Of a DNA stretch of 64,000 nt, positions 1-64,000 are shown piece after piece (the first letter of the stretch is position 1; every line of letters begins with the position of its first letter). The position numbers were made by a program, and so were the translations under genes. The notes beneath the pieces are model-generated. The model had not been told where the DNA came from. It saw only the letters and a program-made list of their open reading frames with translations, and did not search any database. This DNA is from Rhodobacter sp. (GTDB lineage: Bacteria > Pseudomonadota > Alphaproteobacteria > Rhodobacterales > Rhodobacteraceae). The DNA is taken from contig JADCEN010000003.1 in the NCBI GenBank assembly GCA_020250175.1, positions 155,731 to 219,730 on the forward strand, written 5' to 3'.

Positions 1-1
1 C

Positions 2-442
2 ATGGAGATGGCCGACCTGATCCTGGTGAACAAGGCCGATGGCGATCTGCGCCCGGCGGCGCTGCGGACCCGCGCCGATTATGCCGACGCGCTGCGCCTG
101 CTGCGCCGGCGCCCGCAGGACCCCGAAGGTTTTCCCAAGGCGATGGCCGTCTCGGCCACCGAACGCGCCGGTCTGACCGAGGCCTGGGCCGAAATGCAGG
201 CGCTGGCAGCCTGGCGCAGGGATGGTGGCCACTGGCAGGCCCGCCGCGCCGCCCAGGCACGCCATGCCTTCGAGGACGAGGTGCGTCACGGCCTGCTGGC
301 CGCGCTGGCCAACAAGGCCGCGCAGGCCGAGATGGCGCGGCTGGGCCAGGCGGTGGAAGCCGGACAGACGACACCAGAGGCGGCCGCCGCCAGCCTTCTG
401 CGGCTGCTGGACCGGGCCGGGGACCCGCCTTCGGAAATCTGA
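2..442 (+). CDS. meaB: Methylmalonyl-CoA mutase-associated GTPase MeaB (ArgK family), C-terminal part, truncated by window start
   Basis: Translation MEMADLILVNKADGDLR...ALRLLRRRP..GWxxxVxxxSA-like MeaB C-terminal pattern; ORF open at the window edge. Confidence 0.85.
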   Translation: MEMADLILVNKADGDLRPAALRTRADYADALRLLRRRPQDPEGFPKAMAVSATERAGLTEAWAEMQALAAWRRDGGHWQARRAAQARHAFEDEVRHGLLAALANKAAQAEMARLGQAVEAGQTTPEAAAASLLRLLDRAGDPPSEI

Positions 443-652
443 TCTCGCGGCGGATTTGGATTGGCGTTGAGGGCTGACTCCCTGAAGGGAAGACGCGATG
501 ATGCCGGTTCTGTCGCTTCTGCGGGATGTTCCGGCCCGCCCGCACCGGGAACGCGGCGCATCATGACCTTCCGGCAAAGTGCTGAAAAAGTGCCCGCCGC
601 ATGGACCGCTGGCCAGAGAGCAGGAAACTGTTCCCCAGGCCCCCTGCGGTCT

Positions 653-785
653 GGCCGGGGCCATCACCCCCGGCCGGGCGGGCAAACGCGCTGCATTTCG
701 GGGTCCGCCCGGAATGGCACCCCCTTTTCCCCGGATTGGGAAGTTTTCCCGCCCGGCAGGCGGCGGGGATGCTTGTTCAGCACCT
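653..785. repeat. Mosaic hairpin intergenic repeat, copy R1
   Basis: GGCCGGGG-ccatcac-CCCCGGCC hairpin (653-675), then gggcgggcaaacgcgctgcatttcggggtccgcccgga and ccccggattgggaagttttcccgcccggcaggcgg, the latter two also found near 28103-28207. Confidence 0.65.
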
Positions 786-1624
786 TTCGGAAGGCGCTGG
801 AGATTGCTGTTTGTGCCTTTGGCTGTCGGCGATGCCGCTTCGCTTTGCCGCGAACCTGTCTGTCGCCGGACTTGGTTCCACAGGCTTCGCTCTGGCGTGT
901 CTTGCGGGCTGTTTCGCTGTCTGCGCCCTGGCCGCAGGGGGTGTCCTGGCGCGCAGCGCCATCCTGGGGATTGCGGCGGTCGTGGCGCGGGGCACGCTGA
1001 TCGGCAAGTCCTGCTTTCGGGGTGCCCCGGTTCCGGTGGCCCTGCCGGGGCCGCAGGCGGCAGGGCCGGTGCCGGTGGTGCCGGCGCACGACCTGACGGT
1101 GTCTTGCCGGGTTTTCACGCGGGTCATGACCGGGATGCGCAAGGGGCAGATGCCACATCGCATCCTTCGCAGGCCGGAACCGGGTGTGCCGGGTGCCGCG
1201 ATGATCTTATCTGCGGCCCCCGGTCTGTTCCACCACGGGTCTTGCCGTTCCGGCGGTGGCGAATGATTTCCCGCCATGTCCCGGGGGCCGCCGCCACGCC
1301 CCGCACGCTGTGTGCCGCCGGTGCTTGGCTGGCCACGCGGGCGGCAAGGCGTTGCATCCCGGCTTTGCTTCTGCAGGCGGGTCATGCATGGCCGTTGCCG
1401 CCCCTGGCCGGTTCTGCAGGCCAGGCCGCAGGCGGCAGGCGTAAGGATTGCCGCCGTTGCACTGGCCTGCCGCAGGCGGCATCTGTATCCCGGCCCGGCA
1501 ATACGGTATTGCACCGCAGGGCGTTTGCACGTCGGACCTGATCGTCGCGGCCGTCAGCATCCTGACCGTCACCCTGGTGATCGCCTGGATGCCGGACTGC
1601 GGTGCCGGGCGTTGAAAAGGAAGA

Positions 1625-2458
1625 ATGATGAAGACATTGTCGGAAAACCGGGCCTTCGGCGGCATGCAGGGCGTTTACAGCCACGTGTCTTCCGCTTGCC
1701 GGTGCAACATGACCTTTGGCCTGTTCCTGCCTGCCGAGGCCGAGCGCGCGCCGGTGCCGGTGCTGTGGTACCTGTCGGGCCTGACCTGCACCCATGAGAA
1801 TGCCATGATCAAGGCCGGGGCGCAGAAATGGGCGGCAGAGGCGGGCGTGGCGCTGGTTTTCCCGGATACCTCGCCGCGTGGCGAAGGTGTTGCGGATGAT
1901 CCGGCGTATGATCTGGGGCAGGGGGCGGGGTTTTACGTCAATGCCACCGAAGCCCCCTGGGCACCCCATTTCCGCATGTGGGATTACGTGACAGACGAGT
2001 TGCCGCGCGTCCTGTTCAACGCCTTTCCCGTGGCTGAAGACCGCCAGAGCATCACCGGGCATTCGATGGGCGGGCACGGGGCCCTGACCGTGGCGATGAG
2101 CTTTCCGGGGCGGTTCCGGTCGGCGTCCGCCTTTGCGCCCATTGCCCATCCCACCGCATCGGACTGGGGCCGCAAGCAGTTCGCGGCCTATCTTGGGCCG
2201 GATGAGGCGAAATGGGCTGCGCATGATGCCACCCTGCTGATGCGCAGGCGCGGGTTTGACGGGCCGACCCTGATCGATCAGGGTACGCAGGATGCCAACC
2301 TGGACCTGCTGAAACCCGAAGCGCTGGCCGAAGCGATGGTGGCCCGGCGGCAGAACGGCGCGTTTCGCATGCAGAAGGGCTATGACCACAGCTATTTCTT
2401 CGTCGCCAGCTTCATGGAGGAGCATATGGGGTTCCACGCACAGGCGCTGTATGACTGA
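1625..2458 (+). CDS. fghA: S-formylglutathione hydrolase
   Basis: [38 protein letters not shown] and [10 protein letters not shown] nucleophile motif. Confidence 0.95.
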
Positions 2459-2966
2459 GACGCGCCTCTTCATCGATGCCGATGCCTGCCCGGTAAGGCC
2501 CGAAGCGGAACGTGTGGTCACCCGGCTTGGCGTGCGGATGCTGGTGGTTTCAAACGGGGGCATCCGGCCTTCGGCCAACCCGCTGGTGGACAGCGTCTTT
2601 GTGGCCGACGGCCCGGACGCGGCCGACAGGTGGATCGCCGAACGCGCCGGGCCGCGCGATGTGGTCGTGACCGGCGACATTCCCCTGGCGGCGAAATGCC
2701 TGGCCGCCGGGGCGCGCGTGATCCGGCACAATGGCGAGGTGCTGAATGCGGCGAACATCGGCATGATCCTGGCCGCGCGCGATCTGGCCGCCGACCTGCG
2801 GGCCGCGGATCCGTTCCGGCAGGCAGGCGGCAGGATGTTTTCCAGGGCCGACCGGTCCCGCTTTCTGGATGTGCTGGACCGGATGCTGCGCGCGGCGCAG
2901 GCGGACCGGCCGCTGTCGCAGGCGGAACAGACACGAGGCCGGCCAGCCGGTTTGATCGGGGGGTGA
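2451..2966 (+). CDS. YaiI/YqxD family (DUF188) protein
   Basis: [16 protein letters not shown]...[25 protein letters not shown]; start at internal ATG 2451 overlapping fghA end. Confidence 0.9.
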
Positions 2967-3913
2967 CCGCCCAGCTTTCCCAGCCCCGCCGCCTTGCCCT
3001 GATCGGCATCTTTTCGGCCATCGGCGGATCGCTGGTGTTTTCGGTCAATGATGTGGCGATCAAGTTCCTGAGCGGGGACTACGCCCTGCACGAGGTTGTG
3101 CTGATCCGGTCCCTCATCGGCCTTGCGATGGTGGTTTGCCTGATGCTGCCGTTCCAGGGCGGGTTTGCGGCGCTGCGCACCTCGCGTCCGGGCACGCATC
3201 TGCTGCGGGGGCTGTGCGTGGTCGCATCGAACCTGTTCTACTTTCTGGGCCTGGCCGCCATGCCGCTGGCCGATGCCGTGGCGGTGTTTTTCGTGGCCCC
3301 GCTGATGATCACTGCCCTGTCCGTGCACTTGCTGGGTGAAAGGGTCGGCCCGCACCGCTGGTTTGCGGTCGGCCTTGGTCTGGCCGGCGTCATCGTGATG
3401 CTGCGCCCCGGCCCCACGACGTTTCATGCCGCCGCCCTTCTGCCGCTGGCCTCTGCCTTCTGCTATGCGCTGATGCACATGCTGACGCGCCGGATGGGCA
3501 TGGCGGAACGCGCCGTGACCATGGCCTTCTATGTGCAGGTGTCGTTCATCGTCGTCTGCCTGGCCATGGGGGCGGTCGTGGGCGACGGCCATCTTGCGCA
3601 GCAGAGCGATCCGTCGCTGGCCTTCCTGTTTCGGGGATGGACCTGGCCGGACCCGGCGGACTGGCCCATATTCCTGGCGTCGGGCAGCGCAAGCGCCCTG
3701 GGGGGATTGCTGATTGCCCAGGCCTACCGGCTGTGCGAGGCGGGGCTGGTCGCCCCGCTGGAATATGTCTCGATGCCGATGGCGATCCTCTGGGGGGTGG
3801 CGGTCTTTGGCACCTGGCCGGACAGAACCGCCTGGACGGGTATTGCGTTGATCTGTGGCGGCGGGCTTTACATGCTGTGGCGCGAGGCCAGGCACAGGGG
3901 AAAGACGGGATGA
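2963..3913 (+). CDS. DMT family (EamA) transporter
   Basis: About ten hydrophobic segments, EamA-like; GTG start overlapping the previous stop. Confidence 0.88.
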
Positions 3914-4536
3914 CGCGACCGCAGGCGGTGATCTTTGACATCGGCAATGTGCTGATCGAATGGAACCCGGAACGCTATTACGACAGCCAGCTTGGCGAGG
4001 CGAAGCGCCAACGGCTGTTTGCCGAGGTTGATCTGTACGGCATGAACGACCGGATCGATGCGGGCGAGCCGTTTCGCGAGACGGTGCATGATCTGGCAGA
4101 CCGCACCCCCGCCTGGGCCGAGCAGATCCGCTGGTGGCATGACCGCTGGATTCACCTTGCCTCGCCCCGGATCGACAGGTCGGTGGCGCTGCTGCGGGCC
4201 CTGCGCCACAGCGGCGTGCCGGTGTTTGCGCTGTCGAACTTCGGCATCCAGAGCTTTGCCTATGCCGAAACCCGATATGAGTTCCTGGGCGAGTTAGACC
4301 GGCATTACATCTCGGGTCACATGGGGGTGACCAAGCCGAACCCCGAGATCTACCGAAAGGTCGAGGACGATTGCGGCCTGCCGCCCGGGGCCCTGCTGTT
4401 CACCGATGACCGCGCCGAAAACATTGCCGCTGCGCAGGCGCGCGGCTGGCAGGTGCATCTTTTCGACGGACCGGCAGGCTTTGCGCAGCGGCTGGTCGCG
4501 GCAGGTCTTCTTTCAGCAGCAGAGGCGGGGGCATGA
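3910..4536 (+). CDS. HAD family hydrolase
   Basis: VIFDIGNVLIEWNPERYY, ALSNFG, KPNPEIYR, LFTDDRAENIAAA. Confidence 0.92.
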   Translation: MTRPQAVIFDIGNVLIEWNPERYYDSQLGEAKRQRLFAEVDLYGMNDRIDAGEPFRETVHDLADRTPAWAEQIRWWHDRWIHLASPRIDRSVALLRALRHSGVPVFALSNFGIQSFAYAETRYEFLGELDRHYISGHMGVTKPNPEIYRKVEDDCGLPPGALLFTDDRAENIAAAQARGWQVHLFDGPAGFAQRLVAAGLLSAAEAGA

Positions 4537-5447
4537 GGATGGACGTCATCGGGCCAGAGGCCGAGGCCTGCCTGTCATGGGACGGGCTGGTGCAGGCCCT
4601 GATCGCCGGGCACGGTCTGCCCCGCGCTGCGATTGCCGATACCTTTCTGTATCGGGGCAAGGATACGCAGCTGAACCGCGCCGCCTGGATCGACGGGCTG
4701 GGGCAGCTGGTGAAGACCGCCACGATCTTTCCCGGCAATCCGGCGCAAGGAAAGCCCACGGTCAACGGCGGCGTCTGCCTGTATGGCGATGCGACGGGAG
4801 AGCTGGAGGCAGTGATCGACTTTCACCTTGTCACCAAATGGAAAACCGCCGGCGACAGCCTGTTGTCGGCGCGCCAGCTTGCCCGGCCCGACAGCCGCAA
4901 TATTCTGATCCTGGGGGCGGGCACTGTGGCCCGGTCGATGGTGGAGGCCTATCGCAGCGCCTTTCCGCAGGCGCAGTTCACCTTCTGGAACCGCAGCCCG
5001 GCGGGGGCAACGGCGCTGGCGGCAGCCACCGGCGGCACTGCCACGGCCGATCTGGAACAGGCGGTGCGCCAGGCCGACATCATCGCCACCGCCACGATGA
5101 GCCATGATCCGCTGGTGCTGGGCGACTGGCTGCAACCCGGCACCCACCTGGATCTGATCGGTGCCTACCGCCCCGACATGCGCGAGGTGGATGATACCGC
5201 CCTGACCCGCGCCCGCATCTTCGTGGATGCCCGCGCCACGACGGTTGACCATATCGGAGAGCTGAAAGACCCCATCGCGCGCGGGGTCATTTCCGAAAGC
5301 GATGTGGTGGCGGATTTCTACGACCTGGCGAAAGGCACCTATGACCGGCGCGGGCCGGAGGAGATCACCCTCGCCAAAAACGGCGGCGGCGCACATCTGG
5401 ACCTGATGACGGCGGGGTATATTCTGGGGGCGTGGCGGGGGCGGTAA
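4533..5447 (+). CDS. Ornithine cyclodeaminase / mu-crystallin family protein
   Basis: GKPTVNGGVCLYGDATGELEAVIDFHLVTKWKTAGDSLL, ILGAGTVARSMVEAYR. Confidence 0.9.
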   Translation: MRMDVIGPEAEACLSWDGLVQALIAGHGLPRAAIADTFLYRGKDTQLNRAAWIDGLGQLVKTATIFPGNPAQGKPTVNGGVCLYGDATGELEAVIDFHLVTKWKTAGDSLLSARQLARPDSRNILILGAGTVARSMVEAYRSAFPQAQFTFWNRSPAGATALAAATGGTATADLEQAVRQADIIATATMSHDPLVLGDWLQPGTHLDLIGAYRPDMREVDDTALTRARIFVDARATTVDHIGELKDPIARGVISESDVVADFYDLAKGTYDRRGPEEITLAKNGGGAHLDLMTAGYILGAWRGR

Positions 5448-5662
5448 CGGCCTTCGGACAGTCTCAAGTTCAAGTGATAGCTATCGGCAGACCTCACCCC
5501 ATTGAGCGAAATGTGATTCCAACATCTCAAAAACGCGTGCGGTCGTGCAGCCACTCCGTCATCTTCGTCCTTGCCAGTCGGCACGGGCGAGCTTCAATTA
5601 ATGTCACAAAACGAAATCATAACTGCCACGACAATGTACATTTGAGGCACTTGGAGGGGTTA

Positions 5663-6676
5663 ATGCAATTCGAGTACACGGAGCCACAAACTGAATTCGA
5701 AATCCTGGTTGGCGGCCATCGAAGCATAAACATGTTTGGCCGGATAGACCCCGGCGATGACCGGAAATTTGACGATTTCTTGAATAGGGTCACGCCGCCA
5801 CCCAGGACAGAAGTATACATAAACTCACCTGGTGGCGACGTGGAGGCGGCCATTGCAATCGGACGGATGATAAGAGACGCTTGGTATAGCACCTCCATTG
5901 GCCAGATAGTGTTGAGGCCAAATCCTCTTGAACCTTGGCGGGTACCCCGGGAGTATCTTCCGGGGCAGTGCATAAGTGCGGCAACTTTGGCCTACTTGGG
6001 CGGACGCCTTAGGCATATTCGGGATGGTTCAAAGTTTGGCGTCCACCAGTTTTCTTACCGCGACCCCACGCCGGAGCACATCGGACACTCGCAAATTCTC
6101 TCAACCAAGATCGCAAAATTCTTGATGGACATGGGGATAAAGCCTGAGTTCATGGAGGTCTCGTCGGCGGTACCTGGGAACGACCTTAAGCTACTGGGCG
6201 ATGAAGAGCTTGCAGCTCTGGGAGTTGTGACCGGCGGGCAAACAGGTGTGGTTTGGTCGGTCGAGTCGCGCAATAGCATGATGTACGTAAAGGGCGAGCG
6301 CGACTCGATCTATGGCCATCACAAGGTCATGCTCTGCTTCTCAAAACATACTGGCTTCATGTTCTGGGCAGTCGTGGAAGCGCAGGGCCGGCACGAAGAA
6401 CTGTGCAGCTTTGCGCTTGTTGAGATCGTGCTAGACGGAGAGCAAACGCGGATCGACATTTCGCAAAGATGCGACCGTCAATTGGTCGGCATCTACGTCA
6501 ACGTTCTCGCTAAGATAACGGAAGCTGAAGCGGAAAAGATAAGCAAATCCAATAGTTTCGGCATTCAAATCAGGTTTGGCAGCGAAGCGCCCGTTTTTTT
6601 TGGTGTCAGCGCGATTTCAACAGAGGGTGGGAAAGACATGCTAGACACCTTTTACCAGACGCTTTGCAAGGAATAG
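5663..6676 (+). CDS. ClpP/crotonase-fold-like predicted serine peptidase with uncharacterised C-terminal region
   Basis: [39 protein letters not shown] resemble ClpP/SppA oxyanion, Ser and His motifs; ATG 5663 preceded by ggagggg. Confidence 0.7.
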
Positions 6677-6795
6677 CTTGGGCTTCAGATACTCATGATA
6701 CCCTATTAGAGACTTCGACTCCCTTCCGTTCCATCTCTCTCCACTTGGCGGTTTGTCTGTGGATTCGCATTGTCGTTGATCTTCCGGGATAAATC

Positions 6796-6872
6796 TGGTC
6801 GGAGCGAGAGGATTCGAACCTCCGACCCCCTGCTCCCGAAGCAGGTGCGCTACCAGGCTGCGCTACGCTCCG
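6796..6872 (-). tRNA. tRNA-Pro (anticodon CGG), CCA encoded
   Basis: Minus strand CGGAGCGTAGCGCAGCCTGGTAGCGCACCTGCTTCGGGAGCAGGGGGTCGGAGGTTCGAATCCTCTCGCTCCGACCA folds as a cloverleaf; loop TTCGGGA gives anticodon CGG. Confidence 0.96.
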
Positions 6873-6936
6873 ACCTTGGCGGTGGGGTAAACCGAACGCC
6901 GGGGCAATGCAAGGGGGCGCGGGCGGCTATTCAGGG

Positions 6937-7725
6937 CTATCGCATTCGCCCGAGGATGGTTCTTGCGACGTCGCCGGACCATCCTGCGTCTTTGCGTCTG
7001 GCGGGAGACGGGGAGTTTGGGGCGGGCTTTTCGCAGGAGGTTGAGGGTAAGCTTTCGCAGAAGGCTGCGGTTTTCCGCCCCGTTTTCCTTTGCGGTTGCG
7101 GGCGCGGTCCTCGTCGAAAGCCACATCCAGCACCCGGTAGGGGCTGTTCCCGATCAATCAACGGGTGCCTGCGGCTTTCGCGACGGCTTCGGATGTCAGC
7201 CGGGCCGGGGAGACATGGAAGCGTGTGGCCGTGGCCGTGCTCTCGCCGATCTGGCGACCGGACGGGACGCAGGCGATCACGGACAGGCCGGGCAGGCCCG
7301 GCCTGTCCGTGCAGCGGCGGCCCGTCACCACATGCAGGGGCGCGCGTCCCGCCGCGCGGTCGAACGACCGGCGCAGCGTCTTGCCACTGGTCGCCAGCAC
7401 CCCCGGCCCATCGGCACCGGACCGTCCAGAAAGGTATCAAACACCCGCGCGAATGCCTGCGCCTCCCGCAGCCGGACCAGCCGGCTGAACGTGTCATGGC
7501 TCGGCAACCCATTCTCAAGGCCAGAAATTCCTGCAGCAGACGCACCCGACCCTCGGCGAACCGGGCAAAACCCACACAACTCTCCGCCCCGCAGACCAAG
7601 GCCGCCTGTGCGGTCACCAGCATGTCCAAATGGGAATGGCGTTGCGCATTCTCTGTACCGGGATCAGGCACTTGACGAGAAAGCGTGATCAGTGACGGCA
7701 TCGGCCCCACCTTCAGGAACCGCAA
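6937..7725 (-). pseudogene. Decayed ISAs1-family transposase
   Basis: Fragments in different minus frames: AQRHSHLDMLV..CGAESC.GFARFAE.R..LLQEFL, ENGLPSHDTFSRL, GKTLRRSFDRAAGRAPLHVVT, NSPYRVLDVAFDEDRARNRK, and an ILGRMR end. Confidence 0.8.
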
Positions 7726-7793
7726 CCGGACTCCAATTCAGCCCAAAGCGCCACCTTCACATCTGAAATGCGATTCCCCTCCCGTTGCGCTGT

Positions 7794-7890
7794 GGCAAAG
7801 GCGATGGCCTTTGCCATGGCAGCGGGGTCCGACCTTTCGCCCCCGTCTCCGGGCGGGACCCGGCCGGGGCTTTGGCCCCCCGGCGGGCGT
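7794..7890. repeat. Mosaic hairpin intergenic repeat, copy R2 (inverted module order)
   Basis: GGCAAAGGC-gatg-GCCTTTGCC (7794-7815), gacctttcgcccc..ccgggcggg, CCGGGGC-tttg-GCCCC; matches the reverse complement of copy R3. Confidence 0.7.
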
Positions 7891-7987
7891 GCCGCACGCA
7901 CCGCGCGGGTGGAAAGGTTTCCGGCTTTCCGTATCCGGCGGCCCTTGCGGCCGGTACTTCGCGCTACCCTTCCAGGCGGGGAAACGG

Positions 7988-8359
7988 ATGGCCTCGGTCT
8001 GTGCCTGTGACGCCGAAGCGCTGGACGCCGGGGGTGTGACCCGGTTCGACCATGCCGGGTGCCGCTTTGCCCCATGCCCGAAGGGCGGGCGCGAGGTGTT
8101 CTGCACCCGGGGGCAGGGCCCGCAGGACGGCGCGCATCTGGCCCGTGGCCCGGTGCAGGGCAGTCTGATCGAATGCCCGCACGAGGGATGTGTTTACGAC
8201 CTGCGCGACGGACGACCACGGGGCGGGCCTGCACGGGTGCCGCTGGCCGTCCGTCCGGCGCGGATCATTGGCGGGCGGGCGCAGGTCGATCTTACGGGGG
8301 AATGCGGGTCACTTTGGCTTGACGATCCCGGAAAAGCCTGCGACCGCCAGCAGGCTTAA
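7988..8359 (+). CDS. MocE-like Rieske-type protein with degenerate cluster ligands (possible pseudogene)
   Basis: VTRFDHAGCRFAPC..GREVFCTRGQGPQDGAHLARGPVQGSLIECPHEGCVYDLRDGRP; CxH and CxxH ligand motifs not intact. Confidence 0.55.
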   Translation: MASVCACDAEALDAGGVTRFDHAGCRFAPCPKGGREVFCTRGQGPQDGAHLARGPVQGSLIECPHEGCVYDLRDGRPRGGPARVPLAVRPARIIGGRAQVDLTGECGSLWLDDPGKACDRQQA

Positions 8360-10000
8360 TGCCCATCCGGCAAGGGTCTGGAAGTAAAGAAACGATTTGC
8401 CCGCGCGCCCCAGCGGTGTGCGCGTATCAGGCGACCAGAAATCGCGCTGGCCGGTTTCCATAACCGGAATCAGCGTGTCCACCGACAGCATCAGCGCGTT
8501 GTGTTTCGGATAGGCGGCTGCTTCCGGCTGATCGTAGAAACAGCGCAATTGGGTCTGGCCCGGCTTTGCCAGGCCGCTGCGGACGGTTCCCAGCGAAACC
8601 ATGAACAGCTCTTCACCTTCGGGAATCCCGCAAAGCACCCATTCGGGCGACCGCAGGATGACCGTTACGTTGGGCCTGATCGCGCTTTCGCGTTCCAGCA
8701 TGACATAGACCGCCCAGCCCATCAGGCCCAACACCAGCAGCCAGATCAACGCGCGCAGCGGGCGGCGGCCATAGCCGATGGTCATCCCCAGGATGGCATC
8801 GCGCAGCGTCATCGCCACGCGCAAGGCCATGGACGGGGCACGCTGCCGCGCGGCCCGCCGCCAAAGACGGTCTTTTTCCAGCAGCACCACCATGGCATCG
8901 TCATCATGGCCCATTTCGGCCAGAACGCGGGCCAGATGTTCGTAGGGCTGTGGCCAGAAATCTTCACCCCATCGCGACGGGTCCTGGCGCGACAGCCAGT
9001 CCAGCCGTCCTGCCGCGCCAACGGGTGCGCCAAGGAACGCCTTGTAAAGGCAGCGGTTCAGCAGCAGGTCCCCCGGTTTCGGCCAGGATGCGGATTCATC
9101 GGTGATGGCCCCCAACTGCGCCCCGTTCAGGCTGAGCGCGCCGTCAATCAACGCGCCGTCGCGCAGGAACAGCGCCCCATCCACCACCGTACGGTTCAGC
9201 CGCACCGCCACATCGCCCGGGTTTACCGCATGGGTGCCTGTCAGGTCCACATCGCCGCCGATATGCGCGGTGACAAGGCTGACCATGCCCTTGATCCGGG
9301 CCTGACGGAAGGCGGCATCGCCGGTGATGTCCGCCGAATCCGCCTCGAGCGCCGGGGCACCGGGCCGTTCGATGCTGCTGCCGACCAGATCAAGATCACC
9401 GCCGATCCGCGCCCCCAACAGCGCAATTCCGCCGCGCACCGTGGCCCCGCGCATCAGGGCGCTGCCCCGGATGAAGATACGCTCGGCGCTGAGCGCGCGG
9501 TCGCCCTCATGGCTCAGGGTCATCCCGTCCATCACCAGATCGCTGCCGATCCGCGCCCCGCGCAGGCTGATCGGGCCGGTCACGGTGGCAGACCGCAGCA
9601 GGATATCGCCGCGCGCCTCCAGCCGGTCGGCAGGCAGGCCGGGCAGATGCGAGCCGTCAAAGGACATCGTGTCGATCACGGCAGACCGCAGCACAGGCGC
9701 GCATTCGAACCGGCAATCCTGCAACCCGATGTCAAGCGGCACCCGGCAGCCTTCCAGATCAAGCGGGCCGGTGATCCAGGCCCCGCTCAGACGCAGCCCC
9801 TTTTCATGCATCGCAGGCACGTCCGGCCCGCCCAGCAGAAGGGCACGGATCAGCGCGGCGCGCACGCGGCGGTCTTCATCCCCCTCTTCCGGCAGTCCGC
9901 CCGATCCGACCCGGTCGGACATGCCGCTGCCGATCCCTTCGACCATCGTCACCTCGGCCCGGCTCAGCGGGCCGAAGCTGACAAGAAACGGGGCAGGCAT
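8309..10000 (-). CDS. Beta-solenoid-like repeat protein with C-terminal transmembrane segments
   Basis: Repeated GxDLxLxGxxI-type rungs in the N-terminal half; two hydrophobic segments in the C-terminal half. Confidence 0.7.
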   Translation of the reverse strand: MPAPFLVSFGPLSRAEVTMVEGIGSGMSDRVGSGGLPEEGDEDRRVRAALIRALLLGGPDVPAMHEKGLRLSGAWITGPLDLEGCRVPLDIGLQDCRFECAPVLRSAVIDTMSFDGSHLPGLPADRLEARGDILLRSATVTGPISLRGARIGSDLVMDGMTLSHEGDRALSAERIFIRGSALMRGATVRGGIALLGARIGGDLDLVGSSIERPGAPALEADSADITGDAAFRQARIKGMVSLVTAHIGGDVDLTGTHAVNPGDVAVRLNRTVVDGALFLRDGALIDGALSLNGAQLGAITDESASWPKPGDLLLNRCLYKAFLGAPVGAAGRLDWLSRQDPSRWGEDFWPQPYEHLARVLAEMGHDDDAMVVLLEKDRLWRRAARQRAPSMALRVAMTLRDAILGMTIGYGRRPLRALIWLLVLGLMGWAVYVMLERESAIRPNVTVILRSPEWVLCGIPEGEELFMVSLGTVRSGLAKPGQTQLRCFYDQPEAAAYPKHNALMLSVDTLIPVMETGQRDFWSPDTRTPLGRAGKSFLYFQTLAGWALSLLAVAGFSGIVKPK

Positions 10001-10005
10001 GGGGG

Positions 10006-11382
10006 TCAGAGCGCGGCCAGAACCCGCGCCCAGGACCGGATTCCTTTGTGAAAGCTGGTCAGGCTGTATTTCTCGTTCGGGCTGTGGATGCGGTCATCAG
10101 ACAGGCCGAAGCCCGCCATGACCACGTCCATTCCCAGCTTTTCCTTGATCATCGTGGTCACGGGGATAGAGCCGCCGCCACCGACAAAGGCCGCCTCGAC
10201 GCCCCATTCGTCGCTGAGCGCGCCTTGCGTCTTCTGGAAGACGGGTGAAGTCACTTCGAAGGCCACCGCGCGGCCCGAGCCGAATTCAGTGAACTCCACC
10301 CGGCAGTCGGCGGGCACGCGCGCCTTGACAAAGTCGCGGAAGGCGGCGCGGATCTTGTGCGGGTCCTGATCAAAGACAAGGCGGAAGCTGATCTTGGCCG
10401 AAGCGACGGCAGGGATCACGGTCTTGAAACCGTCGCCGGTGTAGCCGCCGGTCATGCCGTTGACCTCGCAGGTCGGGCGCGACCAGGTCTGTTCCAGCAC
10501 CGACCGGCCCTTCTCGCCGGCAGGTACCGACAGGCCCACCTCGCCCAGGAAGGCGCTTTCGGAAAAGCCCAGCTTTGACCAGCCGTCCAGCAGCGCGGCC
10601 GAGGGTTCGGGCACGCCGTCATAGAAACCGGGGATGGTGATGCGCCCATCGGCATCGCGCAGATCGGCGATAATGCGGGCCAGGATGTGGTTCGGGTTCG
10701 CGGCGGCAGATCCGTAGAAGCCCGAATGCAGATCACGGTCGGCGGCATGGATGAAGATTTCCTCGGCGCAAAGGCCGCGCAGGCTGGTGGTGATGGCGGG
10801 GGTGGTCTTGTCCCACATATTGGTGTCGCAGATCATGGCGACATCGGCGGCCAGTTCATCCTTTGCCGCGTCCAGAAAGCCGGGCAGGTTGGCCCCACCC
10901 GATTCCTCTTCGCCTTCCAGCAGGATGGTGATCGGGATCGGCAGCTTGCCGGTGACGGCCTTCCAGGCGCGGCAGGCCTCGACAAAGGTCATGAGTTGCC
11001 CCTTGTCATCCGATGCGCCCCGCCCGCGGATTTCCTTGCTGCCATCGGGCAAGGTCACGATCACGGGGGTAAAGGGTTCGTCCGTCCACAACTCCAGCGG
11101 GTCAGCGGGCTGCACATCGTAATGGCCATAGAACAGCACCTTGGTTCCTTCGGCGCTGTGATCCTTGGCCAGCACGATGGGGTGGCCGGGGGTGTCGCGC
11201 AGGCCGGACTCAAAGCCGATGCCGGCAAGGTCGGCCGAATGCCATTCGGCACAGGCGCGGGTTTCGCCCGCATAGGCGGGATCGGTCGAGATCGACTTCA
11301 GCCGGACAGTCTGAAACAGCCGGTCGATGGAATTGTCAAAATCGGCGTCGATATGTGCCAGGACTTTATCAAGATCGGACAT
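10006..11382 (-). CDS. M20 family dipeptidase
   Basis: VLFYGHYDVQPADP, LEGEEESG, start MSDLDKVLAHIDADFD at 11382. Confidence 0.93.
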   Translation of the reverse strand: MSDLDKVLAHIDADFDNSIDRLFQTVRLKSISTDPAYAGETRACAEWHSADLAGIGFESGLRDTPGHPIVLAKDHSAEGTKVLFYGHYDVQPADPLELWTDEPFTPVIVTLPDGSKEIRGRGASDDKGQLMTFVEACRAWKAVTGKLPIPITILLEGEEESGGANLPGFLDAAKDELAADVAMICDTNMWDKTTPAITTSLRGLCAEEIFIHAADRDLHSGFYGSAAANPNHILARIIADLRDADGRITIPGFYDGVPEPSAALLDGWSKLGFSESAFLGEVGLSVPAGEKGRSVLEQTWSRPTCEVNGMTGGYTGDGFKTVIPAVASAKISFRLVFDQDPHKIRAAFRDFVKARVPADCRVEFTEFGSGRAVAFEVTSPVFQKTQGALSDEWGVEAAFVGGGGSIPVTTMIKEKLGMDVVMAGFGLSDDRIHSPNEKYSLTSFHKGIRSWARVLAAL

Positions 11383-11438
11383 TGCAGAAACCTCCCTCGG
11401 GGATTGGACAGCAGGGCGCGCAGGTGTGCGGGCAGGGG

Positions 11439-13277
11439 TCAGACAGCGGCAGGCGCGAAGGGCCAGATCATGGGCACGACGAAGACGGCGATGATGAAGA
11501 ACCAGATCAGCATCGGCAGGCCCAGCTTCCAGTAATCGGTGAACTTGTAGGCCCCCGGTTCCATCACCATCAGATTCGTCGGCGTGGCGACCGGGGTCAG
11601 GAAGGCACCGGCACAGGCAATTCCGACGCACATCAGAACAGGCTGGATCGAGATGCCCATCTGGCTTGCGGCAACGACGGCAATGGGAATGACGATCAAC
11701 GATGTTGCCGTATTGGAGATGACCTGCCCCATGATGGCCGACAGCACAAAAAGACCGGCCAGCAAGGCATAGGGCCCGGCATCCCCCACCATATCCACCA
11801 GGCGGTCGGCAAGCATCGAGGCTGCGCCTGTCACCTGCATGGCGGTTGACAGCGGGGTAAGTGCGGCCACCAGGATCACGGTCGTCCACCCGATGGAGCG
11901 GTAGACCTGTTCTGTCGAAAGAACACCCGACAGCAGGATGATGCCCGCCGCAATCAGCCCGGCCACAGCCGGTGGTACGGCCCCGGTTGCCAGCAGAACC
12001 ACCATCAGTGCCAGGGCAATCAGAACCGTCCTGGCCCCCGGCCCCATCGGCACGGCCTGACGGCGCACCAGATCGGGCGAATTGACGACCAGCACCTCGG
12101 CCTGATCAAGCCGCTTGTCCAGCGCGCTCCAGGTGCCCTGCAACAGCATGGTGTCGCCTGCGGCCAGCGGCTGCCCCGGCTCCAGGTCGCTGCCCGCGCG
12201 CTGCAGCGCCAGCACGATCAGATCACCGCTTTCGGTGACCATGCCGGGGAAAAAGCGCTGGCCGATCAGCGGCGACCGCGGCGGGATCAGCACTTCGGCA
12301 AGGCCGGAATCACGGTTGAACAGCTGATCGGCAATCGGTCCTTCCGGCAGATCGTCGCGGAAGGACAGGCCAAGTTCGCCTGCCAGATCGGCCGCTTTTT
12401 CGGCAGACCCCTTGAAAATCAAGATATCGCCATCCGAAACCGTTTCCGCACGGATCGGCCGCCCCTGCGCATCTTTCCGGGGGGAAAAGCTTAATCCCGC
12501 CGTGCCAAGCGCCGCAATGTCGGCGCTGCTCTTGCCGATCAGCGGCGATCCGGCGCGCACGCGCAACTGATGCACATCGCTGGACAGGCGGAACTGCTCG
12601 ACCAGAGTGGTGGCATGCTGGCTGAGGTCCGGCGGCAGGGTTTTGCTGGTGCGGCTGGGCAACAGCCGTTCCCCGAACAGCACGACAATGGCGATGCAGC
12701 CCAGCACGATCGGGATGCCGACAAGGGCAAACTCGAAATAGCCAAACCCTGGCCCGCCGGCATTTTCAGAAGCCTCGACCACCAGCACGTTGACCGGGCT
12801 TCCCGTCAGCAGCAGCTGCGATCCGGCATGGGCACCGAAGACAAGCGGCATCAGCATCTGGGACGGCGCGCGGCCCAGCCGGATGGACATGACAACCACC
12901 ACCGGAATCAGGGCGGCCACGGCGCCGTTCACGCTGATCATCGCGGCCAGGACACCCACGAAGGCCATCATCAGCACGATCAGCCGGGTGCGGCTTTCGC
13001 CGGCCTGCCGGATCAGAAGCTGGCCCGCCCAGGCCGTGACACCGGCAACCTCCAGCCCGGCCGAGACGACGAACAGCGACGCAATGAAGATGACGGCCGG
13101 ATCACCAAAGCCCGCAAGCGATTGCTGCAGCGTCAGAATTCCCGTAGCCCAAAGGGCAAGTGCCGCACCGATGCACACGGCGATGACCGGAAGCCGGTCC
13201 CAGGCGAAAAGCACCACGATGGCAAGGATTATGGCGAAAACGATCCAGATATCGGTCACGGCGGGCCCTTCCGGCAT
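11439..13277 (-). CDS. SLC13 family permease with TrkA-C domains
   Basis: Polytopic protein with two central RCK/TrkA-C-like segments and SLC13/DASS-type N- and C-terminal halves. Confidence 0.88.
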   Translation of the reverse strand: MPEGPAVTDIWIVFAIILAIVVLFAWDRLPVIAVCIGAALALWATGILTLQQSLAGFGDPAVIFIASLFVVSAGLEVAGVTAWAGQLLIRQAGESRTRLIVLMMAFVGVLAAMISVNGAVAALIPVVVVMSIRLGRAPSQMLMPLVFGAHAGSQLLLTGSPVNVLVVEASENAGGPGFGYFEFALVGIPIVLGCIAIVVLFGERLLPSRTSKTLPPDLSQHATTLVEQFRLSSDVHQLRVRAGSPLIGKSSADIAALGTAGLSFSPRKDAQGRPIRAETVSDGDILIFKGSAEKAADLAGELGLSFRDDLPEGPIADQLFNRDSGLAEVLIPPRSPLIGQRFFPGMVTESGDLIVLALQRAGSDLEPGQPLAAGDTMLLQGTWSALDKRLDQAEVLVVNSPDLVRRQAVPMGPGARTVLIALALMVVLLATGAVPPAVAGLIAAGIILLSGVLSTEQVYRSIGWTTVILVAALTPLSTAMQVTGAASMLADRLVDMVGDAGPYALLAGLFVLSAIMGQVISNTATSLIVIPIAVVAASQMGISIQPVLMCVGIACAGAFLTPVATPTNLMVMEPGAYKFTDYWKLGLPMLIWFFIIAVFVVPMIWPFAPAAV

Positions 13278-13600
13278 TGTTCGCGCGCAGACTGCCGAAA
13301 TCTCCAGAACCGCACAAGGCAATTCTTCACCAGTACAGCAGAGCGGCGGCAAACCGCACTCCGACCGATGAAACGGTGAAGAAATCATGACATAGGAATG
13401 GTTTGACAGCTTTGGTGCCGACACATTAAATGCCACATGGGCCAGTGCCGTCTTTCGGCCTTTCGCGTCGAAAAACCGGCAGCACGGGCGGGCACAGCGC
13501 AAGATTGCAGTGACTGCGCGGGGTGCGGGACTTTCGGCAAACGGCCCGAAAGCGGTGTTTCGGCATCGGGCGCAACGCGTGGGGCAAGCGAGAGGGCAGC

Positions 13601-15163
13601 ATGGCAGGACAACCGAAAAAAAAGGAACTGATCGCAGAAAAGGAAGCGCCATCGGGCTTTCTTGCGACGGTCGAGCGTGTCGGCAACATGGTGCCGCATC
13701 CGGCGATCATCTTCTTCATCCTGATCGGCATCGTGATCGTTCTGTCGGTGATCTTCGGGCTGCTGGGCACGACCGTCACCTATGAGGGCTACGATTCTGC
13801 GACGAGCGAAATTGTCGAGCAGACCGCGACCGTACAGAACCTGCTGTCGCCCGATGGCATCCGCTTCATGCTGACCTCACCGGTGACGAATTTCCTTGGC
13901 TTCACCGGGGTTGGCGTGATCCTTGTCGCGATGATCGGGGTGGGGATAGCCGAAGAGTCCGGCCTGATCGCCACGCTGGTGCGCAAGATGGTGGCGGCGG
14001 CGCCCCGGTCGATCTTCACCTTTATGATCGTGATGGTCGGCGTGCTTTCTTCGATCGCGGCGGATGCGGGGTATCTGGTTCTGGTGCCGCTTGCGGCGGC
14101 AGCCTTTCACAGCATGGGCCGCCATCCGCTGGCAGGCCTCGCGGCGGGCTTTTCCGGCGTGGCGGCGGTGTTCCTGGTGAACGTGTTCATCACGCCCACC
14201 GATGCGCTGCTGGTCGAGGTCACCAATGATGCGATCCGCGCGGTGAACCCGGCGGAAGTGATCAGCCCTGTTGGCAACCTGTTCTTCATGATCGTCTCGT
14301 CGATCCTGATGGGCATCATCTGCACGGTGCTGACCGAGCGTTTCGTCGAACCGCGGCTTGGCCCCTACACAGGCGGAGTGCCGGTTGAGGCGGCAACGGG
14401 GCTGTCGGGCAGCGAACAGCTTGGCCTGAAATACGCCGGGCGCGCCCTGCTGGGCTTTGTCATTGTCATCGGCCTGCTGACCGCGCCGCCGCTGCCCTGG
14501 GGCATCCTGCGCAATCAGGAAACCGGCGGGATCATGGCCGGTTCACCGTTCATGAGCGGCCTCATCATCCTGATCAGCCTGCTGTTTCTGGTCGTGGGCT
14601 ATGCCTATGGCAGGGGTGCGGGCACCATCGCCAATGTCACCGCCGCCATTGGCCTGGTCGTCAAGACATGGAGCAATCTGGCCGGAATGATCTTCCTGTT
14701 GTTTGTGATTGCCAACTTCATCGCCTTCTTCAACTACACCAACCTTGCCACCGTGCTGGCGGTGAATCTGGCGGAATTCCTGCAAACCGTGCCGATCGGC
14801 ATGGCGGGGTATATCGTGATCTTCGTGATCGTCGTGGCGGTGATCGACATCATCCTGGCCGGGGCGCTGGCGAAGTGGGCGATCCTTGCACCCGTGTTCG
14901 TGCCCCTGTTCATGCAGCTTGGCGGCGACCCGAACATGGTCATGGCCGCGTACCGGGTTGGCGACAGTCCGATGAACGTCATCACGCCGCTGAACGTCTA
15001 TCTGGCGGTGATGGTCGGCTTTGCGCAGAAGTATCAGAAGGATACCGGCATTGGCACCATCGTGGCGCTGATGCTGCCCTACACGGTGGTCCTGCTGGTC
15101 CTGTGGACGCTGTTGCTGGTGGTCTGGTATTCGCTTGGCCTGCCGCTTGGCCCCTCGGCCTGA
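13601..15163 (+). CDS. AbgT family transporter
   Basis: VERVGNMVPHPAIIFFILIGIVIVLS...SPVTNFLGFTGVGVILVAMIGVGIAEESGL. Confidence 0.92.
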   Translation: MAGQPKKKELIAEKEAPSGFLATVERVGNMVPHPAIIFFILIGIVIVLSVIFGLLGTTVTYEGYDSATSEIVEQTATVQNLLSPDGIRFMLTSPVTNFLGFTGVGVILVAMIGVGIAEESGLIATLVRKMVAAAPRSIFTFMIVMVGVLSSIAADAGYLVLVPLAAAAFHSMGRHPLAGLAAGFSGVAAVFLVNVFITPTDALLVEVTNDAIRAVNPAEVISPVGNLFFMIVSSILMGIICTVLTERFVEPRLGPYTGGVPVEAATGLSGSEQLGLKYAGRALLGFVIVIGLLTAPPLPWGILRNQETGGIMAGSPFMSGLIILISLLFLVVGYAYGRGAGTIANVTAAIGLVVKTWSNLAGMIFLLFVIANFIAFFNYTNLATVLAVNLAEFLQTVPIGMAGYIVIFVIVVAVIDIILAGALAKWAILAPVFVPLFMQLGGDPNMVMAAYRVGDSPMNVITPLNVYLAVMVGFAQKYQKDTGIGTIVALMLPYTVVLLVLWTLLLVVWYSLGLPLGPSA

Positions 15164-15172
15164 CTTGATCGT

Positions 15173-15205
15173 GGCGCAGGGCGTGGGGCCGCTTGGCCCT
15201 GCGCC
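15173..15205 (+). terminator. Strong hairpin after the AbgT gene, terminator-like but without a T-tract
   Basis: GGCGCAGGGC ... GCCCTGCGCC, perfect 10-bp stem with 13-nt loop. Confidence 0.5.
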
Positions 15206-15289
15206 CTGGCCCTGCCGCCCCTGCCCCCGAGACACAAGCGGGGCCTGCCGCCCCATCGCCACTGAATCGCCACTGACCGGAGACGCCCG

Positions 15290-16378
15290 ATGCCACAGAC
15301 GCCCATACTGCGCGCAACCCTTGCCCTCGGCCTTGTCGCGCTGCTGGCCGCTTGCGAGCAGGAGGCCCCGGCCGAGGGTGTCGAGGCACGTCCCGTCCGC
15401 ACGATCACGGTCGCAGAACAATTGACGGGCGAAAGGGTGACCGTCGCGGGCACGGTTGAAAGCCAGGTCCAGGCTGATCTTGGGTTCCGGATCGGCGGGC
15501 GTCTGGCCGGGCGTCTGGTGAATGTGGGTGATGTGGTGACCGCCGGGCAGGAACTGGCGCGGCTTGATCCTGCCGACGAAGAGAACGGCCTGCGGGCCGC
15601 CGAGGCCAATCTGGCCGCCGCCGAGGCGCAGCTTGTCGAGGCCGAATCGAACTACGTCCGCCAGCGCCAGCTTTATGATCGCGGGTTTCTGGCCCGCGCG
15701 GGCCTGGAACGCGCCGAAGCGGCGCGCAACACCGCACTGTCGGCAACGGATGCGGCGCGCGCGCAATATGGCATTGCCAAGCGGCGGTTGAACGATACGG
15801 TTCTGCTGGCCGATGCACCGGGTACGGTCGTGGACATCGGTGCCGAACCGGGCGAGGTGGTGAACCCCGGCCGCATGGTGGTGCAGATCGCCCGTGACGA
15901 AGGTCTGGATGCCGTGATCGACGTGCCGGCGGGCATCATCGGTGAACAGCCCGATCTGTCTGCCGAAATAACGGTCGCCCTGTCACAGAACCCCGCCGTT
16001 ACGGCCCGTGGCCGCATCCGCGAGGTTGCGCCCCGCGCTGATGCCGTCACCGGCACCTTCCGGGTGCGGATCGGCCTGATCGACCCGCCGGCCGAACTGC
16101 GGCTGGGCTCGGCCGTGACAGCCACGACCACGCTTGATCCCGTGGGCAGCATCGAGGTTCCGGCTTCGGCCCTGACCTCGCTGGACGGGCAGGCGGCGGT
16201 CTGGGTGGTGGACAGCGCCAGCATGTCGGTCGCCTTGCGGCCGGTCACGGTGGACCGCTTCACGCCGGCCGCCGTGGTCGTGCTGGACGGGCTGGCACCG
16301 GGGGATGTGGTGGTCACGGCGGGGGTGCAGGCGCTGCGCCCCGGCCAGACCGTGCGCCTGGCCGGAGCTGCATCGTGA
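15290..16378 (+). CDS. RND efflux periplasmic adaptor (MFP) subunit, lipoprotein
   Basis: LLAAC lipobox; GTVESQVQADLGFRIGGRLAGRLVNVGDVV; coiled-coil and beta-barrel regions. Confidence 0.92.
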   Translation: MPQTPILRATLALGLVALLAACEQEAPAEGVEARPVRTITVAEQLTGERVTVAGTVESQVQADLGFRIGGRLAGRLVNVGDVVTAGQELARLDPADEENGLRAAEANLAAAEAQLVEAESNYVRQRQLYDRGFLARAGLERAEAARNTALSATDAARAQYGIAKRRLNDTVLLADAPGTVVDIGAEPGEVVNPGRMVVQIARDEGLDAVIDVPAGIIGEQPDLSAEITVALSQNPAVTARGRIREVAPRADAVTGTFRVRIGLIDPPAELRLGSAVTATTTLDPVGSIEVPASALTSLDGQAAVWVVDSASMSVALRPVTVDRFTPAAVVVLDGLAPGDVVVTAGVQALRPGQTVRLAGAAS

Positions 16379-19300
16379 TCGGACCGAACCTTTCCGAATG
16401 GGCGCTGCGCACGCGCCAGCTGACAGTCTATATGATGATCGTCGGCGTCATCGCCGGGGCCTTCGCCTTCGTCAACCTCGGCCGTGACGAGGACCCGAGC
16501 TTTACCATCAAGACCATGCTTGTTACCGCCGTCTGGCCGGGCGCGACCATGGAGGAAACGCAGTCACAGCTGACCGACCGGCTGGAGCGGCGGCTGGAAG
16601 AAACCACCGGTCTTGACGCGCTGCGCTCGATCACCCGGCCCGGAATCGTGACGATCTATGTCGATCTGGACGGCGCCTTTCCGCCGGAACGGGTGCCCGA
16701 TGTCTGGCAGGAGGTGCGCAACAGCGTCGGCGACATCCGCCACACCCTGCCGCAAGGCGTGCTGGGGCCGTTCTTCACGGACGATTTCGGCGATGTCTTC
16801 GGCATCATCTATGCCTTCACCGCCGACGGTTTCAGCGACCGCGAGTTGCGCGACGGCGTTGACGTGGTGCGGTCCGACCTGCTGCGGCAGGTTGATGGCA
16901 TCAACAAGATCGAATGGATCGGGGTACAGGAAGAACAGGTCCTGATCGAATTCCAGCCCGACCGCGTGGCAGCCATGGGCCTGGATTACGGCCAGATTTT
17001 CAACGCGATAGCGGCGCAGAACGTGGTGCGCCCATCGGGTGTCATCAACTCGGGCACCGAAAACCTGGCGCTTCGTGTGTCGGGGGCCTTCACCTCCGAG
17101 GCGGACGTGCTGGAGGTGTCGCTGGTCGCGAATGGCCGTACGATCCGCCTTGGCGATATTGCCACCGTGCGCCGCGCCCTGGTGGACCCGCCGCAGCCGC
17201 TGTTGCGGGTGAACGGCAAGCGCGCCATCGCCCTGGCAATCTCCATGGCCGAGGGTGGCGATATCCTGCAACTGGGCGAGGATGTGACCCGCGCCATGGC
17301 GCGGTCCACCGCGAACCTGCCCGTCGGAATCGAGCCGATCCTGATTTCCGATCAGCCGTCTGTGGTCGATCTGTCCATCGGCGACTTCACCGCCAACCTG
17401 TGGCAGGCGGTGGGCATCATCCTTGTCGTCAGCTTCCTGATGCTGGGGGTGCGGCCGGGGGCGGTGGTGGCCATTGCGATTCCCATCACAATGGCCATCG
17501 TGTTCCTGATCATGCAGACCATGCAGATCGACCTGCAGCGGGTGTCGCTTGGGGCGCTCATCATTGCGCTGGCTCTGATGGTGGACGACGCGATGACGAC
17601 CGTGGACGCCATGCTGCGCCGCCTTGCAGCCGGCGACAAGATCGAGAAGGCGGCGAGTTTCGCCTACCGGACGCTGGCGGCACCTATGTTGATCGGCACG
17701 CTTATCACCATTGCGGGCTTCGTGCCCATCGGCTTTGCGGAAAGTCAGGGGGGCGAGTACACCATTTCCCTGTTCCAGGTGGTGGCCATTGCGCTGATCA
17801 CCTCGTGGTTCGTGGCGGTGCTGTTCGCGCCGATCCTGGGGGCGGTGCTGCTGAAGCCGCCTGCGGCGGGCGCGGCCGAGCCGCCGCCGGGCCGGTTCCT
17901 GCGCGCCTATCAGGGCCTGCTGCGGCTTTCGATCCGCTTCCGTTTTGTCACTTTCGCAATCACGGCCGCGCTGGTTGCGCTTGCTTATGTGGGATTTGGC
18001 CAGATCGACCGGCAGTTCTTTCCGGCATCAGACCGCAATGAGTTGATCGTCGATTTCCAGCTGTCGCGGCCCAGTTCGATCTTTGCCTCGGAAGACGCGG
18101 TGAAGCGGATCGAGGAATTCATCGCGGCCAGCGGCGACGCGCAGTTCTACACCTCTTATGTCGGTCGCAATGTGATCCGGTTCTACCTGCCGCTGGCGAT
18201 CCTGCCGCCAAGCGACCATCATTCGCAGATCGTGGTCATGGCGCGCGACTTCGAGGCGCGGCTTCGCCTGCAGGACGGGCTGACGACGTTCCTGATCGAG
18301 GAATTCCCCGAGGCGGTCAGCCGCGTCAGCCCGCTGGAACTGGGCCCGCCGATCGGCTGGCCCCTGCAGTACCGCCTGACCGGCCCCGACCCCGAGGTGC
18401 TGCGTGCGCGCGCGCTGGACCTTGCCAATGTCATCGCCAGCTATCCGAACGCACGCCAGGTTCATTTCGACTGGATCGAACCGGCGCGCCAGTTGCGGAT
18501 CGAGGTCGATCAGGCCCAGGCGCGCCGTCTGGGGTTGACCTCGGCGCAACTGGCGTCGGTGCTGCAGACCGCCGTGTCGGGCGCGCCGGTGACGCAGTTG
18601 CGCGACGACATCTATCTGGTGAACGTGGTGGCACGGGCCGCCGACGGCAGCCGCGTGTCGCTCGATAGCCTTGCCACGCTGCAGGTGCCGGTGCCCGGCG
18701 GGCGCACGGTGGCGCTGAGCCAGTTCGCCAATTTCAGCTTCGATCAGGAACAGCCCTTCCTGTGGCGGCGCGACCGGCTGCCCACCCTTACCGTGCTTGC
18801 CGATGTGGTGAACGGTGATACGCCCGAGGCGGCGGTGGCGGCGCTGGAGCCGCAGATCACGGCCATGGCGGCGACCCTGCCCGTGGGATATGAAATTCAG
18901 GTGGGCGGCACGGTCGAAACCAGCGCCGAAAGCAGCGCCTCGGTTTTTGCCGTGGTGCCGCTGATGGTGTTCCTGATGATCACACTGCTGATGGTGCAGC
19001 TCAAGAACTTCAAGGACATGGGCATGGTCTTGGTTCTGCTGCCGCTTGGGCTGATCGGGGTGGTGGCCGCGCTGCTGGCCTTCGGGCGTCCGCTTGGCTT
19101 TGTTGCGATCCTGGGGATCCTGGCGCTGATCGGGATGATTGCAAAAAACGCCGTGATCCTGATTACCCAGATCACCGATGACCGCGCGTCCGGCAAATCC
19201 GTGGAAGAGGCGGCCGTTACCGCGGCGACCAACCGTATGCGCCCGCTTCTGCTGACGGCGCTGTCAACCGTTCTGGGTATGCTGCCCATCGCGCCCACCC

Positions 19301-19437
19301 TGTTCTGGGGGCCGATGGCCTTTGCGATCATGGGGGGCCTGCTGGTGGCCACCCTGCTGACACTGATCTTGCTGCCGACGCTTTATGTAGCGGTGCATGG
19401 GGGGCGCGGGGCAAAGGCTGCACCGGCAGATGTCTGA
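16375..19437 (+). CDS. RND efflux permease (AcrB/HAE family)
   Basis: 1020 aa, GRDEDPSFTIKTMLVTAVWPGAT, duplicated RND architecture; GTG start overlapping the MFP stop. Confidence 0.95.
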   Translation: MIGPNLSEWALRTRQLTVYMMIVGVIAGAFAFVNLGRDEDPSFTIKTMLVTAVWPGATMEETQSQLTDRLERRLEETTGLDALRSITRPGIVTIYVDLDGAFPPERVPDVWQEVRNSVGDIRHTLPQGVLGPFFTDDFGDVFGIIYAFTADGFSDRELRDGVDVVRSDLLRQVDGINKIEWIGVQEEQVLIEFQPDRVAAMGLDYGQIFNAIAAQNVVRPSGVINSGTENLALRVSGAFTSEADVLEVSLVANGRTIRLGDIATVRRALVDPPQPLLRVNGKRAIALAISMAEGGDILQLGEDVTRAMARSTANLPVGIEPILISDQPSVVDLSIGDFTANLWQAVGIILVVSFLMLGVRPGAVVAIAIPITMAIVFLIMQTMQIDLQRVSLGALIIALALMVDDAMTTVDAMLRRLAAGDKIEKAASFAYRTLAAPMLIGTLITIAGFVPIGFAESQGGEYTISLFQVVAIALITSWFVAVLFAPILGAVLLKPPAAGAAEPPPGRFLRAYQGLLRLSIRFRFVTFAITAALVALAYVGFGQIDRQFFPASDRNELIVDFQLSRPSSIFASEDAVKRIEEFIAASGDAQFYTSYVGRNVIRFYLPLAILPPSDHHSQIVVMARDFEARLRLQDGLTTFLIEEFPEAVSRVSPLELGPPIGWPLQYRLTGPDPEVLRARALDLANVIASYPNARQVHFDWIEPARQLRIEVDQAQARRLGLTSAQLASVLQTAVSGAPVTQLRDDIYLVNVVARAADGSRVSLDSLATLQVPVPGGRTVALSQFANFSFDQEQPFLWRRDRLPTLTVLADVVNGDTPEAAVAALEPQITAMAATLPVGYEIQVGGTVETSAESSASVFAVVPLMVFLMITLLMVQLKNFKDMGMVLVLLPLGLIGVVAALLAFGRPLGFVAILGILALIGMIAKNAVILITQITDDRASGKSVEEAAVTAATNRMRPLLLTALSTVLGMLPIAPTLFWGPMAFAIMGGLLVATLLTLILLPTLYVAVHGGRGAKAAPADV

Positions 19438-20641
19438 CGCAGCGCCGCTGGCCTGGTCAGGCAAAAGTGACAAGGTCAGCTACTACAGGCTGTTTGCGGG
19501 CTATGTCATTGCGCTGTTCGGCACCGGCATCGCCACGGTCGCGCTGGCGATGTTCGCCTTTGACCTGGCGGGAGAGGAATCGGGGGCCATCATCGGCACT
19601 GCCCTGTCGTTGAAGATGTTTGCCTATGTGCTGGCGGCCCCGGTGCTGACAGTGCTGACAGAGAGGATTCCGCGCAAGCACCTGCTGATCGGGCTGGACC
19701 TTGTGCGCGCGGGCAGCCTGCTGCTGTTGCCGCTGGTCACTCAGGTCTGGCAGATCTACGCGCTGGTCTTTGTCTTTGCGGTGGCCTCGGCGACCTTCGG
19801 CTTTGTCTATCTGGCGATCGTGCCCTATCTGCTGGGCAGCGCCGAGGATTACACCCGCTCGCTCGCCCGGTCGCGGATTGCCACGGAACTGGAAGGGCCC
19901 GTAAGCCCGCTCATGGCCGCCGGTCTGCTGATGGTGCTGGCAACGGCGGGTATCTTCGTGCTGGCGGCGGGGGCCTTTGTGCTGTCGGCGTTTCTGGTGA
20001 AGGCCGCGCAGATGCCCCGGCACCTGACCGCCCGCAGCGACGGGGTGCTGGCAAAGCTGACCCGGGGGCCGCGCCTGTTCATTTCTGTCCCGGTGTTCCG
20101 GGCGGTGATCGCGCTGGATGTCGCGGTGGCGCTGGCTTCGGCCATGGTTCTGGTCAATACGGTTGTGATCGTGCAGGGCTTTTTGCACCTTGACCGCGAT
20201 GCGCTGGCGCTGGCCTTTTTTGCCTTTGGCATGGGGTCGATCATCGGGGCTGTGCTGATGCCGCAGCTGCTGGGGCGGATACCGGAACGGCGGCTGGTTC
20301 TGATCGGCACTGTCCTTTTGACGGCGGGGCTTGGCCTGGGCGTGGTGCAGACCACGCCGGTCGGCTTGCTGGTGCTGTGGGCGGTGCTGGGGCTGGGCGT
20401 GGCCTGGGTGCTGACCCCGGTCACCTACATGATCCGGCGTCTGGCCGCCCCCGCCGATCTGCAGACGCTGTTCGCCGCGCAGATGTCGATCTCAAACGCC
20501 TGCCTGCTGGTGGCTTATCCTCTGGCAGGCTGGCTGGGGGCCAGCCTTGGCATCCCGATGACCTTTCTTGTCCTGGCAGTACTGGCGGGCCTGGCCGCAG
20601 TCGTCGCCTTCCGGCTTTGGCCCGCCGCCGAGGGCAGTTAG
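19430..20641 (+). CDS. MFS transporter
   Basis: Twelve-TM-like pattern; FAFDLAGEESGAIIGTALSLKM..LTERIPRKHLLIGLDLVRAG. Confidence 0.88.
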   Translation: MSDAAPLAWSGKSDKVSYYRLFAGYVIALFGTGIATVALAMFAFDLAGEESGAIIGTALSLKMFAYVLAAPVLTVLTERIPRKHLLIGLDLVRAGSLLLLPLVTQVWQIYALVFVFAVASATFGFVYLAIVPYLLGSAEDYTRSLARSRIATELEGPVSPLMAAGLLMVLATAGIFVLAAGAFVLSAFLVKAAQMPRHLTARSDGVLAKLTRGPRLFISVPVFRAVIALDVAVALASAMVLVNTVVIVQGFLHLDRDALALAFFAFGMGSIIGAVLMPQLLGRIPERRLVLIGTVLLTAGLGLGVVQTTPVGLLVLWAVLGLGVAWVLTPVTYMIRRLAAPADLQTLFAAQMSISNACLLVAYPLAGWLGASLGIPMTFLVLAVLAGLAAVVAFRLWPAAEGS

Positions 20642-21753
20642 GGATCGCCGAAGGGTGCCAGCACGACCGAAGCGGTGCTTTGCACCACGTTGACGCCGGC
20701 CCCAAGCAGGCCGGGCTGGCGGGTTTCATCCGACAGGATTTCCGTCCCCAGGGCGCTCATCCCGTTCAGGACCGAGATCATGACCGGCGAGGTGGCCACT
20801 TTGAAATGGTTCAGCGAATCGCCCGTCCCGGTCACTTCCGTCAGATCAATGACCGTCACCGGCAGATCGGCAATCCGGGCGGTATCTGACAGCGCCCCCA
20901 GCCGGACGCCCGGGCCGCGCAGCAGCGCCGAAAACCGCAGCGCCCGGTCGCGCGCCGAGGTAAAGATGTAGATCGACACATCCTTTTCGGCCAGGGCGCG
21001 GGCCTGCCGGCGGAAGACCTCCACGTCAATGTCGGGGGCCATCAGCACCACGGTCCTGATCTTGTCGAAGGCCCCCGGCCGGTTGCGGATGGCCTTCTGC
21101 CGCAGGGCTTCCATCACCAGGAAGGCCCCCATGGAATGCCCGGCCACCACAATCCGGGTGGCATTGGTCTGATCCAGCAGGCTGAGCAGGTCTTCCAGAT
21201 CGTCGCGGGCCTGCAGCGTGGCTTCGCGGTCGGTGGCATAGGCCGCAACATTTGCCGCCGAAGGCCAGGCATAGTTGACCGAAATGCCCGGAGCGCCGAA
21301 GTCATGCCGCATCTGCGCCTGCCGGTACAGGCCTTCGGCGAAATTGGTATTGAACCCATGCACGAAAACAAAGACCTCGCGCTGGTTCTTGGGCCGGGTC
21401 GCGACGGCGGCGTTGACCGCGCGGATGAAGCCGGCACTATCCGCGATGACCTGGCTGTCCACGATCAGGAAATCGCGGCGCGGGTCAGGCGTGGTGTTGG
21501 CCGGGAAGGTGACCGTGCCGGGCGCGCGGTCCGGCGGAACAGAAACGGTGAACTGCGAAAAGCCAAGGCCCGGTGCCGGAGCACGCCCAAACCCGGGACC
21601 GTCCGGATCGCGCTGCCGGCTGGAGGCGACAAGAACGGGTTCCAGGTATCCAACCGCTGTCGGGTCTGGGGCAAGCACCAGCGTCCCGCGCTCTGCACAG
21701 GAGGCGACAAGCCCGATGACGAGCAGCGCCGGGACAAGCCGCAGTCGGGTCAT
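20638..21753 (-). CDS. Alpha/beta hydrolase, DUF900-type, lipoprotein
   Basis: LVASC lipobox, VFVFVHGFNTNFAEGLYR, AGHSMGAFLVMEAL. Confidence 0.88.
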   Translation of the reverse strand: MTRLRLVPALLVIGLVASCAERGTLVLAPDPTAVGYLEPVLVASSRQRDPDGPGFGRAPAPGLGFSQFTVSVPPDRAPGTVTFPANTTPDPRRDFLIVDSQVIADSAGFIRAVNAAVATRPKNQREVFVFVHGFNTNFAEGLYRQAQMRHDFGAPGISVNYAWPSAANVAAYATDREATLQARDDLEDLLSLLDQTNATRIVVAGHSMGAFLVMEALRQKAIRNRPGAFDKIRTVVLMAPDIDVEVFRRQARALAEKDVSIYIFTSARDRALRFSALLRGPGVRLGALSDTARIADLPVTVIDLTEVTGTGDSLNHFKVATSPVMISVLNGMSALGTEILSDETRQPGLLGAGVNVVQSTASVVLAPFGDP

Positions 21754-21758
21754 TGCGC

Positions 21759-22838
21759 CTATTCCGCCGCATCTGCCGCAGACATGGCAGGTGTTGGCAG
21801 ATGTGCCGCACCCGCCAGCGCATCAAGGTCCAGGGTGGAACGTACCCCGATACTGTCAAAGTTCTGATCCAGCCAGCCCTCGGCCCAGCCCCTGCCCAGA
21901 TCGAACAGCATCCGAAGGTAAGCCCATTCGGCGTTCAGCTTGCTGGAGGCGACAAGGTCCTTCACCTCAAGATCGGTATGGATCAGGTGCAGGTAGGTAT
22001 GGGTATAGACGCCCAGATCAATCCCCTTCGCCTCGGCCACGCGCTGCATCAGGCCGATGGCGCGCAATTCCTTGAGAAGGCTGGAGTTGAAGCTGATTTC
22101 ATTGACGCGGTTCATGATATCCCGCGCGGTTCGGGGCAGGGCGGCGCGCAGGATCGGGTTGATCTGCACCACAAGGATATCGGGCGACCCGACGCTTGCC
22201 AGCAGCGGGTAAAGGGCGGGATTGCCGCTGAAGCCACCGTCCCAATAGGCCTCGCCGTCGATCTCGACCGCCGGGAACATCTGCGGCAGACAGGCCGAGG
22301 CCAGCACGGCATCGGTGCTGAGGTCCCCCGGTCCGAACACGCGCGGATGCCCGGTGCGGACATTGGTGGCCGTGACATGGACCGACAGGTCCGTCAGGCG
22401 GTTGACCGCATCGAAATCGACCAGACCGTCAAGCAGGCCGCGCAGCGGATTGATGCCCAGGGGGTTCAGCTCATAGGGGGAAAACATCCGGCTCATGCTT
22501 TCCAGAAAAAGATAGCCGGGCGACTGATCCAGGCTGTAATTGCCCGTCAGCCTGTCAAGCGGGCTGCGCTGCACCGGCGAAAAGCGCGCCGATTCGCTGA
22601 CCGCCCGCCACAGGGCGTGCAGGCTTGCGCGGGCACCGTCGCGGCCCCCCCGTGCCATGCCATCGGCCAGGGCGACGGCGTTCATGGCACCTGCGCTGGT
22701 GCCGCTGATGGCGCGGATCGCCAGGCGGTCATCCTCCAGCAGGCGGTCCAGAACGCCCCAGGTCAGCGCCCCGTGCGAGCCGCCGCCCTGCAGGGCAAGG
22801 TTGAGGGGTTTCGTGCGGAGCTGCTGTGATCGTGGCAT
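21759..22838 (-). CDS. Patatin-like phospholipase
   Basis: LALQGGGSHGALTWGVLDRLLED, GTSAGAMNA, DGGFSGNPAL. Confidence 0.93.
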   Translation of the reverse strand: MPRSQQLRTKPLNLALQGGGSHGALTWGVLDRLLEDDRLAIRAISGTSAGAMNAVALADGMARGGRDGARASLHALWRAVSESARFSPVQRSPLDRLTGNYSLDQSPGYLFLESMSRMFSPYELNPLGINPLRGLLDGLVDFDAVNRLTDLSVHVTATNVRTGHPRVFGPGDLSTDAVLASACLPQMFPAVEIDGEAYWDGGFSGNPALYPLLASVGSPDILVVQINPILRAALPRTARDIMNRVNEISFNSSLLKELRAIGLMQRVAEAKGIDLGVYTHTYLHLIHTDLEVKDLVASSKLNAEWAYLRMLFDLGRGWAEGWLDQNFDSIGVRSTLDLDALAGAAHLPTPAMSAADAAE

Positions 22839-23242
22839 GGTCACTCTCTCTGGCATGGCGCGGGGCGGTGCAGGACTGCACGGCGCAACGCTACCCCGGC
22901 GGGGCGCTGCGGGCAACCAACCGATGCGAAGGCGCGGGGTCGTGTTCACCACATCGGGAACAGGCCTGGCTAGACCTGCGTTCCGTCACGCCCCTCTCCG
23001 GCAAAGCGGACAAGAGCAGACCCCGATGACCCGGTGTCTTGCCAAGACCACCTCTGCGCTGCCCATTGCGCTGCTTCCGGCGCAGGGCATGATTACCCCG
23101 TCCTGGGCAAAGCTGGCCGCACCGCCGGGGCCGGACGGGCCGCTGCAGGTTCAGCAGACCTGCGCCGGGGACCCGACGCTGCCGGACCGTGTCGCGGTTC
23201 CGCCGCCCGCCATCTGCCGTCCCGACTCCGGCCCGAGGGGGG

Positions 23243-23770
23243 TCAGCGGCAGAACCGGATCGCGCCCAGGGAAATGTCGGCCTGAAACGCCCGTCCGATA
23301 GCGATCAGGCCGATGCGGCGCAGTTGGGCCGGGTCCAGCGGGACGTCGATGCGGTGCGGCACGAAACCGGTAAAGGGCAGCCGCAGGCGCTGCCACTCTG
23401 CCGGCGCGGTAAAGCCGTGCCGCCAGGATTGCCACGGCCGTGTCGCGGCGGTGGTGCGCAGGTGCAGCGCATAGGGTTCCGCGTTGCCGAACACCTCCAG
23501 CTCGATCCCCGTCCAGCCCGAGGCGTCGACAGGCCCGCCGCCGGGGGCCAGATCAAGCGCCATCTGCACGAAGCCGCCGTTGTTTTCCATTCGGACCTGG
23601 CCCTGCAGGCGCAGGGCGGCGCGGCCCTGCACGGTTTCCCGGCTCAGCCTTCCGGTGGATACCCCGCCCATCACCCCGTCCAGGATCACCTCCCAGGCGG
23701 TTCCGGTGGCGGCACGCCCATCGTCGCGCGACAGATCATCGATCAGCGCTGTGGCGCGGGGGGCGGTCAT
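23243..23770 (-). CDS. CIA30 family protein
   Basis: VILDGVMGGVSTGRL..FVQMALDL..GWTGIELEVFGNAEPYALHLRT. Confidence 0.82.
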   Translation of the reverse strand: MTAPRATALIDDLSRDDGRAATGTAWEVILDGVMGGVSTGRLSRETVQGRAALRLQGQVRMENNGGFVQMALDLAPGGGPVDASGWTGIELEVFGNAEPYALHLRTTAATRPWQSWRHGFTAPAEWQRLRLPFTGFVPHRIDVPLDPAQLRRIGLIAIGRAFQADISLGAIRFCR

Positions 23771-25422
23771 GGCCGCGCGGCAGCGACCTTTGCCTTCAGC
23801 GCCGCCATCCCTTCCGGCGTCCACCCCGGCGCATCCGTCAGCGACAGCCAGGAATCGGCATAATCCGTAAAGGCATAGGTGTGGCCGTATCCCAGCGGCG
23901 GTGTCGTGGCCAGCATGATGTCGATGCCCAGCTGCAGAAAGGTGACAACCGGAATCCAGACGAAATCGGGGCTGACATCGGGGCCGACCGGTTTGGTCAG
24001 CCAGTCCGGTTTGCGCCACAGCGCATTCGGGTCGAAAAAGGTCACCGCATCGCTGGCATATTGCAGGTAGATGATCCGGTACGGCCCCCAGGGGGCTGGC
24101 GCGTTGTCCAGCCTGTTGTCCTGCGAGGTAAAGCGGATCACCGATCCGTCGCGGAATTCCGGCAGCCAGGCCGGGGTTCCGGGGTTGCGCGCCGCTGTGA
24201 CATTGGTCCAGGTCCGGCTGGGAAAGGGCGGTCCGGCCCAGAGCGCGCCCTGATAGGGATCGCCGATGACCTGATGCAGATCATGGCTGAGGTCCGAGTT
24301 GAACGACCCGAGGCTAAGCCCGTGCAGATACAGCCGGGGCCGGGCCTCCTTGGGCATCTTGTGCCAGTGCCCGTAGACGGCGGCAAACACCGCCCGCGCC
24401 GTTTCCACGCCATAGCCGGGGTCCACCAGCAGCGCCAACCAGCTGGCAAGATAAGAATACTGCACCGAAACACTGGCGACATCGCCGCGCAGCACATATT
24501 CCAGCGCCGTCTGGCTTTCAGGGTCGACCCAGCCGGTACCGGTGGGGGTGACGATCACAAGGTTCGTCCGCTCGAAGGCGCCGATGCGGATCAACTCATC
24601 CAGCGCAAGCTGCGCGCGTTCCTGCACCGTCCGGGCAGAGTTCAGCCCGACATAGACCCGCAGCGGTTCCAGGGCCGGTGCCCCGGTCATCGCTTCGATC
24701 TGCGCCCTGTCGGGACCGGCGGCGATTGCTGCACGCCCCTCGCGCCCAAGCCCGTCCCAGGACAGCAGCGATCCCGGCCCGCCGGTTTTCATCGGATCGG
24801 CGGGCTGCGGGCTGCCGTCTTCGATCAGGGCATCGAGCCGCGCGTAAGCGGTATCAAAGGCTTTCAGGGCCTGCCGCACGATCACCCCGTTGCCGATCAT
24901 CCAGAACAGCAAGGCCGTCAGGACAAGGCCGGTGATTGCCGCGACCGGACCGGGCACCAGACGCCCCAGACGCGCGGTCAGCAGGCGTACGCTGAGCCCA
25001 AAGAGCCGCCCGATGACCAGCAGCACCACAAAGACCACCAGCGTCAGGCTGGCCAGAAGCAGGACCCGCGCGCCATCCACGCGCGGCATGTCCATCAGCG
25101 CGCGCAGGGTGTTCTGCCATTCCGACGCCTGCCACAGGGCCAGCGCGGCCAGACCGGCACAGAGGAGGATCGCCAGGATCTGTCCGGCGCGCCGGGTCCT
25201 GTCCGCCGGGACAGGCAGTTGCAGCGCCAGCCACAGCGCCCGCAAGGCAACGCCAAGCCCGTATCCGGCGGCAAGGCAAAACCCGCTGAGCACGCCCTGC
25301 ACCGCCGGGTGGCGCGGCACCAGGCTGGGCGTCAGCGAGGCTGCGAAAAACAGCGTGCCCAGGATCAGGCCAAACGCCGTGAAAGACCGCAGGAGATATA
25401 GAAGAGAGCTGAGCATCGGCAC
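23767..25422 (-). CDS. Integral membrane alpha/beta-hydrolase family protein
   Basis: N-terminal TM segments; TPTGTGWVDPESQTALEY, LYLHGLSLGSFNSDLSHDL. Confidence 0.87.
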   Translation of the reverse strand: MPMLSSLLYLLRSFTAFGLILGTLFFAASLTPSLVPRHPAVQGVLSGFCLAAGYGLGVALRALWLALQLPVPADRTRRAGQILAILLCAGLAALALWQASEWQNTLRALMDMPRVDGARVLLLASLTLVVFVVLLVIGRLFGLSVRLLTARLGRLVPGPVAAITGLVLTALLFWMIGNGVIVRQALKAFDTAYARLDALIEDGSPQPADPMKTGGPGSLLSWDGLGREGRAAIAAGPDRAQIEAMTGAPALEPLRVYVGLNSARTVQERAQLALDELIRIGAFERTNLVIVTPTGTGWVDPESQTALEYVLRGDVASVSVQYSYLASWLALLVDPGYGVETARAVFAAVYGHWHKMPKEARPRLYLHGLSLGSFNSDLSHDLHQVIGDPYQGALWAGPPFPSRTWTNVTAARNPGTPAWLPEFRDGSVIRFTSQDNRLDNAPAPWGPYRIIYLQYASDAVTFFDPNALWRKPDWLTKPVGPDVSPDFVWIPVVTFLQLGIDIMLATTPPLGYGHTYAFTDYADSWLSLTDAPGWTPEGMAALKAKVAAARP

Positions 25423-25566
25423 CGACCCGCAACAGGATGCGCAACCCTAGGCGCAGCGCGCCGGACTGTCTACAGAAGGCCGCCACATGGCAGCAGGATG
25501 GCCCGGCAGCTGATTGGGCGGTCCGTGCCCTGCGGCGGCGGTGCACACAAGACCGCCCGGCGGGCG

Positions 25567-26952
25567 TCACCGCCCCGCCAGCCGGTTGCCCAGCGCCGCC
25601 AGCCGCGAAGGCGGCCCGCCGAGGCGCGCCTCGCGCCGGTCGGCGGCGTTCAGCAGCGCGTACATCCCCGTGACGCCCAGCCAGCGGGCCGGCTCGGGTT
25701 CCCATCGGCGCACCCGGCGGCCCACCCAGGGCAGGGTGACAAGCGCGCTGTCGCGGCCCGTGACCAGATCGGCCAGCGTCCGTCCCGCCAGGTTCGAGGT
25801 GGACACGCCCACACCGACATATCCCCCCGCCCAGCCGATGCCGGTCGCGCGGTCAAAGCCCACGGTCGCGCACCAGTCGCGCGGCACGCCCAGCACGCCG
25901 CACCAGGCGTGATCGATGCGCAGCCCCTTGGTATCGGGAAAGTGGCGGTGCAGAATAGCCGTCAGCCTGCGGATGGTTTCGGCATCGGGTTCCCCATTGG
26001 TGTCGGTGGCTGACCCCATCCGGTAAGGCACGCCGCGCGCCCCCACCGTGATGCGCCCTTCGCGGGTGCGCTGGCAATAACAATAGGCATTGGCGAAATC
26101 GCCCAGAATCTCGTGCCCCTGCCAGCCGATCCTGTCCCACAGCGCGGCGGGAAGCGGTTCGGTCACGATCTGGGCGGAATTCAGCGGCAGCCAGTCGCGT
26201 TTCAGCCCCGGCAGGGTGGCGGTAAAGCCTTCGGTCGCCCGCAGGATCACCGGGGCGGTGATGGTGCCCCGGTTGGTGGTGACGCGGCCCGGTGCGATGC
26301 CGGTCACCGCCGTGCCTTCGGCAATCGTGACACCGCGCCGCTCGACAGCGGCGGCCAGCCCGCGCACCAGCTTGGCCGGCTGGATCCGCGCAACACCGGT
26401 CACCACCATGCCGCCCAGAAGACCGGGGATACTCACCCGCGCCCGCGCCGCTTCGGCCCCGATGGCAAAGACGCGGTCCGTACCTTCGCCCCAGTGCCGG
26501 CGATGCGCAACCTCTGCCGTTACCCGGGCCATCTGCGCCGGGGTCACCGCCACCATCAGCTCGTCCGTGCGGCGGATATCGGCATCGATGCCTTCCCGAC
26601 CGGCAACCCGGATGACTTCGTCCACCGTGCCATTCATCGCCTGCACCATGGCGCGCACCCCCTGTGGCGTGCCGGTGGACAGGTATTTCTCATGGCTCCA
26701 GGCGAAGCCCCCGGTCAGCCAGCCACCGTTGCGCCCCGAGGCGCCGAAGCCTGCGAATTCCTTTTCCACGATCAGGATGCGCAGTGTCGGGTCCGCCTGC
26801 CTCAGATACCAGGCCGACCACAGCCCGGTGTACCCTGCCCCGATGATGCAGACGTCGACTGTGGTGTCGCCGTCCAGCGGCGGGCGTTGGTGCGGCAGGC
26901 CGCCCAGATCGGCATACCAGAACGACACGTCACCAATCCGGGCAGGCTGCAT
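25567..26952 (-). CDS. FAD-dependent oxidoreductase (DAO family)
   Basis: VDVCIIGAGYTGLWSAWYLRQADPTLRILIVEKEFAGFGASGRNGGW. Confidence 0.93.
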   Translation of the reverse strand: MQPARIGDVSFWYADLGGLPHQRPPLDGDTTVDVCIIGAGYTGLWSAWYLRQADPTLRILIVEKEFAGFGASGRNGGWLTGGFAWSHEKYLSTGTPQGVRAMVQAMNGTVDEVIRVAGREGIDADIRRTDELMVAVTPAQMARVTAEVAHRRHWGEGTDRVFAIGAEAARARVSIPGLLGGMVVTGVARIQPAKLVRGLAAAVERRGVTIAEGTAVTGIAPGRVTTNRGTITAPVILRATEGFTATLPGLKRDWLPLNSAQIVTEPLPAALWDRIGWQGHEILGDFANAYCYCQRTREGRITVGARGVPYRMGSATDTNGEPDAETIRRLTAILHRHFPDTKGLRIDHAWCGVLGVPRDWCATVGFDRATGIGWAGGYVGVGVSTSNLAGRTLADLVTGRDSALVTLPWVGRRVRRWEPEPARWLGVTGMYALLNAADRREARLGGPPSRLAALGNRLAGR

Positions 26953-27117
26953 CTGCTGTGGTCCAGGGTTCAGGGGGCGGGCGCGGGATATGCGCCGCCC
27001 GGCTTCTCAATGCCGCAGGGGCCGGACATTGGCAACCACGCCGCGCACCAGAACAGGGCTTGCATCCGGGTGCCGGCCGCCTAGCTTCGCGTCAGGCCGG
27101 ATAGAGCGGGAGCAGAC

Positions 27118-27840
27118 GTGCAACAGGCAGAAGCAAGGGGGACCCGACCGCTGGGCGTGATCGTGGCGCATGGCCAGCCCTCTGACCCGGGTCCGGCCGA
27201 GGCCGAGGTTGCAGCCCTGGCCGCACGGGTTGCCGCAGAACTGCCGGGCTGGTCGGTGCGGTCTGCCACGCTGGCGCAAGAGGATGCCCTGGCACAGGCG
27301 CTGGACGGGGCAGGGCATGCCTTTGTCTATCCGCTGTTCATGGCGGATGGATGGTTCACCCAGACCCACCTTCCCGCCCGCCTTGCGGCCGCGTCCGGGG
27401 CGCGGATCACCCGGCTGGTGCCCTTCGGTCTGGACCCTGCCGTTCAGGCGCTGACCGTTACCCTGGCGGTCGAGGCGGCTGCGGCAGCCGGGCGCGCGCC
27501 GCAGGAGACGGACATCCTTCTGGCCGCGCACGGGTCGTTCCGCAGCCCCGCACCTGCTGCGGTAGCGCGAGCCATGGCGCTGCTTCTGGCGGACCGGGGC
27601 GGGTTCCGCCGGGTGGAGACGGCGTTCATCGATCAGGACCCGCAGATCGCCACCGTTGCACGAACCTTCGGTGCCGGGGCGCTGTGCCTGCCGTTCTTTG
27701 CGGCGCGGGGCGGCCATGTGATTGATGACCTGCCAGGGGCGCTTGCGCAAGCCGGGTTTTCCGGCCGGCTGCTGGACCCTGTGGGGCTGGACAGCCGGGT
27801 GCCGGGCCTGATCGCGGCGGCACTGCGCCGGGGGGCCTGA
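27118..27840 (+). CDS. CbiX/SirB-type chelatase-like protein
   Basis: GVIVAHGQPSDPGPAEAEV, LLAAHGSFRSPAPA..FIDQDPQIATVA; GTG start. Confidence 0.8.
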   Translation: MQQAEARGTRPLGVIVAHGQPSDPGPAEAEVAALAARVAAELPGWSVRSATLAQEDALAQALDGAGHAFVYPLFMADGWFTQTHLPARLAAASGARITRLVPFGLDPAVQALTVTLAVEAAAAAGRAPQETDILLAAHGSFRSPAPAAVARAMALLLADRGGFRRVETAFIDQDPQIATVARTFGAGALCLPFFAARGGHVIDDLPGALAQAGFSGRLLDPVGLDSRVPGLIAAALRRGA

Positions 27841-27884
27841 CCGGCGCGAAACGGGTGCGGGCGGAACGGGCCGGCCGGGGGGAA

Positions 27885-28210
27885 GCGCGGTGCGTATCCG
27901 GGGCCCGCCCGGAAGCGGGGCGAAAGGTCTTGCAGCGCTTCGCCATCCCCTGCTGCCATGGCAAAGGCCATCGCCTTTGCCGCTGAGATACGCTGTCACC
28001 AAGCCCGCCGGGGGCCAAAGCCCCCGGCCAGCGTCCGAACCGCCCCCGGCAGGCGCTGGCCTTTCGTGGTGGGGGGGGGCCGGTGTGGGCGTTCCATGGG
28101 GTGGGGAAACGCGCTGAGTTTCCTTCTCTGCCCGGAACGGCAACTCCTTTCCCCGGATCGGATAGATTTTCCCGCCCGGCAGGCGGTCGGAATGCTGTTT
28201 CAGAACCCTG
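27885..28210. repeat. Mosaic hairpin intergenic repeat, copy R3 (longest copy)
   Basis: GGCAAAGGC-catc-GCCTTTGCC (27960-27981), GCCGGGGGC-caaa-GCCCCCGGC (28007-28028), ggggaaacgcgctgagtttcc and ccccggatcggatagattttcccgcccggcaggcggtcgg shared with R1. Confidence 0.75.
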
Positions 28211-28263
28211 ACAGGCACTTGCAAGGGCGCGCCTGCGGCCTGGGTGGTCTGCAAGTTCCCACC

Positions 28264-29268
28264 CTATACCCGATCAAACCGCCACTGCGTCACCTGCCGG
28301 TATGTCTCACCCGGATCAAATTTGACCGGCGGAAACCCCGGATGGTTCGGGGCATCGGGCCAGCGCTGGGCTTCCAGGGCCAGCCCGGCGAAGGGGCCGT
28401 AAGGGTGGCCGGAATGGCCGGGGAAGGCCCCGGTATCCAGCGCGCGCCCGTCATACACCTGCACTCCGGGTTCGGTGGTGGCAAGCGTCAGGCGCACCTG
28501 CCCGCCTGTCAGGCTTGCCACGTCAGTCAGGGCGCGGGGGGCGGGGTACAGGCAGAAGTTGTGATCCCAACCTTCCGTCCCGTTGATCAGGCGGCCCTTG
28601 CGCAGATCGAAGGCCCCGGCAACGGCGCGCTGCTCACCGGTGGGAATACCGTCCGCAGTGGTGGGCAGCCATGTTTCTGCCGCCACGGTCAGGATGTGCC
28701 CGGCGGTTGTCGGCGTGCCGTTCAGGTTCCAGTAGCTGTGATTGGCAAGGTTCATCAGCGTAGGCGCATCGGTACTGGCCGAAAGCGTCAGCGTCAGCGT
28801 GGCATCCATGACCGCAAACTCTGCAATTATCTGCCGCCGCCCCGGAAAGCCGCCCTGCCCATCGGGCAGGGTCAGGGACAGCCGGGCGCTTGTTGCCGTG
28901 GCATCGTCCAGCCCCCAGACGCGGGTCTGTGTGCCGCTGGCCCCGCCGTGCAGCAGCGTGGTGCCTTCGTTCGGCGGAAAGTGATAGCCGCGCCCCGCGA
29001 TGGTGGCGCGCGCCCCGGCGATGCGGTTCGCCACAGGGCCGACAACGGTGCCGAAATAGCGCATCGGCCCAAGGTAGGCGGCCATATCGGGGCCGCCCAG
29101 GGTCAGGGACCGGGCCACACCGCGCAGGCGCACATCCTGCACTGCAGCACCAAAGGTCAGCAGCGTGACCGTCAGATCAGCCGTGCCGATCATGATGGCC
29201 TGCACCGTCTGGCCGTCTGCGGTCTGGCCGAAGGGTCTTGTGTTGGCGGTCATGACGCTGTTGTCCAC
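28264..29268 (-). CDS. Aldose 1-epimerase (galactose mutarotase family)
   Basis: FGAAVQDVRL, VGPVANRIAGARATIAGRGYHFPPNEG..LHGG, LANHSYWNLNG. Confidence 0.92.
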   Translation of the reverse strand: MDNSVMTANTRPFGQTADGQTVQAIMIGTADLTVTLLTFGAAVQDVRLRGVARSLTLGGPDMAAYLGPMRYFGTVVGPVANRIAGARATIAGRGYHFPPNEGTTLLHGGASGTQTRVWGLDDATATSARLSLTLPDGQGGFPGRRQIIAEFAVMDATLTLTLSASTDAPTLMNLANHSYWNLNGTPTTAGHILTVAAETWLPTTADGIPTGEQRAVAGAFDLRKGRLINGTEGWDHNFCLYPAPRALTDVASLTGGQVRLTLATTEPGVQVYDGRALDTGAFPGHSGHPYGPFAGLALEAQRWPDAPNHPGFPPVKFDPGETYRQVTQWRFDRV

Positions 29269-29302
29269 ATTGCCAAAGGTTGCGCCGGACCGGCGGTGCC
29301 GG

Positions 29303-30319
29303 TCAAGGTGCCGGTTGGTCCAGACAGGCGATCAGCGTGTCGGCCAGCCCGGTCAGGACTGCCGCATAAAGCTGTGGCCCCGGCTCCATGCCTGCGCCTT
29401 CCGGGTCAAGCAGGCCACCGATACGCAGGCCGGTATCGGCGGCAATGGTTTCCACCATCTTCGGGTCGTGCTGGGTTTCGGGAAAGATGCACAGCGCCTG
29501 TTCAAGGCTTGCCTGCAATCCGGCCAGATGCGCCGCCCCCGGCGGGGCGGCATCGCCGGGCGCAACCGCGCCTGCGATGGTCAGGCCGTAATGGTCTGCA
29601 AAATAGCCATAGGCATCATGAAAGACGGCAAAGGGTTTGTCCCGGACCGGTGCCAGCGCGGCATCAAGCCTGGCATCAAGGGCGGCAATCTCTGCATCGG
29701 CCCGCGCGGCATTGGCCTGATAGGTTGCGGCATTCGCGGGGTCCAGCCGCGCCAGTTCGGCCGCAATCACGCTCAGCCAGACCCTTGCATTGCCGGGGTC
29801 GAGCCAGGCATGGGGATCAACGCCCTCATGGGCATGGGCATGGTCGTGCCCATGCCCATGTCCGTGGTCATCCTCTGCGGCGGAGTCGGCGGCGTGATCG
29901 TGGCCTGCCCCGTCGGCGTGATCGTGGCCTGCCCTGTCAGCGTGATCGTCAGGCCCGGCTTTGGCGCCATCCCCGTAGGACCGCAGATAGATGCCTTCGG
30001 CCTCCAGCAGCCGCAGCTGGGCTAGGTCGGCGGCAAGACCATCAACCGCGCGGTCAAGCCAGGGCGTCATCTCAGGCCCGATCCAGACCACCAGATCCGC
30101 CTCTGCCACGGTTGCGGCCTGACTGGGGCGCAACTGAAAGCTGTGCGCATCCGCGCCCCTGTCCAGCAGCAGGACGGGCTGGCCCAGATCGCCCATCGCC
30201 TGAGCCACCAGCGCCTGCACCGGGGGGATATCGGTGACGACCTGCGGCACCTCGGCCGCCGCCGGGATCACAAGGCCAGCTACCGCGCTGGCAGCCATGA
30301 ACGATATGGTATAACGCAT
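29303..30319 (-). CDS. znuA: Zinc ABC transporter substrate-binding protein, His-rich loop
   Basis: VVTDIPPVQALVAQAMGDLGQPVLLLDRGADAHSFQLRPSQ..; DDHGHGHGHDHAHAHEGVDPHAWLDP. Confidence 0.94.
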   Translation of the reverse strand: MRYTISFMAASAVAGLVIPAAAEVPQVVTDIPPVQALVAQAMGDLGQPVLLLDRGADAHSFQLRPSQAATVAEADLVVWIGPEMTPWLDRAVDGLAADLAQLRLLEAEGIYLRSYGDGAKAGPDDHADRAGHDHADGAGHDHAADSAAEDDHGHGHGHDHAHAHEGVDPHAWLDPGNARVWLSVIAAELARLDPANAATYQANAARADAEIAALDARLDAALAPVRDKPFAVFHDAYGYFADHYGLTIAGAVAPGDAAPPGAAHLAGLQASLEQALCIFPETQHDPKMVETIAADTGLRIGGLLDPEGAGMEPGPQLYAAVLTGLADTLIACLDQPAP

Positions 30320-30358
30320 TGAGAACCCCTTCCAGTGCCGTGATGCCGCTGCTAATGT

Positions 30359-30375
30359 ATGTTACAGTATAACAT
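30359..30375. promoter_or_regulatory. Candidate Zur-binding palindrome between znuA and zur
   Basis: ATGTTA-CAGTA-TAACAT inverted repeat in the divergent znuA/zur intergenic region. Confidence 0.6.
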
Positions 30376-30391
30376 GTCAAGAGGCCCAGAG

Positions 30392-30886
30392 ATGCAGGAT
30401 GCCCCCGACAGCCGTGCCTTTGCCCTGCATGACCACGCCCATTGCGCCGGTGACATGATGGCGCGGGCCGAAGCGCTGGCCCGGGACAAGGGCCTGCGCC
30501 TGACCCCGGTGCGCCGCCGCACGCTGGAGATTCTGCTGGAAGCGCATCGGGCGCTGGGGGCCTATGACGTGCTCAACCGGCTGTCGGCAGAAGGCTATGG
30601 CAACCAGCCCCCTGTGGCTTACCGCGCGCTGGAGTTTCTGGTGGAGCAGGGGTTGGCCCACCGCATCCGCCGTCTGAACGCCTTTACCGCCTGCATGCAT
30701 CCTGGCGAGGTTCATGCCCCGGCCTTTCTGATCTGCCGCCTGTGCGATGCCGTGGCCGAAGCGCCCGCTGCCCCGGTGCGCGCCGCATTGGACAGCGCCG
30801 CCGCCGACCTGGGCTTTGTGATCGAGCGCAGCAACTTCGAGGCGCTGGGCCTGTGTCCCGCCTGCCAGACCGGGGCTGCGGCATGA
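30392..30886 (+). CDS. zur: Fur-family zinc uptake regulator
   Basis: GLRLTPVRRRTLEILLEAHRALGAYDVLNRLSAEGYGNQPPVAYRALEFLVEQGLAHRI; located with znu genes; agagg upstream of ATG 30392. Confidence 0.9.
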   Translation: MQDAPDSRAFALHDHAHCAGDMMARAEALARDKGLRLTPVRRRTLEILLEAHRALGAYDVLNRLSAEGYGNQPPVAYRALEFLVEQGLAHRIRRLNAFTACMHPGEVHAPAFLICRLCDAVAEAPAAPVRAALDSAAADLGFVIERSNFEALGLCPACQTGAAA

Positions 30887-31680
30887 GCCTGATCGCGGCC
30901 GACCATGCCTGTGTGCGCTTCGCCGGTACCGAGGTGCTGCACGACATCTCGCTGCGGGTGGAACCGGCAGAGATCGTGACCATCGTCGGCCCGAACGGGT
31001 CGGGAAAATCCACGCTGCTGCGCGCCCTTCTGGGGATCACGCCGCTGGCGGCAGGCCGGGTCAGCCGCCGCGCCGGGCTGCGCATCGGCTATGTGCCGCA
31101 GCGCCTGCAGATCGACCGCACCCTGCCGATGACCGCGCGCCGCTTTCTGTCGCTGCCGCGCCGCCATGCGCCGGCCGCCACGGCTGCGGCCCTGGCGCGG
31201 GTGGGTGTGCCCGAGGTGGCGGACCGGCAGATGGCCGACCTGTCGGGCGGGCAGTTCCAGCGGGTGCTGCTGGCACGCGCCCTGCTGACCGAGCCGGACC
31301 TGCTGATCCTGGATGAGCCGACGCAGGGGCTGGACCAGCCGGGCGAGGCGGCGTTCTACCGCCTGATCGACGCGCTGCGGCGCGATACCGGCTGCGCCGT
31401 GCTGATGGTCAGCCATGACCTGCATGTGGTGATGGCGGCCTCTGACAGGGTGATCTGCCTGAACGGGCATATCTGCTGCGAAGGCACGCCGCGTGTGGTG
31501 TCGAACGCGCCGGAGTACCGGGCCCTGTTCGGGCTGGGCACGCAGGGTGCGCTGGCGCTGTACCGGCATGAGCATGACCATGACCACATGCATGACCACA
31601 GCCATGACCACGGCCATGATCACGGGCATGGCTCTGCCCGCCCAAGGGTCGGCGACCCTCATGGGCACGGCCATGCTTGA
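30883..31680 (+). CDS. znuC: Zinc ABC transporter ATP-binding protein with His-rich C-terminal tail
   Basis: [44 protein letters not shown]; tail EHDHDHMHDHSHDHGHDHGHG. Confidence 0.93.
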   Translation: MSLIAADHACVRFAGTEVLHDISLRVEPAEIVTIVGPNGSGKSTLLRALLGITPLAAGRVSRRAGLRIGYVPQRLQIDRTLPMTARRFLSLPRRHAPAATAAALARVGVPEVADRQMADLSGGQFQRVLLARALLTEPDLLILDEPTQGLDQPGEAAFYRLIDALRRDTGCAVLMVSHDLHVVMAASDRVICLNGHICCEGTPRVVSNAPEYRALFGLGTQGALALYRHEHDHDHMHDHSHDHGHDHGHGSARPRVGDPHGHGHA

Positions 31681-32464
31681 CGATTTCCTTGTTCGCGCCG
31701 GGCTGGCCGGTATCGGCCTGTCGCTTGCGGCCGGGCCTTTGGGGGCCTTTGTGGTCTGGCGGCGCATGGCCTATTTCGGCGATGCCACGGCGCACGCAGC
31801 CATTCTGGGCGTGGCGCTGGCGCTGGCGACTGACCTGCCCGTGGGGCTTGGCACGCTGACGGTGGCATTGCTGATGGCGGTCACCGTGGCAACGCTGGCG
31901 GCACGCGGCTGGGCGATGGATACAACGCTGGGCGTGCTGGCGCATTCGGCGCTGGCCTTTGGCCTCGTCGCGATCAGCTTCGTCCACGGGGTGCGCACCG
32001 ATCTGTCGGCCTGGCTGTTCGGCGACATCCTGGCGGTGACGCGGGGCGACCTGGCCCAGATCTGGGGCGGGGCCGGTCTGGTGGCGCTGCTGCTGATCTG
32101 GCGCTGGTCGGCACTGCTCACCGCGACCCTGAACGAGGATCTCGCGCATGCGTCCGGGCTTAACCCGGGGCGCGAACGTCTGGTGCTGGTGCTGGCGCTG
32201 GCGGTTGTCGTCGCCGTGGCCATCAAGGTTGTGGGGGCGCTGCTGATCGCCGCCATGCTGATCATCCCCGCCGCCGCTGCGCGCGGCCTGACGCGCAGCC
32301 CGGAAAGCATGGCGGCAGTTGCGGTGCTGATCGGGGCCACGGCCAGCATCGGCGGGCTGGGGCTGTCGATGTGGCAGGACACGCCTGCGGGGCCGTCCAT
32401 CGTCGCCTGCGCGGCGGTGGTCTTTGCCCTGTCAGCGGTTCTGGGGCCGCTGCGCTGGCGCTGA
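31673..32464 (+). CDS. znuB: Zinc ABC transporter permease
   Basis: GPLGAFVVWRRMAYFGDATAHAAILGVALAL; overlaps the znuC end. Confidence 0.93.
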   Translation: MLDDFLVRAGLAGIGLSLAAGPLGAFVVWRRMAYFGDATAHAAILGVALALATDLPVGLGTLTVALLMAVTVATLAARGWAMDTTLGVLAHSALAFGLVAISFVHGVRTDLSAWLFGDILAVTRGDLAQIWGGAGLVALLLIWRWSALLTATLNEDLAHASGLNPGRERLVLVLALAVVVAVAIKVVGALLIAAMLIIPAAAARGLTRSPESMAAVAVLIGATASIGGLGLSMWQDTPAGPSIVACAAVVFALSAVLGPLRWR

Positions 32465-32608
32465 GGCGGGCGGGGCAGGCATGGCATCGGCCTGCCGTCG
32501 CCCCGCGCCCGCCATGTCGTTTTCGTCTGGCAAAGGTCGGGCGGCCTTGCCCGTTCCGCAGCGCTTGGGGCATGACTGTGCAAAATCCGAAACCACGGAG
32601 TCGGTGCG

Positions 32609-35104
32609 ATGAAGACACATGTCAAAGCCCTGGTCGTCGGCGGCGGCGCGGTTGGAACGGGGATCGCCTATCATCTGGCGAAGGCCGGGTGGGACACGCT
32701 GCTGGTGGAACGCGACGCGCTGACGGCAGGTTCCACCTGGCACGCCGCAGGTCTTTTGCCGCTGTTCAACATGAGCTTTGCCACCACCCATATCCACAAG
32801 TACAGCGTGGATTTCTACAAGGGGCTGGAGGCCGAGACAGGCCTGAACCCCGGCTTCTATGTGGTCGGCAACCTGCGCATGGCCCAGACCGATGCCCGGA
32901 TGGACGAATACATGCTGTATTCCACGGTGGCGGAAACGGCGGGCGTCCATCACGAGTTCCTGACCCCGAAAGAAATCCGCGACCGCTGGCCGCTGGTGCG
33001 CACCGACGATCTGAAGGGGGCGCTGTTTCACCCGCAGGACGGCTACATCAATCCCGCCGACGTGACGCAGGCCATGGCCAGGGGCGCGCGGCAGTTCGGC
33101 GCGCAGTTCGAGCAGCGCGTGCAGGTGGACGGGTATTTCTGGACCGGCGACGAATGGATCGTCACCTGCCGCCGCATGGTGGAACAGGGCGGCAATCTGG
33201 TGCCGTCGGAGGACAGTTTCACCCTCCATGCCGAGCATGTGGTGACCGCAACCGGGAACCACGCCCAGCGCACGGCGCGGCTGCTGGGCATAAAGATTCC
33301 GGCCATTCCGGTGGAACACCAGTATATCGTGACCGAGCCGGACCCGACACTGGTAGAGTGGCGCAAGACCAACCCCCAGCACCCGGTGCTGCGCGATGCC
33401 GACGCCAAATGGTATGTGCGCGAGGAACGCGGCGGCTGGATTCTGGGCCCATATGAGCGCAACGCCCCGGCGCGGTTCCTGTATGACGTGCCGCAGTCCT
33501 TCCGTGCCGATCTGTTTCCGCTGGACCTGGAGCGGATCGAGACCGAATACCTGAGCATGATCCACCGCCTGCCCTCTGCGGAAACCGTGGGTCTGAAGGA
33601 TGATTTCAACGGCCCGATCTGCTACACCCCCGATGGCAACCCGCTGGTCGGCCCGGCTCCGGGCCTGCGCAACATGTGGCTTGCCGAAGGCTTCAGCTTT
33701 GGCATCACCGCCGCCGGGGGCACGGGCCATTACCTTGCGCAGATGATGGTGCAGGGCGAAGCCGAGATTGACATGGCCAGTCTGGATCCGCGCCGCTACG
33801 GCGGCTGGATGACGACCGAATACGCGGCGCGCAAGAACGAGGAATGCTACGCGCATGTCTTCATCCTGCACCACCCCGACGAGGAACGCGAAGCCTGCCG
33901 CCCGCTGCGCACCGCCCCGGTCTATGACCGGCAAAAGGCGCTGGGCGCGCAGTTCGGTCAGGTAAACGGCTGGGAACGCCCCAATTACTACGGGCCAAAG
34001 GACGCGCCCGAAGGCTTTGACCATGACGGGCGCAGCTTCCGTCGCGGGTCCTGGTGGCCCCATGCCGTGGCCGAGGCGACGGCGATCCGCGAAACGGCAG
34101 GGCTGATCGACGCCACCGCTTTCACCAAGCACCGCATCAGCGGCCCCGGAGCCACCGCCTTCCTTGACTGGTTCACCACCAACAGGCTGCCCGCGGTGGG
34201 CCGCATCAACCTGACCTACGCCCTGACCCCGACTGGCACCACGCGCACCGAATACACCATCATCCGGCTTGCCGAGGATGACTATTACCTCGTCTCGGCC
34301 GGGGCGTGGCATGCCTATGACGAGGATTATCTCTACAAGGCAATCATGGAGGAAGAAGACCGCTTCGGCCGGATCAACGAAGAGGATGTGACGACGAAAT
34401 ACGGCGTGTTTGCCCTTGCCGGTCCCGCAAGCCGCGCCATCCTGACAGAAATCGTCAAGGACGCCGATCCGGACACGGTCCTGTCGAACCGGCGCTTCCC
34501 CTGGCTTTCGTCGCGGCGGATCGAACTGGGCATGTGCCCTGTCAACGCCATCCGCGTGGCCTATACCGGGGAACTGGGCTGGGAACTGCACCACCCGATC
34601 GAAATGCAGCGCTATCTGTGGGACCTGCTGCTGGCGGCAGGCGAAAAGCACGGGATGAAGCTGGTCGGCGCGCGGGCGCAGAACTGGCTGCGGCAGGAGA
34701 AAAGCTATCGCGCCTTCGGCACCGAACTGGGCCGCGATGCAACCCCGCTGGAGGCGGGGCTGGACCGGTTTGTCGATCTGTCGAAGGACTTTCTTGGGAA
34801 AGAGGCGATGCTGGCCACCGGCATCCGCAGCAAATGCGTGACCCTGCTGATCGACGGGCCGGACGATACCGACCCCTGGGGGAAAGAGGCGCTGCTGCTG
34901 AACGGCGAGAAAATCGGGCGGCTGACATCCGGCGGCTGGTCGGTGGCTTTTGGCAAACAGATCGGCATGGGCTATGTCCGCCCCGATCTGGCTGCGGTGG
35001 GCACCCGGCTGCAGGTGCGGATGCTGCGGCAGGCCTGGGATGCGGTGGTGGTGGAAGACAGCCCCTATGACCCGGTAAACGCACGCATCCGGGTGGATGG
35101 CTGA
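32609..35104 (+). CDS. FAD-dependent oxidoreductase with GcvT domain (dimethylglycine/sarcosine dehydrogenase family)
   Basis: ALVVGGGAVGTGIAYHLAKAGWDTLLVERDALTAGSTWHAAGLLP; C-terminal GcvT-like region VAYTGELGWELHHP. Confidence 0.92.
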   Translation: MKTHVKALVVGGGAVGTGIAYHLAKAGWDTLLVERDALTAGSTWHAAGLLPLFNMSFATTHIHKYSVDFYKGLEAETGLNPGFYVVGNLRMAQTDARMDEYMLYSTVAETAGVHHEFLTPKEIRDRWPLVRTDDLKGALFHPQDGYINPADVTQAMARGARQFGAQFEQRVQVDGYFWTGDEWIVTCRRMVEQGGNLVPSEDSFTLHAEHVVTATGNHAQRTARLLGIKIPAIPVEHQYIVTEPDPTLVEWRKTNPQHPVLRDADAKWYVREERGGWILGPYERNAPARFLYDVPQSFRADLFPLDLERIETEYLSMIHRLPSAETVGLKDDFNGPICYTPDGNPLVGPAPGLRNMWLAEGFSFGITAAGGTGHYLAQMMVQGEAEIDMASLDPRRYGGWMTTEYAARKNEECYAHVFILHHPDEEREACRPLRTAPVYDRQKALGAQFGQVNGWERPNYYGPKDAPEGFDHDGRSFRRGSWWPHAVAEATAIRETAGLIDATAFTKHRISGPGATAFLDWFTTNRLPAVGRINLTYALTPTGTTRTEYTIIRLAEDDYYLVSAGAWHAYDEDYLYKAIMEEEDRFGRINEEDVTTKYGVFALAGPASRAILTEIVKDADPDTVLSNRRFPWLSSRRIELGMCPVNAIRVAYTGELGWELHHPIEMQRYLWDLLLAAGEKHGMKLVGARAQNWLRQEKSYRAFGTELGRDATPLEAGLDRFVDLSKDFLGKEAMLATGIRSKCVTLLIDGPDDTDPWGKEALLLNGEKIGRLTSGGWSVAFGKQIGMGYVRPDLAAVGTRLQVRMLRQAWDAVVVEDSPYDPVNARIRVDG

Positions 35105-35110
35105 GCCAGC

Positions 35111-37192
35111 CTACCAGGCGCGCACGCGGCTCTCCGGCGAAAGCCACATCGGATCGCCTTCCGCAATGCCGAACGCCTCGTAAAAGGCATCAAGGTTCTG
35201 CGGGGCGGCCACGGCGCGGTAGGGGCCGGGCGGATGCGCATCATTGGCGATAATCAGGCGCAGGAACTCGTCCGAGGTTTTGGCGGTCCACATCTGCGCC
35301 CATGACAGAAAGCAGCGCTGTTCGGGCGTAAGCCCGTCAATCTTTACGTTCTGATCCGGGTTGGCGACCAGGTGCTGGCGCAAAACCTCCATCGCCAGCG
35401 TCAGACCCCCCACATCGGCCATGTTTTCACCAACCGCGATTTCGCCGTTGGCCATCAGGCCGGGCAGCACCTCATACGCATTCGCCTGATCGATCAGCTT
35501 TTGCGCCTGCTTGGTGAAGGCTGCGGCATCTGCCGGGGTCCACCAGTCGCGGATATCGCCCCCGGCATCGAACTGTCGGCCCATGGTGTCAAAGCCGTGC
35601 GTCAGCTCGTGCCCGATCACCGCGCCGATGCGGCAGACGTTCACCGCGAAATCCATCCCCGGATCATACATCGGCGGTTGCAGGATCGCCGCCGGAATCT
35701 CAAATCCGTTCAACTGCGGGTCGTAGGCCGCGTTCTGGACGAAGGCGTAAGTTGCCTCAGAAGCGAATTCGTCCTGCACCACGGGCTGGCCGAACCGCGC
35801 CACGTCGCGGCGGTGCTGAAAGGCGGCAGTGGCGTTGACATTCGCCACCAGGTCGGGGCCGATTTCGACACCCGAAAAGTCGATCCAGGTATCGGGGTAG
35901 CCAACGCGGACAGTCAGGGCATCGACCTTGGCCAGCGCCTCGGTACGGGTCGCTTCGGTCAGCCAGTCGCGTGAGGGGATGCGGGCCCGGAAGACACCGA
36001 CAATCTGGCTGATCATCTGTTCCGCCCCGGCCTTTGTTTCATCGCTGAAGAAGCTGTCGACATAAATGCGGCTCAGGGGATGGCCCAATGCCCCCTGGAT
36101 CAGCGCCAAGGCGCGTTCCTCGGTCGGGGGCAATACCGGCACGCCGGTCAGAAGGGCGGACCAGGCGCGTGTCGGTTCATCGAAGCCGCTGGACAGGAGG
36201 CTGGAGTAACCGGTGATGGTCAGGACAGTCAGGTAATCCTTGATGTCCTGCAGGCTGTGGTCGCGCAGCACCTGTGAAAGAACCGGGAAATAGCGCGGCT
36301 CGGACAGGTTCATCTCGCCCGGTTCGGGAATGCCGATGGCATCAAGGTACAGCTGAAGGTTCAACTCGGGGATCAATGCCTGCATCGCCGCAAGGCTGAT
36401 CGGATTGTTGATCATGGCCGGGTCGTTGGCCTCGACCGGGGTCAGCTTGCCTTTCTGCAGCGCGGCTTCGATCGTGGTGGCAAGTGCGGCCAGTCGCGCG
36501 GCCTCTGGCGGCGCATATCCGGCCACCTGCATCACATGGGTCAGATAGGTCCTGTAGCCTGCGTGACGCGGCGCTTCGGGCGGCTCTGCCAGAATGTCGT
36601 CGAAAGGCACGCCGAATGTGCCTGCATATACGGTGACCAACCAGCGGGAACTGTCGTTAAGGCCGACTTCCGGCGTCAGTTCCAGCAGCCCCCGCGGTGC
36701 AGATGTGGTTGCCATGGCCGTGCCAAGATAGCGCGCCAGATCCTCCATGGATCGGATCGCCGCAATGGCATCAAGCTGGGGCTGCAACGGTGTCATTCCG
36801 GCGGCGTCACGGGCGGAAGTATCCATGTAGGCGTTGTAAAGCGTGCCGACCTGCTGTTCAGGGCTGCCCTTGGGCGCGGTGGCGGCCTGTGCGCCGATCT
36901 GCGCCAGAACGACCTTCATCAATGCCTTCTGACGCTCGCCCATGATGTCGAAGATGCTGTACATCGCCAGCCGCTCGGGGCGTTCCACCCGGTCCTGCCA
37001 GGCACCCGAGGCATAGCGATAGAAATCGGTCTGGGGGCTGGCCGATGGGTCCATGTTCTGAACGGAAAAGGCAAGCTCGTCCGGTGTAGGCGGTGTGACT
37101 GCGGGCATGTCCTGCGCGCCCGCCGCGGCGGCCAAAAGCATCAGCATCGGAAAGGCAAAGACGGGGGCAGTCAGGGCAGCATGTCGGGTCAT
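35111..37192 (-). CDS. M13 family metallopeptidase
   Basis: VIGHELTHGFDTMGRQFD, ENMADVGGL, PYRAVAAPQNLDAFYEAFG, signal peptide at MTRHAALTAPVFAFPMLMLLAAAAGAQ. Confidence 0.94.
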   Translation of the reverse strand: MTRHAALTAPVFAFPMLMLLAAAAGAQDMPAVTPPTPDELAFSVQNMDPSASPQTDFYRYASGAWQDRVERPERLAMYSIFDIMGERQKALMKVVLAQIGAQAATAPKGSPEQQVGTLYNAYMDTSARDAAGMTPLQPQLDAIAAIRSMEDLARYLGTAMATTSAPRGLLELTPEVGLNDSSRWLVTVYAGTFGVPFDDILAEPPEAPRHAGYRTYLTHVMQVAGYAPPEAARLAALATTIEAALQKGKLTPVEANDPAMINNPISLAAMQALIPELNLQLYLDAIGIPEPGEMNLSEPRYFPVLSQVLRDHSLQDIKDYLTVLTITGYSSLLSSGFDEPTRAWSALLTGVPVLPPTEERALALIQGALGHPLSRIYVDSFFSDETKAGAEQMISQIVGVFRARIPSRDWLTEATRTEALAKVDALTVRVGYPDTWIDFSGVEIGPDLVANVNATAAFQHRRDVARFGQPVVQDEFASEATYAFVQNAAYDPQLNGFEIPAAILQPPMYDPGMDFAVNVCRIGAVIGHELTHGFDTMGRQFDAGGDIRDWWTPADAAAFTKQAQKLIDQANAYEVLPGLMANGEIAVGENMADVGGLTLAMEVLRQHLVANPDQNVKIDGLTPEQRCFLSWAQMWTAKTSDEFLRLIIANDAHPPGPYRAVAAPQNLDAFYEAFGIAEGDPMWLSPESRVRAW

Positions 37193-37758
37193 CGGGCTAA
37201 CTCCTGAAGGTACACAACGGGTTATTTCAAACAGGCCGCACCAGATAACCCTATGCCGGACAGTGCCTGTTGTCATCTGAATTGTCCGGCCGCGATGGCA
37301 GCGCCCGCCTGTGTCACCGGGCGTGCCGCAGGGGCCCGCACTGACATTCCGCTGCGCTGCCCCGGAGGGCGTCAATATCGTCCCTGCCGTCACCGCCCCG
37401 GCACAAGGCAGGTCCCTGAATACTGCCCGAAGGTCCTGTGGCGGCCGTCGCGGTTGCTGGACGGATGTGTTGCGACCGGGCGCAGCGGCAAGTCACATCC
37501 CTTCGGTCGCAACATCTGATTGCCGTCCCGGAAACAGACCGCCGTGCGGTTGACCGGGCACCGGCCGCAACGGCGCGTCAGGGCCAACGGAAAGACCGCA
37601 GCTTACCGGCGCATGGTTTCGGGCGGCGGGCGCAGGCGGCGGTTGGGCGATGTGCCGCCCCTTTCCCTGTCCGGCACGGGGGGCGGCAAGGCCCCGCTTC
37701 GACCGGGGTATGCTGATGGTTCACGCGGCCTGATCCGGCCCGCCGCCCGGCCCCTGCA

Positions 37759-38835
37759 TCAGCCGAACCGCGCCGGATCAAGGGCGGCCACCGTCGGCGC
37801 GTCCAGCGCCGGGGGGCGTCCCGCCACCAGATCGGCCACCAGCGCCGATGCGGCGGGCGCGGTCTGAAAGCCATATCCCCCCTGTCCTGCCACCCAGAAA
37901 AACGCCGGATCGCGCATATCCCGTCCGATGGCCAGAACCCGGTCCGGGGCAAAGGTGCGCAGCCCCGCCCAGGACGCGATCAGCCGGGTGACCGGTTCAG
38001 TCACCATCGCCTCATACCGCGCCAGCCCTTCGGCCAGCACCATGTCATCGGCCCAGGCATCATGCGGGTCCATGGCGTGCTCTTCTGCGGGCGACACCAG
38101 CAGTGCCCCGGCATCGGGCTTGGCATACCAGGTTTCCCCCGCCCCGAAGATCATCGGCCAGGCCCGCAGGTCATGGCCGCCGGGGGCCGGGATGCGGGCC
38201 ATCGACCGGCGCAAAGGCGTCAGGCCAAGGGGCCGGACGCCCGCCATGGCAGCGACCTGATCCGCCCAGGCCCCTGCGGCATTCACCAGCAGGGCACCCT
38301 CGACCTGTCCGCCGCGGGTTGTGGCGCGCCATCCGCCCGGCGTGCGGGCAAGTGCCGTGACGCGCGCCTGGGTGACGATCTGCGCCCCATTTTCCCGCGC
38401 CTCGCGCAGGAAGCCCTGCAACAGCAGGTCGGTATCGATATCCCAGGCATGATCGGCCAGGGCGGCATGGGCGATGCTGCGGCGGTTCAGGACCGGCACG
38501 CGCGCCACGGCCTCGTCGACCGGGACGGGCACAAGCGCCATGTCGGCGATGTCCGCTTCGAAGCGGGCCCGCTCTTCGCTGCGGGCGACGATCATCAGCC
38601 CGCGCGGCGACAGCACTTTCGGCGCGGCGCGAAGGTAATCGCCCCCCGCCATGCTCAGCGAGACGACGGGCGGCAGGCCATACCGCGGCTCGTAAAGCGC
38701 GGCAGAGCGGCCCGAGGCATGGTGGGCCAGCGCCTCTTCCGCCTCCAGCAGGGTGACGCTGCCCAGATGCGAAAGGCGCGCCGCCGCCGAGATGCCGGCA
38801 ATGCCGCCACCGATGATCAGGAAATCCGCATTCAT
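37759..38835 (-). CDS. FAD-dependent oxidoreductase (glycine/D-amino acid oxidase-like)
   Basis: MNADFLIIGGGIAGISAAARLSHLGSVTLLEAEEALAHHASGRSAAL. Confidence 0.9.
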   Translation of the reverse strand: MNADFLIIGGGIAGISAAARLSHLGSVTLLEAEEALAHHASGRSAALYEPRYGLPPVVSLSMAGGDYLRAAPKVLSPRGLMIVARSEERARFEADIADMALVPVPVDEAVARVPVLNRRSIAHAALADHAWDIDTDLLLQGFLREARENGAQIVTQARVTALARTPGGWRATTRGGQVEGALLVNAAGAWADQVAAMAGVRPLGLTPLRRSMARIPAPGGHDLRAWPMIFGAGETWYAKPDAGALLVSPAEEHAMDPHDAWADDMVLAEGLARYEAMVTEPVTRLIASWAGLRTFAPDRVLAIGRDMRDPAFFWVAGQGGYGFQTAPAASALVADLVAGRPPALDAPTVAALDPARFG

Positions 38836-38930
38836 GCCGGACACGCTGCCCTGCGGCGCAGAAAATGGCAAGGCGCGGTGCCAAGGTTTGCAGCCTCCGC
38901 GCGCGCCCCGGCAAGGATCGCTGCGCCAGG

Positions 38931-38959
38931 AAAAAAGGCCCGGATCGACCCGGGCCTTT
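38931..38959 (-). terminator. Rho-independent terminator of the BMP/ABC operon
   Basis: Minus strand AAAGGCCCGGGTCGATCCGGGCCTTTTTT, just downstream of the CDS ending at 38984. Confidence 0.9.
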
Positions 38960-38983
38960 CTGACCTATTCCGGGCGCTGTGGC

Positions 38984-40066
38984 TTACTTCGGAATATCGC
39001 CCACAATGCCTTCGACGTAGAAGCTCATGCCCAGCAGGTCGCCGTCGCTGGCGGTCTCGCCTTCGGCAAGCCAGGGCGTTCCGTCCTGCTTGTTCAGCGG
39101 GCCGGTGAAGGGGTGGTAGGTTCCGGCGGCAATCGCATCACGCATCGCTTCGGCTTCGGCCTTCACCCCGGCCGGGACGGCCTCGGTGATTTCGCCGATT
39201 TCTACTTCGCCGCTGGCAATCCCTTCCCATGAATCCGTCTGTTCCCAGGTGCCGTCGATCACCGCGCCGACGCGCTTGATATAGTAGGGTGCCCAGTTGT
39301 CGATGATCGAAGAGACGCGCGGGCTTGGCTTGTAGGCTGCCATGTCCGAGGCCTGACCAAAGCCGATGGTGCCCGGCGTTTTCGCCAGTTCGGCCAGCGG
39401 TGCGGTGGAATCGGTGTGCGACAGGATCACGTCCACGCCCTGTTCGATCAGCGCCTTGGCGGCGTCCGCCTCTTTCGCCGGATCAAACCATGTATAGGCC
39501 CAGACCACCGAGATGGTGACATCCGGGTTCACCTTCCTGGCATGGATGAAGCTGGAGTTGATGCCTTGGATCACTTCCGGAATCGGGAAAGAGCCGATGT
39601 AGCCGATCTTGTTCGACTTGGTCATGTGCCCGGCGATGGTGCCCATCACCGCGCGGCCTTCATAGAAGCGCGCGTTGTAGGTGGCGACGTTCGGATGGTC
39701 GCGCCTGTAGCCGGTGGCATGTTCGAACTTCACATCGGGGAACTTGGCAGCCACCGCATTGGTCGCATCCATGTAGCCGAAGGACGTGGTAAAGATGATG
39801 TCGCAGCCCGACAGCGCCATCTGGGTCAGAACACGCTCGGCATCGGCCCCTTCGGGCACGTTTTCCTGATAGGCGGTTTCCACCTTGTCGCCGAATGCCT
39901 CCTGCACGGCCAGCAGGCCCTGATGATGCTGATAAGTCCAGCCACCGTCGCCGATGGGGCCGACATAGACAAAACAGGCCTTGGTCTTGTCCTGCGCCAT
40001 GGCCGTGCCGGAAAGCGTCAGACCAAGGCCCAGGGCGGCACCGGCAAAAAGGATTCTGCGTTTCAT
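38984..40066 (-). CDS. BMP family ABC transporter substrate-binding protein
   Basis: ACFVYVGPIGDGGWTYQHHQGLLAV, VNPDVTISVVWAYTWFDPAKEADAAKALIEQGVDVILSHTDS. Confidence 0.93.
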   Translation of the reverse strand: MKRRILFAGAALGLGLTLSGTAMAQDKTKACFVYVGPIGDGGWTYQHHQGLLAVQEAFGDKVETAYQENVPEGADAERVLTQMALSGCDIIFTTSFGYMDATNAVAAKFPDVKFEHATGYRRDHPNVATYNARFYEGRAVMGTIAGHMTKSNKIGYIGSFPIPEVIQGINSSFIHARKVNPDVTISVVWAYTWFDPAKEADAAKALIEQGVDVILSHTDSTAPLAELAKTPGTIGFGQASDMAAYKPSPRVSSIIDNWAPYYIKRVGAVIDGTWEQTDSWEGIASGEVEIGEITEAVPAGVKAEAEAMRDAIAAGTYHPFTGPLNKQDGTPWLAEGETASDGDLLGMSFYVEGIVGDIPK

Positions 40067-40113
40067 TCGTTCACTCCCAGTTGTGCCGGTAACCCCGGCT
40101 TTGAATTCATGCT

Positions 40114-41046
40114 TCAGCGCGAAGCATGGAAATTTCTTCCAAGCGCCGCAGGCGCGTTCAGCGCGGCGCGGCCCCGGTCGGCAGACATGATAACCAGCAC
40201 AAGGATGGTTATCAGATAGGGCGACATCGACAAGTACTCGACCGGAATGCGCGCTCCGGCCGCTTGCAGATTCAGCTGAAGCACAGTGATCCCGCCGAAA
40301 AGATAGGCACCAAGCAGGATGCGCCAGGGCTTCCAGCTGGCAAAGACCACGATGGCCAGGGCGATCCAGCCTGCGCCCGCCGTGATCCCGTCGGTCCATT
40401 GCGGCACCCGCACCAGACTGATGTAGGCCCCGCCCAACCCGGCCATCGCCCCGCCGAACAGGATCGCAGCCAGACGGATGCGCTGCACCTTGTAGCCAAG
40501 CGCATGGGCCGCATCGTGATTTTCACCCACCGCCCGCAGGATCAGCCCGGCGCGGGTGAACTTCAGCAGCGCCCAGACGGCGGCGATGATCAGGACCGAC
40601 AGGTACACCACGGGATCATGGCGGAACAGGATGGTGCCCAGCACGGGAATGTCGGTCAGCGGACCGAAGTCCAGTCGCGGGGTTGGCGGCGGCTTGATGC
40701 CGACATAGCCCTGCCCGATCAGCGATGACAGGCCCAGACCGAACAGGGTCAGCGCAAGCCCCGTTGCCACCTGATTGGCCAGCAGCACCTGGGTCAGAAA
40801 GGCAAAGATCAGCGACAGTGCCGCCCCGCCCGCCGCCGCGGCAAGAAAGCCCACGGCCGGGCTTTCGGCTTCCACTGCAATCGCAAGGCCGCAGACCGCG
40901 CCCATGATCATCATGCCTTCGACACCCAGGTTCAGCACCCCGGCCTTTTCCACCACAAGTTCGCCCGTCGCCGCCAGCATGATCGGCACCGCCGCCACCA
41001 TCAGCGAGGCAATCAGGACCGCCGGGTTGATCGCACTCAGGTCCAT
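40114..41046 (-). CDS. ABC transporter permease (BMP-associated)
   Basis: LAATGELVVEKAGVLNLGVEGMMIMGAVCG. Confidence 0.92.
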   Translation of the reverse strand: MDLSAINPAVLIASLMVAAVPIMLAATGELVVEKAGVLNLGVEGMMIMGAVCGLAIAVEAESPAVGFLAAAAGGAALSLIFAFLTQVLLANQVATGLALTLFGLGLSSLIGQGYVGIKPPPTPRLDFGPLTDIPVLGTILFRHDPVVYLSVLIIAAVWALLKFTRAGLILRAVGENHDAAHALGYKVQRIRLAAILFGGAMAGLGGAYISLVRVPQWTDGITAGAGWIALAIVVFASWKPWRILLGAYLFGGITVLQLNLQAAGARIPVEYLSMSPYLITILVLVIMSADRGRAALNAPAALGRNFHASR

Positions 41047-42131
41047 CAGGCGGCCCTCCCGAAGCCAAGGCGGATGCGGTAGTTGCCAAGCATGTCCACC
41101 GCCAGCAGGAAAAACAGCAGCATCCCCTGAAACGCCTGGATCGCCGCTGAAGGCAGGCCCAGCATGAACTGCGCCAGTTCCCCCCCGATATAGGTCAGCG
41201 CCATCAAGAGCCCCGCCAGCAGGATGCCGATGGGGTTCAGCCGCCCGAGGAAGGCCACGATGATGGCGGTGAACCCGTAGCCCGAGTTGAAGTCGATGCT
41301 GATCTGGCCAGCCGGACCCGTCACCTCGAACAGCCCCGCCAGCCCTGCCAGCGCGCCCGAAATGCCCATGCACAGCACCACCAGCCGGTTCGGATTGACG
41401 CCCGCAAAGCGCGCCGCGCGCGGAGCCTCGCCGGCAAGGCGGATATGAAAGCCAAGGATGTGGCGCTGCAGCAGGATGTAGCTGGCGATCACCGCGATGA
41501 AGGCAGCGACGACACCCCAGTGCATGCCCGTGCCCGCAATCAGTTCCGGGTTGGCCGAAGCGGGCCATTGCGACAGGTTGCGTGAACCCGGAAACCCGCC
41601 GCCTTCGGGGCTGCGCAGCGCCCCCAGCGCCATCGAGGCCAGCAGCGATTGCGCGACATAGACCAGCAGCAGCGACACCAGAATTTCATTGGTGCGGAAG
41701 CGCGTGCGCAGGATCGCCGGGATCATCGCCCAGACCCAGCCGCCAAAGGCCCCCGCCACCACCATCAGCGGAAAGATCAGCCGGTTTTCGGACGGGTAAA
41801 AGGCAAGGCCCGCCGCCGCGCCAAAGATCGCCCCCATGATATACTGGCCTTCGGCACCGATATTCCATATCCCGGCGCGAAAACCCAGGGACAGACCGAT
41901 GGCAATCAGGATCAGCGGCCCGGCCTTGACCAGCAGCTGCGGGCGGGAATAGCTGGCGAACTGCGGATCGAACAGCGGGTCCCAGAAGATCGTGCGGATC
42001 GCCTCAACCGGGTCCTTGCCCAGAATGGCGAACATCAGCCCGCCCGCGATCATCGTCAGGATCACCGCCAGAACCGGCGTTGCCGCCGTCCAGAACCGTG
42101 ACGGGGTGGGACGCTTTTCAAGGATGAACAT
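41046..42131 (-). CDS. ABC transporter permease (BMP-associated)
   Basis: LIAIGLSLGFRAGIWNIGAEGQYIMGAIFG. Confidence 0.92.
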   Translation of the reverse strand: MFILEKRPTPSRFWTAATPVLAVILTMIAGGLMFAILGKDPVEAIRTIFWDPLFDPQFASYSRPQLLVKAGPLILIAIGLSLGFRAGIWNIGAEGQYIMGAIFGAAAGLAFYPSENRLIFPLMVVAGAFGGWVWAMIPAILRTRFRTNEILVSLLLVYVAQSLLASMALGALRSPEGGGFPGSRNLSQWPASANPELIAGTGMHWGVVAAFIAVIASYILLQRHILGFHIRLAGEAPRAARFAGVNPNRLVVLCMGISGALAGLAGLFEVTGPAGQISIDFNSGYGFTAIIVAFLGRLNPIGILLAGLLMALTYIGGELAQFMLGLPSAAIQAFQGMLLFFLLAVDMLGNYRIRLGFGRAA

Positions 42132-43653
42132 GATGGGCCACCTCCATGCCATGCGCGCCGCCCATCATCAGGCCGATCTCGTCCACCGTCAGGCCCTGTG
42201 TCGGCCTGGGTTCGGTCAGCCGCCCGCCGTTCAGCGCCGCAAAGCGGTCGGCGATTTCCAGCAATTCGTCCAGGTCCTGGCTGATCACCACCACCGCCGC
42301 GCCCTCTGCCGCCCGGTCGATCAGCGCCTGCCGGATCGCGGCCGCCGCCGATGCATCCACCCCCCAGGTCGGCTGGTTCACCACGACGATTGCCGGGGCC
42401 TGGCTTAGCTCGCGCCCCACCACGAATTTCTGCAGGTTGCCGCCGGACAGGGCGCGTGCGGCCACCCAGATGCCCGGTGTGCGCACGTCAAAGCGGTCCA
42501 CGATCTGCCCGGCAAAGGCGCGGGTTGCGGCCCAGTCGATCAACCCGCGCGACACCAGGCCCTTGCGCGAAGCGCCCGACAGCAGGGCGTTTTCGGTCAG
42601 GCTCATGTCCGGGGCGGCTGCATGACCCAGCCGTTCCTCGGGGGCTGCCACCAGTCCGGCCCGGCGGCGTTCGTTCGGGCCTGCATCGCCACAGCCCGCG
42701 TCATTGATCCGGATTGTGTCCCGCGCCGTGCGCAGTTCGCCCGACAGCGCCAGCAGCAATTCGTCCTGCCCGTTGCCCGCCACCCCGGCAATGCCCAGAA
42801 TCTCGCCCTTCCGCACGGAAAAGCTGACATTTTTCAGTGCCGTGCCGAAGGGGTTGGGCGAACGCACCGACAAGCCCGATACCTCCAGCGCCACAGCCCC
42901 CTTGGCCTTGGCGCTGCGGGCGGGCGGGGTCAGCGTTTCGCCCACCATCATCTCGGCCAGGTCGCGCGCCGATTTCTCGCGCGGGGTGCAGGTGGCCACC
43001 ACTTTGCCGCGCCGCAGGATCGTCGCGGTATCGCACAGCGCGCGGATTTCCTCCAGCTTGTGCGAGATATACAGGATCGCCGTGCCTTCCGCCGACAGCT
43101 GCCGCAGCGTCTGAAACAGGATGTCCACTTCCTGCGGGGTCAGCACAGAGGTCGGCTCATCCATGATCAACAGCTTCGGGTCCTGCAACAGGCAGCGGAT
43201 GATCTCGACCCGCTGGCGCTCGCCTGCGCTGAGGTCCCCCACCAGACGGTCGGGGTCCAGCGGCAGCCCGTAATCCTGCGATACCTGGCGGATGCGCGAC
43301 GCCAGCGCGCGCATCCGTGGCGGATGCTGCATGCCAAGGGCAACGTTCTCGGCCACGTTCAGCGCCTCGAACAGGCTGAAATGCTGGAACACCATGGCCA
43401 CGCCCTGCTGGCGGGCGCTGCCGGGTTTGGCCGGGGCATAGGCCGCGCCGCGCAGGGTCATGGTGCCGCTGTCGGGCTTGACCAGCCCATAGATCATCTT
43501 GACCAGCGTGGATTTTCCCGCGCCGTTCTCGCCCAGCAGGGCATGCACCTCGCCCGGGGCCACGGCAAAGGACACATCGCTGTTGGCCACCACGCCGGGA
43601 TAGGCCTTGGTCAGCCCCTCGACCCGCAGCAGCACCTCTCCCGTCCCGGTCAT
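42118..43653 (-). CDS. ABC transporter ATP-binding protein (duplicated ATPase, BMP-associated)
   Basis: LLGENGAGKSTLVKMIYGL, LSAGERQRVEIIRCLL, second ATPase-like half. Confidence 0.93.
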   Translation of the reverse strand: MTGTGEVLLRVEGLTKAYPGVVANSDVSFAVAPGEVHALLGENGAGKSTLVKMIYGLVKPDSGTMTLRGAAYAPAKPGSARQQGVAMVFQHFSLFEALNVAENVALGMQHPPRMRALASRIRQVSQDYGLPLDPDRLVGDLSAGERQRVEIIRCLLQDPKLLIMDEPTSVLTPQEVDILFQTLRQLSAEGTAILYISHKLEEIRALCDTATILRRGKVVATCTPREKSARDLAEMMVGETLTPPARSAKAKGAVALEVSGLSVRSPNPFGTALKNVSFSVRKGEILGIAGVAGNGQDELLLALSGELRTARDTIRINDAGCGDAGPNERRRAGLVAAPEERLGHAAAPDMSLTENALLSGASRKGLVSRGLIDWAATRAFAGQIVDRFDVRTPGIWVAARALSGGNLQKFVVGRELSQAPAIVVVNQPTWGVDASAAAAIRQALIDRAAEGAAVVVISQDLDELLEIADRFAALNGGRLTEPRPTQGLTVDEIGLMMGGAHGMEVAHHVHP

Positions 43654-44591
43654 CCCGCAGTCTCCTGTCGCGACGCCTGTGTCACCTGCCGGTGCAGTAT
43701 GTCCTGCGCCACGCCGATGGCAATCGCCTGCGGGTGCTTGCCCAGGGCAGGATCGCCGATGGGGCAGCGGATGCGCGCGATCTGCGGCTCGCTGTGGCCA
43801 AGCGCGCGCAGCCGGCTGCGAAACCGCGCCCGTTTGGTCTGCGACCCGATCAGGCCAAGGCTGGCGAAACCATGGGTCAGCAGGCGGTGGCACAGTTCCA
43901 GATCAAGGGCATGCGACCGGGTCAGCACCAGATGCGCGGCCCCGGCGGGGCAATGCGGCACCAGCCGGGCAGGATCGGCCGCAGGCAGGAGCGTGACATC
44001 CGGCGGAGTGATTTCCGGAAAGCGGTCCTGCGCCACGTCAACCCAGGTGATCGCCAGCCCGGGCAGCGGGGCCAGCACCGCCACCAGCGCCCGGCCGACA
44101 TGGCCCGCCCCCCAGACCCACAGCGCCTGACGGTGCGACATCACCGGTTCCACCATCCAGCCCTGCACAAGGGCCGCGCCGGGCATATGCCCTTCGCCCC
44201 GCGCCCGCGCCAGCAGACGCTTCACAGCCAGCGGCATTGGGCCGCCGCCGACGGTGCGGGCAAACACACCGGCCTCCGGGCGCGGCAGGGTTGCGGCCCC
44301 GAAGACTTCGGTCAGCAGCGTCACCGCGCCACCGCAGCATTGACCCAAGGCAGGGCCCAGGGGCACGCGGTCCACGGCGGGCGCGGCCCCGGACAAAAGC
44401 AGGCCGCGCGCCCGTTCCATCGCCGTCCATTCCAGCGCGCCGCCGCCGATGGTGCCCGCGCTGCCATCCCGCCAGACCAGCATCGCCGCCCCCGCCTCGC
44501 GCGGGGCCGATCCTTCCACGGCGGCAACCACAATCCGGGCGACCCCGCCATGGGCTGCGACCGCGCCGGACAGGGCGGCCAGGTCAATCAC
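43650..44591 (-). CDS. xdhC: Xanthine dehydrogenase accessory protein XdhC
   Basis: VEGSAPREAGAAMLVWRDGSAGTIGGGALEW, GPALGQCCGG, LWVWGAGHVGRALV. Confidence 0.92.
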   Translation of the reverse strand: MIDLAALSGAVAAHGGVARIVVAAVEGSAPREAGAAMLVWRDGSAGTIGGGALEWTAMERARGLLLSGAAPAVDRVPLGPALGQCCGGAVTLLTEVFGAATLPRPEAGVFARTVGGGPMPLAVKRLLARARGEGHMPGAALVQGWMVEPVMSHRQALWVWGAGHVGRALVAVLAPLPGLAITWVDVAQDRFPEITPPDVTLLPAADPARLVPHCPAGAAHLVLTRSHALDLELCHRLLTHGFASLGLIGSQTKRARFRSRLRALGHSEPQIARIRCPIGDPALGKHPQAIAIGVAQDILHRQVTQASRQETAG

Positions 44592-46968
44592 CGCGCTGCC
44601 TCTGCACGGCCATGAGCACGCGCTCTGCCGTCGCGGGCGCGTCCAGCGCCGGATAGACCGACCCGTCCCCACAGGCTGCCACCGCATCCGACAGGGCCAT
44701 CAGCGCCGATATCCCCAGCATCAAGGGCGGCTCGCCCACCGCCTTGGACCGGCCCACGCTGTCTTCCCGGTTGGCCTGGCCCCAAAGGGCCACGTTGAAC
44801 ACCGGCGGCCGGTCGGAACAGGCCGGAATCTTGTAGGTGCTGGGCGCATGGGTGCGCAAACGGCCCCGGTCATCCCAGACCAGCTCTTCCGTGGTCAGCC
44901 AGCCCGCCCCCTGCACATAGCCGCCCTCGATCTGACCGATGTCCAGCGCCGGGTTCAGGCTGGCCCCGGTGTCATGCAGGATGTCGGCGCGCAGGATGCG
45001 GTTTTCGCCCGTCAGCGTATCGATCACAACCTCGGTCACCGCCGCGCCATAGGCGAAATAAAAGAACGGCCGGCCCCTGCCCCTGACCCGGTCCCAGACG
45101 ATTTTCGGTGTGCGGTAATAGCCGGTCGAAGACAGCGACAGGCGCGCCTGATAGGCCATCGCCGCCACTTCGGCAAAGCCGTAGTCGGCCCCCGCCACCT
45201 GCACCCGGCCCCCCTGGAAGACCACTTCGGCGGGCTGCGCCTGATGCCGCCCCGCCAGATGCGCGGCCATGCGGCCCCGGATCGTCTCGCAGGCCGCGCG
45301 CACCGCCATGCCGTTCAGGTCAGACCCCGAAGAGGCCGCCGTGGCCGAGGTATTGGGCACCTTCGAGGTATCGGTTGCGGTGATCTTGATCGCCCCCGTC
45401 TCCAGCCCGAACACCCCTGCGGCAACCTGCGCCACCTTCTGGAACAGGCCCTGCCCCATCTCGGTGCCGCCATGGTTCAGATGGACCGACCCGTCCTGAT
45501 AGACATGCACCAGCGCCCCCGCCTGGTTGAGCCAGGTCAGCGTGAACGAGATGCCGAATTTCACCGGGGTCAGCGCGATGCCGCGCTTCAACACGGGGCT
45601 GGCGGCGTTCCAGGCCGCAATCCCGGCGCGCCGCGCCTGATAGGCCGCGCTTTCCTCCAGCGCGGCCACCAGATCCTGACCGATGAAATCCTCGACCGGC
45701 ATATGGTAGGGCGTTGTCTGCGCACCCGACGGATTGGGCGGCATCCCCTCCACCCCGTCCGGCCCTGGCTTCTTTTCGGCGGAAATACCCTGGGGGTCCG
45801 GGGGCAAAGCCCCCGGCCTGGCGGCCATCGCACGGTAGAAATTCGCCCGCCGCACCGCCAGCGGATCGCGCTTCAGCGCATGCGCGATGTGGTCGATCAC
45901 CCGTTCGATCCCGACCATGCCCTGCGGCCCGCCGAAGCCGCGAAAGGCGGTGGCGGATTGGGTGTGGGTGCGCAACCTGTGGCTTTCGATCCGCACGGCG
46001 GGCAGGAAATAGGCGTTGTCGGCATGCAGCATGGCACGGTCGGCCACCGGCAGCGACAAATCCTGGCTCCAGCCGCAGCGCAGCAGATGCGTGAATTCCA
46101 CCCCCGCCAGCCGGCCGTCCCCATCGAAGCCGGCCCGGTAGAGGATGCGCAGGTCATGACGCTTGCCGGTGATGATCATGTCATCGTCGCGGTCATAGCG
46201 CATCTTGCAGGGCCGGCCCGTGGACCGCGCCGAAACGGCGCAGGCCACGGCCAGCGCATTGCCCTGGCTTTCCTTGCCGCCAAAGCCGCCGCCCATGCGG
46301 CGCACCTCGACGCGCACCGCGCTCATCGGCAGGTGCAGGGCATCGGCGACCTTGTGCTGCACTTCGGTCGGATGCTGGGTCGAGGAATGGACGACCATAT
46401 CGCCCCCCTCTTGCGGCAGGGCCAGGGCCACCTGGCCTTCCAGATAGAAATGCTCCTGTCCGCCGACCTCGATCTGCCCCTCGACGCGGTGCGGGGCGGC
46501 GGCGATGGCGGCGGCGGCATCCCCCCTGGCCCAGATCACCGGACCGGCCTCGAACCGGCTGTTGGCGGCCAGCGCCTGATCCACCGTCAGCAAGGCCGGG
46601 CGTTCGGTGCAGCGGATCACCCCCAGCCGCGCCGCACGGCGTGCGGCCAGGTGGCTTTCGGCGATCACCAGAAAGACCGGCTGGCCTTGGTAATGCACGG
46701 TGTCGGTGGCCAGCAGCGGCTCGTCATGGGCAGAAGGTGAACAATCGGGCATGTCCGGCAGCTCGGCCGCGGACAGCACGGCCACAACCCCGGGGGCCGC
46801 CCGCACCGCAGACAGGTCCATGCCGATGATGGTGCCATGCGCGATGGCGGACAGACCAAAGGCCAGATGCAGCGTGCCCGCAGGCGTCGGGATGTCGTCG
46901 GTGTAGCGGGCCTGCCCGGTGACATGCAGGGCTGCGGCATCATGGGGAAGCGACAGACCGGCACTCAT
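44584..46968 (-). CDS. xdhB: Xanthine dehydrogenase molybdopterin-binding subunit
   Basis: [66 protein letters not shown]. Confidence 0.95.
45770..45820. repeat. Palindromic element carried in frame inside xdhB
   Basis: ggcggaaataccctgggggtCCGGGGGC-aaa-GCCCCCGG; encodes the extra segment [35 protein letters not shown]. Confidence 0.6.
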
Positions 46969-48380
46969 GCCCGCACCTTCAGCACATGCGCCGGCTGGCC
47001 CGCCAGGTCGGCGGCATAGCGCACCAGCATGTTCGCCGCCACCTCCAGCCGGTAGGCGGCCGAGGCGCGCATGTCGCTCAGCGGGGTGAAATCCCGCGCG
47101 AACAGCGGCTTCAGCGCATGGGCCGTTTCCGGGCTCAGGGGCTTGCCGATCAGCGCGGCCTCGACCGCCGCCGCGCGTTTGGGAATGCCCGCCATGCCGC
47201 CAAAGGCGATGCGGGCCGCAGTGACGATACCATCCGAGAGGGTGACATTGAAACAGCCGCAGACCGCCGAAATGTCCTGATCAAAGCGTTTGGACAGCTT
47301 GTAGCACCGCAGGGCAGGGGCCTGTGCCGGTATGGTCACGGCCTCGACCAGCTCACCCGGCCTGCGGTCCTGCTTGCGGTAGTCCAGAAAGAACTCCTCA
47401 ATCGCAATCTCGCGCCGCGCGGTGCCGTGCCGCAACTGCAGCGTGGCGCCCAGGGCGATCAGCGCGGGCGGCCCGTCGCCGATGGGCGAGCCGTTGGCGA
47501 TGTTGCCGCCGATTGTGGCGGCATTGCGCACCTGCACGGACCCATACCGGCGCAGCAATTCGGCGAAATCGGGGTAAAGCGGGGCCAGCGCTGCCATCAG
47601 GTCGGTGATGGTTACCCCCGCACCGATCCGCAGATGGTCGCCCTGCCGGTCGATCCGCTGCATCTCCCCGATGCCGGACAGAAAGGCGACAGGCCCAAGG
47701 TCGCGCAACTCCTTGGTCACCCAAAGACCAACATCGGTCGCCCCTGCGATCAGCGTGGCCCCGGGATGGGCGGCGTACCAGCGCGCCAGTTCGTCGGTGG
47801 TCTGCGGCAGGAAGGGCGCGGGGGGGCTGTCTGCCCCCCCGTCCTGCGGACTCCCCCCCGAGGATATTTCGGCGAACGATAGTCCGGGGGCGGTTTCGGG
47901 CATCCAGTCGGGCATCGGGGCGGCAGCGGCGGCTTCGGCGGCGCGGATGATCGGGGCATAGCCGGTGCAGCGGCACAGGTTGCCCGCCAGCACATCGTCA
48001 TGGTCGCGCCTGCCCTGCAGATGCGCCACTGCCATCGACACGACAAAGCCCGGCGTGCAAAAGCCGCATTGCGATCCGTGGTGGTCGATCATCGCCTGCT
48101 GGACGGGATGCAGACGGCCATCGGGGGCAGCGATGCCTTCCACCGTGCGCACGGCCTTGCCGTGAAGCTGTGGCAGGAACAGGATGCAGGAATTCAGCGC
48201 CCGTGACCCTGCCGCATCCGTCACCATGACGGTGCAGGCCCCGCAGTCGCCTTCGTTGCAGCCTTCCTTGGTGCCGGTCAGGTGCCGCGTGTCGCGCAGC
48301 CAGTCCAGCAGGCTGCGCGTCGCCGGTTCCCCCGCCACGCGCACGGGCGTTCCGTTCAGCAGAAACGCAATCTCGGACAT
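46965..48380 (-). CDS. xdhA: Xanthine dehydrogenase small subunit (2Fe-2S and FAD domains)
   Basis: [56 protein letters not shown]. Confidence 0.95.
47819..47876. repeat. Palindromic element carried in frame inside xdhA
   Basis: Minus strand GCCGAAATATCCTCGGGGGGGAGTCCGCAGGACGGGGGGGCAGACAGCCCCCC; encodes [20 protein letters not shown] in the interdomain linker. Confidence 0.6.
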
Positions 48381-48602
48381 CTGACACCCTGCCGTCTTGC
48401 CGCCATCTTGCCGTCTTTGGCTGATGCGGGCCACCCGATGCGGCGTAAAGCGGGCCCGCGCCCCTGTATCGCGATGTCATCAAGCCCCGCCCCCCCGCAC
48501 AAGGCAAGCGGAACCTTTCCAGCTTACCTGATAGCAGTTTCGCCTTTCGCCGAAAAGCCGGGTGCCCTTTCGCCCCGGCAGTGCTGTTGCTAGGCTGGCC
48601 GC

Positions 48603-51600
48603 ATGTCGAACGTCCCCCGATTCATTCACCTGCGCGTTCACAGCGAGTATTCGCTGCTGGAAGGGGCGGTTCCGGTCAGGAAGCTGGTCGGGCTGTGCCT
48701 GGCGCAGAACATGCCGGCCGTGGCGATCACCGACACCAACAACATGTTCGCGGCGCTGGAGTTTTCGGTGACCGCACAGGCGGCGGGCGTGCAGCCCATC
48801 CTTGGCTGCCAGATCTCGCTGGCGCATGATCCGGCCGGCGTCGGCGAAAGGGCGCGGCCCCTGGCCCCTCTTGTCCTGCTGGCGCAGGACGAAGCGGGCT
48901 ACAGGAATCTGATGAAACTCAACTCGTGCCTCTACATCGACAAGGGCGGGCAGATGCCGCAGGTGACGATGGACGATCTTGCGCGGCATTGCGAAGGGCT
49001 GATCTGCCTGACGGGCGGGCCGGACGGGCCGGTGGGGCGGTTTCTTCAGGCCGGGCAGGCGCCCAAGGCGCGGGCGGTGCTGGTGCGTCTGGCGCAGATC
49101 TATCCGCAGCGGCTTTACGTTGAATTGCAGCGCCACCCCGGCGAAGGTGGCCAGATACCCCCTGCGGAACGCCTGACCGAGCAGGGTTTCGTCGAGTTGG
49201 CCTATGACCTGGACCTGCCGCTGGTGGCCACCAACGATGTGTATTTCCCTGACCCCGGCATGTATGAGGCGCATGATGCGCTGATCTGCATTGCCGAAGG
49301 GGCTTATGTCGATCAGCAGGCCCCGCGCCGCCGCCTGACGCCGCAGCATTGCTTCAAGACCGAAGCGGAAATGTGTGCCCTGTTCGCCGACCTGCCCGAG
49401 GCACGGGAAAACACGGTGGAAATTGCCCGGCGCTGCGCGTTTGCCGCGCAAAAGCACAAGCCGATCCTGCCGAAATTTGCCGATGACGAAGTTGCGGAAC
49501 TGCGCCGCCAGGCGCGCGAAGGGCTGCGCGCCCGGCTTGCGGTCATTGCGCATGCCGCCAGCGTGGAAGACTACGAAACGCGCCTTGAGTTCGAGCTGGG
49601 CGTCATCGAGCAGATGGGATTTCCCGGCTATTTCCTGATTGTGGCCGATTTCATCAAATGGGCGAAGGCACAGCGGATTCCCGTGGGGCCGGGGCGCGGT
49701 TCAGGTGCGGGCAGCCTTGTGGCCTATGCGCTGACGATCACCGATCTGGATCCGTTGCGCTACAAGCTGCTGTTCGAGCGGTTCCTGAACCCCGAGCGGG
49801 TATCGATGCCCGACTTTGACATCGACTTCTGCATGGACCGCCGGGAAGAGGTGATCACCTATGTCCAGAACCGCTACGGGCGCGACAGGGTGGGCCAGAT
49901 CATCACCTTCGGCGCGCTTTTGTCCAAGGCGGCGGTGCGCGATGTGGGCCGGGTCCTGCAGATGCCCTACGGGCAGGTCGACCGGCTGTCAAAGCTGATC
50001 CCGCTGGAAGGGGTGAAACCCGTCAGCATCGAAAAGGCCCTTGCCGACGAGCCGCGCCTGCGCGAGGCCGCGAAGGCCGAAGAGGTGGTGGCGCGGCTCC
50101 TGGACTATGGCAAGCAGATCGAAGGCCTCTTGCGAAACGCCTCGACCCATGCCGCGGGCGTGGTGATCGGCGACCGCCCGCTGGACGAGCTGGTGCCGCT
50201 GTACCAGGACCCCCGGTCGGACATGCCTGCCACCCAGTTCAACATGAAATGGGTCGAAGCCGCCGGTCTGGTGAAGTTCGACTTCCTGGGGCTCAAGACC
50301 CTGACAGTGATCCAGAACGCGCTGGATCTGCTGGCGCGGCGCGGCACGGTCATCGACATCAGCCTGATCCCGCTGGACGATGCCAAATCCTACGAACTTT
50401 ACGCGGCCGCCCGGACAGTGGCGGTGTTCCAGGTGGAAAGCAGCGGCATGATGGATGCGCTGCGGCGCATGAAGCCCAACTGCATCGAGGATATCGTGGC
50501 GCTGGTGGCGCTGTACCGCCCCGGCCCGATGGAAAACATCCCCGCCTATTGCGAGGTGAAGAACGGCCTGCGCGAGCGGGGGTCGATCCACCCCACCATC
50601 GACCATATCCTGCAGGAAACCCAAGGCATCATCGTCTATCAGGAACAGGTGATGGAAATCGCCCAGGTGATGGCCGGCTACAGCCTTGGGGGGGCCGACC
50701 TGCTGCGGCGGGCCATGGGAAAGAAGATTGCCGAAGAAATGGCGAAAGAGCGCCCGAAATTCATCGAGGGCGCGGCCAAGACCCACGGCGTTTCAGCGGC
50801 GAAGGCGGGCGAGGTCTTTGACCTGCTGGAGAAATTCGCGAATTACGGTTTCAACAAATCCCACGCCGCCGCCTATGCCGTAGTCAGCTATCAGACCGCC
50901 TGGCTGAAGGCGAACCACCCGGTGGAATTCATGGCGGCCGTGATGAACTGCGACATGCATCTGACCGACAAGCTGGCGTCCTATGCCGAAGAGGTGCGCC
51001 GGGGCCTGGGCATCGGGATCATCGCCCCTTGCGTCAATACCTCGCTTGCAACCTTTGGCGTGCGCGACGGGCAGATCATCTACGCGCTGGGCGCGCTGAA
51101 GAATGTCGGGATCGAGGCGATGAAGCTGATCGTCGAGGCGCGCGGGTCGCAGCCCTTCGTCAGCCTGTTCGATTTCGCCCGGCGGGTCGACATGAAGCGC
51201 ATCGGCAAGCGCCCGCTGGAGATGCTGGCCCGCGCCGGGGCCTTTGATGTGCTGGACCGCAACCGCGCCAGGGTCTTTGAGGCACTGGATCCGCTGGTTG
51301 CCTGGTCTGCGGCGCTGCACGAGGCGCGCGCCTCGGCCCAGGTTTCGCTTTTTGGCGAGGCGGGGGCGGATTTGCCGGAACCGCGCCTGCCCGACCGGGA
51401 CGACTGGCTGTTGGCCGAACGTCTGGCGCAGGAACATCAGGCCATCGGCTTTTACCTTTCGGGCCATCCGCTGGATGATTACATGGCGGCGCTGCGGCGG
51501 CAGAAGGTGATGACGCTGGCCGAACTGGCGGCGGCGGCAGAAGGCGGGCCGGTGGCGGCCAAGCTTGCAGGGGCGGTCGCCGCGCGGCAAGATCGCAAAT

Positions 51601-52052
51601 CGGCGCGGGGCAACCGCTTTGCCTTCGTGCAGATGTCCGATCCGACCGGGCTTTACGAGGTGACCGTCTTTTCGGATGTGCTCGAGGCGGCACGCGACCT
51701 GCTGGATGCCGGATCGAACGTGGTTGTATCGGTCGAGGCGACGCTGGAGGGCGAGGCGCTGAAACTGCTGGCGCGGGCGGTGCAGCCGGTTGATGCCGTG
51801 GCCGCCGAAGCCGGCGGCGGGGCGCTGCGCATTCATCTTGACCGCGCAGAGGCAGCGGCATCGGTCGCTTCCCTGCTGGCGCGGGTCGCCGCCGATGGCG
51901 GCCGCGCCCGGGGCAGCATCACCATCTGCGTGCCGGACAGGGAGACAGGCCGCGAGATCGACGTCCTGCTTCCCCGCGTCTGGCCCGTGACACCCCAGGT
52001 CAAGGGTGCCCTGCGCACCATGGCGGGGGTGGTTCTGGTGGAAGAGCTGTAG
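48603..52052 (+). CDS. dnaE: DNA polymerase III alpha subunit
   Basis: FIHLRVHSEYSLLEGAV (PHP), PVGPGRGSGAGSLVAYAL, MPDFDIDFCMDRR, GYSLGGADLLRRAMGKK. Confidence 0.97.
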   Translation: MSNVPRFIHLRVHSEYSLLEGAVPVRKLVGLCLAQNMPAVAITDTNNMFAALEFSVTAQAAGVQPILGCQISLAHDPAGVGERARPLAPLVLLAQDEAGYRNLMKLNSCLYIDKGGQMPQVTMDDLARHCEGLICLTGGPDGPVGRFLQAGQAPKARAVLVRLAQIYPQRLYVELQRHPGEGGQIPPAERLTEQGFVELAYDLDLPLVATNDVYFPDPGMYEAHDALICIAEGAYVDQQAPRRRLTPQHCFKTEAEMCALFADLPEARENTVEIARRCAFAAQKHKPILPKFADDEVAELRRQAREGLRARLAVIAHAASVEDYETRLEFELGVIEQMGFPGYFLIVADFIKWAKAQRIPVGPGRGSGAGSLVAYALTITDLDPLRYKLLFERFLNPERVSMPDFDIDFCMDRREEVITYVQNRYGRDRVGQIITFGALLSKAAVRDVGRVLQMPYGQVDRLSKLIPLEGVKPVSIEKALADEPRLREAAKAEEVVARLLDYGKQIEGLLRNASTHAAGVVIGDRPLDELVPLYQDPRSDMPATQFNMKWVEAAGLVKFDFLGLKTLTVIQNALDLLARRGTVIDISLIPLDDAKSYELYAAARTVAVFQVESSGMMDALRRMKPNCIEDIVALVALYRPGPMENIPAYCEVKNGLRERGSIHPTIDHILQETQGIIVYQEQVMEIAQVMAGYSLGGADLLRRAMGKKIAEEMAKERPKFIEGAAKTHGVSAAKAGEVFDLLEKFANYGFNKSHAAAYAVVSYQTAWLKANHPVEFMAAVMNCDMHLTDKLASYAEEVRRGLGIGIIAPCVNTSLATFGVRDGQIIYALGALKNVGIEAMKLIVEARGSQPFVSLFDFARRVDMKRIGKRPLEMLARAGAFDVLDRNRARVFEALDPLVAWSAALHEARASAQVSLFGEAGADLPEPRLPDRDDWLLAERLAQEHQAIGFYLSGHPLDDYMAALRRQKVMTLAELAAAAEGGPVAAKLAGAVAARQDRKSARGNRFAFVQMSDPTGLYEVTVFSDVLEAARDLLDAGSNVVVSVEATLEGEALKLLARAVQPVDAVAAEAGGGALRIHLDRAEAAASVASLLARVAADGGRARGSITICVPDRETGREIDVLLPRVWPVTPQVKGALRTMAGVVLVEEL

Positions 52053-52228
52053 CGCTTTTCTGCTGTTATTCCGCGGCTATGATCATCTCCTGCTGCGCAA
52101 AGACATTCGTGTGCCCTGCGACCGACAGACGCCCCCCGGCTGGCATTCCGGCACGGGCGAAGCGGGCCAAGCAGCGGCGGGGCGTGACCGGGACACCGGA
52201 CATCGCCCCGTCCATCCACAGGCAGAGG

Positions 52229-52250
52229 GGGGCGGCCGCAACGCCGCCCC
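52229..52250. terminator. Hairpin between convergent dnaE and FMO-like genes, likely bidirectional terminator
   Basis: GGGGCGGC-cgcaac-GCCGCCCC, 8-bp stem. Confidence 0.5.
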
Positions 52251-52257
52251 GTTCGGG

Positions 52258-54060
52258 TCACTTCAGGTGATGCACCTTTCCCCTGCCATAGACCGGCGTG
52301 GGAATACCGGCCTGGCGGGCCTTCAGCTGCAGCGCCAGGAACTGCGAGTAATGGCGCGACTGATGCAGGTTGCCGCCGTGGAACCAAAGCCCTTCCTGCG
52401 CAGTCGGCTTCCACATGTTGCGCTGCTCCCCTTCCCATGGGCCGGGGTCCTTGGTGGTGTCTGACCCCAGGCCCCAGCATTTGCCCACCTTGTCGGCAAC
52501 CTCCTGGCTGATCAGGTCTGCCGCCCAGCCGTTCATGGAACCATAGCCGGTGGCATAAACCACCAGATCGGCGGGCAGTTCCGTGCCATCCTTCAGCACG
52601 ACAGAGGTTTCGGTCAGATGATCCACGTCCGACCCTGCCTTCAGCTTGATCTTGCCGTCGATGATCAGCTGGCTTGCGCCCACATCGATGTAATAGCCCG
52701 AGCCGCGGCGCAGGTATTTCATGAACAAGCCGGTGTCGTCATCGCCCCAGTCCAGCATGAATCCGGCCTTGGCCAGCGCTGCATAGAAATCAGCGTCTTC
52801 GGCCTTTATCGTGTCATAGATCGGCTTCTGGAACGCGGGCAGCAGGCGATAGGGGATCGAGGCAAAGATCAGGTCAGCCTTGTCGGTGGTCACACCCGCC
52901 GCAACCGCCTCTTCCGAATAGAGCGAGCCCAGCCCGTGCTTCATCAGCGGTTCCGACCGCACGATATGGGTGGAAGACCGCTGCACCATGGTCACATCCG
53001 CACCCGCCTCCCACAGCGCCGCGCAGATGTCATGCGCGGAGTTGTTCGATCCGATGACGACCACCTTCTTGCCCTTGTAGGCATCGGGGCCGGGATGGGT
53101 GCTGGAATGCTGCTGTTCGCCCCTGAAAATGTCCTGACCGGGAAATTTCGGCCAGTTCGCCTTTGCCGACATACCGGTGGCCAGCACCAGCTGTTTGGGG
53201 CGCAGGACCACATCCTTGCCGTCGCGGGTGACGTGGACCTCCCATTCCTTCTTGACCTCGTCATACCTGGCCGAGGTGGCGATGGTGGAGGACCAGTAGT
53301 TCAGCTCCATCACCCGCGTATACATCTCCAGCCAGTCGCCGATCTTGTCCTTGGGCGCAAAGACCGGCCAGTTGGCGGGAAAGGGGATGTAGGGCAGGTG
53401 ATCGTACCAGACCGGATCATGCAGACACAGCGACTTGTAGCGATTGCGCCAGCTGTCGCCAGGGCGTTCGTTCTTTTCCACAATGATGGTCGGCACGCCC
53501 AGCTGGCGCAGCCGCGCGCCAAGGGCGATGCCGCCCTGACCGCCGCCGATGATCAGCACCTCGGGCTGCACGTCATAGCCCAGATGCGCCGTTTCTTCGG
53601 CCCGCGTCTCGGCCCAGGTCTTGCGCCCCCGTTCCACGCCATGCACCACCCCGGCGGGGCGGGAGGTGCCCTTGTGTTCCTCATGCCCTTTCAGCTCTTT
53701 CAGCGTGGTCAGCAGCGTCCAGATCTTGCCGTCGCGGATGCGGATATGGCCGTGGCCCCGGCCGGTTTCGGTTTCGAAATCGATCCAGGCCTGCTGGAAG
53801 CCGCCGGTGTCTTCGGCCAGTTCACCGGGCGTGATCGTGAAGGCGCGCGGGTGCATCTGCGCCAGCTGCGCGGCCAGCATGGCGGCAATCTCGGCCTGCC
53901 CTTCCATCGTCTTGATGTTCCAGGTCAGGCTTGCCAGGTCACGCCAGTAGCCGTCCGGCTCGAACAGGGCCGCCGCCGCCGCCGGGTCGGCTTTAGACAG
54001 GGCTGCGTTCAGGTCGGCCAGGACCTGCGTCACCGCCGCGCCGGGTGTCGTATCGAGCAT
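52258..54060 (-). CDS. NAD(P)/FAD-dependent monooxygenase-like oxidoreductase with N-terminal SnoaL-like domain
   Basis: VLIIGGGQGGIALGARLRQLGVPTIIVEKNERPGDSWRNRYKSLCLHDP, VVVIGSNNSAHDI. Confidence 0.92.
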   Translation of the reverse strand: MLDTTPGAAVTQVLADLNAALSKADPAAAAALFEPDGYWRDLASLTWNIKTMEGQAEIAAMLAAQLAQMHPRAFTITPGELAEDTGGFQQAWIDFETETGRGHGHIRIRDGKIWTLLTTLKELKGHEEHKGTSRPAGVVHGVERGRKTWAETRAEETAHLGYDVQPEVLIIGGGQGGIALGARLRQLGVPTIIVEKNERPGDSWRNRYKSLCLHDPVWYDHLPYIPFPANWPVFAPKDKIGDWLEMYTRVMELNYWSSTIATSARYDEVKKEWEVHVTRDGKDVVLRPKQLVLATGMSAKANWPKFPGQDIFRGEQQHSSTHPGPDAYKGKKVVVIGSNNSAHDICAALWEAGADVTMVQRSSTHIVRSEPLMKHGLGSLYSEEAVAAGVTTDKADLIFASIPYRLLPAFQKPIYDTIKAEDADFYAALAKAGFMLDWGDDDTGLFMKYLRRGSGYYIDVGASQLIIDGKIKLKAGSDVDHLTETSVVLKDGTELPADLVVYATGYGSMNGWAADLISQEVADKVGKCWGLGSDTTKDPGPWEGEQRNMWKPTAQEGLWFHGGNLHQSRHYSQFLALQLKARQAGIPTPVYGRGKVHHLK

Positions 54061-54327
54061 CGTTTCCTCCCTTGCTGTGCATCCGTGCAGAGCGGTCTGT
54101 GCCGCTTCGGTTCACATAGGACGCTTCCCGAATGCGCATGTCCACAGGACTTTGGTCGGTCTTCGGGCTGGACATGGCGGGGGCGGCAGGGCCAAATGCA
54201 ATGTTGCGGGGCTGTGGAGGGCCGGGCTGCATCACCGAGGGGCGCGCAGGGCAGGACCCATCGCGGCAGCCTCGCGGGCAGCGGCAGGTGGAAGGGGCCC
54301 GACGGTTCCGCCAGAAGGGAAGACGCC

Positions 54328-55131
54328 ATGACATTTCTTGCCGACATTGCCGCCTTCAGCCTGCTGGCCTTTGCCGCGCTGTTACTTGGAGCCCAGATCC
54401 TGGCGCGCGAGTTCGGGGACCTGCTGGGCCGGCGGCGCGCCGCCCGGAAAGAAACGGCGGACGACGGCATCGGGGTGCTGACCGGCAGTATCCTGGGCCT
54501 TCTGGCCTTCGTGCTGGCCTTCAACCTGTCCATCGCCACCGCACGGCACAGCGAACGTCGCCTTGCCTCGCTGGAAGAGGCCAATGCCATCGGCACCTCA
54601 TGGCTGCAGGCCAGGGCCATCGACAGCCCGCAGGCCGCCGCCATCGCCCGAATTCTGGAAAAATACGCCGCCGAGCGCATCGTCTTTGTCCAGGCCGACC
54701 GGCATTCGCCCGTGATCGCCGAAAGCCTGGCGCGAACCGCCGCGATGCAGACGCAAATCTGGGGACATGTCACGGTGCTGGTGCGCGATATGCCCGGCCC
54801 GGTCGCTTCATCGCTGATGAACGCGGTCAACCACACCTTCGACATGACGACCGCCATGCAGTTTGCCATGGCCTATGCGATGCCGCCGCAGCTTGTCTTG
54901 CTGCTGCTGGGGCTCAGCAGCATCGGCATGGGTGTGCTGGGCTATCAGTTCGGCCTGACGGGCCGGCATCACCGGGTGCTGTGCCTTCTGGCCAGCGCGC
55001 TGTGGACGGCGGTGGTGGTCGAGATTTTCGATATCGGCTCGCCCCGGCTGGGATCGTTCCGCACCGATACCCATGCCTATGAATGGACCATCGCCGGGTT
55101 TGGCGACATCCCGCTGCCGGGGGCAGACTAA
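54328..55131 (+). CDS. DUF4239-like (bestrophin-like) membrane protein
   Basis: GVLTGSILGLLAFVLAFNLSIATARHSERRLASLEEANAIGTSWLQA; true start is internal to a longer open frame. Confidence 0.75.
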   Translation: MTFLADIAAFSLLAFAALLLGAQILAREFGDLLGRRRAARKETADDGIGVLTGSILGLLAFVLAFNLSIATARHSERRLASLEEANAIGTSWLQARAIDSPQAAAIARILEKYAAERIVFVQADRHSPVIAESLARTAAMQTQIWGHVTVLVRDMPGPVASSLMNAVNHTFDMTTAMQFAMAYAMPPQLVLLLLGLSSIGMGVLGYQFGLTGRHHRVLCLLASALWTAVVVEIFDIGSPRLGSFRTDTHAYEWTIAGFGDIPLPGAD

Positions 55132-56186
55132 TATCCCGTCATCTCCAGATAGCCCCGTCCCTCGTGGCTGCCCGTGATCAGGATCGGCCCCTCCCAATAG
55201 GGCACCAGCGTGCCCATCCAGGCACCGGGGTTGACAGCCGTGACGGTAACGTCCACGCCCTGTTCCGGCAGTTCCAGCCGCCATTCCACAGGCACGGACC
55301 GGTCTGCCACATCCGCCCTGCGCAGTGGCGTCACGCGCAGCGCGCCGGGCGGCATCGGGGTTGGCCTGCCATCCGGCGCAATCCAGGTGGCCGAGGTGAA
55401 CCCGTCGCCCGCGTCGCGCAGGCGAAAGCCCATCAGCCGCGATCCATCATCGAACATCAGCGAAAACCAGTCCCAGCCGGTCTGATCCGGTGCCAGCGGC
55501 TGCGACGACCATTCCCGGTCAAGCCAGGCCTGCCCGGTGACGGGAATGTCCTGCCCCTCGATGGTGATGGTGCCGGTCACCCCGTAGAACGGCTGCGAGT
55601 AATAGCGGCTGGCCTGTCCGGCGGCAGATTTCACTGAATAGCCGCCCTCGCCTTGCGCCACAATCGGGCCGGTCGCGTCCAGCGACAGCGCATAGGAAAA
55701 GGCCTCGCCCGTGGCCGTCAGGTCCAGGGCGGACAGCGCATCGGCCCCGGGCGCTGCCCGCCCCGTCATCTGCCATTCGTCAATCCAGGCGCTGAACGGA
55801 TCGGCGGTCGCGCCCGCTTGCCCGATCCCGCCGCGCGCCAGCCGTTCGGCATAAAGGTGCCGGTCCGGCGTGGTCACGGCGGCATGGCCCATCCAAAGCT
55901 GCGGGCTGGACCAGCCTTCACCCCCGCCGGGGGCCAGCGCAGTGCGAAACAATGTCCATTGTACGCCGTAAGGGGTGCCGTCCGGGCCGGTCAGGCTGGC
56001 CGTCAGATACCACCATTCGATGCGGAAATCGGGATGCGCGGCGTGATCCGCCGGAAAGGTGAAGGCACCGCGCCGGGGCAGGGCAAAGCCATCGGCGGCG
56101 CGGCCCATGTCGGCAAAGCCCTGCGGCAGGGCCGGCAGGGCGGTGATTGCCAGCAGAAAGCCCAAGATCAACGCCCTAACGTTCAT
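55128..56186 (-). CDS. AttH-like lipocalin-domain protein
   Basis: FTFPADHAAHPDFRIEWWYLTASLTGPDGTPYGVQWTLFRTAL; signal peptide. Confidence 0.88.
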   Translation of the reverse strand: MNVRALILGFLLAITALPALPQGFADMGRAADGFALPRRGAFTFPADHAAHPDFRIEWWYLTASLTGPDGTPYGVQWTLFRTALAPGGGEGWSSPQLWMGHAAVTTPDRHLYAERLARGGIGQAGATADPFSAWIDEWQMTGRAAPGADALSALDLTATGEAFSYALSLDATGPIVAQGEGGYSVKSAAGQASRYYSQPFYGVTGTITIEGQDIPVTGQAWLDREWSSQPLAPDQTGWDWFSLMFDDGSRLMGFRLRDAGDGFTSATWIAPDGRPTPMPPGALRVTPLRRADVADRSVPVEWRLELPEQGVDVTVTAVNPGAWMGTLVPYWEGPILITGSHEGRGYLEMTGY

Positions 56187-58560
56187 TGGCAAACACCCGC
56201 AGCAAAGCGGCAGGCGCGATGCGCGCCAGCCGCAGGACCGGGATCAGGCTGGCCACCCCGGCGGCCAAAAGGGCAATGCCGCCAAGCCGCGCCAGGTCGC
56301 CCGGAAAGACCTGCATCGGCAGACGCCAGCCAAAGGCCGCCACGTTGACCACCGCCAGCAGCACCCAGGCCAGCGCCAGCCCCAGCGGCAGGGCCGCCAG
56401 CAGCGTCAGGGCCGCCAGCAGCAGCGTGCGGGCAAAGTCCAGCAGGGCCAGCCGCGGCCGGGTCAGGCCCATCGCCCAGACCGGGGCGACCTGCGGCAGG
56501 CGCAGCCCCGAAAGGGTCAGAAGGCTGGCGAACATCGCCAGGGCGGCAATACCCAGCGTCAGCACGTTCAGCGCGGCGGTTACCGCGAAGGTCCGCTCGA
56601 ACACCTGCAGCGACAGCGCCTTGAGGCTGGCCTGATCCACCACCGCCTGTTCCGGCAGGCCGAAATCCGCAACCAGCGCGGTGGCCAGCGCCTCTGCCCG
56701 GTCAGGGTCCACGCGCAGGCCAAAGCGCAGGCGCGGCGTGGCGGGAAAGCGCGCCATCAGAACATCGGGCGCAACCAGCACCTGTGGCCTGGGGTTGCCA
56801 TAGTCGGAATAGACCCCGACGACCGGCAGCGGCCCGCCGGGCAGGTCAACCGCATCGCCCAGCGCCAGCGCCTCGGCGCGGTACAGCTGTTCGTTCACCA
56901 TCAGGCCCTGTCCGGCGGCAATCCGGTTCCAGACATCCGGCACGGCGGTCAGCAGCGGCCAGTTGTCGCGATAGGTCGGATGATCTGTAATCCCATAGAC
57001 CTCGCCGGGGCGACCGAAGAGATCCACCCCGGCATTCATGATCGGCAGAACCGCCCTGGTGCGCGGGGCCAGCCAGGCCTCCAGCCTTTGGGCTTCGGCG
57101 GCAGAGCGGGCGGTGACATAAAGCTCTGACGCCAGCCGCTGGTCCAGCCAGCCCACGAAGGTCTGCCGAAAGCTGGACACCATCGTGCCGACCCCGATAT
57201 TCGCCGCCAGCGCCAGCAGCAGCGCCATCAGCGCCAGCGACAGGCCCGGCACCTGCTGGCGGGTATCGGCCCAGAACCACTGCACCAGCACCCCGCGCGC
57301 CACCCGGCTGCCAAGACCTGTCATCAGGATCAGCCCCACCGGCAGGCACAGCGCGGCCCCGATCAGCAGGGCTGCAAGCCCGGCGAACCCGGCGGGCAGG
57401 CCTGTGCCGAAAGCCAGCAGGCCGCCCGACAGGCCCAGCAGCGCGGCCCCCGCCGCCCCCTGCCGCCACAGGCTGCGGGCCGAGGCGCGGGCCCAGGCAC
57501 GCGGCTGCGCCGGGGCCAGCAGCGGCAGGTGCCACAGCCGCCACAGGCTTTGCCCTGCGGCCAGCAGCGTGCCCGCCACTGCCATGCCCAGCCCCGCCAG
57601 CCACCAGCCGGGGCGCAGCGACAGCGTGCCCGTAACCTCGGCCCCGTAGAGCCCGCGCAGGGTGGCCGCCACATCGGGCAACAGCGCCGCCGCCACCAGA
57701 TAGCCCAAGCCAGTGCCGATTGCGCCTGCGGCCAGCGCCAGCACCAGCAGTTCCAGCAGGACAAGTCCCATAAGGTCCCGCGCCGAAAGGCCCAGCGCGC
57801 GCAGCGTGCGCAGCATGGCCCGGCGCTGCTCGAACGCGAGGCCAATGGCGGAATTCACGATGAAAAGCCCCACCGCAAAGGACAGGAACCCGAAGGCGGT
57901 CAGGTTCAGATGAAAGCTGTCCGTCAACCGTGCAATATCGGCCCCGTCATCGGGGGCCAGGCGCACCAGCCCCTGCGGCAGGGGGCCGTCCGGCTGTGCC
58001 CCCGGATCAAGCAGCAGATGCGACAGCTGCCCTTCCATCCCCAGCAGGCGCTGCGCCACCCCGACATCGGTCAGGCCCGTACCGGGCGGCAGGCCCGGGT
58101 CTGTCCGCAGCGGGGGCAGGCCGTCGGGGCGCAGCCCTGCCGCCGTTTCGGGGTTCAGATAAAGCTGCCCGCCCCCCGACAGGAAGTCTGCAAGATCGGC
58201 CCCGGTGCTGACGGGCACAGACGCGGCACCGGCGGGAAGTGTCAGCGGATCGATGCCCAGCAGGCGCAGGTCCGCGGCCGGCAGACGCCCCTCGACGACC
58301 GGTGACACCTTCCACCCGTCGCGCCGCAGCGCCACATAAAGGCCCTGCGCAATCGGCCCGCCATCCTGTGTCACGATCCGCTCCAGCCGGTTCTGGCCCA
58401 GCACTGCGGCGGCGCGGTCATAGCTGGCGCGGGCTTCGGCATTGATCGCCTGCACCCCCGACCAGAGCGCGGTCGCCAGCGCCAGCCCCAGCATCAGCAT
58501 CGCCAGCTGCACCGGATGCCGCAGCCAGTGCGACAGCAGCGCCGTCAACCCCGCCCTCAT
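56176..58560 (-). CDS. ABC transporter permease (FtsX-like, duplicated)
   Basis: [33 protein letters not shown]; FtsX-like TM architecture. Confidence 0.88.
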   Translation of the reverse strand: MRAGLTALLSHWLRHPVQLAMLMLGLALATALWSGVQAINAEARASYDRAAAVLGQNRLERIVTQDGGPIAQGLYVALRRDGWKVSPVVEGRLPAADLRLLGIDPLTLPAGAASVPVSTGADLADFLSGGGQLYLNPETAAGLRPDGLPPLRTDPGLPPGTGLTDVGVAQRLLGMEGQLSHLLLDPGAQPDGPLPQGLVRLAPDDGADIARLTDSFHLNLTAFGFLSFAVGLFIVNSAIGLAFEQRRAMLRTLRALGLSARDLMGLVLLELLVLALAAGAIGTGLGYLVAAALLPDVAATLRGLYGAEVTGTLSLRPGWWLAGLGMAVAGTLLAAGQSLWRLWHLPLLAPAQPRAWARASARSLWRQGAAGAALLGLSGGLLAFGTGLPAGFAGLAALLIGAALCLPVGLILMTGLGSRVARGVLVQWFWADTRQQVPGLSLALMALLLALAANIGVGTMVSSFRQTFVGWLDQRLASELYVTARSAAEAQRLEAWLAPRTRAVLPIMNAGVDLFGRPGEVYGITDHPTYRDNWPLLTAVPDVWNRIAAGQGLMVNEQLYRAEALALGDAVDLPGGPLPVVGVYSDYGNPRPQVLVAPDVLMARFPATPRLRFGLRVDPDRAEALATALVADFGLPEQAVVDQASLKALSLQVFERTFAVTAALNVLTLGIAALAMFASLLTLSGLRLPQVAPVWAMGLTRPRLALLDFARTLLLAALTLLAALPLGLALAWVLLAVVNVAAFGWRLPMQVFPGDLARLGGIALLAAGVASLIPVLRLARIAPAALLRVFANER

Positions 58561-59213
58561 GCGATCCGCCCGGCGGAAAGGGTGACACACCGGTCCAGCC
58601 GCCTGGCCAGGCGCGGCGAATGCGTGACCATCAGCAGCGCCGCCCCGGTATCGGCCACCAGCCGCAGCATCAGGTCCAGCACCGCGTCGCCCGTCGCCTG
58701 ATCCAGATTGCCGGTCGGCTCGTCAGCCAGTACCAGCTGCGGGCGCGCGGCCAGGGTGCGCCCGATGGCCACCCGCTGCTGCTGGCCACCAGACAGCTGT
58801 TCGGGATAACGGCCCAGCAGGGCGGAAAGCCCCAGAACCTGCGCCAGCTGCGCCGTCCAGGCGGCGTCATGACGGCCCGCCAGCCGTGCCTGAAACGCCA
58901 GGTTGGCCGCCACATCCAGCGACGGGATCAGGTTGAACTGCTGGAACACCAGCCCCACCGTGCCCCGGCGCAGCCCGGCGCGAAGGGAATCGCTTGCGGC
59001 CGTCAGATTTACCCCGGCCAGATCGACCCGGCCCGCATCGGCCAGGTCCAATCCGGCGGCAAGATGCAGCAGCGTGCTTTTGCCGCTGCCCGATTCCCCG
59101 GTCAGCGCCAGGCTGGTCCCGGCCTCCAGCGCAAGGTCGATCCCGTCCAGCACCGTCAGGGGGCCTTCGCCCGTGGCATAGGTTTTCGTCACACCGGTCA
59201 GGGTCAGCAGCAT
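58557..59213 (-). CDS. ABC transporter ATP-binding protein (LolD/MacB-like)
   Basis: [45 protein letters not shown]. Confidence 0.93.
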
Positions 59214-59488
59214 GCGGCCTCCGTCATCGGGGAGAGATGTAGCACGCTGGCCGGGTAAGAACACCTGGACCGGGCCGGATGCAGGCGGTTCGGTGCCCTC
59301 GGTGCCGTCATGCGCCCGGTTGCGGCCGCGTGACCGGACCAGCCGAAGGATGGCTCCGCTTGCCCGTAGACCACCCGAAGGCACCGGTCGCGATGCAGCA
59401 GTCCGGCCCGACCCGGCAGATTGACGGACGCTGGTTGAAGCCGGGCAGGATCGGGTTGCGGATCATGGCTGACCCAGCCCGATGTGGG

Positions 59489-59509
59489 CGATTTTTCTGC
59501 GAAAAATCG
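59489..59509 (-). terminator. Hairpin downstream of the Gfo/Idh gene, terminator candidate
   Basis: CGATTTTTC-tgc-GAAAAATCG, 9-bp A/T-rich stem directly after the CDS ending at 59519. Confidence 0.55.
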
Positions 59510-59518
59510 TCGCCACCT

Positions 59519-60652
59519 TTATGCCAGCAGGGCCTGCGCCTTGACCGGGTCGAGGGGCGCCGGGCGGGTGCAGGTGGTTTGCAGCGTCACGAACTGCCCC
59601 GTCGCGCCGGATTGCAGCACGGCTGTCATCACCTCGACCCCGTGCAGGGTGCGGTCCAGCGAACAGCGCTGATCGCGGCCCCCGATCAGGGCCGCCGCCA
59701 TGTCGGCCAGCCCGGCGGTGCGGTAATTGGCCAGCGGGCCGTGGTTCGGATGGTCCTGATTGGCCCGGCCGAACGGATGATCCCAGGGCGCAACCGCCGC
59801 GATCCTGCCATCGCGCCCCGTCCATTCCAGCGTGCCGCCGAAGAAGTTCGGGTCGGGCACGAACAGGCTGCCTTCGGTGCCGTAAAGCTCCATATGCGCC
59901 CGCTTGTGCGACCAGACATCCCAGCTGGTGGACAGGGTGACTGTGGCACCATTGGCGAAGTCCAGCAGCGCATGGATGTTGGTGGGCGTCTTCACCGGAA
60001 TGCTCTGGCCGCGGCGCGGTTCCGATGTGATCATGCGCGTCGCGCTGGCAGACGAGGTCAGCGCCCCCACCCGGCGGACCGGCCCGATCAGATTGATCAG
60101 ATTTGCGATGTAATAGGGCCCAAGGTCCAGCATCGGCCCGCCGCCCGGCAGAAAGAAGAAATCCGGGTTCGGGTGCCAGCCTTCCATGCCGTGGTTCATC
60201 ACGGCAGAGCTTCCGGCCGTGATCGTGCCGATCCGCCCCTCATCAATCAGGGCGCGCGCCTGCTGGTGGGCACCGCCCAGAAAGGTATCGGGCGCGCAGC
60301 CGACGCGCAGCCCGCGTGCCGCCGCCAGATCGCGCAGCGCCAGCCCGTCTGCCAGGCTCAGGGTCAGCGGCTTTTCCGAATAGACATGTTTGCCCGCCTG
60401 CAGGATCGCCTGCGAGACGGCGAAATGCGCGTCCGGAACGGTCAGGTTGATCACCACATCCAGCGCCGGATTGGCCAGCAGATCCTCGACCGATTGCGCC
60501 TGCACGCCGTATTCGGCGGCGCGTTCCCGCGCCGCCGCCATGTTCAGGTCGGCCACCGCCCGCACCTGCAGCCCGCGAAACAGCGGGGCCAGCCTGAGAT
60601 AGGTGGTCGAGATATTGCCGCATCCGATGATGCCGATGCCGAGTCTGTCCAT
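59519..60652 (-). CDS. Gfo/Idh/MocA family oxidoreductase
   Basis: LGIGIIGCGNISTTYLRLAPLFRGLQVRAVADLN, YSEKPLTLSLADG. Confidence 0.93.
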   Translation of the reverse strand: MDRLGIGIIGCGNISTTYLRLAPLFRGLQVRAVADLNMAAARERAAEYGVQAQSVEDLLANPALDVVINLTVPDAHFAVSQAILQAGKHVYSEKPLTLSLADGLALRDLAAARGLRVGCAPDTFLGGAHQQARALIDEGRIGTITAGSSAVMNHGMEGWHPNPDFFFLPGGGPMLDLGPYYIANLINLIGPVRRVGALTSSASATRMITSEPRRGQSIPVKTPTNIHALLDFANGATVTLSTSWDVWSHKRAHMELYGTEGSLFVPDPNFFGGTLEWTGRDGRIAAVAPWDHPFGRANQDHPNHGPLANYRTAGLADMAAALIGGRDQRCSLDRTLHGVEVMTAVLQSGATGQFVTLQTTCTRPAPLDPVKAQALLA

Positions 60653-60654
60653 TG

Positions 60655-61404
60655 TCAGAACCCCTTGGCCGCCTGCAGGGACCGGCGGGCAAAGCGCGCA
60701 TGATCCGACGGGTTGTCATGTTCCACGATGAAGACATCGCAGGGCGTGTGCCGCAGACCGGCCATAAGCGCCTTCCACGGCACCGTGCCCGCGCCCAGAT
60801 CCGCCCAGCCATCTTCACCGGCGTTCTGGCCGGCGGGAGCAATGTCTTTCAGATGCGCCGCCGTGATACGGGGGGCATATCTGCCAATCCAGGCAGCCGG
60901 GTCGGCCCCGCCGCGCACCACCCAGGCCACATCGATTTCCCATTCCAGGTCCGGCCCGCCTGCAAAGATCAGGTCCTGCGGAATGCTGCCGTCAGGCAGG
61001 GGGCGCAGTTCGAAATCGTGATTGTGCCAGCCAAAGCCAAGACCTGCGTCGCGGATGGGCCGGCCCGCCGCTTGCAGGCGCGCGCCGAAGGCCCGCCAGC
61101 CTGCGGCATCGGCCGGGCGGTCTTGCGGCATCAGATAGGGGCAATAGATGCGCGTGATGCCCAGCGCGCACGCAATGGCCAGGACCTTGTCCGGCTCTGT
61201 TTCCAGCTGGGCCAGTCCGAAATGGCCCGTGGGCATGGCAAGGCCGCTGTTGCCAAGGGCGGCGGTCAGGGCGGCCACCTGCGCGTCATCGGCATAAAGC
61301 GCGCCGTAGCCTTCGACAGCGTCATAGCCAAGGTCGGCCAGCATCGCCAGCGTCTCGCCAAGCGGCGGGAAATTGCGCGACGAGTAAAGCTGATAAGACA
61401 GCAT
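60655..61404 (-). CDS. Sugar phosphate isomerase/epimerase (TIM barrel)
   Basis: MLSYQLYSSRNFPPLGETLAMLADLGYDAVEGYGALY, GFGWHNHDFEL. Confidence 0.9.
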   Translation of the reverse strand: MLSYQLYSSRNFPPLGETLAMLADLGYDAVEGYGALYADDAQVAALTAALGNSGLAMPTGHFGLAQLETEPDKVLAIACALGITRIYCPYLMPQDRPADAAGWRAFGARLQAAGRPIRDAGLGFGWHNHDFELRPLPDGSIPQDLIFAGGPDLEWEIDVAWVVRGGADPAAWIGRYAPRITAAHLKDIAPAGQNAGEDGWADLGAGTVPWKALMAGLRHTPCDVFIVEHDNPSDHARFARRSLQAAKGF

Positions 61405-61695
61405 TCAAAGCTCCTGCGGTTGGGGCGCGCCAGGGGTCGCGGAATGAAGATGACGGAGAGTGAAGCACGGGGCGGCACCCGGTGCTTCGGGGATGAAGGT
61501 GATGCGGGCATCCTGACCGGGCAGCAGCGCAAAGGCGTTGTGCGAACAGCGTCCGGGCCGATCCGAATAGGCCGCCACGAAGAACGCAAGGTGGCCTGTT
61601 GCCAGCCCAGCCGCCCGGCAATCCGCCCGCGCAAAGGGCATGCTGTGCCTGCCGCAGTCGTTCGCAAGCGTCCAAAGGCCGGAAGGATCGGTCAT
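61405..61695 (-). pseudogene. Internally deleted GH2 beta-mannosidase-like remnant (both ends present, middle absent)
   Basis: MTDPSGLWTLANDCGRHSMPFA resembles the GH2 mannosidase N-terminus; LAFFVAAYSDRPGRCSHNAFALLPGQDARITFIPEAPGAAPCFTLRHLHSAT resembles its C-terminus. Confidence 0.5.
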
Positions 61696-61770
61696 CGCGA
61701 TATCCGCTGTTCGGTTCCGGCATCAAAGAACGATTCCTTGGATATGTCGACATGCACATGACCCGGCATG
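61692..61770 (-). pseudogene. Possible 3' remnant of a sugar ABC transporter ATPase (UgpC/MalK type)
   Basis: Short tail KPGMPGHVHVDISKESFFDAGTEQRISR ending in an ATGA overlap with the mannosidase-like ORF. Confidence 0.35.
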
Positions 61771-62453
61771 CCAGGTTTCAGCCGCCTTTCCACCGGCCTG
61801 CGGAGCGACATGTGCCCCCGCCACGGCCCCGGACGCGCGCAAGACCGCAACCGCAGGGCAAGGCCGGACTTTTCTGGCCCGTGCCGGGTGGTACGCCTCC
61901 GGGATGACGCTGCGGCAGGCAGGGCGCGGTGCGGTGCTGGCCCTTGCCACGCGCGGGCGCAGGTGCCTTGCGCGGCTCGCCCCGCCCCCCGTCCGGGCCG
62001 GTGCCGCCCCCCTGATCGCCGGGTTTCCGGCCCGGGCGCAGCGCCTTCGCCTGACGGCATGGGTCCTTTCCGGCATGACCGGCGATTCGCCCGCTGCGCA
62101 GATCGGGTGGTCTGGTGCAACCAGCCCCGGCGGCGCGGGGTGCCCCCACAGGCCTGTCGCGGGCTCTTTCACGGCAATGATGGTTTTGCTTGCGGGGGCC
62201 AAAGGCTGCGGGACGCAGATCGGCAGGAAGCATGACCTGGTCGCCAGGGCTGCGAGCCGCTTTCTCAATCCGCTCCGCCGTGACATGATCGTGCCGGACA
62301 AGGTCGCAAGCCACGCCCACATCTTTCCGGCGCGGGCGGTCATCTGCGCGACCAGGGGCAAAATGCCGGATGCGCCGGTGCTGCATCCGGACGAACCCGA
62401 CGACACAGGCCGGATGCCCCGGCCTGACCGAGACACAAGGAAGGATGACGCCT

Positions 62454-63638
62454 ATGGATATGCCGCTGTCCCACCCCGTCACCTATCCCGCGCCGGATCT
62501 GGCGCGGATCGACCGGCTGATGGACGCGGCGGGGCTGGAGGCGCTGGTCGTCACCTCAAGGCATAATGTGCAGTACGTGATGGGCGGATACCGGTTCATC
62601 TTCTTCAGCGCGATGGATGCCATCGGGCACAGCCGCTATCTGCCGGTCGTGGTGTACCGGCGCGGCGGGGCCGATACGGCCGCCTATATCGGCAACAGGA
62701 TGGAGGGGGGCGAACATGCCAACCATCCGTTCTGGACGCCCACCGTCCTGCCGGTTTGCTGGGGAAGCGTCGACGCGGCCGAGGCGGCGGCGGCGCATCT
62801 GAAAAAGATCGGCGCGGCGCGGGGGCGGATCGGGATCGAGCCGGCCTTCCTGCCGGTCGATGCCTGGCAGGTGCTGGCGGGGTCGCTGGGGGCGGACCGG
62901 CTGGCGGATGCGACGGGCATGCTGGAACAGATGCGGGCGATCAAGACCCCGGCAGAGCTGGACCTGCTGCGGCAGGCGTCCGAGCGGATCACCGACGCGA
63001 TGGGGGCCACCATGGCGGCAGCGACCGAAGGCTGGACCAAACACCGGATCATCGAGGAATTGCGCCACCAGGAAACGCAGCGGGGCCTGCATTTCGACTA
63101 TTGCCTGCTGACGCTGGGGGCCAGCCACAACCGGGCGGGGTCGATGCAGGCCTGGCAGCCGGGCGAGGTGATGTCGATGGATTCGGGCGGCAATTATCGC
63201 GGCTATATCGGCGATCTGTGCCGCATGGCCGCGCTGGGCGAGCCGGATTCGGAACTGGTCGATCTTCTGGCCGAAATCGAGACGGTGCAGCAGGCGGCCT
63301 TTGCCAGGGTCGCGCCGGGCGTGTTGGGCGGCGATCTGATTGCGGCGGGCGAGGCGGCGCTGAGGGCACAGCCTTCGGCGGGTTTCACCGATTTCTTTGC
63401 CCATGGCATGGGCCTGATCAGCCATGAGGTGCCGTTCCTGATGACGAACCATCCCGTCGCCTATGAGGGGGTCGATGCGGCCCGCAAGCTGGAAGAGGGC
63501 ATGGTCCTGTCGGTCGAAACGACGATGCTGCACCCCACCCGGGGGTTCCTCAAGCTGGAAGACACGCTGGCCGTCACCGCGACGGGATATGAGATGTTCG
63601 GCGACCGGGGCCGGGGATGGACCCGGGGCGGGCAGTGA
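62454..63638 (+). CDS. M24 family Xaa-Pro peptidase / creatinase-like protein
   Basis: LVVTSRHNVQYVMGGYRF, MEQMRAIKTPAELDLLRQAS-like linker, MSMDSGGNYRGYIGDLCRM, GMGLISHEVPF. Confidence 0.92.
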   Translation: MDMPLSHPVTYPAPDLARIDRLMDAAGLEALVVTSRHNVQYVMGGYRFIFFSAMDAIGHSRYLPVVVYRRGGADTAAYIGNRMEGGEHANHPFWTPTVLPVCWGSVDAAEAAAAHLKKIGAARGRIGIEPAFLPVDAWQVLAGSLGADRLADATGMLEQMRAIKTPAELDLLRQASERITDAMGATMAAATEGWTKHRIIEELRHQETQRGLHFDYCLLTLGASHNRAGSMQAWQPGEVMSMDSGGNYRGYIGDLCRMAALGEPDSELVDLLAEIETVQQAAFARVAPGVLGGDLIAAGEAALRAQPSAGFTDFFAHGMGLISHEVPFLMTNHPVAYEGVDAARKLEEGMVLSVETTMLHPTRGFLKLEDTLAVTATGYEMFGDRGRGWTRGGQ

Positions 63639-63699
63639 CCTGCCCGCCACAAGCCACTGCTGCGGGTCCGGCAAGACTGAACAGGGTGGTGATGAGGTG

Positions 63700-63862
63700 C
63701 CGGTCGCAAGGGCACCGTCCCGCGCGGGCGGGGAAACGCGGTGCGTTTCCTGATCCCGCCCGGAGGGGAGGCGGAACTGCGTCGCCGCCATGGCAGGGGC
63801 CATTGCCCCTGCCACAGCGCCACGTTGACCCTTGCCAGCCGGGGGCCAAAGCCCCCGGCCAG
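63700..63862. repeat. Mosaic hairpin intergenic repeat, copy R4
   Basis: gggcggggaaacgcggtgcgtttcctgatcccgcccgg, GGCAGGGGC-catt-GCCCCTGCC (63792-63813), GCCGGGGGC-caaa-GCCCCCGGC (63838-63859). Confidence 0.75.
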
Positions 63863-63874
63863 TATCCGTGTTCG

Positions 63875-64000
63875 TCAAGCGGTTTGTACGGGTCTTGTTT
63901 CGTGCCATTCCCTGTTTTCGCGCAGGAGTGTGTTGGCGAGGATGAGGAGTTTGCGCATCGCGGCGACGAGGGCGAGTTTGGCGGGTTTTCCGGCGGCGCG
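63875..64000 (-). mobile_element. IS110/IS1111-family transposase, C-terminal end, truncated by window end
   Basis: Minus translation RAAGKPAKLALVAAMRKLLILANTLLRENREWHETRPVQTA*, typical IS110-family C-terminus. Confidence 0.8.

Follow-up and report, generated by a model that had tools for sequence, protein, structure and literature searches.

What kind of element carries the two small hairpins, H1 and H2, that recur around positions 27,885–28,210 of the window (the whole stretch of 64,000 nucleotides of Rhodobacter sp. DNA that was analysed), and is it their structure or their sequence that is maintained? A preliminary description had reported the two hairpins, a paired replacement of A-T by G-C in the H1 stem and H1–H2 gaps of 25 and 24 bp. 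When the coordinates were re-derived, all of these were found as described: H1 and H2 of copy R3 both have perfect 9-bp stems (Table 1), and the gap is 25 bp in R3 and 24 bp in R4. The paired change is present in R4. The other supposed variant, R2, is a minus-strand copy whose 'gatg' loop is simply the reverse complement of the 'catc' loop of R3; H1 of R2 is identical to that of R3, so that R4 is the one copy in the window in which A-T has been replaced by G-C. In the window, eight perfect hairpins combine a 4-nt loop with a stem no shorter than 9 bp, whereas 20 first-order Markov resamples gave 1.1 on average and never more than 3. A perfect 15-bp hairpin at 7278–7311, CACGGACAGGCCGGG-CAGG-CCCGGCCTGTCCGTG, is outside the repeat family described here.

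Table 1. Parts of the four repeat copies in the window (TIR, terminal inverted repeat)
Copy	Part	Position	Strand	Basis
R1	Complete short TIR-to-TIR element, 213 bp	575–787	+	TIR pair scan, repeat search
R1	TIRs	575–594 and 768–787	+	TIR pair scan
R1	H1-like hairpin	652–675	+	
R1	A-like hairpin and 3' tail	from 676	+	
R2	Partial copy, C and A hairpins lost; 5' end towards 7954	7793–7954	-	Repeat and hairpin searches
R2	H1	7794–7815 or 7793–7816	-	
R2	H2-like hairpin	7862–7884	-	
R3	Upstream A hairpin, decayed	27877–27912	+	BLAST and nhmmer matches of genome copies
R3	H1, GGCAAAGGC-CATC-GCCTTTGCC	27960–27981	+	
R3	H2, GCCGGGGGC-CAAA-GCCCCCGGC	28007–28028	+	
R3	C stem, short form without inner hairpin	28028–28059	+	Alignment A1
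R3	Second A hairpin, imperfect	28100–28134	+	Alignment A1
R3	3' tail and 3' TIR	28135–28215	+	Comparison with complete elements
R3	3' TIR core, CTGTTTCAGAACCCTG	about 28195–28210	+	
R4	Copy, ending after about 63868, near contig end	63682–63868	+	
R4	5' TIR, diverged	63682–63701	+	
R4	A hairpin	63726–63761	+	
R4	H1, GGCAGGGGC-CATT-GCCCCTGCC	63792–63813	+	
R4	H2	63838–63859	+	

The H1/H2 pair is part of a larger unit of four hairpins, and R3 is merely one decayed copy of it. The hairpins A and C, the TIRs, the copies elsewhere in the genome and their arrays lay outside the view of the preliminary description. The full unit spans about 210–240 bp and contains H1, H2, C and A (A = GGGGAAACGCnnnGCGTTTCC) in the order H1, H2, C, linker, A, spacer and next H1 on the strand of R3; the spacer between A and the next H1 is of several types. 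The C stem (CCAGCGCCCG...CGGGCGCTGG) flanks an inner hairpin, and the A hairpin reads GGGGAAACGC-nnn-GCGTTTCC within a GGGCGGG/CCCGCCC stem. With R3 as the query, BLAST found 108 matches in its own genome, where the A hairpin occurs 82 times (reversed-pattern controls, 0). Within the window, the repeat search aligned R1 676–784 to R3 28099–28207 at 74%. Compared with shuffled sequences, two intact units gave fold z-scores of -7.35 as DNA and -7.24 as RNA, and the value of -1.67 for R3 marks it as decayed. Both ends are retained in R1, only the 5' end in R4 and only the 3' end in R3, for which comparison with complete elements found no 5' TIR. Other sequence, possibly an insertion, interrupts R4 after H2 and occupies 63869–64000, up to the contig end.

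Many of the intact copies stand in head-to-tail arrays with a period of approximately 240 bp, and all units of one array are on one strand. That the arrays arose by local tandem duplication alone was rejected as the simple reading because, for 33 of the 36 units that stand in arrays of more than one unit, the closest relative belongs to a different array. This mixing, like the number of units per array (2–4 full units were seen), may be partly an assembly artefact because the assemblies are fragmented, with 86 contigs for the genome itself and MAGs for its relatives.

The preliminary description had taken the paired change and the fixed spacing as signs that structure is maintained, and had proposed a search for covariation in a larger set of copies. 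Covariation is present for both H1 and H2, and the compensatory changes proved genuine and far richer across relatives than within the window. Among 30 diverse units, H1 pair 5/20 is AU in 17, CG in 5, GC in 4 and UA in 1; pair 6/19 is AU in 13, GC in 8, GU in 2 and UA in 1; and pair 7/18 is AU in 15, GC in 8 and CG in 2. In these three pairs, both partners are changed in 29 cells, compared with 9.8 in shuffles (none of 500 as high) that ignore relatedness and 2–11 in slid controls. H1 covaries likewise in an 82-unit alignment. RNAalifold detected only H1 and A in alignment A1, since MAFFT had opened a gap within the H2 stem; H2 was therefore tested separately using arms extracted by a script and a shuffled control. 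The distinct H2 arms, taken as the best hairpin beside C, a choice that favours pairing, were 88.3% paired; shuffled arms averaged 73.8% and reached 79.7% at most. In C and A it is the sequence that is conserved, and covariation is scarce: the C stems of the 30 diverse units showed no double changes, and mismatches were found in 8 of 30 at columns 82/133 and in 5 of 30 at columns 76/139. Since the letters of H1 and H2 change in matched pairs, it seems that the folded shape of these two hairpins is kept rather than their spelling, and selection on structure is the simplest reading of their covariation.

Imperfect palindromes can be converted to perfect ones by replication. The matched changes might thus reflect template switching in quasi-palindromes, by which one arm is copied onto the other, with no selection on structure, and H1 and H2, being short, mostly perfect and very stable, would be suitable substrates. 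The long C stem of the same unit, however, retains its mismatches uncorrected at both column pairs given above, and one lineage carries G.A/A.G mismatches in H1 (GGCCGAGGC/GCCGAGGTC); we consider this origin very unlikely. The H1 with these tandem mismatches was read at four loci of a Gemmobacter MAG (L077, L133, L155 and L163).

A fold kept by pairing raises the possibility of a multi-copy structured RNA (a small RNA or a 3'-end element), in which H1 and H2 would be kept for the RNA fold and C and A as sequence read by proteins or RNA partners. Besides the covariation, the stability of the four hairpins as RNA and the position of H1 in other genera, where it often starts 7–35 bp past a stop codon, are in line with such a role. 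The Rfam searches are not: at both gathering and permissive cut-offs no family was above threshold for the intact units, and the window gave one tRNA only. RT-15 matched intact units with 17.8 bits (cut-off, 82), but the bias of 25.4 exceeded the score, and the match was ascribed to composition. In gaps between codirectional genes, 9 elements point in the same direction as the genes and 11 in the opposite direction, a mixture that indicates no link with the direction of transcription. The arrays, the TIRs and the patchy distribution described below also speak against a structured RNA, which appears quite unlikely to us. Nor is there support for a simple terminator reading, which the preliminary description had allowed for: TTTT, as would be expected after the hairpin of an intrinsic terminator, occurs anywhere in only 14 of 167 forward and 12 of 167 reverse units.

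According to gene calls made by a simple GC-frame rule, the copies in this genome are non-coding and lie between predicted genes. Gaps between convergent genes hold 34 of 63 classified elements, compared with 37 of 212 element-free gaps (Fisher p = 4e-8), and divergent gaps are under-used (9 of 63 versus 62 of 212). An excess between convergent genes has been reported for REPs (PMC1525189), and REP/BIME/REPIN systems with their RAYT (PMC2817692, PMC3116915, PMC3733652) resemble the present family in being clustered, high-copy extragenic palindromes with this enrichment. The elements might accordingly be REP- or BIME-like parts of the chromosome kept by the host, for example as sites for gyrase or nucleoid proteins or as 3'-end mRNA stabilisers between convergent genes; their high copy number and multi-hairpin arrays would fit. 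However, the convergent excess can also be expected from the purging of harmful insertions near promoters, and dozens of copies in some congeners contrast with single matches in others. Whereas REPs measure 20–40 bp and BIME clusters alternate in orientation (PMC2817692), the present unit has approximately 210 bp and four hairpins and is repeated in a single orientation, and no GTAG/CGTC tag is conserved across genera in alignment A1. The REP-like reading of the preliminary description, which had suggested looking for a RAYT, was not borne out by the search: PF01797 has no match in the genome, which is 99.96% complete, and the controls were positive in five genomes. We regard elements kept by the host in this way as distinctly improbable.

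The ends of the elements point to mobility. Complete elements are bounded by inverted repeats close to CAGGGTGCTGAAAAAG, of about 16 bp, and the TIR core motif occurs at 16 forward and 16 reverse sites in the genome (reversed-pattern controls, 0). The pair scan yielded 22 TIR-to-TIR elements of 137–1277 bp: judged by their length, the shorter ones contain no full unit, those of approximately 340–350 bp contain one unit, and the longer ones contain arrays. The TIR elements are thus MITE-like and carry no unit, one unit or an array, and many of the copies in this genome lie within them. No clear target-site duplication emerged: one flank pair (L200) has a likely repeat, TTAG, and the other flank pairs are ambiguous. 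None of the DDE_Tnp_1 transposases that were checked has inverted repeats matching the TIRs, and at the loci examined in this genome no autonomous element with matching TIRs was found near the DDE_Tnp_1 matches or as a longer TIR pair. One DDE_Tnp_1 gene (L211; G000 C47:75181–75624) is situated at a further synteny break, 1.3 kb from an array.

Several sites were compared with those of congeners. Both G002 and G003 have collinear flanks but no element at the sites corresponding to C47:77k and C13:11.5k; gain and loss are not polarised by this comparison. The flanks of R1, R2, R3, C22:4.4k and C47:68k are non-adjacent in G003. Breaks relative to G003 occur at 5 of 7 elements and at 3 of 21 element-free junctions (p = 0.009), a small hand count from match tables at loci chosen for convenience and confounded with gap size. 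In G001, a multi-unit array adjoins the orthologue of the left flank of R3. The window also contains a synteny break relative to G002 and G003 in a gap that has no repeat element (32436–32513).

The distribution in relatives is patchy. Other species of the genus have at least 50 unit matches in three cases and one each in G002, G003 and G006. Among the matches listed, the A hairpin came up in records named as Rhodobacter, Gemmobacter, Pseudorhodobacter, Fuscibacter and Paracoccus, and also in MAGs of Rhodobacteraceae or of unplaced Alphaproteobacteria and Proteobacteria. A search that allowed one mismatch at most found none in 198 other genera of the family, each sampled by one genome. Two-unit arrays with a period of approximately 245 bp were found in a Gemmobacter MAG and in another Rhodobacteraceae MAG. 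The copies read in Paracoccus, Pseudorhodobacter and Fuscibacter are solo, and no such TIRs were recognised in them, so that TIR transposition does not explain the spread there and is at best part of the story. No match for the intact unit was found in the plasmid and phage collections, and a Paracoccus unit gave only partial matches, covering at most 20% of the query, in the plasmid collection. Searches of the literature for repeats of this group gave nothing useful.

Taken together, the data are explicable without any host function. The repeat is probably a mobile element of Rhodobacteraceae, intergenic, hairpin-based and non-autonomous, that acts at the DNA level, is mixed between loci and often lies at synteny breaks. 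In this genus, the core unit of approximately 210 bp (H1, H2, C and A) would be carried inside the MITE-like TIR element and be spread in trans by a transposase using the TIRs. The hairpins may have a role at the DNA level, as cruciforms or by being recognised as single strands while the unit is copied or amplified, and later ectopic recombination between arrays would mix the units and leave arrays at synteny breakpoints. Alternatively, the hairpin unit might spread and amplify in tandem by a mechanism tied neither to RAYT nor to classical TIR transposition, such as single-strand processing by an enzyme that recognises C and A as fixed stems but requires of H1 and H2 no more than their fold; in that case, the unit would have been captured secondarily by the TIR element of this genus. 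We presume this second route to be unlikely.

The favoured non-autonomous mobile repeat shares with MITEs its short, non-coding, TIR-bounded, intergenic and multi-copy form and its presence or absence at collinear sites. Unlike MITEs, it contains a structured unit that recurs head to tail at a period of approximately 240 bp, and its core is also seen without recognised TIRs in other genera. The attC cassette arrays of integrons are likewise tandem and imperfectly palindromic, with single-strand folding possible; judged from sequence, however, the present arrays consist of hairpin units only, with no coding cassettes between the repeats. The family offers a clear case of a bacterial repeat in which pairing is what is kept in some stems and sequence in others, and arrays of comparable period occur in more than one genus. 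Should the synteny signal hold at more loci, the arrays would give rise to changes of gene order in a group of environmental Rhodobacteraceae, in which they probably also break many short-read assemblies.

Several further arrangements were observed. In Pseudorhodobacter sp. PARRP1 (L075, 5496–6337), a solo unit is flanked by two copies of a gene's 3' end, the duplicated stretch being roughly 160 bp on both sides. One unit was found at 135–340 of a 5.9-kb contig classed as viral (L180; IMGVR_UViG_3300042517_001213), which may be a host fragment. Beside or around the arrays at L051 (C8:117.9k) and L056 (C38:65k), there is a second repeat family, GCATTTGAACGTGACTGGCCGCCCCCGGC...AAACCAAATGCGACAG, which also looks MITE-like.
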